A DNA stretch of 33,176 bases, from assembly GCA_015478785.1 (NCBI GenBank), contig JADMKO010000048.1:1-33176 (forward strand). The letters run 5' to 3'. The stretch is from Chryseobacterium sp. (lineage in GTDB: Bacteria; Bacteroidota; Bacteroidia; Flavobacteriales; Weeksellaceae). How positions within the stretch are numbered: position 1 is the first letter of the stretch; each line of letters opens with the position of its first letter. Shown here piece after piece: positions 1 to 33,176 of this stretch. The notes under the pieces are model-generated. The model saw only the letters and a list, made by a program, of their open reading frames with translations. It did not search any database and had not been told where the DNA came from. The position numbers were made by a program, and so were the translations under genes.

Positions 1-2523
1 TACATTTCCGGCCAGAATTTCTTTGGAAAGTTTATTCAGAACTTCCTGCTGAAGGACTCTTTTCAATGGCCGGGCTCCAAAACTGGGGTCATAACCTTTG
101 TTCATGATGTATTCAATGGCATCTTCTGTAGTAGTCATCAGAATACCTTTTTTCTCAAGCATCGTATTGAATCCTCTCAACTGATACTGAACAATTTTCC
201 CAATTTCCTTTCTTGTCAGCGGTTGGAAAAGCACTACTTCATCGATTCTGTTCAGAAACTCCGGGCGCAGGGTTTGTTTCAGAAGCGTAAAAACTTCCTC
301 TCTTGTTTTTTCAATAACTTCATATCGGTTATCATCCGTCAAATTCTCAAAATTTTCCTGAATAAGCGAAGATCCCATGTTGGAAGTCATAATGATGATC
401 GAGTTTTTGAAATTCACCACGCGACCTTTATTGTCGGTCAAACGCCCGTCATCCAAGACCTGAAGAAGGGTATTGAAAACATCTGGATGTGCTTTTTCTA
501 TTTCATCCAGCAAAACAACGGAATACGGACGACGACGAACGGCCTCAGTAAGTTGTCCGCCTTCTTCATAACCGATGTATCCCGGAGGCGCACCTACCAG
601 TCGCGACACGGAATGGCGTTCCTGATATTCGCTCATATCAATTCTCGTCATGTTATTTTCGTCATCAAAAAGAAACTCGGCAAGTGCTTTTGCCAGTTCG
701 GTTTTCCCAACTCCCGTGGTTCCAAGAAAAAGAAAACTTCCGATAGGTTTTTTTTCGTCATTCAGTCCGGCGCGGTTTCTGCGAATTGCATCAGCTACAG
801 CTTCAATCGCTTCTTCCTGTCCTACTACCCTTTTGTGAAGTTCATCTTCCAGATGCAGAAGTTTTTCCCTTTCACTTTTCAAAAGTTTAGTCACCGGAAT
901 TCCTGTCCATTTCGAAATGACTTCAGAAATATTTTCCGCAGTCACCTCTTCTTTAATGAGTTCATTTTGGTTATTCTGCATTTCCAACTCCATTTTTTTA
1001 AGTTCCTCATCTTTATCCCGCAGTTTACCGTACTGAATTTCAGCCACTTTTGCGTAATCACCGGCCCTCGAGGCACGTTCCGCCTCCAGTTTCAGAGATT
1101 CTATATCTTTTTTAATTTGAGTCAGATCCTCAGATTTTTGCTTTTCTTTCAGCCATTTCGCATTGATCTCGTTGCGCTCCTCAGAAACTTTGGCAATATC
1201 TTCTTTCAGGTGGTTGATTTGGATTTGGTTTCCTTCGCGGGAAATGGCGGCAAGTTCGATTTCCAACTGCATCAGCCTTCTATCGAGAACATCCAGCTGT
1301 TCAGGTTTTGAATTAATTTCCATTCTGAGTTTCGCTGAAGCTTCGTCAATCAAATCAATAGCTTTATCAGGTAAAAAACGATCGGAAATATACCGTTGCG
1401 ACTGTTCAACAGCTGCGATAATGGCTTCATCTTTTATCCGAACTTTATGGTGCGCTTCATATTTATCTTTAATTCCCCGTAAAATAGAAATCGCAGATTC
1501 GGTATCGGGTTCTTCCACCATCACCTTCTGGAAACGCCTTTCCAGAGCTTTATCTTTTTCAAAATATTTCTGATATTCATTCAGAGTTGTCGCTCCTACT
1601 GCGCGAAGTTCACCTCGAGCGAGTGCTGGCTTCAGGATATTCGCTGCATCCATGGCACCTTCACCTCCGCCAGCTCCAACAAGCGTATGAATTTCATCGA
1701 TAAAAAGAATGATTTGCCCGTCGGATTTGATCACTTCATTCACCACGGATTTCAGCCTTTCTTCAAATTCTCCTTTGTATTTTGCGCCTGCAATTAATGC
1801 GCCCATATCCAACGAATACAGAGTTTTATCCATCAGATTCTCGGGAATATCGCCGGAGATAATCCGGTGCGCAATACCTTCTGCAATCGCGGTTTTACCC
1901 ACGCCAGGTTCACCGATGAGGATAGGATTATTCTTGGTTCTTCGGGATAAAATCTGCAAGACCCTGCGGATTTCTTCATCTCTTCCGATCACAGGATCCA
2001 GTTTTCCTTCCGCTGCGAGTTCGTTGAAATTCTTAGCATATTTATTCAGGCTCTGATACGTTTCCTCCGAACTGGCCGAAGTGGCGCGCGATCCTTTTCT
2101 GAGTTCTTTTATCGCTGCTTGCAAGGAATTTTTCGTAATTCCCATATCTTTCAATACTTTGGAAACTTCAGAATTTACTTCAAAAAGAGAGAGCCAAAAA
2201 TGCTCAATGGTAACGTATTCATCGCCCATTTTTTTAGCGATGTTTGGCGCCTCCAGCAATATTTTGTTTGCCGTCTGTGAAAGATAAAGATTGCCGCCTT
2301 CCACTTTGGGAAGTTTTTCGATCAACGCGCGGTTTCTTTCTCTCACCAAAGTTACTTCTGCTTCAGATTTCTTCAGAAGAAACTCAGAAACACTGTCATC
2401 TGTCTGAAAAATTCCTTCCAAAATATGCTGTGGTTCAATACCTTGGTTGCCAAATTCCATCGCAATTTGTTGCGCTTTCTGAATAGCTTCCTGAGATTTT
2501 ACAGTAAATTGGTTTAGGTTCAT
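1..2523 (-). CDS. clpB: ATP-dependent disaggregase ClpB, partial (C-terminus beyond left edge)
   Basis: Hsp100 AAA+ disaggregase that works with DnaK to pull apart cytosolic protein aggregates. Translating the minus strand from the ATG at 2521-2523 gives an open frame of 841 codons that runs off base 1; full ClpB proteins are about 860 residues, so only some 20-25 C-terminal residues are missing. Seen in order: the N-terminal Clp repeat domain (about 1-145), the first Walker A GEPGVGKT near residue 202, a Glu/Lys-rich coiled-coil middle domain (about 400-520) that separates ClpB from ClpA/ClpC, the second Walker A GTTGVGKT near residue 601, and a GYIGYEEGG pore loop with a following LLDEIEKAH Walker B. 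It is divergent from the paa cluster. No CIRCE-like operator or clear promoter box was seen upstream. Confidence 0.97.
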   Translation of the reverse strand, partial: MNLNQFTVKSQEAIQKAQQIAMEFGNQGIEPQHILEGIFQTDDSVSEFLLKKSEAEVTLVRERNRALIEKLPKVEGGNLYLSQTANKILLEAPNIAKKMGDEYVTIEHFWLSLFEVNSEVSKVLKDMGITKNSLQAAIKELRKGSRATSASSEETYQSLNKYAKNFNELAAEGKLDPVIGRDEEIRRVLQILSRRTKNNPILIGEPGVGKTAIAEGIAHRIISGDIPENLMDKTLYSLDMGALIAGAKYKGEFEERLKSVVNEVIKSDGQIILFIDEIHTLVGAGGGEGAMDAANILKPALARGELRAVGATTLNEYQKYFEKDKALERRFQKVMVEEPDTESAISILRGIKDKYEAHHKVRIKDEAIIAAVEQSQRYISDRFLPDKAIDLIDEASAKLRMEINSKPEQLDVLDRRLMQLEIELAAISREGNQIQINHLKEDIAKVSEERNEINAKWLKEKQKSEDLTQIKKDIESLKLEAERASRAGDYAKVAEIQYGKLRDKDEELKKMELEMQNNQNELIKEEVTAENISEVISKWTGIPVTKLLKSEREKLLHLEDELHKRVVGQEEAIEAVADAIRRNRAGLNDEKKPIGSFLFLGTTGVGKTELAKALAEFLFDDENNMTRIDMSEYQERHSVSRLVGAPPGYIGYEEGGQLTEAVRRRPYSVVLLDEIEKAHPDVFNTLLQVLDDGRLTDNKGRVVNFKNSIIIMTSNMGSSLIQENFENLTDDNRYEVIEKTREEVFTLLKQTLRPEFLNRIDEVVLFQPLTRKEIGKIVQYQLRGFNTMLEKKGILMTTTEDAIEYIMNKGYDPSFGARPLKRVLQQEVLNKLSKEILAGNV

Positions 2524-2751
2524 ATTATTTGTATTGTGATGTTTAAAATTTTCCTGAGTACAGCAAAAACCTCATCAAATTGATACAGACACTATAATAA
2601 GGACAATTTTTCCGAAATAAATACGTTTCATTGATAAATTTACGACATATTTTCCGAAATCATCAATCCCAGCGGAATATGAATTGAAATATCTGAAGGG
2701 TTAAACAATGTCCAAAATAAATGCGCCCTTTCGGAGTTTTGTATTTTTCTG

Positions 2752-2759
2752 TATATTTG
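2752..2759 (+). promoter_or_regulatory. Putative -7 box of the paaE promoter (TATATTTG)
   Basis: TATATTTG matches the Bacteroidota -7 consensus TAnnTTTG exactly and lies 34 bases before the paaE ATG, implying a leader of about 28 bases. No TTG was found at the usual distance for a -33 element, so the assignment rests on the -7 box and its position. Confidence 0.55.
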
Positions 2760-2793
2760 TTGAATTCACTTCATGTGATTTTTTATCAAAACT

Positions 2794-3882
2794 ATGCATC
2801 ATTTTCATCAGCTAAAAACAACCAAAGTAAGCAAGGAAACCAACGACTGCGTTAATATCGCATTTGAAATTCCTGAACATTTAAGAAATTTATTCAAGTA
2901 TAAACAAGGACAGTACATTAATGTGCGCCGAATAGTTGACGGTGAAGATCTGCGCCGTTCTTATTCCATTGTTAATGCGCCATCAGAAGGCAACCAGGAA
3001 ATTGAAATCCTGGTAAAAAACATGGAAGGAGGCCGGGTTTCCTCTTTTCTGAATCACGAAGTTCAGATAGGAGATCATCTGGAAATACTGGAACCGATGG
3101 GCCATTTTTACACCCATCACCATCCCAGCAACCAGAAGACCTACGTTGGTTTGGCTGCGGGAAGCGGAATTTCTCCTGTGCTTTCCAACCTGAAGGAAGC
3201 ATTGTATCAGGAACCGGAATCCCGTGCTTATCTCTTCTTCAGCAACAGAAGTTTTGAAAACATTATTTTCAGAAAAGAAATAGATGAACTCGCTGAGCAG
3301 TTCGGTGGAAGACTGAAAGTTATTTATCTTCTATCAAGAGAAAAACATTACGAAGATGAACTTTTTGAAGGAAGAATTTCTGCTGAAAAACTCGATCGCC
3401 TCTTTGAACGTTTCCCGGAAATTCCTGTTCAGGAAACCACTTTTTTCATCTGTGGCCCGTCAGAAATGATCAAGGACATTTCAGAATATCTGAAAAAAGA
3501 CAGGAAAGTACCTTCGTTGCAGGTAATGTACGAATACTACTCGGCACCGGATGATGATGAAAATGCAGAAAAGAGCGACGAGTTCAAAGCAATCCCGAAT
3601 CTGGAAAGCATGGTGACGCTGATCATTGATGATGATGAATATTCCTTTCATCTCAATTCCAAGAAAAACAGTATCTTAGACCAGGCTCTTGCGGAAAAAC
3701 TTCCGGTTCCATTTGCCTGCAAAGGTGGCGTTTGCTGTACCTGCAAAGCACAGGTAATGGAAGGAGAGGTATTTATGGAAAAGAATTTTGCCCTTACGGA
3801 AGACGAAGTGGCAAAAGGCTTTGTATTAACATGCCAGTGTCACCCAACTACGAATGTTGTGATGCTGAATTATGATGTTTAA
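2794..3882 (+). CDS. paaE: 1,2-phenylacetyl-CoA epoxidase reductase subunit PaaE
   Basis: NAD(P)H-dependent flavin/iron-sulfur reductase that passes electrons to the PaaA di-iron centre of phenylacetyl-CoA epoxidase. The 362 residues hold an N-terminal FAD-binding barrel with the RRSYS flavin motif (54-58), a nucleotide-binding domain with GLAAGSGISP (119-128) and the C-G-P-S motif (220-223), and a C-terminal plant-type 2Fe-2S ferredoxin domain with cluster cysteines C309, C314, C317 and C347. Length and domain order fit PaaE. An acidic linker (about 253-265) separates reductase and ferredoxin parts. It is the first gene of the paa cluster, whereas in E. coli paaE follows paaABCD. Confidence 0.95.
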   Translation: MHHFHQLKTTKVSKETNDCVNIAFEIPEHLRNLFKYKQGQYINVRRIVDGEDLRRSYSIVNAPSEGNQEIEILVKNMEGGRVSSFLNHEVQIGDHLEILEPMGHFYTHHHPSNQKTYVGLAAGSGISPVLSNLKEALYQEPESRAYLFFSNRSFENIIFRKEIDELAEQFGGRLKVIYLLSREKHYEDELFEGRISAEKLDRLFERFPEIPVQETTFFICGPSEMIKDISEYLKKDRKVPSLQVMYEYYSAPDDDENAEKSDEFKAIPNLESMVTLIIDDDEYSFHLNSKKNSILDQALAEKLPVPFACKGGVCCTCKAQVMEGEVFMEKNFALTEDEVAKGFVLTCQCHPTTNVVMLNYDV

Positions 3883-3901
3883 CCTATTAAAAAGTACGAT
3901 T

Positions 3902-4159
3902 ATGACCCAGTGGAAATTTGACTCGATAATTGAAGAAGATAAAGAGCACAAAATAAAAGGGCTAAATATCTGGAGCCATTACTGGCATTGTACAGACCGG
4001 AAAATCGAAGTGAGAGATCCTTTTGAAAGTCAGGTTTATTATTTTAATGAATATGAAATTCACGACGGGCACGAGAAAGTAAACTTCGTTGCCGGCGAAT
4101 ACACCAACGGAAAGCTTGGACTGTATATCAAAGACGAATTAAGTGGGGAAAAACTTTAA
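3902..4159 (+). CDS. Unknown 85-residue protein inside the paa operon
   Basis: I do not recognise this family. The frame is open from 3872, where an ATG overlaps the end of paaE, but the ATG at 3902 is preferred: it gives an 85-residue soluble protein beginning MTQWKF and avoids an 11-base overlap. The protein is rich in charged and aromatic residues (several Trp, Tyr, His), has a single cysteine in a W-H-C stretch near residue 33, and shows no signal peptide, membrane segment or CxxC motif. It sits 19 bases after paaE and 38 before paaA on the same strand, so co-expression with the epoxidase is likely. A role in epoxidase assembly or regulation is possible from position only; I see no sequence evidence for one. 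Confidence 0.75.
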
Positions 4160-4197
4160 TATTTGGTTCCAAAAATAACGGAATCTGCGACAAAACT

Positions 4198-5136
4198 ATG
4201 GAGTTACAAAAATTTTTAGATTACGTGCAGGCAGAAAACAAGGTTGAGCCTAAAGATATGATGCCGGAGGATTACCGGAAATTGCTGGTACGCCAGATCT
4301 CGCAGCATGCGCACTCTGAAGTGGTGGGAATGCTTCCCGAAGCCAATTGGATCAGCAGAGCGCCTTCGCTCCGGAGAAAAATGGCTCTTCTGGCCAAAAT
4401 TCAGGACGAAGCTGGCCACGGTTTATATTTATATGCCGCAACCGAAACTTTAAATAACGGGGAAATCGCTGCCGACAGAGATTCTACCTACAACGATATG
4501 CTGGCCGGAAAAGCAAAATATTCCAGTATTTTTAATTATCCTACGCTCAGTTGGGCAGATATAGGAGCCATCGGCTGGCTTGTGGATGGTGCTGCCATTA
4601 TGAATCAGGTGATGCTAATGGGAAATTCCTACGGTCCGTATGCCAGAGCCATGGTGCGGATTTGCAAGGAGGAATCTTTTCACCAAAGACAGGGATATGA
4701 AATTCTGATGACGCTTTGCCGCGGAACCAAAGAGCAGAAAGAGATGGCACAACAGTCCCTGAACCGCTTTTGGTGGCCTGCGCTGATGATGTTTGGCCCG
4801 AATGACGACGCGTCTCCTAACTCACAGAAATCAATGAACTACCGCGTAAAAAGAGAAAGCAATGATGCGCTTCGCCAAAGATTTATTGATGTTACCGTTC
4901 CGCAGGCCGAATTTTTAGGATTGAAGGTCCCCGATGAAAACTTAAAATGGAATGAGGAAACGCAACATTATGATTTCGGCGAACTTCCGTGGGACGAATT
5001 TTATGAAGTTTTAAAAGGAAACGGTCCCGCCAATAAAAAACGCCTCGAAACCAAAAGAACAGCGCAGGATGAAAATGCCTGGGTGAAAGAAGCAGCGATA
5101 GCGTATGCGGAAAAACAAAATTCCGTTCTGAGTTAA
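4198..5136 (+). CDS. paaA: 1,2-phenylacetyl-CoA epoxidase catalytic subunit PaaA
   Basis: Di-iron monooxygenase subunit that converts phenylacetyl-CoA to the ring-1,2-epoxide. The 312 residues match the usual PaaA length. The ferritin-like di-iron ligand pattern is visible as E41, then E71-A-G-H74, then E159-S-F-H162, consistent with paired E-x-x-H helices. The segment around D130 with GAAIMNQ follows the family pattern. Start at the ATG at 4198, which follows a short AT-rich spacer. It is followed by paaB and paaC, giving the complete core of the multicomponent enzyme with paaE. Confidence 0.97.
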
Positions 5137-5159
5137 TTTAAAATCTATAATTTCAAAAT

Positions 5160-5441
5160 ATGAGCAATTTAGATGTGTGGGAAGTTTTCATTCAAACGAA
5201 ACCCGGTTTATCCCACAAACATGCAGGAACTGTACAGGCAGCCACTGCTGAAATGGCATTGCAAAATGCAAGAGACGTATACACCAGAAGAATGGAAGGA
5301 ACCTCCATTTGGGTCGTGCCAAGTAAATATCTCGTGACAAGCGAAGGCGTGGATAAGGAAGCATTCTTCGATCCGGCAGATGATAAACTGTACCGCCATC
5401 CTACGTTCTATCAGATTCCTAATGATGTGAAAAATATGTAA
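5160..5441 (+). CDS. paaB: 1,2-phenylacetyl-CoA epoxidase subunit PaaB
   Basis: Small subunit needed for assembly and activity of the PaaABCE complex; in characterised enzymes it bridges PaaAC heterodimers. The 93 residues have the normal length and the conserved N-terminal pattern WEVFIQTKPGLSHKHAG (7-23), plus the SIWVVPS segment (49-55) typical of PaaB. It starts 23 bases after paaA. No catalytic residues are expected in this subunit. Confidence 0.96.
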   Translation: MSNLDVWEVFIQTKPGLSHKHAGTVQAATAEMALQNARDVYTRRMEGTSIWVVPSKYLVTSEGVDKEAFFDPADDKLYRHPTFYQIPNDVKNM

Positions 5442-5507
5442 AAAAGCTTTCTCTCATCAGCCATCGGTCATCACCGAAGCAGATCAACGAAAGCCGAAAA
5501 CAAAATT

Positions 5508-6248
5508 ATGAAGAATTATATCTTAAAATTAGCCGATGATACCCTGATTATGGGACAGCGCCTTGCAGAATGGTGCGGAAAAGGTCCTTATCTGGAGGAA
5601 GATATTGCCCTCACCAATATTGCGTTGGATTATCTGGGACAAAGTTCCAATTTTTATAAATATGCCGCTCAGTTACAGGGTGAAAATAAAACAGAAGACG
5701 ATATGGCTTTTCTGCGTTATGAACATGAATATCTGAATTCCCATCTGGTAGAGCTTCCTAATGGCGATTATGCTCAAACCATTCTGAAAGTGTATTTCTT
5801 TTCTGTGTATCAGAGTCTGCTTTATTCAAAACTCTCTGATAGTGCTGATGAACAGCTGTCCGCTCTGGCACAGAAATCCTTAAAAGAAGTGAAATACCAT
5901 TATACTCATGCTGCTACTTGGGTAAAAGTTTTGGCTGCAGGAACAGAGGAAAGTACCTCGAGAATTCAGAAAGCTCTTGTTAACCTTTGGGAATACACCG
6001 GAGGTTTGTTCGATGAAGTAAAAGGCGAAACTGAACTGGTAACCTTAAATTTAATTCCCGACTCTACAACACTGTACGGCGACTGGAAAGGAAAAGTTGC
6101 TGAAGACTTTCAAAATTTCAGCCTCGAAATACCTGCTTCAGATTTTATGCAAAAAGGCAGCAGAACAGGATACCACACCGAATATTTCGGATACATCCTT
6201 TGTGAATTGCAGTACATGCAACGGGCATATCCCGGTTGTGAATGGTAA
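5508..6248 (+). CDS. paaC: 1,2-phenylacetyl-CoA epoxidase structural subunit PaaC
   Basis: Ferritin-fold partner of PaaA, structurally related to it but without an iron site, that forms the stable PaaAC heterodimer. The 246-residue protein shows the PaaC N-terminal signature: L-A-D-D-T-L-I-M-G-Q-R-L-A-E-W-C-G-K-G-P, beginning near residue 7. It also has the helical segment ending HAATWVKVLAAGTEES (about 134-149). The 66-base gap after paaB carries no obvious terminator. It is followed by paaD, so the core order here is E-x-A-B-C-D. Confidence 0.96.
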   Translation: MKNYILKLADDTLIMGQRLAEWCGKGPYLEEDIALTNIALDYLGQSSNFYKYAAQLQGENKTEDDMAFLRYEHEYLNSHLVELPNGDYAQTILKVYFFSVYQSLLYSKLSDSADEQLSALAQKSLKEVKYHYTHAATWVKVLAAGTEESTSRIQKALVNLWEYTGGLFDEVKGETELVTLNLIPDSTTLYGDWKGKVAEDFQNFSLEIPASDFMQKGSRTGYHTEYFGYILCELQYMQRAYPGCEW

Positions 6249-6286
6249 AACTAAACATATAATTCATTCAATATTATATTGAGAAA

Positions 6287-6757
6287 TTGACTTTGATTGA
6301 TTTAATAAAAATATTATCACAAATTCCTGATCCTGAAATTCCGGTGATCAATATTGTGGAACTTGGCATTGTCCGCGAAGCGAAGATGGTGTCGGAAAGT
6401 GAAGCAGAAATCATTATCACGCCCACGTATTCTGCGTGTCCCGCGATGTATAATATCGAAGAGGACATCATTAAACTTTTCAAAGAAATGGGAATTACGG
6501 CAAAAGTAATTACGGTCATTTCTCCGCCATGGACTACGGATTGGATTACGGATGAAGCAAGAGAAAAATTACAGGTTTACGGCATCACACCGCCCGAAAA
6601 AGGTGCCGATGAAGATCATTTGAACAAGCCAAAACCTTGCGCCAGATGTGGTTCGGAAAACACGAAACAGATCAGCCGTTTTGGGTCTACACTCTGCAAA
6701 GCAAGTTACCAATGTAATGACTGTTTGGAACCATTCGATTATTTCAAATGTCATTAG
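6287..6757 (+). CDS. paaD: PaaD, epoxidase maturation protein (DUF59/MIP18 domain plus zinc ribbon)
   Basis: PaaD is thought to help maturation of the iron-containing epoxidase components. Residues 11-100 form a DUF59/MIP18-like domain with IPDPEIPVINIVELGIV (13-29) and the conserved cysteine C51 in TYSACPAM. The C-terminal part is a zinc ribbon with C118/C121, C137, C143/C146 and C155. No in-frame ATG exists between the upstream stop at 6260-6262 and the conserved DPEIP motif, so translation probably starts at TTG 6287 (or TTG 6293). The gene lies 38 bases after paaC. Confidence 0.92.
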   Translation: MTLIDLIKILSQIPDPEIPVINIVELGIVREAKMVSESEAEIIITPTYSACPAMYNIEEDIIKLFKEMGITAKVITVISPPWTTDWITDEAREKLQVYGITPPEKGADEDHLNKPKPCARCGSENTKQISRFGSTLCKASYQCNDCLEPFDYFKCH

Positions 6758-6794
6758 TTTTCTTTAACTTTATATAATTAAATAATAATAAAAG

Positions 6795-7607
6795 ATGGCA
6801 AATTACGTGTACTCACAGTTCGACATGGAATCCAGAATGAATGGCCGGCTTAAAATCGCCTGGCTCAATCAGCCTGAACGAATGAATCCATTAACCAAAC
6901 CCCTTCTTCTGGAACTCGCAAGTTTTATAGAGTTTTACAGCCGTAACGAAGATACGCGGTGCATCGTTATCGCTGCAAAAGGCGATGTGTTTTCTTCAGG
7001 GCAAAATGTAAATTTTGAAGATACTGATACTAAAAATCAGGGCTCACCAAGAGAAGTGAAAAGACTGGTTACCGATTATTATAATCCGCTTATTTCCGCC
7101 ATCCGCTATGCAAGAAAACCCGTTATCGCTCTGGTAAATGGGCCTGCATCCGACACGGCCGCTAATATTGCTTTGGCGTGTGACATTACTTTAGCCGCAG
7201 ATACAGCGTATTTTGCCCAGATCTTTTCTCAAATCGGATTGATTCCTGACGCCGGCGGAACGTATTATCTACCTAAAAATATTGGAATGCAAAAAGCTGC
7301 TTACCTCGCATTTACAGGAAAAAAAGTGTACGCAAAAGAAGCCGAACAAATGGGAATGATTGCAGATGTTTTTCCAAAAAACGAATTTGAGGAAAAAGCT
7401 TTTGAAATTATTGAAGATATTGTAAACATGCCTACTCAGGCGTTGTGGCTCACCAAAAGAGCTTTCAGAAAAAGCCACGACAACAGGCTGAACGAACATC
7501 TGAGGTTGGAAAGTGAATATCAGAGTATGGCTGCTGCTTCCGAAGATTATGCAGAAGCCATTGAAGCGCATTACCAGAAAAGAAAAGCCATGTTCAAAGG
7601 CAGATGA
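6795..7607 (+). CDS. Crotonase-family PaaG-like protein with altered oxyanion loop (paralogue 1)
   Basis: Crotonase-fold protein of 270 residues, clearly paralogous to the next gene. Both share the LVTDYYNPL/LVTDFYNPL segment, the GLIPD motif and the CoA-binding C-terminal helices ending KRKAMFKGR/KRKPVYKGK. The GLIPDAGGTY motif (148-157) keeps D152, the position of the catalytic Asp of PaaG isomerases. However, the loop that normally reads NGPAVGAGA is NGPASDTAAN (115-124), so the glycines supplying the second oxyanion-hole amide and the helix start are replaced by Asp-Thr-Ala. The first oxyanion segment FSSGQ (66-70) is retained. It may be a divergent isomerase, a hydratase with other substrates, or a non-catalytic partner of the downstream PaaG. 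It ends the first paa transcript, just before a terminator. Confidence 0.85.
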   Translation: MANYVYSQFDMESRMNGRLKIAWLNQPERMNPLTKPLLLELASFIEFYSRNEDTRCIVIAAKGDVFSSGQNVNFEDTDTKNQGSPREVKRLVTDYYNPLISAIRYARKPVIALVNGPASDTAANIALACDITLAADTAYFAQIFSQIGLIPDAGGTYYLPKNIGMQKAAYLAFTGKKVYAKEAEQMGMIADVFPKNEFEEKAFEIIEDIVNMPTQALWLTKRAFRKSHDNRLNEHLRLESEYQSMAAASEDYAEAIEAHYQKRKAMFKGR

Positions 7608-7629
7608 TTTTTGAACATTTTTAAAATAG

Positions 7630-7658
7630 CGGTTTCCGAAAAAGGGAGCCGTTTTTTT
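7630..7658 (+). terminator. Intrinsic terminator after the first paaG-like gene
   Basis: CGGTTTCC pairs with GGGAGCCG (G-U pairs included) around a GAAAAA-type loop and is followed by seven Ts. It lies 22 bases after the stop of the first paaG-like gene and would end a paaE-to-paaG1 transcript. Confidence 0.75.
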
Positions 7659-7701
7659 GTGGATTTAAAATTGAGTTGATCTGAATATCGTCTAATTGTT
7701 G

Positions 7702-7709
7702 TATTTTCG
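7702..7709 (+). promoter_or_regulatory. Putative -7 box before paaG (TATTTTCG)
   Basis: TATTTTCG differs from TAnnTTTG at one position and sits 26 bases before the paaG ATG and 44 bases after the preceding terminator, so a separate promoter is plausible. No well-spaced -33 element was found. Confidence 0.4.
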
Positions 7710-7734
7710 TCAGGTTACAAAATATTTTTAAATT

Positions 7735-8535
7735 ATGATTACTCAACTGGACATCGAATCCCATTTTGATGGTAAACTGATGATTGCTTATCTCAATAAC
7801 GATAAGACCATGAATGCGCTCAACAGGCCGACTCTAAAGGATTTACAAAACTTTTTCATTCATTGCAATGAAGACGACAACGTCCGCGTAGTTGCACTTT
7901 CCGGAAGAGGCCGCGCTTTCTGTTCCGGCCAGGATCTCGCTGCCGCATTTGCGGATCGGGATGAAAAAAATGATATTTCTATCGTTAAAAAGCTCGTCAC
8001 GGATTTTTACAACCCGCTCGTTTTGGAAATCACGCGTTGCAGAAAACCGGTAATCTCTTTGGTGAATGGTCCTGCCGTAGGCGCCGGAGCCATGCTCTCA
8101 CTCATCTGCGACTTTGCCATAGCTTCAGAAAAAGCGTATTTTTCCCAAGCATTTTCCGGCATCGGCTTAATTCCGGATACCGCCGGAACTTATTTCCTTC
8201 CAAAACTATTAGGACGGCAAATGGCCAATTATCTTACTTTTACAGGCAAAAAACTATATGCTGAAGAAGCCAAAAACTTAGGATTGATAGCGGAGGTTTT
8301 CAGCGAGGAAGAATTTATGACTAAATCCATGGAAATACTTGAAAAGCTGTCAGAAATGCCAACATCAGCATTCAAATTTACGAAACAGGCTTTTGCAGAA
8401 TCTTATGATAACACCCTGAAACAACAGCTTCGCTTGGAAGCAGAACTTCAGCAACGCGCAGCCAACACAGAAGATTTCAGTGAAGGGGTTGCCGCATTCT
8501 TAGAAAAAAGAAAGCCCGTTTATAAAGGGAAATAA
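7735..8535 (+). CDS. paaG: 1,2-epoxyphenylacetyl-CoA isomerase PaaG (paralogue 2)
   Basis: Crotonase-superfamily isomerase that turns the ring epoxide into oxepin-CoA and probably also shifts double bonds later in the pathway. The 266 residues show the first oxyanion segment FCSGQDL (62-68), the canonical second loop NGPAVGAGAM (111-120), and the GLIPD motif with D148 at the position of the catalytic Asp. The motif continues DTAGTY where many homologues have DxGGT. Length is normal. Of the two adjacent paralogues this one keeps all the expected catalytic features, so I assign the symbol here. It is flanked by terminators on both sides and may be a single-gene transcript. Confidence 0.92.
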   Translation: MITQLDIESHFDGKLMIAYLNNDKTMNALNRPTLKDLQNFFIHCNEDDNVRVVALSGRGRAFCSGQDLAAAFADRDEKNDISIVKKLVTDFYNPLVLEITRCRKPVISLVNGPAVGAGAMLSLICDFAIASEKAYFSQAFSGIGLIPDTAGTYFLPKLLGRQMANYLTFTGKKLYAEEAKNLGLIAEVFSEEEFMTKSMEILEKLSEMPTSAFKFTKQAFAESYDNTLKQQLRLEAELQQRAANTEDFSEGVAAFLEKRKPVYKGK

Positions 8536-8555
8536 CAATATTCATTTTAGTCTAC

Positions 8556-8589
8556 AGATAGTTTTGGGTTTTCCAAAACTATCTTTTTT
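8556..8589 (+). terminator. Strong intrinsic terminator after paaG
   Basis: A perfect 12-bp stem (AGATAGTTTTGG with CCAAAACTATCT), a GTTTT loop and a run of six Ts, starting 20 bases after the paaG stop. It overlaps the promoter region of paaH, whose candidate -7 box begins at 8591. Confidence 0.9.
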
Positions 8590-8590
8590 G

Positions 8591-8598
8591 TATCTTTA
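8591..8598 (+). promoter_or_regulatory. Putative -7 box of paaH (TATCTTTA)
   Basis: TATCTTTA matches TAnnTTTG except at the last base. It lies directly after the terminator T-run and six bases before the paaH ATG at 8605, so the mRNA would be nearly leaderless, starting at or very near the start codon. Confidence 0.45.
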
Positions 8599-8604
8599 GC
8601 GTTT

Positions 8605-9738
8605 ATGAAAAACATTGGAATTATCGGTTCCGGAACCATGGGAATCGGCATAGCACAGGTAGCAGCATCATCCGGCTGCAAGGTTTATCTTTATGATGCC
8701 AATATCGCTCAGACTGAGAAATCTCTTGGCGCACTGCGGTCTACACTTGCAAAACTTGTGAATAAACAAAAGATAACACAGGAAGAATCTGATGGGATTA
8801 CTGGCCGTATTATTTCATGTGTGTCACTTTCGGAATTTAAGAATTGCGATTTGGTGATTGAAGCCATTATCGAAAATGCAGAAATTAAAAAGAAAGTTTT
8901 TGCGGAGGTAGAATCTACAGTTTCCGAAAACTGCATTATCTCGTCGAATACTTCTTCCATTTCCATCACCTCACTTTCGGCGGATTTGCAACATCCGGAA
9001 AGATTTATCGGAATTCACTTCTTCAATCCTGCTCCGCTAATGCCTTTGGTAGAAATCATTCCGGGGCTTTTAACGAAGAAAAATTTAGACTTCGAAATAT
9101 CAGAATTAATGAAATCCTGGGAAAAAATCCCAGTGATAGCGAAAGATATACCCGGGTTTATTGTCAACAGGATTGCAAGACCGTTTTATGGTGAAGCACT
9201 GCGAATTGTCGAAGAAAATATCGCTACCCCGGAGCAGGTAGATGATGCGATGAGAACGCTTGGAAATTTCAGAATGGGACCTTTTGAACTGATGGACCTG
9301 ATTGGAATTGATGTAAATTTTGCAGTAACCACCACGGTTTACAAAGATTATTTCTACGATCCGAAATATAAACCTTCTCTCCTGCAACAACGAATGAGCG
9401 AGGCCAGACTCTTGGGCAGAAAAACGGGAAAAGGATTTTACGATTATGCTGAAAATGCGGCGAAACCGGAACCTTTGAAAGATGAAAAATTGTACGAAGA
9501 GGTTTTCATCCGAATTATTTCCATGCTTATTAACGAAGCTGTAGAAGCCAAAAGACTGAAAATTGCCAGCGACGAAGATCTGGAAATGGCAATGCAAAAA
9601 GGCGTAAACTACCCAAAAGGCTTGCTAGCTTGGGGAGCAGAAATTGGATATGATAAAGTTTCTGACACGTTGCAGAATTTGCATAATAAATATCAGGAAG
9701 AAAGATATCGGCAAAGTCCGGCATTACAGAAAGCATAA
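8605..9738 (+). CDS. paaH: 3-hydroxyadipyl-CoA dehydrogenase PaaH
   Basis: NAD-dependent 3-hydroxyacyl-CoA dehydrogenase acting on 3-hydroxyadipyl-CoA late in phenylacetate breakdown. The Rossmann motif is GSGTMG (8-13), followed by SSNTSS (113-118) and the active-site HFFNPAPLMPLVE (138-150) with the His-Glu pair H138/E150. After the first 3HCDH C-terminal domain (about 185-280, ending KTGKGFYDY) there is a second, shorter 3HCDH repeat (about 300-370, with LINEAVEAKRLKIAS). At 377 residues it lies between single-domain enzymes (about 285) and E. coli PaaH (about 475). A different acyl chain preference is possible, but context favours PaaH. It starts a third paa transcript with paaI and paaZ. 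Confidence 0.9.
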   Translation: MKNIGIIGSGTMGIGIAQVAASSGCKVYLYDANIAQTEKSLGALRSTLAKLVNKQKITQEESDGITGRIISCVSLSEFKNCDLVIEAIIENAEIKKKVFAEVESTVSENCIISSNTSSISITSLSADLQHPERFIGIHFFNPAPLMPLVEIIPGLLTKKNLDFEISELMKSWEKIPVIAKDIPGFIVNRIARPFYGEALRIVEENIATPEQVDDAMRTLGNFRMGPFELMDLIGIDVNFAVTTTVYKDYFYDPKYKPSLLQQRMSEARLLGRKTGKGFYDYAENAAKPEPLKDEKLYEEVFIRIISMLINEAVEAKRLKIASDEDLEMAMQKGVNYPKGLLAWGAEIGYDKVSDTLQNLHNKYQEERYRQSPALQKA

Positions 9739-9784
9739 AATCAAACTCCGGGTTTGTTAAATAATTAAACTTTACATCAAAATT

Positions 9785-10198
9785 ATGTCTCCTTTCGAAA
9801 TTGCACAATACATGCTCAATCAGGATTATTTCTCACAATGGATGGGCATTAAACTGATCGAGGTCCGTGAGAAATACTGCCGTATTGAAATGCCGGTGAA
9901 ACAGGAAATGATTAACGGACTGAAAACGGCTCACGGAGGAATTACATTTGCCTTTGCCGACTCAGCGCTGGCATTTTCGTCCAATAATACAAACGATGCT
10001 TCCGTTGCACTGAACTGTACCATTAATTTCACAAAAGCCGTGAAAATGGGAGATACTTTGACAGCTGAAAGCATGCTGATTGCGGACACCAGAAAAACTG
10101 CCGTGTATGATATTCAGATAACGAATCAACAAAAGCATTTGGTAGCAAGTTTTCGTGGAACCGTGTATAAAATAGACAAGAAAGTGACGGAATTGTAA
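9785..10198 (+). CDS. paaI: Hydroxyphenylacetyl-CoA thioesterase PaaI
   Basis: Hotdog-fold thioesterase that releases CoA from dead-end ring-hydroxylated or ring-opened intermediates, a housekeeping step for the pathway. The 137 residues contain N44, the H50-G-G catalytic turn and D59 in the following helix (FAFADSALAF), the Asn/Gly-His-Asp arrangement of the PaaI subfamily. Length is normal. It begins 46 bases after paaH, with a small CAAAC/GTTTG hairpin at 9743-9757 in the gap that lacks a strong T-run, so read-through from paaH is likely. Confidence 0.92.
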   Translation: MSPFEIAQYMLNQDYFSQWMGIKLIEVREKYCRIEMPVKQEMINGLKTAHGGITFAFADSALAFSSNNTNDASVALNCTINFTKAVKMGDTLTAESMLIADTRKTAVYDIQITNQQKHLVASFRGTVYKIDKKVTEL

Positions 10199-10255
10199 AT
10201 ATTAAATATAAAAATTCTTGCTCTGAATTTTAAAGACAACCAAAATTAAAAAAAA

Positions 10256-12748
10256 ATGAAATTAAAAAATTATATAGCCGGAAACTGGATCGAAGGTTCC
10301 GGTGAAGGAATAAAACTTTTGAACGCGGTAAACGGTGAACTGGTTGCGATATCCGATACCGACGGGATTAATTTTGAAGAAGCACTGCATTACGGAAGAA
10401 CTATAGGATACCAAAATCTGTCTGCAATGACCTTCTATGACCGCGGTGAAATGCTCAAAAAAATCGCACTTTACCTTCTGGAAAGAAAGAAAAAATATTA
10501 CGAACTTTCCTATAAAACCGGAGCTACACATGTCGATTCTTGGGTGGATATTGAAGGAGGCTTCGGTACATTTTTCACTTATAGCGGACTGGCAAAAAGA
10601 ATGTTACCTAATACTCCTTTTTGGGTAGATGGCGAAATACAGAAAATATCCGCCAACGGAACACATCTCGGAACGCATATTCTAACGCCAAGCGAAGGTG
10701 TTTCTGTACAGATTAATGCATACAATTTCCCGGTCTGGGGAATGATGGAAAAACTCTCCACCTCCTTGTTGGCTGGAGTTCCCAGTGTTATAAAACCTGC
10801 AACTCCCGGTTCTTACCTCACTCAGGCTGTGTTTCAGGATATGATTGAAAGCGGGCTGCTCCCCGAAGGCGCACTACAGTTAGTAGCAGGCGAACCCGGA
10901 AATATTCTTGATTACGTACAGGATGGAGATTCCGTATTATTTACAGGTTCGGCTTACACGGGAAGAAAATTAAAATCCTTGCCTTCCATCGCTGGAAATG
11001 CGGTACGTTTTAATATGGAGGCCGATTCTCTGAACGCCTCTATCCTTGGCTTAGATGCAAGACCGGGAACACCGGAATTTGATTTATTCATTAAAGAGGT
11101 TCGCAACGAAATGACCACAAAAGCCGGACAAAAATGTACTGCGATCCGAAGAATCATCGTTCCGGAACATCTGGTTGGCGACGTTCAGAATGCGCTGTCA
11201 AAAGCCCTGGATCAAACTAAGATTGGAAATCCGCTGAACAGGGAAACCAGAATGGGTGCCATTGTCGGAAAAAAAGAACTGGAAGTTCTGAAAGGAAAAA
11301 TAAATGAACTGAAATCTGAAACTGAACTTATCTACGACGGTCAGCATGAACTGCTGGACGCTGATTTTGAGAGTGGTGCATTCATATCGCCAAAAGTATT
11401 TTACAATGATCAGCCTTTTGAAAAGAATATTTCACACGAAGTGGAAGCATTTGGACCTGTGTCCACTTTGATGCCATATAAAGATGCTGAAGAAGCTGCT
11501 GCTCTGGCAAAACGCGGAAAAGGAAGCTTGGTAGGCTCCATTGTTTCTCATGATGAGAAATTTGTAGCAGAAACCTCATGGAAAATGGCTTCTGCGCACG
11601 GTAGAATTTTTGTTCTGAACCGTGATAATGCGAAGGAATCCACAGGTCATGGGTCGCCGTTGCCTACATTGATGCATGGCGGACCGGGAAGAGCGGGTGG
11701 TGGCGAAGAAATGGGCGGACTTAACGGACTTCATTTCTTTTTGCAAAAAACAGCCATTCAGGGATCTCCGGATATCCTCACTGCGATTACTAAAATTTAT
11801 ACTCAAGGTGCGGATAAAAAATATAGCGACAAACATCCGTTCCAAAAATATTTTGAAGAAGTGGAAATTGGCGATTCGCTGGAAACCGCCGGAAGAACAG
11901 TAACAGAAGCCGACATTGTTAATTTTTCTAATGTTTCCTGGGATCATTTTTATGCGCATACCGATGCAACAAGTTTAACCGGAACCATTTTCGATCAACC
12001 CGTTGCGCACGGCTATTTCATATTATCGGCTGCAGCCGGTCTCTTTGTTTCAGGAAAAAAAGGTCCTGTAATTGCAAATTACGGACTTGAAAATGCGAGT
12101 TTCTTCAAACCGGTTTATGCTGGAGATACCATCACAGTTTATTTGACTGCCAAAGAAAAAATCAACCGCGGTGTGAAGGGCAGAAATATTCCTTCAGGCG
12201 TTGTGAAATGGTTAGTAGAAGTCGTTAATCAGCGGGAAGAAGTGGTTTGTGTAGCCACCATATTGACATTGGTTGCAAAACAATCACCGTTTTTGGATCT
12301 AAAATTTAATACAGTCAGAAAATTATTGAACGGATTAACAGAAAATTCGGAAAGAAAATTCGGAATTATGTCGCCTCAAATGATGGTCGAGCATTTGGAA
12401 GAAGTCGTGCGGAAAGGCTTTGAAAACACGGATGCAAAAGACTTTGAGCAAATACCTGAAGAGCAAATGGAAAAACTTCAGGATTGGCTGTATACAAATA
12501 AGAAAATTCGTCCTGGCGCCCAATATCCTCTGTTGGAGGAAGGCGAAACCCCTATTCTGCGTCATAAAAATTTAAATATGGCAAAAGAGGCACTTTTAAA
12601 TTCTTTAAAGGAATTTCAGATTTATTATCGGGAAAATCCTCATGCTCACCATTACCATACAAAATTCGGAATGTTAAACAAAGAGATGTGGGAACTGTTT
12701 CAGAGAAAGCATTTTACGCATCATTTCGAACAGTTCGGATTAATATAA
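10256..12748 (+). CDS. paaZ: Bifunctional PaaZ (oxepin-CoA hydrolase / aldehyde dehydrogenase) with extra C-terminal DUF1569-like domain
   Basis: PaaZ opens oxepin-CoA with its hydratase domain and oxidises the resulting semialdehyde with its NADP-dependent aldehyde dehydrogenase domain. The dehydrogenase part (1 to about 520) shows E255 (NMEADS) and catalytic C294 (GQKCTAIRR). The MaoC-like hydratase part (about 535-675) shows D563 and H568, the same D-x4-H spacing as E. coli PaaZ, and the VAHGYF segment. Canonical PaaZ ends near residue 680; here about 155 residues follow. This extension resembles DUF1569 of the DinB-like four-helix fold: H713 in MVEHLEE, a His-rich H-x-H-H-x-H stretch, a K/T-FGMLNKEMW segment and a terminal H-F-T-H-H-F-E-Q-F-G. 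The domain call is from recalled family features. One uninterrupted frame spans the whole protein. Confidence 0.93.
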   Translation: MKLKNYIAGNWIEGSGEGIKLLNAVNGELVAISDTDGINFEEALHYGRTIGYQNLSAMTFYDRGEMLKKIALYLLERKKKYYELSYKTGATHVDSWVDIEGGFGTFFTYSGLAKRMLPNTPFWVDGEIQKISANGTHLGTHILTPSEGVSVQINAYNFPVWGMMEKLSTSLLAGVPSVIKPATPGSYLTQAVFQDMIESGLLPEGALQLVAGEPGNILDYVQDGDSVLFTGSAYTGRKLKSLPSIAGNAVRFNMEADSLNASILGLDARPGTPEFDLFIKEVRNEMTTKAGQKCTAIRRIIVPEHLVGDVQNALSKALDQTKIGNPLNRETRMGAIVGKKELEVLKGKINELKSETELIYDGQHELLDADFESGAFISPKVFYNDQPFEKNISHEVEAFGPVSTLMPYKDAEEAAALAKRGKGSLVGSIVSHDEKFVAETSWKMASAHGRIFVLNRDNAKESTGHGSPLPTLMHGGPGRAGGGEEMGGLNGLHFFLQKTAIQGSPDILTAITKIYTQGADKKYSDKHPFQKYFEEVEIGDSLETAGRTVTEADIVNFSNVSWDHFYAHTDATSLTGTIFDQPVAHGYFILSAAAGLFVSGKKGPVIANYGLENASFFKPVYAGDTITVYLTAKEKINRGVKGRNIPSGVVKWLVEVVNQREEVVCVATILTLVAKQSPFLDLKFNTVRKLLNGLTENSERKFGIMSPQMMVEHLEEVVRKGFENTDAKDFEQIPEEQMEKLQDWLYTNKKIRPGAQYPLLEEGETPILRHKNLNMAKEALLNSLKEFQIYYRENPHAHHYHTKFGMLNKEMWELFQRKHFTHHFEQFGLI

Positions 12749-12754
12749 TTGTAT

Positions 12755-13441
12755 ATGAACTTCGGAGAAAAAGTGGTAGTTTTCAATCAAAATCTGAAAT
12801 ATCATGGGAAACTTCCAAAAGATTTTCAGGTGATGAATCCGTTTCTGGACAATCCGGAAACGCTGCTGGTCATGAAGCAATTTTATGACAAATTCTACGG
12901 CGATAACAGGAGTAGAAAATTTGCTATCGGAATCAATCCGAGCCGTCATGGAGCGGGCGTTACGGGCGTACCATTTACCGATACCAAAAGATTGGAAAGC
13001 GCCTGCGGAATCAGAATGGAATCTGCACGAACACATGAAGTTTCTTCGGTTTTTCTTTATGAAATGATTGCAGCTTATGGCGGTGCAGCAGCGTTTTACA
13101 AGGACTTTTATATCAATTCTCCTTTTCCCTTGGCCATTACACGGAAAGGAAAAAACGGAATTTACGTGAATGCCAATTATTATGACGATAAAGAACTGTT
13201 TACTGCAGTGGAGGATTTTATGGTGGAATCGTTAAAAAAGCATATCAGTTTGGGATTGGACACCTCTAAAGTTTTTGTTCTGGGTGTGAAAAATGCTGCT
13301 TTTCTGAAAAAAATAAACGACCGCGAAAAATTGTTTGATCAGATGACGGTTCTGGAACATCCGAGATATATTCAACAATATAAATCAAAAGAAAAAGAAT
13401 TTTATATTGATAAATATTTATTGGCATTTAATCAAAAATGA
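12755..13441 (+). CDS. SMUG2-type uracil-DNA glycosylase family protein (DUF4918)
   Basis: Predicted monofunctional DNA glycosylase of the UDG superfamily, removing uracil or related damaged bases. The 228-residue protein has the family motif 1, GINPSRHGAGVTGVPFTD (59-76), and motif 2, LEHPRYIQQY (200-209), both diagnostic of the SMUG2/DUF4918 group found mainly in Bacteroidota. A TTG two codons upstream (12749) is possible, but the ATG at 12755 fits better. The gene starts six bases after the paaZ stop and is followed by a paaF-like gene, so it is almost certainly transcribed within the paa operon, an unexpected place for a repair enzyme. Confidence 0.87.
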   Translation: MNFGEKVVVFNQNLKYHGKLPKDFQVMNPFLDNPETLLVMKQFYDKFYGDNRSRKFAIGINPSRHGAGVTGVPFTDTKRLESACGIRMESARTHEVSSVFLYEMIAAYGGAAAFYKDFYINSPFPLAITRKGKNGIYVNANYYDDKELFTAVEDFMVESLKKHISLGLDTSKVFVLGVKNAAFLKKINDREKLFDQMTVLEHPRYIQQYKSKEKEFYIDKYLLAFNQK

Positions 13442-13465
13442 ATCGTCCCCCATTAATAAAAAATT

Positions 13466-14233
13466 ATGACACAAACCTTCGTTACCTCAGAAATTAAAAA
13501 CCGAATTGCTGAAATTACTTTCGGTACTCCGAAGAGCAACTCGCTTCCCGGACATATTTTAGAACAACTTGCCCAAACCATTTTAGAGGAAGGAGCAAAA
13601 AAAGAAGTGAAAGCAATCCTTCTGAAATCACAGGGCGAAAAAGCCTTTTGTGCTGGAGCTAGTTTTGATGAACTACTGGACATCACTGAGCTAGAGACTT
13701 CAAAAGAGTTTTTCGGTGGTTTTGCTAAAGTCCTGAATGCCATGCGCAGTTGCGGGAAAATTGTTGTGGTTCGGGTTCAGGGAAAAACTACCGGCGGCGG
13801 CGTAGGTATTGCCTGCGGTGCCGACTACTGCTTCGCAACCAACGATGCTTCTTTAGCTTTAACGGAACTGAATTTAGGAATCGGGCCTTTTGTAATTGGT
13901 CCTTTTGTGGAAAGAAAAATAGGGAAATCGCAGTTTGCTGCTATGGCCATCGATGCCGATTTCAGATCTGCAAAATGGGCAGAAACTCACAACATTTATC
14001 ATTCGGTGTCGTCAAGTATCGACGAGATGGATGCTGAGCTGGAACAGTTTCTCAACACGCTTTCGGGGCGAAGCGATGATGCACTCGCGCTGATCAAAAA
14101 AGTATCCTGGGAAGGCACAGAACATTTCGAACACCTGATGCCGGAACGTATTTATATGAGCGCCAGCCTGATTCTGGAAGATACAGCAAAAGAAAATATC
14201 CAAAAAATAAAAGAGCGTTTACGGACAAAATAA
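13466..14233 (+). CDS. paaF: Enoyl-CoA hydratase/isomerase, likely 2,3-dehydroadipyl-CoA hydratase PaaF
   Basis: Crotonase-family protein of 255 residues, last gene of the paa cluster, probably hydrating 2,3-dehydroadipyl-CoA before PaaH acts. Seen: first oxyanion segment FCAGASFDEL (61-70), second segment KTTGGGVGIACGADY (107-121), and E134 in TELNLGIGPF, matching the second catalytic Glu of crotonases. The position of the first catalytic Glu (GGG-x-E in rat crotonase) is Gly114 here. From memory, related Bacteroidota proteins annotated as methylglutaconyl-CoA hydratases share this trait, so a leucine-pathway role is an alternative. It lies 24 bases after the glycosylase gene and ends before a bidirectional terminator. 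Confidence 0.8.
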   Translation: MTQTFVTSEIKNRIAEITFGTPKSNSLPGHILEQLAQTILEEGAKKEVKAILLKSQGEKAFCAGASFDELLDITELETSKEFFGGFAKVLNAMRSCGKIVVVRVQGKTTGGGVGIACGADYCFATNDASLALTELNLGIGPFVIGPFVERKIGKSQFAAMAIDADFRSAKWAETHNIYHSVSSSIDEMDAELEQFLNTLSGRSDDALALIKKVSWEGTEHFEHLMPERIYMSASLILEDTAKENIQKIKERLRTK

Positions 14234-14263
14234 TTACAGTACCCGTTGCTAAAATGAACAATA

Positions 14264-14292
14264 AAATCCGTCTAAAAAAGGCGGGTTTTTTT
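14264..14292. terminator. Bidirectional terminator between paaF and the convergent methyltransferase gene
   Basis: A nine-pair stem (AAATCCGTC with GGCGGGTTT, including G-U pairs) around a TAAAAAA loop, followed by a T-run on the plus strand. The A-rich 5' flank gives a T-rich tail on the minus strand, and the 3' part overlaps the last codons of the minus-strand gene, so it can serve both converging transcripts. Confidence 0.8.
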
Positions 14293-15892
14293 ATGCTTTC
14301 AACATATTAATGGTTACTGTAGCCAACTCGGAATCAGGGAATTTCTTAAACAAATTTTCATCAGCAGTAAGGCCTACTTCTGCGCAAATTTTATGAAAAA
14401 CTTCTACTTCCACAATGTACTGATCTGAAAAACCGTGCGTTGCATCATAGGCCGTGGCTGCGGTTTCGCCCAGATGCTGACTCGTTATCTCCGGATCCAG
14501 CGTATGCAATTCAATGACGAGAAGTCCGTTCTTTTTAATATAAGGAAGCCATAAGCTGAGATGCTCTTTCAGATTTTCTTCCACCAATGTATTGGAAATT
14601 CTCTTTCCCCGGAATGCAAAAGCGCCTGTAGAAGAGGAAATTCGTTTCGGAAACTTATTTTGTGGTTCTTTCCAGATTCGGTTATGATCCAGAAAAGTGC
14701 GGATATTCAATAAATCCGAAAGGTTAATATCATAACTTTCTTTTAAATCTGTGGCCAGCTGATCGGGATTTCCAATATCTCCCCATATCACTTTTGCCCA
14801 GATGTCGTTGCTGATGAGATTCGCTCGGGTCACATCTAATGCTGCCTGATTATAATCAGCACCTACGAGAAACAGCGGATAATCTTCCAACATTTTTCCC
14901 CGAATTGTATGTCTTTCAATAGTCTCAAAAATATGTTGAATAAATGCTCCGTTACCACATCCCATATCCAGAATTCCTTTCGGTTGCAAATGAATAGGCT
15001 GATTGAAAATAGAAATAATAAAGTCCGTAACCATCTTAAAGTAAGCAGCATGAGCACCGCCACTTCCCCAAACATTCATCTTTCGGTCAACATGAATTTC
15101 ATCTTCATTTTCACTGATTGATCTCAGCTTTTCGGGATCTCCAAACAACATATCATTCATCCTGAGAAACATCGGAAGATACGAAACCGTAACGCCATAA
15201 GATGCAGCACGACGCGCAAAATAAAGTCCGCTTTCCGTAAATTTGAAAGTAGTATTGTTTTTTGTGAACCATCCCAAATGGGCAAGAAAATCCAGTATTT
15301 TTTCAAAATGATCAGGATCCCGGTGGAATTCTCCGGCCTGAAAAGAAGATTCCATAAAATATTTGTGAAACATTCCCTTCATTCCCAGCTGAACGATCAA
15401 TGGCCCGGCAATACAGCCCTCCAGATGTTTCAAAACCTGCCTTTCAACATCGTTCTGAAGAGGTTCTTCTGATAAAGTTAACCCAAAATTATTGTTGTAT
15501 TCTCCAAACAAATGCAGATGTGTTTCAAAACAGGAAGAATCAAAATTTTGAAAATCTGCAGAAATGGAGTGATGCAGAAATGGAATTACTTTCTCATACA
15601 TCGGAATTAATTCAATAAAAAATCTCGTTTTTTCGTTGACGGAAATTTTGACGATATCCTTTGCCTGTTCCACTTCATATTTCAAAAACCCTTGCGAAGC
15701 CACAGTTCGGAGCGCAACGTTCAAATACCCTTCATTGGACGGAAAATGTTCTAAAATTTGCTGTAATGTTACCTTTCCACGATCCAGAATGAAATGTAAA
15801 ATATTTTTCTTGTGTAGAGCAACAGCAATGGGCGCCGTTACAATTCCATCCAGATGTTTGAATATAGTACTCCGTAAATCTCTTTTATCCAT
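14291..15892 (-). CDS. Large class I SAM-dependent methyltransferase with duplicated N-terminal module
   Basis: Predicted methyltransferase of 533 residues; substrate unknown. The SAM-binding motif I is ILDMGCGNG (307-315), with an acidic motif II around GADYN (344-348). The N-terminal 300 residues hold two related winged-helix-like modules: FKHLDGIVTAPIAVAL near 11-26 resembles LKHLEGCIAGPLIVQL at 154-169, each followed by a helix-turn-helix-like segment. C-terminal to the core lie SSSTGAFAFRG (419-429) and GETAATAYDATHGFSDQY (475-492). The arrangement and C-terminal motifs recall, from memory, the methyltransferase parts of some polyketide synthase loading modules, but no PKS, acyl carrier or GNAT domain is present here. 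It converges on the paa cluster and probably has its own promoter near 15900. Confidence 0.8.
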   Translation of the reverse strand: MDKRDLRSTIFKHLDGIVTAPIAVALHKKNILHFILDRGKVTLQQILEHFPSNEGYLNVALRTVASQGFLKYEVEQAKDIVKISVNEKTRFFIELIPMYEKVIPFLHHSISADFQNFDSSCFETHLHLFGEYNNNFGLTLSEEPLQNDVERQVLKHLEGCIAGPLIVQLGMKGMFHKYFMESSFQAGEFHRDPDHFEKILDFLAHLGWFTKNNTTFKFTESGLYFARRAASYGVTVSYLPMFLRMNDMLFGDPEKLRSISENEDEIHVDRKMNVWGSGGAHAAYFKMVTDFIISIFNQPIHLQPKGILDMGCGNGAFIQHIFETIERHTIRGKMLEDYPLFLVGADYNQAALDVTRANLISNDIWAKVIWGDIGNPDQLATDLKESYDINLSDLLNIRTFLDHNRIWKEPQNKFPKRISSSTGAFAFRGKRISNTLVEENLKEHLSLWLPYIKKNGLLVIELHTLDPEITSQHLGETAATAYDATHGFSDQYIVEVEVFHKICAEVGLTADENLFKKFPDSELATVTINMLKA

Positions 15893-15945
15893 GTTTTAAA
15901 GATATTCATTTTTAAAATACCTGAACGAAAGAAATATTTAAAAAA

Positions 15946-15976
15946 TTTGGAAGAGATGAAAATTCTATTAACTTTG
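15946..15976 (+). promoter_or_regulatory. Complete Bacteroidota-type promoter (TTTG-N19-TAACTTTG)
   Basis: TTTG at 15946-15949 and TAACTTTG at 15969-15976 are separated by 19 bases, matching the -33 (TTTG) and -7 (TAnnTTTG) consensus. The -7 box overlaps the operator palindrome at 15971-15987. It also decides the start of the gene downstream: transcription would begin near 15983, so the ATG at 15995 must be used and not the in-frame ATG at 15947. Confidence 0.8.
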
Positions 15977-15987
15977 CAAATCAAAGT
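15971..15987 (+). promoter_or_regulatory. Palindromic operator copy 1 (ACTTTG-N5-CAAAGT)
   Basis: Perfect 6+6 inverted repeat with a CAAAT spacer, overlapping the -7 box. The right half and following bases, CAAAGTGCTTTATA, are repeated identically in a second copy at 16986-16999. A protein bound here would block RNA polymerase, so it is a likely repression site for the winged-helix regulator encoded 0.7 kb downstream. Confidence 0.65.
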
Positions 15988-15994
15988 GCTTTAT

Positions 15995-16612
15995 ATGAAA
16001 ACAAAAAATTATCATGATGACCTGTCACACATCCGTTCGATGATGGAACGTTCCTCACGGTTTATTTCCCTGAGCGGGCTTTCCGGAGTATTTGCCGGAA
16101 CGACAGCATTAGCAGGAGCTGTGTATGTTTATTTTATTTTAAAAAGAGAGGGCATCAATTACTTTGAGGGAAAAGCTAATACGTTTTCACCGGAACTGAT
16201 TCGCGAATTGTTCATCGTGGGTCTGACGATTCTAATCGTAGCTGTTTTCTTCGGATATTTTTTCACTTCCCGGAAAAGCAAAGCACATCAACTGAAAATT
16301 TGGGACTCTACTACAAAAAGAATGTTGCTCAATTTTTTAGTTCCTCTGGTTGCTGGCGGAATTTTCTGCTTAGCACTTTTTTATCACCAGTTATTTGTTT
16401 TAGTAGCTCCAGCCACGCTCATTTTCTATGGACTGGCTTTGGTAAATGCCTCAAAATACACGCTGACAGATGTGCAAAATCTTGGCTATTTTGAAATTGC
16501 TTTAGGTTTACTTTCCTTATTTTTTGTAGGTTGGGGTTTGGTTTTCTGGGCATTTGGTTTTGGGATTTTACATATTGTGTATGGACTGATCATGCATAAA
16601 AAATATAAATAA
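15995..16612 (+). CDS. Multi-spanning membrane protein, unknown function
   Basis: Protein of 205 residues starting MKTKNYHDDLSHIRSMMERS, a charged N-terminal segment, followed by several hydrophobic helices (roughly 30-50, 70-90, 113-133, 135-150, 165-200) linked by short basic loops. I recognise it only as a common Bacteroidota membrane protein found next to a small winged-helix regulator; no catalytic motif is visible. An upstream in-frame ATG at 15947 is rejected because the promoter lies downstream of it. The gene leads an operon with the regulator at 16669. Confidence 0.8.
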   Translation: MKTKNYHDDLSHIRSMMERSSRFISLSGLSGVFAGTTALAGAVYVYFILKREGINYFEGKANTFSPELIRELFIVGLTILIVAVFFGYFFTSRKSKAHQLKIWDSTTKRMLLNFLVPLVAGGIFCLALFYHQLFVLVAPATLIFYGLALVNASKYTLTDVQNLGYFEIALGLLSLFFVGWGLVFWAFGFGILHIVYGLIMHKKYK

Positions 16613-16668
16613 ATCCTTCACAATTATTTACATTTTAAAAAAATTCAAACAATCTTTAAATTAATTTC

Positions 16669-16953
16669 ATGATTTCACAACTCAATAAAGAATTCGAAAG
16701 CCGCGTCAGACTGGGTATTATGTCCGTTCTGCTGGTGAACGACTGGGTTGATTTTAATGACATGAAACAACTTCTGGAAGTGACGGACGGAAATCTTGCC
16801 AGCCATAGTTCTGCACTGGAAAAATCCGGATTTATTGAAATCAAGAAAGCATTTGTAGGAAAAAAAACAAGAACTTCATACAGGGTAACACAAGCCGGAA
16901 GAGCTTCCTTCACGGAACATTTGAACGCTCTGGAAAAACTTCTGAAAAAATAA
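16669..16953 (+). CDS. Winged-helix transcriptional regulator (HTH_34/ArsR-MarR-like)
   Basis: Small DNA-binding protein of 94 residues. Helix-turn-helix residues about 28-57 (VDFNDMKQLLEV, TDGNLASHSSALEKSGFI) are followed by a basic wing with KKTRTSYRVTQAGRASF (64-80). This pattern belongs to the HTH_34-type winged-helix proteins. No metal-binding cysteines or ligand domain are seen, so the signal it senses is unknown. It lies between two copies of the ACTTTG-N5-CAAAGT palindrome (15971 and 16975) and probably represses both flanking units, including its own operon. Confidence 0.88.
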   Translation: MISQLNKEFESRVRLGIMSVLLVNDWVDFNDMKQLLEVTDGNLASHSSALEKSGFIEIKKAFVGKKTRTSYRVTQAGRASFTEHLNALEKLLKK

Positions 16954-16974
16954 CACTCTTTTTTTTTAATTTTT

Positions 16975-16991
16975 ACTTTGAAATACAAAGT
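16975..16991 (+). promoter_or_regulatory. Palindromic operator copy 2 (ACTTTG-N5-CAAAGT)
   Basis: Same inverted repeat as at 15971, with an AAATA spacer and the same right flank GCTTTATA. It lies 27 bases before the next ATG (17019). The overlapping -7-like octamer is TTACTTTG, one base off TAnnTTTG, so a second, weaker regulated promoter is likely here. Confidence 0.65.
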
Positions 16992-17018
16992 GCTTTATAA
17001 ATTTAAATTTCAAATATT

Positions 17019-17306
17019 ATGAAAAACATCAACAAGACCATGATCATTTATTCCGTTGCAGCCATTATATTGGCAGCTCCATTTGTAGCGATGCAGTTTA
17101 CCAACGAAGTCAAATGGAATTTATCAGACTTTATTATTGCGGGAATTTTACTCTTTGCCACAGCATTTTTGATCGACATTATCCTTCGCAAAGTAAGTAC
17201 CGATCCCAGAAAATTTATCTACATCTCCATTGCTTTGGCTGTTCTTTTTCTCATTTTGGCAGAGCTGGCAGTTGGTGTTTTCGGGACACCCTTCGCAGGA
17301 AATTAA
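17019..17306 (+). CDS. Small three-helix membrane protein, unknown function
   Basis: The 95 residues contain three predicted membrane helices (about 8-25, 37-55, 66-88) and end with GVFGTPFAGN. This form, including the C-terminal GTPFAG, is a family I associate with Bacteroidota operons encoding a winged-helix regulator; its function is not known. It is directly preceded by operator copy 2 and followed 18 bases later by the DUF4173 gene, so it is probably controlled with it. Confidence 0.85.
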   Translation: MKNINKTMIIYSVAAIILAAPFVAMQFTNEVKWNLSDFIIAGILLFATAFLIDIILRKVSTDPRKFIYISIALAVLFLILAELAVGVFGTPFAGN

Positions 17307-17324
17307 TTTTAAAAAATTACAATT

Positions 17325-18698
17325 ATGAAAAAACATCAGCTCATCTTCATGTGCACCGCGCTTTTTATTGTCTTGTTTTATCAGCAGGACATGGGAATAA
17401 ATTTCGGGATTCTAGGAAGTTCTTTCGCAGTTCTCACCTATTTTTATACAAGAAAAATCAACAGAACCAGAACATTTTTAATAATTTTTGCACTCACCAT
17501 TTTGTCTGCGATTTCATGGATGTGGTATGCCGATTTTCCATCGTTTTTGTCACTGATCATTTCAATACTCATCTTAACATTGAAATCGAAAAACAGAAAT
17601 ATGAAGCCATTGTTCGTAATCCCGGTTTTTGTAACCAACGGATTTACGTTCATCTGCAGAGTATTTAGTTTCGATAAATGGCTTCCGAAAATAAACACAG
17701 GAAAAGTTTTTCCAAAACTATTGGCATTGGTTTTTTTTCCTCTCGTTTGCTTATCCATTTTCTTCGGAATTTATACATTGGGAAGTGAGAATTTTGCGGA
17801 GTTGTTCAAAAATTACGAACTGGATTTCGATATTTGGCAGTTTATCATCTTGGCTTGTCTGGGCTTCTTCCTTGCTTTTAATTACTGGAATTTCGCCGTA
17901 GAACGGTATCTTTATAAGAGTCACCATTACCTCAACGATACTTTCAGAAATGAACAGAAAGTTGTGAAACCCACTTACAGTCTTCTGGGAATTGAACTCG
18001 AGCGAACCGGCGGTGTCATTACTTTTATGCTTCTGAATCTCCTGTTACTTTTTTTCATCGCGACGTATAATTATGAACAGTTTTATGCATCCTCCAAACT
18101 CCCGCACCGGTTGTCGGAAGATACACATGAACGGGTTTACGCTGTAATTATAAGCATTGTAATGGCTGTTTTTGTGATCATGTTTTATTTTAAATCGTCT
18201 TTCAATTTTGATCCTGAATCACGACTGTTAAAAACTTCTGCGCAAGTCTGGCTTTTGCTCAACGGGGTTTTGGTACTTTCAGCGCTTGCAAAAAATGCGG
18301 AATATGTTCTCGAACTCGGGATCACGTATAAAAGAATCGGGGTTTTTGCTTTTTCAATACTATGTATGGCAGGATTGTTTTATACTCATCTCAAAATTAA
18401 AAACCAGAGAACTAACGCATATCTTATCAACAGAATGTTCTGGTATTTTTACGGAATGATTTTAGCTTCCAGTTTCGTCAACTGGGGAAATTTGGCGACA
18501 ATTTATAATATTGAAAATAGAAAAGGAGATTTTTATTTTCTGAATTCCCTTCGTTATAACCATAAAACTTTGATGGATAAATTTCCTGAAGAAGCAAATA
18601 ATTCAGAACTCAAAGGATATATAAAATCTGAACAAGAGAAATCTTTCCTTTCAAAAACTTTGTATTGGCAAACCATCGACATTAATAAATTTAAATAA
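17325..18698 (+). CDS. DUF4173 domain multi-spanning membrane protein
   Basis: Integral membrane protein of 457 residues with about ten hydrophobic segments. The C-terminal half has the DUF4173 pattern: an HERVYAVIIS segment, a long helix, an SAQVWLLLNGVLVLSALAKN-like helix and LGITYKRIGVFAF. The last 60 residues are soluble and charged. No enzyme motif is seen and the biological role is unknown. It follows the three-helix protein by 18 bases, and its stop overlaps the next ATG by one base (TAATG), which suggests translational coupling with the lipoprotein gene. Confidence 0.82.
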   Translation: MKKHQLIFMCTALFIVLFYQQDMGINFGILGSSFAVLTYFYTRKINRTRTFLIIFALTILSAISWMWYADFPSFLSLIISILILTLKSKNRNMKPLFVIPVFVTNGFTFICRVFSFDKWLPKINTGKVFPKLLALVFFPLVCLSIFFGIYTLGSENFAELFKNYELDFDIWQFIILACLGFFLAFNYWNFAVERYLYKSHHYLNDTFRNEQKVVKPTYSLLGIELERTGGVITFMLLNLLLLFFIATYNYEQFYASSKLPHRLSEDTHERVYAVIISIVMAVFVIMFYFKSSFNFDPESRLLKTSAQVWLLLNGVLVLSALAKNAEYVLELGITYKRIGVFAFSILCMAGLFYTHLKIKNQRTNAYLINRMFWYFYGMILASSFVNWGNLATIYNIENRKGDFYFLNSLRYNHKTLMDKFPEEANNSELKGYIKSEQEKSFLSKTLYWQTIDINKFK

Positions 18699-19228
18699 TG
18701 AAAAAACTGTGGATACTGATTCCTCTGATAACGCTCTCGTGCAACACCAAACAAGAAACAATAAGCAGTCAGTTTACAACGGATGCAGACCTAGCCATTC
18801 CACTTTCTGTAGAGGTATCTAACGAGAAACTTCCGGACAGTGTCATCAACAATTCTCCCGGCGTTCAGGAAGTGTTGCGCGAAGGAATTATGCGCGAAGT
18901 AAACGGCAATCAAATTGTCCGAACTGTGGACGCGGCAGATTTTCCGGCTACGCTGGGCGAAGAATTCATCAATAATGATCAGGAATTAATAATCAAAATA
19001 AGAAACTTTAAAAATAAACAACTTTCCGTGGCGGTTGTTCCGGAGTTCAAAGAAATGAATATCCGAATCAATCAAATAAAACTTGCTGACGGAAAACTGG
19101 ACGGCCCGATGGGCAGAGAAATAGTTGGTTATCCTGTACACCATCCGGGAGAAATCTGGGTTACGGTTGCAAAGAGCAATATGGCATCTGGAGAAGCTTC
19201 CGGAAATTTTTCAGTGAAACTTCAATAA
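18698..19228 (+). CDS. Predicted lipoprotein, unknown function
   Basis: Protein of 176 residues with a short signal peptide and a lipobox LTLSC, cleavage before C15. The mature part is a soluble beta-rich sequence with a G-R-E-I-V-G-Y-P-V-H-H segment (about 143-153) and no recognisable catalytic motif. Its ATG overlaps the stop of the DUF4173 gene by one base, so the two are probably made together. It is likely exported and anchored in a membrane by its lipid; which membrane cannot be told. Confidence 0.82.
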   Translation: MKKLWILIPLITLSCNTKQETISSQFTTDADLAIPLSVEVSNEKLPDSVINNSPGVQEVLREGIMREVNGNQIVRTVDAADFPATLGEEFINNDQELIIKIRNFKNKQLSVAVVPEFKEMNIRINQIKLADGKLDGPMGREIVGYPVHHPGEIWVTVAKSNMASGEASGNFSVKLQ

Positions 19229-19313
19229 TTTGCTTATCTTTTATAAATCCTAAAGGTGATCAAGCCTTGTAAAAAGTTTGGTATATTTTATGTAAAATCA
19301 AAAAAAAATCAAA

Positions 19314-19823
19314 ATGAAAAATGTCTTTTTATCAGCGGTTATTGCTACTGCTACCTTAGCAAGTTGCTCCACAGTTTCATCCATTATGCAGAATACATTT
19401 CCTTATTCTGCCACAATTATAGTAACCCAGGGATCGCCTGCCAACACCCAGCTTTCAGCAATAGGTGTGGGCAACAGTATCAACCAGCTTTTTGGTTCGT
19501 CCGCCAATGTGAGAGATATCCGGCTGAGTTCTGCCACGCTTTCCGTTACTTCAGGAAATCAAAGTATGGGCGTATTTAAAAGTGTAAAAGTATACCTTTC
19601 CTCAGGCAGTTCAGAAGTTCTGGTAGCATCCAGAACGAATATTGCGGATAACATTGGAAGCACCCTTTCTTTGGACCTCAACAGCAGCCAAACACTGGAC
19701 AACATTATGAAATCCGGAAATACAGTTCAGCAGCGGATTGTATATGAATTAAAATCTTCGCCTACTTCCGATATGAACGTAAAAAGTTCGATGAGTTTCA
19801 GCAGTGTTCCTGTAACCAACTAA
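19314..19823 (+). CDS. Predicted lipoprotein, Ser/Thr-rich, unknown function
   Basis: Protein of 169 residues with signal peptide and lipobox TLASC, cleavage before C18. The mature sequence is rich in Ser, Thr and Val with alternating hydrophobic residues, suggesting a beta-sandwich. I do not recognise the family. An 85-base gap separates it from the previous lipoprotein gene, so it may have its own promoter (a TATATTTT box is at 19282-19289). It ends before a terminator shared with dtd. Confidence 0.8.
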   Translation: MKNVFLSAVIATATLASCSTVSSIMQNTFPYSATIIVTQGSPANTQLSAIGVGNSINQLFGSSANVRDIRLSSATLSVTSGNQSMGVFKSVKVYLSSGSSEVLVASRTNIADNIGSTLSLDLNSSQTLDNIMKSGNTVQQRIVYELKSSPTSDMNVKSSMSFSSVPVTN

Positions 19824-19828
19824 TTTAT

Positions 19829-19855
19829 AAAAAGCCCTTTCCGAGGCTTTTTTTT
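19829..19855. terminator. Intrinsic terminator between the lipoprotein gene and convergent dtd
   Basis: AAAAAGCC pairs with GGCTTTTT around CTTTCCGA, with a T-run on the plus strand and an equally T-rich tail on the minus strand. It is only six bases from the dtd stop on the other strand, so it can act in both directions. Confidence 0.85.
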
Positions 19856-19861
19856 ATGTAA

Positions 19862-20311
19862 TTATTGCTTGGTTTTGCTGTCCATAACGATGGTTACCGG
19901 ACCGTTATTTAGCAAAGAAACTTTCATATCAGCTCCGAAAATACCACTTTCAGTCTTCAATCCGGATTTTGATATTTCATTTTTAAAATATTCAAACAAA
20001 GGAATAGCCTGTTCGGGTTTTGCCGCTTTGGAAAAACCTGGACGGTTCCCTTTCTTGTACTCTGCAATAAGGGTAAACTGACTGATACAAAGGATCTCTC
20101 CCTGAATATGGTGAACCGAAAGATTCATTTTCCCTTCAACATCACTGAAAATTCTCAGATTCAGAATTTTCTGCACCAGCCAATCCGCATCGCTTTCATC
20201 ATCTTGTTCATCAATACCGATCAGCAAAAGAAGTCCATTAGAAATGGCACCGACTATCTGCCCACCGACCGTTGCGGAAGCTTCTGAAACTCTTTGAATA
20301 ACAACTTTCAT
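19862..20311 (-). CDS. dtd: D-aminoacyl-tRNA deacylase
   Basis: Cytosolic proofreading enzyme that hydrolyses D-amino acids (and glycine misattached to tRNA-Ala) from tRNA. The 149 residues contain the catalytic SQFT motif (77-80) and the cross-subunit Gly-Pro motif NNGPVT (135-140), plus the N-terminal MKVVIQRVSEASVxV-like strand, all in their usual positions. Length is normal. It lies nine bases downstream of the Rieske-like lipoprotein gene on the same strand and is likely co-transcribed with it. Confidence 0.97.
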   Translation of the reverse strand: MKVVIQRVSEASATVGGQIVGAISNGLLLLIGIDEQDDESDADWLVQKILNLRIFSDVEGKMNLSVHHIQGEILCISQFTLIAEYKKGNRPGFSKAAKPEQAIPLFEYFKNEISKSGLKTESGIFGADMKVSLLNNGPVTIVMDSKTKQ

Positions 20312-20320
20312 TTTTACAAA

Positions 20321-20770
20321 TTAATAAAAAATGGAAAGAACATTCGTTCCGGGTTGATAGTCGTATGGATAAATTTTAGGAGGAACCTTAGCTGTTTTTA
20401 TCGGTTCACCGGTGATCAGAATCCATTCTGCACCATCTTTCGGGCATACTATCCGAATATTATTTTCCACTATCAGAGTCGTATCGTTATCCGGGCAAAG
20501 ATGTGGCGCGTTGCGGTCATACACCATAAATCCATTGCCGGTACGCACAACAATCAGTCCTCGCGATCCCGGACTTTGTTCATCTACATAAATCCATCCT
20601 CCGGAAATTTGAAGCGGATAATATGCGGGCAAATTCAGATTCAAAACCACATTAATAGGTGTGTTGGGAAAACAGCTTACAGTATCTGCAGTTCTGCTGC
20701 ACGAATTCAGATTTAAAGCACAGAAAATCAACAGAATCATGATTAAATAAAACCCCGGCTTATTCTTCAT
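20321..20770 (-). CDS. Rieske-fold-like lipoprotein lacking part of the iron-sulfur ligands
   Basis: Protein of 149 residues with signal peptide and lipobox LNSC (C24). The mature part looks like a small Rieske domain: GFMVYDRNAPHLCP (81-93) aligns with the first ligand loop and IRIVCPKDGAEW (105-116) with the second, followed by the usual G-E-P and a C-terminal Y-D-Y segment. Two of the four cluster ligands are changed: the Cys of C-x-H is A88 (H90 remains), and the His of C-x-x-H is D112 (C109 remains). A standard 2Fe-2S cluster is therefore unlikely. The domain call is by motif only. Confidence 0.7.
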   Translation of the reverse strand: MKNKPGFYLIMILLIFCALNLNSCSRTADTVSCFPNTPINVVLNLNLPAYYPLQISGGWIYVDEQSPGSRGLIVVRTGNGFMVYDRNAPHLCPDNDTTLIVENNIRIVCPKDGAEWILITGEPIKTAKVPPKIYPYDYQPGTNVLSIFY

Positions 20771-20784
20771 AACTAAAAAATGTT

Positions 20785-20792
20785 TATATTTG
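20785..20792 (+). promoter_or_regulatory. Putative greA -7 box (TATATTTG)
   Basis: Exact TAnnTTTG match. Transcription would start near 20799, giving a leader of about 72 bases before the greA ATG that contains the hairpin at 20816-20850. It mirrors the minus-strand box at 20805-20812, so the two promoters face each other and overlap. Confidence 0.6.
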
Positions 20793-20804
20793 TGAATCGA
20801 AATA

Positions 20805-20812
20805 CAAATATA
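20805..20812 (-). promoter_or_regulatory. Putative -7 box of the Rieske-like lipoprotein/dtd transcript (TATATTTG)
   Basis: The minus strand reads TATATTTG, an exact consensus match, 34 bases before the ATG at 20770. Together with the plus-strand box it forms an inverted repeat with a 12-base spacer, so firing of the two promoters may be mutually exclusive. Confidence 0.55.
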
Positions 20813-20815
20813 TAC

Positions 20816-20850
20816 ATTGTCCGGGCTGTAATGGCCGGATAATTTTTTTT
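20816..20850 (+). terminator. Terminator-like hairpin in the greA leader (possible attenuator)
   Basis: ATTGTCCGG pairs with CCGGATAAT (nine pairs, one G-U) around a ten-base loop, followed directly by eight Ts (20843-20850). It lies downstream of the predicted greA promoter and 20 bases before its ATG, so it would terminate part of the greA transcripts and release an RNA of about 50 bases. Confidence 0.65.
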
Positions 20851-20870
20851 ATCTAATCTAAACAAGAATT

Positions 20871-21341
20871 ATGGCAACATACGTAACACAAGAAGGCCTG
20901 GAAAAAATGAAAACCGAAGTGGAACGCCTGGAAACTGTAGAACGACCGAAAATCACCCAACAAATCGCTGAAGCGAGAGATAAAGGCGACCTGTCGGAAA
21001 ATGCAGAATACGATGCCGCAAAGGAAGCACAAGGCATGCTGGAAATGAGAATTTCTAAGCTGCGAGATGCTATCGCGACTTCCAAAGTAATTGATGAAAG
21101 TAAACTTGATACTTCAAAAGTAGCCATTCTCACCACCGTAAGACTAAAAAACAATACTACCGGACAGGAACAGAAATTCACTTTGGTTCCTGATAATGAA
21201 AGTGACCTGAAAGCAGGGAAAATATCAGTAAATACTCCTATTGCAAAAGGATTATTGGGAAAAGTTATTGGCGAACAGGCGGAAATCGTGCTGCCGAACG
21301 GAAACAAACTTTCTTTTGAAATTCTCGAAATTTCTCTGTAA
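20871..21341 (+). CDS. greA: Transcription elongation factor GreA
   Basis: GreA enters the secondary channel of RNA polymerase and stimulates cleavage of backtracked RNA. The 156 residues consist of an N-terminal coiled coil (about 5-75) with the tip motif GDLSENAEY (39-47), carrying the acidic residues D40 and E43 that coordinate the catalytic metal, and a C-terminal FKBP-like domain (about 80-156). Length is normal. It is followed 21 bases later by a HIT-family gene, a common pair in Bacteroidota, and preceded by a terminator-like leader hairpin. Confidence 0.98.
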   Translation: MATYVTQEGLEKMKTEVERLETVERPKITQQIAEARDKGDLSENAEYDAAKEAQGMLEMRISKLRDAIATSKVIDESKLDTSKVAILTTVRLKNNTTGQEQKFTLVPDNESDLKAGKISVNTPIAKGLLGKVIGEQAEIVLPNGNKLSFEILEISL

Positions 21342-21362
21342 TTTTTATAATATTCTTTTAAG

Positions 21363-21752
21363 ATGAGTTCTGTTTTTACTAAAATCATCAGCCGGGAAAG
21401 CCCCGCACATATTATTGCAGAGGATGAACAGCATATTGCGTTTCTGGATATTTCACCGCTCGCAAAAGGACACACCCTTGTTATTCCGAAAAAAGAAACA
21501 GATTTAATTTTTGATCTGGACAGCGAAGAGTTCAGAAATCTCTGGACTTTTGCACAAAAAATAGGCAAAAAAATAGGCAAAGCAATTCCATGCATTCGGG
21601 TAGGTATTGCTGTGGTAGGACTGGAAGTACCGCACGCACACATTCATCTGGTGCCGCTGAATACGATGGGAGATCTTAACTTCATTAATGAAAGACTGAA
21701 ACTTTCACCGGAAGAATTTCAGGAAATTCAAAATGCCATCATCAACGCATAA
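21363..21752 (+). CDS. HIT-family nucleotide-binding hydrolase
   Basis: Histidine-triad protein of 129 residues, expected to hydrolyse or transfer nucleotidyl groups (Hint-like). The triad is H91-A-H93-I-H95 in VPHAHIHLVP. The N-terminal FTKIISRESPAHII keeps the Hint pattern but lacks the two zinc-binding cysteines of zinc-containing Hint proteins. Natural substrate unknown. It forms an operon with greA (21-base gap) and ends at a strong terminator. Confidence 0.93.
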   Translation: MSSVFTKIISRESPAHIIAEDEQHIAFLDISPLAKGHTLVIPKKETDLIFDLDSEEFRNLWTFAQKIGKKIGKAIPCIRVGIAVVGLEVPHAHIHLVPLNTMGDLNFINERLKLSPEEFQEIQNAIINA

Positions 21753-21754
21753 TT

Positions 21755-21792
21755 ATTTTGTCAAAGTCCGTAACTTTGACAAAATTTTTTTT
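21755..21792 (+). terminator. Strong intrinsic terminator after the greA-HIT operon
   Basis: Perfect 13-bp stem (ATTTTGTCAAAGT with ACTTTGACAAAAT), CCGTA loop and a run of eight Ts, starting three bases after the HIT stop codon. Confidence 0.93.
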
Positions 21793-21822
21793 ACTTATTA
21801 ACAATAATTTTTTTTAAAATAA

Positions 21823-23004
21823 ATGAATCCTAATCAATGTTCGTTCTGCGGAAGCAAGCGCAGCGAAGTAGCGATACTGGTATCTGGGCAGAACGGTTAT
21901 ATATGTGAACAATGTATTGAACAAGCCCATTCTATTGTAACAGAAAGCGTAAAAGAAACAGGGTTTTCAGCAGCTGAACACTTGGACGAGCTGAAGAAAC
22001 CAAAAGAAATAAAATCATTTTTGGATCAATATGTCATTGGCCAGGATCAGGCTAAAAAACAGCTTTCCATTGCAGTTTACAATCATTACAAACGTCTCCT
22101 TCACGCTAAGAATAAAAAAAGAGAAATCGAGATAGAAAAATCCAACATCATCATGATTGGCGAAACCGGAACGGGCAAAACGCTCTTGGCAAAAACCATT
22201 GCCCGCGAGCTGAATGTTCCGTTTTGTATTGTAGATGCAACTGTGCTTACTGAAGCAGGTTATGTAGGCGAAGATGTGGAAAGTATTCTTTCCCGGCTGC
22301 TCATGGTGGCCGATTATAATGTGGAAAAAGCTGAAAAAGGAATCGTTTTTATTGATGAAATCGACAAAATTGCAAGAAAATCTGATAACCCAAGCATCAC
22401 GAGAGATGTTTCCGGCGAAGGAGTTCAGCAGGGTTTGCTGAAATTATTGGAAGGAAGCATCGTGAATGTACCGCCTCAAGGTGGAAGAAAGCATCCGGAT
22501 CAGAAATATATTCCGGTAAATACTCAGAATATTCTTTTTATTGCGGGCGGAGCTTTTGATGGCATCAAAGAAATTATTGAACGAAGGCTGAACAAACAAG
22601 CCATCGGATTCAGTCTTGAAAAACTGAACCAAAAACAGGAAGAAGAATATATTTTAAGTCAGCTAAATGCGATTGATCTTAGAAAATTCGGGCTTATTCC
22701 TGAATTGTTAGGACGTTTTCCTATTGTTACTTATCTGGATTCTCTGAACAAAGAAACCATGATCCGCATTATGAAAGAACCTAAAAATTCAATCGTGAAT
22801 CAATTCATTGAACTTTTCAAAATGGATGGTATCAAACTGGAGTTCACCAACGAAGCTATTGAAAAAATTGTCGAAGAAACGATGGAAAAAGGTTTGGGAG
22901 CAAGAGGGCTGAGAGGCACCACAGAAAAAGTGCTGGAAGATTATATGTTTTCTATCGGAGAACAGAAAAAAATTACACTTACTGAAAAAAACATCCTTGT
23001 GTAA
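21823..23004 (+). CDS. clpX: ATP-dependent Clp protease ATP-binding subunit ClpX
   Basis: AAA+ unfoldase that feeds tagged or adaptor-bound substrates to ClpP. The 393 residues show the N-terminal zinc finger (C6-x2-C9 and C28-x2-C31), Walker A GETGTGKT (113-120), the pore loop GYVGEDVE, Walker B IVFIDEID (about 174-181), the RKH loop GGRKHPDQ, the ClpP-docking IGF motif in KQAIGFSLEK, and sensor 2 GARGLR. Length is slightly short of the usual 410-425. clpP is not in this window. The TlpA-like gene follows after nine bases. Confidence 0.98.
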   Translation: MNPNQCSFCGSKRSEVAILVSGQNGYICEQCIEQAHSIVTESVKETGFSAAEHLDELKKPKEIKSFLDQYVIGQDQAKKQLSIAVYNHYKRLLHAKNKKREIEIEKSNIIMIGETGTGKTLLAKTIARELNVPFCIVDATVLTEAGYVGEDVESILSRLLMVADYNVEKAEKGIVFIDEIDKIARKSDNPSITRDVSGEGVQQGLLKLLEGSIVNVPPQGGRKHPDQKYIPVNTQNILFIAGGAFDGIKEIIERRLNKQAIGFSLEKLNQKQEEEYILSQLNAIDLRKFGLIPELLGRFPIVTYLDSLNKETMIRIMKEPKNSIVNQFIELFKMDGIKLEFTNEAIEKIVEETMEKGLGARGLRGTTEKVLEDYMFSIGEQKKITLTEKNILV

Positions 23005-23013
23005 AAGCAAATC

Positions 23014-24297
23014 ATGAAAAGAAATCTTTTATTTATCACCATTTTAGCTACTGTTTTCCTCAAAGCTCAGTTTTCTGTATCGGTACAAACTCCGGCACAT
23101 TTTCAGGGAAAAGAAGCGATCCTTTACACCCTGAACGGTTCAAAGGATATTATTGCAGCCCGGGAAAACCGAAAAGGGAACGGACTCAATTTCCGTGTCC
23201 CGACTCCCTACACAGGCATGATGAAGGTGTATTTTCCGGAAGTGAATGCTGCGTTCAATCTTATTTCTGAAAATAAAGAAATCAGTATAATTCTGGAAAC
23301 TTCCGCTGATAAAATCAATAACGTAATCTATCGGGATGAAGCTAATATACTGATGGAAAACATTCAGGATCATCAGAAAAAAACAGAAATGATCGCTCCT
23401 GCTTTGGTACAAATTCAGGAATTTTACAGGAAAGATTCAGATTTCGGAAAAGCAGTGCACAAGGAAATCGAAAGGTTGAGAGTCAAACCGACTATTGATG
23501 CGACTAAAAATCCTTTTGTTCATTATTATCATACGAATTACAATATTTATTTAACCGAAAAACCTGCAAAAACTCCGGATCAGAACGAAATCCTGAAGTT
23601 CATTCAGAACTCCGGAGATATGCTGGAAACCTCTTCCCTGCTGAGGCCGCTGCTGATTCGCTATATGAATACAGCCGGAAACGCACAGGTTTCTGAGGCA
23701 ACAGACCGACTTCTTCATGCGCTGAATACCGAGACCGCAAGAGGACAAACGGTGCTTTCTGAACTTATTGAAATCTTTGATGTGTATTCCATGACCGAGA
23801 TGAAAGAAAAGTACCTCACTCTCGCTAAAAATCTGAAGTGCACCATCAACGACCGGCTAGCATCTACTATTGCCTCCAATAAAAATGTAGAATTGGGCGC
23901 TGTTTTCCCGGATTATTCTTTTCAATCGGCTACCAATACCAATACTAAAACGTTGCACAGTGTGAAAGCGGATAAAAAAGTAATTGTATTCTGGTCGTCC
24001 ACGTGTTCTCATTGTGAAGCGGATCTTCCCGTATTGCTCGAAAAATACCGCCTGCTAAAAGATAAAAACATCGAAATCATCGGGCTTTCCTTGGACAGTG
24101 ATGCTGCTTCTTACCGGAACAAAATCGCGGCATTGCCGTGGATTAATGACAGTGAACTCCGCGGCTGGAACAGCAGCTATACAGAAACGTACAACATCAA
24201 TGCAACGCCTACTTACTTTGTTCTGGACGCCTCAAATAAAATTATTGCACGCCCGGATCACGCTGCCGATGTATTGACGTTTTTAAACATCAAATAA
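23014..24297 (+). CDS. TlpA-like exported thioredoxin-fold protein
   Basis: Periplasmic thiol-disulfide protein of 427 residues with a cleavable signal peptide (MKRNLLFITILATVFLKAQ). Residues 20-285 are a domain of unknown function common in Bacteroidota TlpA-like proteins. The C-terminal thioredoxin domain (about 288-427) has the redox pair C331-S-H-C334 in FWSSTCSHCE and the cis-Pro segment NATPTYFVLD. It may reduce exported disulfides or act in cytochrome maturation; the substrate cannot be told. It starts nine bases after clpX, suggesting co-transcription, although the two act in different compartments. Confidence 0.9.
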   Translation: MKRNLLFITILATVFLKAQFSVSVQTPAHFQGKEAILYTLNGSKDIIAARENRKGNGLNFRVPTPYTGMMKVYFPEVNAAFNLISENKEISIILETSADKINNVIYRDEANILMENIQDHQKKTEMIAPALVQIQEFYRKDSDFGKAVHKEIERLRVKPTIDATKNPFVHYYHTNYNIYLTEKPAKTPDQNEILKFIQNSGDMLETSSLLRPLLIRYMNTAGNAQVSEATDRLLHALNTETARGQTVLSELIEIFDVYSMTEMKEKYLTLAKNLKCTINDRLASTIASNKNVELGAVFPDYSFQSATNTNTKTLHSVKADKKVIVFWSSTCSHCEADLPVLLEKYRLLKDKNIEIIGLSLDSDAASYRNKIAALPWINDSELRGWNSSYTETYNINATPTYFVLDASNKIIARPDHAADVLTFLNIK

Positions 24298-24321
24298 TTT
24301 TGCCTTGTTTTAAATTATATT

Positions 24322-24329
24322 TATATTTG
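24322..24329 (+). promoter_or_regulatory. -7 box of the tRNA-Met gene (TATATTTG)
   Basis: Exact TAnnTTTG match 13 bases before the first tRNA base, the expected distance for a short-leader tRNA transcript. A TTG at 24305 is closer than the usual -33 spacing. Confidence 0.65.
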
Positions 24330-24342
24330 CACCACTCAAAAC

Positions 24343-24416
24343 GGCGAGGTAGCTCAGATGGTTAGAGCGCAGGATTCATAACCCTGAGGTCACGGGTTCA
24401 ATTCCCGTCTTCGCTA
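24343..24416 (+). tRNA. tRNA-Met (anticodon CAT), probably elongator
   Basis: Cloverleaf of 74 bases: acceptor GGCGAGG with CTTCGCT (G-U pairs at 1-72 and 6-67), D arm GCTC...GAGC, anticodon loop TTCATAA with CAT, T arm ACGGG-TTCAATT-CCCGT and discriminator A. CCA is not encoded. The acceptor lacks the unpaired C1-A72 of initiators and the anticodon stem lacks three G-C pairs next to the loop, so an elongator tRNA-Met is favoured over the initiator; a lysidine-type tRNA-Ile2 cannot be fully excluded. The closing pair of the anticodon stem appears as A31-C39, a mismatch. Confidence 0.93.
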
Positions 24417-24424
24417 CTATACAG

Positions 24425-24459
24425 GACAAATGAAATTATTTTCGTTTGTCTTGTTTTTT
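24425..24459 (+). terminator. Intrinsic terminator after tRNA-Met
   Basis: GACAAATGAAA pairs with TTTCGTTTGTC (11 pairs, one mismatch-type T-G) around TTAT and is followed by TTGTTTTTT, nine bases beyond the tRNA end. Confidence 0.85.
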
Positions 24460-24633
24460 GTTCTTGGTTTATATTTCGGGACAGTACCTGCATTTGAAAT
24501 TAGAATATCTCTATCTTCTTAGAAAAGAACATTATTTTATCTGTCGGGTTTTTTTTATTTTCCTTCCTGAAAAAATTCTAAAAAAAAATAAACAATTGTT
24601 TAAATAAAATGCCTTCTAATTAAATTAAAATTG

Positions 24634-24732
24634 TATTTTTGTCCCGTTTGGAACGGTTATTCAAAACCGAATAAACATTAGTTTTTTTATCATTTGTGTT
24701 TTTAGAATCGTGAATTTTCACGATTCTTTTTT
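24634..24732 (+). ncRNA. Candidate small RNA with promoter box and terminator
   Basis: An exact -7 box TATTTTTG (24634-24641) is followed by about 80 bases that include a CGGTT/AACCG hairpin. The stretch ends in a 10-bp stem (24704-24713 with 24718-24727) and a T-run to 24732. The terminator overlaps the last codons of the minus-strand DUF3810 gene, so the RNA would be antisense to that mRNA's 3' end. No -33 element was found and the hairpin could instead be a plain terminator for unknown read-through. Confidence 0.35.
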
Positions 24733-25787
24733 GGCTCCGTTCTTTTGTAACGAATCAACAAATCGGTGAAATAAGAATAAGTTATGCTGCCCTCCTGCTG
24801 GTTACTTTTCAGAAAAAGATGATTGGTGAACCCAAAGAAAACTTCCAGCGCTCCCTGATGTTGTTCATAAAACTGCATTTCATAATCATGATCCCGTCGC
24901 ATTCCCGGACTGAAACTATTCAGGGTCTGTTTCACAAATTCCGGATCTTTCACCGCAAGACTTCTTAGCAAACTTTTCAGAGCAAACCATTCCACACTGT
25001 ACCGGAGCTCGGGAATTTCTGAATTTCTCCCCAAAAGATAACTGATAAAATTAGCCTCCTGTTCGCGGGCAAAACCCAGCTGATGTGCACTTTCATGAGC
25101 CATCACCGCTGGCAACTGGGAAGAAGGAATTCCCGGATTGTATTGTGCCTCCGCAGTGAACGGATTATAATATCCTGAAATCCCTGTGTAATTCATGATG
25201 AAACGGAATAAACTTGGCTTTATGGATTGTACATTATTGGCCTTTTTGTGAGAAGCAATTTCCGGAAGAAACTGTTGCTGTTTCAGAATTTCTTTTTTAA
25301 TAATGCCTGTATCATGAATGGTGAAAATTCCATTTTTATCTTCCTGAATCTGAGAGCGCGTCAGCCGGCATTTTTCCAGATATTCCAGCGTTAGTTTTTG
25401 TGCTTCAGTTTTTGTAGGATTTTGTGCAGAAAACCGATCGCTAAGCGGAGCCTGAAAATAAAGCATTCCCCAGAAAATCTGATAAAGAAAATAGAAAACA
25501 TTAAGCAACAGAAAGAAATTAAACGCTGCTTGCTTTCTCGTAGATTTTCGAAAAAGTTTAAAAAACAAAACCCCGAAAATAATTCCTGAAATGATATAGA
25601 ACACGTCTCCCATGGAAAAAGGAAGCCAGGCGAACAGGAACTGGTGAACTTCTTTTTGATTTTCAAAAAAAGATTCAAAGAAATGAACAGCAGGCGGAAA
25701 TTGGGAAAAGAAATAAAACAGCATCGCCTGCAGCAATAGCAACACTGCCCAAAACCACCACCGACGAAGATTTTTTTTATTACCCAT
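24702..25787 (-). CDS. DUF3810 membrane-anchored zincin metalloprotease-like protein
   Basis: Protein of 361 residues with three N-terminal membrane helices (about 11-28, 55-76, 85-108) and a large domain of DUF3810 type. The domain has a zincin active site H231-E-S-A-H235 followed by E244 at the spacing HExxH-x8-E, so it is probably an active zinc peptidase or a close derivative. Substrate unknown. Its start overlaps the end of the sugar permease gene by eight bases, implying coupled translation. The 3' end is shared with a plus-strand hairpin. Confidence 0.88.
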   Translation of the reverse strand: MGNKKNLRRWWFWAVLLLLQAMLFYFFSQFPPAVHFFESFFENQKEVHQFLFAWLPFSMGDVFYIISGIIFGVLFFKLFRKSTRKQAAFNFFLLLNVFYFLYQIFWGMLYFQAPLSDRFSAQNPTKTEAQKLTLEYLEKCRLTRSQIQEDKNGIFTIHDTGIIKKEILKQQQFLPEIASHKKANNVQSIKPSLFRFIMNYTGISGYYNPFTAEAQYNPGIPSSQLPAVMAHESAHQLGFAREQEANFISYLLGRNSEIPELRYSVEWFALKSLLRSLAVKDPEFVKQTLNSFSPGMRRDHDYEMQFYEQHQGALEVFFGFTNHLFLKSNQQEGSITYSYFTDLLIRYKRTEPKKNRENSRF

Positions 25788-27237
25788 TCTCAGGTTCTGA
25801 AAGAGAAATCCCTTGTTTTTTCAATATTCGGGGAGTAATAAACCCATAAAAAGCAAGATAAATAAAGCAAACTACGGGAATAACATAGGAAAAATGGGTA
25901 AAGGTGATTCCCAGAATTCCTTCGGGACGGGTTTGGTCAAAATCACAAATCCAGCCCTGAATCAGAGGAATCACGCCGCCACCTAAAATCATCATAATCA
26001 AAAACGAGGACGCTTTTCCGGTGTTTTTTCCTAATCCGGCAATGGCTAAATCGAAAATCGCAGGCCACATAATAGAACAGAACAATCCTCCGGAAATAAA
26101 GAAATATTGGGCAATTTGTTTGTCCGGATATACCAATCCCATCACCATCATCAACGCTCCGGAAATTCCGAAAATCATCAGTGTTTTTCCTGCATTTTTC
26201 CCACCGATAAAACTCATTAAAATAAAAAGCACAATCCAGATCGGATAAATATAAAATGCCGAAACATCTTTTCCACTTAGGCTATTGGCACCGATAATGA
26301 CACCAAAAGCAATAAACGGAACGATGAATTTCAGTAACAGATTCATGGTTTTAGACGTATTAAAAACATTGATTCCGCCATTCCACCGGCCAATCATCAG
26401 GCTTCCCCAATAAAGCGAAATGAACGGCGCAATGCTGTGTTCCATCACACCGCCGAAAGCTTCGGTCTGCAAGAGCGCGGGAAGGTTGCTCCCGATGCTC
26501 ACTTCTACACCAACATAAATAAAAATCGCCAGCATTCCCAATACCAACTGCGGATAACGGAAAAGCCGGAAACGCTCAGCAGGCTCGGATACGATATCTT
26601 CCGTCTTTTCGGGGTCTTCTATTTTGGAAAACATCAGAAAAAGTGCAACGAGAAGAAAAGCAGAACCGAGAATAATAAATGGAAGTTTTACATCTTCAAT
26701 ATTCAGTTCCGTCTGCTCGCTGCCGGTTCCGAAAAACACAATTCCAAATAAAATAGGGGCAATGGTAGTGCCTAACGAATTGATACCGCCTGCCAGGGTA
26801 AGCCGATGCGCACCTGTTTGTGGCGAACCCATTTTAATCGCCAACGGATTGGCTACAATCTGCTGAACAGAAAAGCCTAAGCCAACGGTGAAAAGCGCAA
26901 TCAGAAATACCCAAAAATTGTCCATCACTGCTGCGGGCACAAATAGAAATGCACCTGCTGCAGACAAAACCAGACCTGAGGCCAATGTTTTTTTGTACCC
27001 GAATTTCTGCAGCACATCACTCCGCATGGAAATCATGAAAAATATCGCCGATCCAACAAAGTAAGCAACATAAAATGCCCACTCTACAAGTTGCGCTTCA
27101 AATTGGGTAAGGGTAAAATTCTTCTTAAAAACCGGAATCAGCATTGAATTTCCGGCGGCGACAAATCCCCAAAAAAAGAAAATAATAATTAATGAACCGA
27201 ACTGCGACCATTTTGTCTGTCCTTGGTGATGTTCCAT
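25780..27237 (-). CDS. Sugar MFS transporter, FucP/FHS family
   Basis: Proton-coupled sugar permease of 485 residues with about twelve hydrophobic helices, similar to the fucose/glucose-galactose/N-acetylglucosamine permeases (FHS family). Visible family features are the N-terminal FFFWGFVAAGNSMLIPVFK, VQQIVANPLAI near residue 128 and LAGGINSLGTTIAPILFG near 150. The sugar transported cannot be fixed from motifs. A BadF-type kinase that may phosphorylate amino sugars lies 1.8 kb away on the other strand, which weakly favours an amino sugar. The gene overlaps the downstream DUF3810 gene by eight bases. Confidence 0.88.
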   Translation of the reverse strand: MEHHQGQTKWSQFGSLIIIFFFWGFVAAGNSMLIPVFKKNFTLTQFEAQLVEWAFYVAYFVGSAIFFMISMRSDVLQKFGYKKTLASGLVLSAAGAFLFVPAAVMDNFWVFLIALFTVGLGFSVQQIVANPLAIKMGSPQTGAHRLTLAGGINSLGTTIAPILFGIVFFGTGSEQTELNIEDVKLPFIILGSAFLLVALFLMFSKIEDPEKTEDIVSEPAERFRLFRYPQLVLGMLAIFIYVGVEVSIGSNLPALLQTEAFGGVMEHSIAPFISLYWGSLMIGRWNGGINVFNTSKTMNLLLKFIVPFIAFGVIIGANSLSGKDVSAFYIYPIWIVLFILMSFIGGKNAGKTLMIFGISGALMMVMGLVYPDKQIAQYFFISGGLFCSIMWPAIFDLAIAGLGKNTGKASSFLIMMILGGGVIPLIQGWICDFDQTRPEGILGITFTHFSYVIPVVCFIYLAFYGFITPRILKKQGISLSEPENG

Positions 27238-27278
27238 TGTTTTTTTTTAATAAAAACAAATATAATTAAATAATCTGC

Positions 27279-28010
27279 TTACTTCTCCGGCTCCAAGGTT
27301 TTTTTGATGAGGCTGTAGGAAACTGTTTTCATTTCGTTCACTTCTGTAGGATTCAAAATCCGGTTTTGATATACCCGAACAGTTCCGGGATGCCCTCTGC
27401 CATTATCAAAAGGAAACATTTCTTTCAGTCCTTTGAAGGCGTACACCACAATCGGAAAACCATGTTTCGCAGAAAGGATGAAAGCGCCGTCTTTAAATTC
27501 GCCCAGAACGATTTCAGGATCTTCCGGGACACCACCTTCCGGAAAAATCACAATATTTTGTCCGTGCCGCATTTTCTCAGCAGCTTTTCGGTACACATCC
27601 GCACGGCTTTTAGGACTTTTTCTGTCTACCAAGATGCAAATTCGACGGTAAAGAATACCGAAAACAGGGATTTTTGCCAATTCCGCTTTTCCGATAAAAC
27701 ACAGCGGATGATGTGGATGAAGAACCGACATCAGCAAAATGTCAATCGTAGAAGTATGATTGGCGATAAAAATATAATTCTGATCCGGATCCGGGCGTTT
27801 CCCGTTTTCCAGAATCAACCTGTAGCGAAATCCTGCTCCGTAAAAAAGGACAATACAAAATAGTCTGATAAAAATATAAGCGTATTTAAAATGCTTTTCT
27901 TTTATCGAGAGCAGCAGCACAGGAATTCCGAAAAGAAGGATCATGATGAAAGCAAGCAGCAAAAACCATCCCCGCCAAATATAATTCAAAACTCTTGTCA
28001 TAGGTTCCAA
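27279..28010 (-). CDS. Lysophospholipid acyltransferase family protein (PlsC-like)
   Basis: Membrane-associated acyltransferase, probably 1-acylglycerol-3-phosphate O-acyltransferase in phospholipid synthesis. The 243 residues have an N-terminal hydrophobic segment (about 14-36), the catalytic H85-x4-D90 motif (NHTSTID) and the glycerophosphate-binding FPEGG (156-160). An alternative start at the Met of MTRVLNY (28001) is equally plausible. It lies nine bases downstream of the GtrA gene. An ornithine-lipid acyltransferase role is an alternative in this group. Confidence 0.88.
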   Translation of the reverse strand: MEPMTRVLNYIWRGWFLLLAFIMILLFGIPVLLLSIKEKHFKYAYIFIRLFCIVLFYGAGFRYRLILENGKRPDPDQNYIFIANHTSTIDILLMSVLHPHHPLCFIGKAELAKIPVFGILYRRICILVDRKSPKSRADVYRKAAEKMRHGQNIVIFPEGGVPEDPEIVLGEFKDGAFILSAKHGFPIVVYAFKGLKEMFPFDNGRGHPGTVRVYQNRILNPTEVNEMKTVSYSLIKKTLEPEK

Positions 28011-28019
28011 AAATAGGGA

Positions 28020-28478
28020 TTATCCGTTGAAAATAATCCTCTTTTTCACGGAATAATTTAAAACGGCTACCAGAAGAATCGCTGAAATTTTACTGATCAT
28101 TTCGGGACTTAAGGTATAGAAAATAAGGTCAAAATTATCCTCGAATACAAAATTGTAAAATACTTGAAATAACGTCAAACTAACTAAAGTAGAGATAAAT
28201 GAGACCAGAATAAAATAAAAGAATTCCCTTTTTTTGGAATGCTTGCCTCGCTCAAAAACAAACCAGATGCTCAGGAAATAATTGCAAAAAATGCCCGCAG
28301 AAGTAGAAGAAATATTGCTCAGCGGATATCGTATTCCGTACAAATTATACTCCCAGCTGATCATCCGTGGAAACTGGACACTGAAAATTTTAAAGCTGCC
28401 GATTTCCACCAGCGCGCTCAGTGTGCCAGCCAGTAGAAAAAAAATAACCTGTTTTTTATTGCGCAGCAGTTTTATCAT
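28020..28478 (-). CDS. GtrA-family membrane protein
   Basis: Protein of 152 residues with four predicted membrane helices (about 10-30, 52-75, 85-108, 122-143), the layout of GtrA proteins, which are thought to flip polyprenyl-phosphate-linked sugars for cell-surface glycosylation. The G-T-L-S-A-L-V-E start of the first helix and NYFLSIWFVFERG segment fit the family. It shares a minus-strand operon with the acyltransferase (nine-base gap), pointing to cell-envelope work. Confidence 0.85.
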   Translation of the reverse strand: MIKLLRNKKQVIFFLLAGTLSALVEIGSFKIFSVQFPRMISWEYNLYGIRYPLSNISSTSAGIFCNYFLSIWFVFERGKHSKKREFFYFILVSFISTLVSLTLFQVFYNFVFEDNFDLIFYTLSPEMISKISAILLVAVLNYSVKKRIIFNG

Positions 28479-28688
28479 TTTTATTAATTGAGTGCAAATT
28501 TAAAATTAAATGTTAAAGGTTTTAATTTCTGTTAAATTTTTTTTCACATTAAAATATTAGTGTACTTTTAATCTTTCAATGAGCAAAGCACCTGATAATA
28601 TTTTCATTTTCAATGCATTCCGGAAATGTTCTTTTATCTTGAAAACCTTTTATTAAAGCCTTTTTTATACTGGAAACATCATCAAAAA

Positions 28689-28943
28689 ATGAATAAAAGA
28701 AATCCTTACCGAAAATTTCAGGCGCAACAAGACCAAATTCGCAACCTGGAAAAAACCAGCTCCCGCTTCAAGAGAGTTTACGACGAGTACGCGCTGATGT
28801 CCGAAGAACTCTGGAATCTTGAAACTGCTGAGGGAGAAGGCCTTCCCGACGACTTTATCAATTCTATTATGCTGCAGACTTCTTATCTGGAAGAAGAAAT
28901 TGAAGACTGGCTGAGCGCGCCTGTCTCAGATCAGGAAAAATAA
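28689..28943 (+). CDS. Small acidic protein, unknown function
   Basis: I do not recognise this family. From the ATG at 28689 it encodes 84 residues (MNKRNPYRKF...): a basic N-terminus, then a long, mostly helical and acidic part rich in Glu and Leu, with no cysteine, signal peptide or membrane segment. An in-frame ATG at 28626 would add 21 mostly hydrophobic and aromatic residues; I prefer the shorter form because codon use and composition change there, but this is not certain. It stands alone, divergent from the GtrA gene. Confidence 0.65.
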   Translation: MNKRNPYRKFQAQQDQIRNLEKTSSRFKRVYDEYALMSEELWNLETAEGEGLPDDFINSIMLQTSYLEEEIEDWLSAPVSDQEK

Positions 28944-28999
28944 TCCAAGTCAACAATCTGGGCAATGCATTTATTTTTACAAGCCGCTGCTTCTTGTTT

Positions 29000-29007
29000 T
29001 AATTTTG
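29000..29007 (+). promoter_or_regulatory. Putative -7 box before the BadF-type kinase gene (TAATTTTG)
   Basis: Exact TAnnTTTG match, 39 bases before the ATG at 29047; no clear -33 partner. Confidence 0.45.
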
Positions 29008-29046
29008 CCTATTTTAGCATTCTGTTTTTCAAAAAAATGTTGAAAT

Positions 29047-29904
29047 ATGATAGCCATTGTTGACGGCGGTTCTACCAAATGTGACTGGGTGATCCTGAAC
29101 GAAGCCGGGAGCACCGTCCTGAAAACTGAAACAACTGGATTCAATCCTAACATTATCAGGCCTGAACTCATTGTTCCGGAAATCAGCAAAAACAAACAGC
29201 TCGTTGCCGTAAAAGATAGCATGAAAAAAGTATTTTTCTATGGCTCCGGATGCGGTATTGCCGAAAACTGTGCGGTGGTGGAACAGGGATTACAGCATTT
29301 TTTCATCAACGCAGAAATTACTGTAAAAGAAGACCTTACAGCGGCCGCCTATGCTGCTTACAACGGAAAACCGGCCATCATCTGCATCCTGGGAACGGGA
29401 TCCAACTCCTGCTATTTCGACGGACATACCATCAGAAAAGAACTTCCTTCGCTGGGTTTTTTAATTGGCGATGAAGGCAGCGGAAGCGCCATCGGTAAGC
29501 ACCTGTTGCGAAGATATTTTATGAAAAAACTGCCGGAAGATTTGTATCATTCTTTTACGGAAACCTATCATCTCACCATTGAAGAAGCGTTGAAAAACAT
29601 GTATCACAACCCGAGAGCAAACGCTTATTTGGCCTCATTCAATACTTTTGTGGTGGAGCATAAAACGCATCCTTACTTCCAGAATATGGTTTTTGATGAA
29701 ATGAAAAACTTTCTGGAATATCACGTCTTACCTTACGAAGAAGCCAGTCAGTCTGAAATAAATTTCATCGGCTCCATTGCGTTTTTTTATGAAGATATCG
29801 TAAGAGCCGCCGCTGCAGAACTCAACCTGAATGTGGGCATAATGGTACAAAAGCCAATCGAAAGTCTGGTGCAGTATCACAAAAGATACCTTCTGGATTT
29901 CTGA
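29047..29904 (+). CDS. BadF/BadG/BcrA/BcrD-type sugar kinase (N-acetylglucosamine kinase-like)
   Basis: ASKHA-fold ATPase of 285 residues. The phosphate-1 motif is DGGSTKCDWVI (6-16), a second phosphate loop is LGTGSNSCYFDG (about 116-127), and the adenosine-side motif is GDEGSGSAIG (about 141-150). These features match the BadF family members that phosphorylate N-acetylglucosamine or N-acetylmuramic acid, so a role in amino-sugar or peptidoglycan recycling is likely; the radical-enzyme activators of this family have a cysteine-ligated iron-sulfur cluster that is not evident here. It precedes maeB by 180 bases. Confidence 0.87.
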   Translation: MIAIVDGGSTKCDWVILNEAGSTVLKTETTGFNPNIIRPELIVPEISKNKQLVAVKDSMKKVFFYGSGCGIAENCAVVEQGLQHFFINAEITVKEDLTAAAYAAYNGKPAIICILGTGSNSCYFDGHTIRKELPSLGFLIGDEGSGSAIGKHLLRRYFMKKLPEDLYHSFTETYHLTIEEALKNMYHNPRANAYLASFNTFVVEHKTHPYFQNMVFDEMKNFLEYHVLPYEEASQSEINFIGSIAFFYEDIVRAAAAELNLNVGIMVQKPIESLVQYHKRYLLDF

Positions 29905-30084
29905 GCACCTGCAGAGAGTCTGCATTTCAACAGAGCGTCTGAATTAATAAAGACGAAAAAACAGCAAATATTCATTGATCCATTGTATCAGTGTACCTAT
30001 CAAAACCCTAATTAATCCGGATTAAAGAGTACAGTAAACCACTGGCCCAAAAGGGATTCGGATTTAAAACTGAATAATAAAAAG
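29905..30084. other. Intergenic region before maeB with two palindromes
   Basis: No gene is seen. A TGCAGA-GAG-TCTGCA hairpin (29910-29924) follows the kinase stop but lacks a T-run. A perfect 14-base palindrome TTAATCCGGATTAA lies at 30012-30025, 60 bases before the maeB ATG, and could be an operator. No exact TAnnTTTG box was found. Confidence 0.5.
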
Positions 30085-32367
30085 ATGACAAGCAAAACCA
30101 ATAGAGACGAAAAAAACTTTCACCAAGCTGCCCTGGATTATCACCGGGCAGAACCGCGCGGGAAAATAGAAGTGATCCCATCCAAACCGCATTCTTCAGC
30201 GAGAGACCTTTCGCTGGCTTACTCGCCGGGGGTGGCTATTCCTTGTTTAGAAATACAGAAAGATCCCAAAACCGCTTACGAATATACCGGAAAGGGAAAT
30301 CTGGTGGCCGTTATTTCCAACGGAACGGCAGTTCTAGGCCTGGGAGATATTGGAGCAGAAGCTTCCAAACCGGTGATGGAAGGAAAAGGACTGCTCTTTA
30401 AAATCTTTGCCGATATTAATGTCTTTGATATTGAAATCAACGAAAAAGACCCCGATAAATTCATTGAAATCGTCAAAGGCATTGCCCCTACTTTTGGCGG
30501 CATCAATCTGGAAGACATCAAGGCGCCCGAAGCTTTTTATATAGAACAGCGACTGAAAGAAGAGCTCGACATTCCGCTGATGCACGACGATCAGCACGGA
30601 ACCGCCATTATTTCCGCAGCGGCACTCATCAACGCTTTGGAACTGGCAGGAAAGAAAATCGAGGAAATAAAAATGGTGGTGAACGGTGCCGGTGCTGCAG
30701 CTGTCGCCTGTACCAAACTGTATCTTGCTCTGGGTGTGAAAAAAGAAAACGTTCTGATGTGTGACAGCAAAGGAGTGATCAACCATAAAAGAGAAAACCT
30801 GACTCCCGAAAAGATCGCTTTCATTGCCCATACCGATAAAAATACGCTGGAAGATGCCATGAAAGGTGCGGATGTTTTTATTGGCCTCTCGAAAGGAAAT
30901 GTGATGACGCCTGAAATGCTGAATTCTATGTCCGAAAACCCGATTGTATTCGGACTTGCCAATCCGGATCCGGAAATTGATTACGATCTGGCGATAGAAA
31001 CCAGAAAAGACGTGATCATGGCAACAGGAAGAAGCGACTTTCCCAATCAGGTGAACAATGTATTGGGATTCCCGTATATTTTCCGCGGCGCTTTGGATGT
31101 TCAGGCAAGTACCATTAATGAAGAAATGAAACTGGCCGCCGTACAGGCCATCGCCAACTTGGCAAAAGAAGCCGTACCCGAAGCGGTGATTCTGGCGTAT
31201 AACCTGACATCACTGACTTTCGGAAGAGAATATTTCATCCCGAAACCTTTCGACAACCGGCTCATCACCCGTGTGTCCAGTGCGGTAGCTAAAGCTGCCA
31301 TCGACAGTGGGGTTGCCGGAAAACCGATTGAAAATTTCGAAGAATACGAAACTCAACTACTCGACAGGATGGGCAGAGACGAGAAACTGATCCGGATGAT
31401 GCAAAGCCGTGCCCGCGCCAATCCGAAAAGAGTTACGCTCAGCAATGCGGAAGAATACAACGTTTTGAAAGCTGCTCAGATTCTTTACGAAGAAGGTATT
31501 GCAAAACCGATCCTTTTAGGGGAAAAGAAATTCATTAAAGAACAGATGGAACGCTACGGAATTGAACTGGATGTTCCTATCGTAGATCCGATGGATGACG
31601 ACCAGGAAGACAACCGGAAAACCTACCGCGAGCTCCTTTGGAAACTGCGCCAAAGAAAAGGCGTTAATGAATATAAAGCCAAAAAGTTCGTCAGGCAGCG
31701 CGATTATTTCGGGCCGCTGATGTTGAGAAACGGCGATACCGATGCACTGATTCTGGGTTTTTCCAAAAACTACACTTCGGTGCTCAGGCCTTTGCTGGAA
31801 GTGATTGAGAAAGAACAGGGTGTAGACAAGATCGCTTCCATGATGATGATTCTTTCCGGGAAAAAACCCATCTTTTTTGCCGATACTTCTGTGAATGCCA
31901 ATCCCACCACCGAAGATCTGGTGAATATTGCAAGAATGTCAGAGATTACCGTGAAGAGTTTTGCCATAGAACCGCGCATTGCGATGCTGGCTTACGAAAA
32001 CTTTGCTGGCATTTCCGACACGTCCAAAAAAGTAGCCAGAGCAGTGAAAATTCTTCACGAGAAACATCCCAAAATGATTGTAGACGGCGAGATACAACCC
32101 GATTTTGCGATGAATACCGATCATTTGGCCGACTATCCGTTCTCGAAACTGGGGACACAGCCAGCGAATGTATTTGTATTTCCAAACCTTGAAAGTGCTA
32201 ATATTTCCTATAAAATCATTCGCGGAATGAAAGTAGCACAGGTGGTAGGCCCGATTCTCATGGGACTGAAACAGCCGGTACACGTTCTGCAAATGCGCTC
32301 CAGCGTGGAAGAAATTGTCAACCTCGCCACCATTGCCGTTTTGGATGCCCAACGGAGGGAACGTTAA
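30085..32367 (+). CDS. maeB: NADP-dependent malic enzyme with phosphotransacetylase-like C-terminal domain
   Basis: Oxidative decarboxylation of malate to pyruvate, making NADPH. The 760 residues are the typical MaeB fusion. The malic N-terminal domain (1-160) has the [11 protein letters not shown] motif. The nucleotide-binding domain (about 165-400) has the metal-binding DDQHGTA (about 167-173) and the Rossmann VVNGAGAAA (about 198-206). A phosphotransacetylase-like domain (about 430-760) follows; in characterised enzymes it senses acetyl-CoA and is not catalytic. No truncation is seen. It gives the cell pyruvate and NADPH from C4 acids, fitting growth on aromatic acids that end in succinyl-CoA and acetyl-CoA, although no direct link to the paa cluster is shown. 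Confidence 0.97.
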
Positions 32368-32441
32368 AATAAAAGCACTGCCTCGCTTCAGCTTTAGCGT
32401 AAAAATAAACCGGGTAGTGCATAAAACCATACCATCCTATC

Positions 32442-32476
32442 AACCGGCCGGAGATTTCCGTCCGGTTTATTTTTTT
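32442..32476 (+). terminator. Intrinsic terminator downstream of maeB
   Basis: AACCGG-C-CGGA pairs with TCCG-T-CCGGTT around GATT, followed by TATTTTTTT. The 3' arm can instead pair with AAAAATAAACCGG at 32401-32413 (13 perfect pairs with 32462-32474), so two exclusive folds are possible. Confidence 0.85.
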
Positions 32477-32504
32477 CTATTTGTAGAGTGTATTAGTCTA
32501 GATG

Positions 32505-32524
32505 GTTATTTTAGGACGGGTCAT
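32505..32524 (-). repeat. End-like 20-bp repeat, inverted copy
   Basis: The minus strand reads ATGACCCGTCCTAAAATAAC, 19 of 20 bases identical to the two direct copies at 32872 and 33101. Confidence 0.85.
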
Positions 32525-32764
32525 CCTTTACAATAGCCTTAGATAGGCTGCGTACAGGAAGTAACGGTACAACTATGGTTGAACTACGGCTGAACCTTTG
32601 GAAACCTTTTGCTGATGGGCGTTTCGGGAGAAAGCTACTGACGGATTCGCAAGAAAAGCGAATGTACGAATTGCTCATTAGCTGATTGGTCTTGCTACGG
32701 TCGGAATACTGTCCGGATGTGAAGGAAGAATGTTGCTGATGAAAAAGGGTTTTGTTCGGTAGTT

Positions 32765-32824
32765 GTTCGGGTCTTGTTCGGTAAACCTTCGGTAAAACCC
32801 CCATTTTACCGAACACGACCCGAA
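32765..32824. repeat. Large inverted repeat built from GTTCGG units
   Basis: Bases 32766-32785 pair with 32805-32824 (19 of 20). Nested inside, TTCGGTAAAA (32788-32797) pairs perfectly with TTTTACCGAA (32804-32813), so alternative folds compete. Related GTTCGG units occur just upstream from 32754. Confidence 0.8.
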
Positions 32825-32871
32825 GGAGACCCGAACAGTATCCGAAGGATGACAGTATCTAAGTAGTCAAT

Positions 32872-32891
32872 ATGACCCGTCCTGAAATAAC
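32872..32891 (+). repeat. End-like 20-bp repeat, direct copy 1
   Basis: ATGACCCGTCCTGAAATAAC. Similarity to the copy at 33101 continues for about 12 further bases (nATACnnGTTAA). With the inverted copy at 32505 it brackets 387 bases. Confidence 0.85.
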
Positions 32892-33041
32892 GATACCAGT
32901 TAAGTTGAAAAAGCTGAAAGATTTGTGCAGTTGTCGCCAGCTAAACCTTCCAGAAAATAGGAGTTGTACACAATAACGAACCGAAGAGTGTCCCTAAAAC
33001 AGAGACTTTTATCACCTCAAAATTTCTACCTCCATACTTCA

Positions 33042-33085
33042 CCCGTACATACCCCGTAGTTACCCCGTATATACCCCGTAGTTAC
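33042..33085 (+). repeat. Four tandem 11-bp repeats, CCCGTAnnTAC
   Basis: Units CCCGTACATAC, CCCGTAGTTAC, CCCGTATATAC and CCCGTAGTTAC lie head to tail without gaps at 33042, 33053, 33064 and 33075. The period of one helix turn is like iterons or transposase/replication-protein binding arrays. There are no spacers, so this is not a CRISPR. Confidence 0.85.
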
Positions 33086-33100
33086 CTTATGGTTGATCGT

Positions 33101-33120
33101 ATGACCCGTCCTGAAATAAC
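33101..33120 (+). repeat. End-like 20-bp repeat, direct copy 2
   Basis: Identical 20 bases to the copy at 32872, 16 bases after the tandem repeats. A degenerate further copy (CCTGACATAACTATAC) follows at 33142-33157, overlapping a perfect AACTATA-CAAA-TATAGTT hairpin at 33150-33167. Confidence 0.85.
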
Positions 33121-33176
33121 TATACAGGTTAATAAATTAATCCTGACATAACTATACAAATATAGTTGATAATCCT

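Follow-up and report, generated by a model that had tools for sequence, protein, structure and literature searches.

A SMUG2-type DNA glycosylase gene linked to paaZ in the phenylacetate gene run of Weeksellaceae

In a genome of Chryseobacterium sp., the paaZ gene of the phenylacetate (paa) run is followed directly by a gene for a SMUG2-type member of the uracil-DNA glycosylase (UDG) superfamily. This pairing is a real, old, and family-specific arrangement of known enzymes which was not seen in the papers searched; literature queries on paaZ with uracil-DNA glycosylase, on DUF4918, and on Chryseobacterium paaZ returned nothing on the pairing. That the glycosylase repairs damage caused by the pathway is unproven. 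The window analyzed here is a stretch of 33,176 nucleotides from a 2.04 Mb Weeksellaceae assembly, for which the same-genus relative used in comparisons corresponds to Chryseobacterium lacus.

The glycosylase gene and its place in the paa run

The glycosylase gene occupies positions 12755..13441 of the + strand and encodes 228 residues from an ATG start. Its product scores 54.6 bits against the Pfam UDG profile PF03167 (cut-off 24.3) and is matched over its full length by phmmer to PDB entries 5h0j/5h0k (245 bits, E 4e-72), which are titled "Pedobacter heparinus SMUG2" in Foldseek. An AlphaFold2 model (pLDDT 85) aligns to the same entries with a TM score of 0.91 and 50% identity over the model, whereas SMUG1 chains reach 0.67 or less. 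The asparagine of motif 1 (N61, in GINPSRHG) and residues H202, P203, and R204 of motif 2 (HPRY) are invariant in alignments of 23 and 24 relatives, and comparison with C. lacus reveals purifying selection (dN/dS 0.009/0.221, ~0.04). By profile, sequence, fold, and motifs, the gene encodes a genuine SMUG2-type DNA glycosylase with predicted activity, as the initial annotation (SMUG2/DUF4918 type) had proposed.

The structure of the P. heparinus enzyme is attributed to Pang et al. 2017, as cited in PMC8307549, and SMUG2-type enzymes are described there as having a broad specificity that includes oxidized uracils, hypoxanthine, and xanthine. The window protein shares with the solved one the full-length sequence match, the fold, and the motifs GINP..G.G.TG.PF and HPR. 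It differs in motif 1, which reads GINPSRHG in the window and close relatives but GINPGRFG in the solved protein, in the adjacency of its gene to paaZ, and in that its activity is a prediction. An ordinary UNG is also present in the genome (GQDPYH, HPSPFSAYRGFFG; split over two contig ends), so the SMUG2-type gene would be an accessory one. Confusion of the two paralogues was ruled out, the UNG being a separate gene with its own GQDPYH motif.

All genes from 2794 to 14233 point in one direction (+ strand). The run opens with a paaE-like reductase subunit of phenylacetyl-CoA epoxidase (2794..3882; TIGR02160 347 bits, below the cut-off of 420.8) and a small 95-aa ORF between paaE and paaA with no NCBIfam match (3872..4159). 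These are followed by paaA, the epoxidase catalytic subunit (4198..5136; TIGR02156 487.5 bits), paaB (5160..5441; TIGR02157 117 bits), paaC (5508..6248; TIGR02158 272.8 bits), and paaD (6287..6757; TIGR02159 160 bits), all four over their cut-offs. Two PaaG-like crotonases (6795..7607 and 7735..8535) have TIGR02280 as best NCBIfam family, both below cut-off; they stand in tandem (6795-8535) and are candidates for PaaG or PaaF. Next come a paaH-type 3-hydroxyacyl-CoA dehydrogenase (8605..9738; NF006124 509 bits, at cut-off), a paaI-type thioesterase (9785..10198; TIGR02286 118.6 bits, just below the cut-off of 118.9), and paaZ itself (10256..12748), an aldehyde dehydrogenase plus MaoC hydratase of a long, 830-aa type that matches TIGR02278 over residues 3-675 with 846 bits (cut-off 562.8).

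At the distal end of this run, the glycosylase gene starts 6 bp past paaZ, whose stop ends at 12748, and 24 bp separate its own end from a gene of the enoyl-CoA hydratase (ECH) family that begins at 13466. The position reported at the outset was exact, both in the ORF boundaries and in the two gaps, and the embedding in a paa run is borne out by the TIGR02278 match of the upstream neighbor. A consensus scan of the window found no convincing promoter or terminator between paaZ, the glycosylase gene, and the ECH gene; a terminator-like hairpin lies past the ECH gene that closes the run (14263..14289, + strand), as one hit where 1.9 are expected by chance. Given intergenic distances of only 6 and 24 bp and no convincing terminator in between, transcription of the paa run probably continues through the glycosylase gene in the window. 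A search of the 250 nt upstream of the glycosylase for an own-promoter motif, TTG-N17..23-TANNTTTG, gave no pattern in any class of paaZ–glycosylase gap.

Compared with the canonical paa cluster (gene list in PMC9493321), the window likewise groups paaABCDE and paaZ with paaG/H/I-type genes in a single run. It departs from that cluster in ending with a DNA glycosylase gene followed by a divergent ECH gene, and in the predicted C-terminal DinB-like domain of its PaaZ. Neither a DNA glycosylase nor a DinB-like PaaZ domain occurs in that published gene list. Beside the run, at 14291-15892 on the - strand, lies a gene for an AprA-like methyltransferase (AprA_N, WH_AprA, Methyltransf_36), which is kept there in many relatives.

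Linkage to paaZ across Weeksellaceae and its history

The glycosylase gene was found in 72 of 148 Weeksellaceae genomes. Genomes were counted as informative when the glycosylase and a long-type paaZ lie on one contig, and in all 55 of these, one of which (G344) comes from the order sample, the glycosylase is located downstream of paaZ on the same strand, with gaps of 9-2866 bp. A second collection of named genomes, which overlaps with the family sample, yielded 80 loci. Of these, 67 are linked and one sits at the start of a contig, which puts the pairing in 67 of 68 family loci; the remaining 12 come from other Bacteroidota. Among the linked species are Chryseobacterium indologenes, C. culicis, C. 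taichungense, Kaistella haifensis, and K. pullorum, together with Elizabethkingia sp. and Amniculibacterium aquaticum. Because it is found across much of Weeksellaceae, the pairing is an old inherited arrangement and not an accident. The initial annotation had allowed for a chance insertion in the window strain and had called for a neighborhood survey; these two counts exclude the former and refute a pairing confined to this strain.

Two copies lie close to contig ends. The apparently unlinked G056 copy has no paaZ end in its 267 bp upstream and different downstream neighbors, and the contig ends near both genes. The C. koreense copy (L197) lies at a contig start, and the fragment upstream of it resembles a gene (c21) seen elsewhere in the slot between paaZ and the ECH gene.

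As controls, other genes were placed relative to paaZ in these 55 genomes: paaA lies within 20 kb of paaZ in 34 of 54 cases, the housekeeping gene dtd in 33 of 54, and another downstream neighbor in 31 of 39. The linkage of the glycosylase is tighter than any of these, a possible sign that selection and not inertia maintains it. Outside the family, no linkage to paaZ was seen at any of 18 loci from the order, 20 from the phylum, and 12 others. The glycosylase is nevertheless common in Bacteroidota outside Weeksellaceae and often shares a genome with paaZ, never as a neighbor. When genera are compared, UDG and paa genes occur together more often than expected (odds ratio 7, p 0.015, with kinship ignored). 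Sixteen genomes with a long paaZ have no glycosylase, and the gene is thus not always kept with the pathway.

The distance matrices of UDG and PaaZ are correlated (Mantel r 0.74, p 0.001), as are those of PaaZ and ECH (r 0.87). Mapped on the PaaZ tree, glycosylase presence requires 6 changes, at least 5 of them on starred branches, with paaZ retained; by itself, the PaaZ tree cannot tell gains from losses. In genomes without the glycosylase, paaZ and the ECH gene are adjacent or separated by other inserts. The deepest genus with a long PaaZ retains the paaZ–UDG pair (L101), and one copy of the glycosylase is split (G081) and another 5'-truncated (G030). On the UDG tree, the linked UDGs do not form one clean clade (8 changes), and the starred branches are compatible with one origin. 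The sequence data fit one ancestral association with at least 5-6 subsequent changes, which would most simply be losses.

On the PaaZ tree, separation of paaA needs 9 changes and that of dtd 8, whereas no relocation of the glycosylase is required. As proof of selection, this count of break events is suggestive only, because the PaaZ tree breaks up genus g26 and does not represent the species phylogeny, and because the Kaistella-type move looks like few events. An independent-pairs comparison of glycosylase presence with paaA proximity offered too few pairs, and independent rearrangements are too few to exclude plain inheritance.

The arrangement varies in detail. Among 104 non-redundant loci, 32 have paaZ and UDG uninterrupted by any gene of at least 100 aa, while 72 have intervening genes (59 on the same strand, 13 with an opposite-strand gene). 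In Chryseobacterium, the inserts between paaZ and the ECH gene are unrelated to one another and include DUF4241, SUKH/SMI1-type, CAAX protease-like, helicase, tail-collar, and transposase-like genes. In L066, L068, L092, L103, and L065 this stretch gathers unrelated inserts and resembles an insertion hot-spot. In Kaistella-type genomes, a paaZ–UDG–ECH block is flanked by citrate synthase and a further gene set and lies apart from paaA; the glycosylase stays with paaZ, and the epoxidase genes are elsewhere.

The flanking genes

The long PaaZ of the window extends ~155 residues beyond TIGR02278 (about residues 676-830; 12281..12745, + strand), and this extension is predicted to adopt a DinB/YfiT-like fold (model pLDDT 80). 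Four histidines of the extension are invariant (H54, H160, H163, and H164 in fragment numbering). Against DUF1569, the window copy scores 18.6 bits, below the cut-off, and an Elizabethkingia copy 23.9 bits, above it. In VIA-align, the model is closest to DinB/YfiT proteins, among them a mycothiol-dependent maleylpyruvate isomerase (Z 8.3), ClbS (Z 7.5), and BstA (Z 5.5), and nearly all rows with a Z of 5 or more belong to the DinB/YfiT superfamily, although Z values of this size in helical bundles can be mere fold resemblance. Thiol transferases have this type of fold, as does ClbS, the self-resistance protein against colibactin. With these metalloenzymes (maleylpyruvate isomerase, ClbS, BstA) the extension would share the fold, and its histidines are conserved; unlike them, it is fused to PaaZ, and sequence identity is about 7-20%. 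Given this identity, and Z values at or below 8.3, the likeness holds at fold level only.

A long PaaZ is present in 55/55 genomes with a linked glycosylase, and Weeksellaceae genomes with a short PaaZ have the glycosylase elsewhere. A long PaaZ without glycosylase is also found in another family. The DinB/YfiT-like extension of PaaZ likewise occurs in another family of the order, and in G007 the domain forms a stand-alone protein of about 200 aa.

The downstream gene (13466..14233, + strand) had been called paaF-like. It does belong to the ECH/crotonase family (Pfam ECH_1, 100.7 bits) as a divergent member, but it falls far below every NCBIfam equivalog, PaaF is absent among its best 25 NCBIfam families, and no PDB match was obtained at 1e-20. 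On these profile comparisons, the paaF label is not supported and should be dropped. In relatives, this gene is nearly always near paaZ. Its active-site stretch keeps one glutamate, and the second one that is usual in crotonases is seemingly replaced.

Origin and possible role of the pairing

The account that we favor places the arrival of the glycosylase gene, at the site flanked by paaZ and the ECH gene, in an ancestor of the long-PaaZ Weeksellaceae, followed by largely vertical inheritance and several losses. The enzyme would most likely act beside UNG as an accessory base-excision-repair enzyme on deaminated or oxidized bases, with uracil derivatives, hypoxanthine, and xanthine as candidate substrates, as reported for broad-specificity enzymes of this kind. 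Its position would go back to an ancient operon layout preserved by descent, with no more than a weak benefit for expression, and the enzyme is probably not required for phenylacetate breakdown and would have no pathway-specific role. Taken as a whole, from a genuine SMUG2 glycosylase and ancestral insertion through vertical inheritance with losses to accessory repair and an old operon layout, this explanation is moderately probable.

Three other readings have to be weighed against it. The glycosylase may have been kept with paaZ because reactive compounds of the pathway damage bases (candidates are the ring epoxide, the PaaZ aldehyde, and oxidants released by the epoxidase), so that co-induction limits mutation, which we regard as possible though somewhat unlikely. 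The tight family-wide linkage (55/55; 67/68), the Kaistella-type block that stands apart from other paa genes, the breadth of SMUG2-type enzymes (PMC8307549), and a PaaZ bearing a domain predicted to have the fold used by thiol transferases and ClbS all speak for it, as do the description of the epoxides of the pathway as toxic (PMC9493321) and the discussion of PaaZ channeling as a protection from toxic intermediates (PMC6739347). However, glycosylase presence has changed at least 5-6 times while paaZ was retained, no linkage is seen outside Weeksellaceae even where UDG and paaZ co-occur, and 13 of 104 loci have opposite-strand genes in between, with other genes in 59 more. The UDG is also still found with paaZ in genomes whose epoxidase genes have a different location, and because it follows paaZ and not the epoxidase, the epoxide version of this reading is weakened more than the aldehyde version. 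A literature search found no paper reporting DNA damage by the phenylacetate pathway. In an extended form, which we consider quite improbable, paaZ would have become, in this clade, the core of a damage-control module, whose DinB-like domain captures electrophilic ring-opening intermediates while the co-expressed SMUG2 removes bases modified by those that escape.

It is unlikely that the glycosylase is a mere passenger that happened to persist in a hot-spot collecting unrelated genes. The many unrelated genes between paaZ and ECH across Chryseobacterium speak for such a passenger, and related UDGs at 65-73% identity in many other contexts and families imply mobility; but unlike the other inserts, the UDG is present in most of the clade in constant order and strand, tracks the evolution of PaaZ, and is under strong purifying selection. 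Co-option of the UDG fold for a pathway metabolite, suggested solely by a position among CoA-ester enzymes, is extremely improbable, since the catalytic-motif residues and SMUG2 fold are conserved, also relative to the solved SMUG2 structure, and close relatives exist in genomes without the phenylacetate pathway. Inheritance with a weak benefit is thus a safer reading than the repair of catabolic damage.

If the link were functional, a central aromatic-degradation pathway would endanger DNA enough to keep a repair enzyme in its operon, and the damage-control module, if true, would amount to DNA repair built into a catabolic operon. Even if the link is not functional, a family-wide paa layout unmentioned in the papers searched is documented, and genomes that have or lack the glycosylase gene form a natural comparison set.

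Outside the paa context, SMUG2-type genes repeatedly adjoin a DUF488 gene in several families (L175, L178, L128, L131, L133, L136). In two Proteiniphilum loci (L208, 4300-6846; L228, 7365-10681), an aldehyde dehydrogenase resembling 1-pyrroline-5-carboxylate dehydrogenase is encoded just upstream of the SMUG2-type gene.
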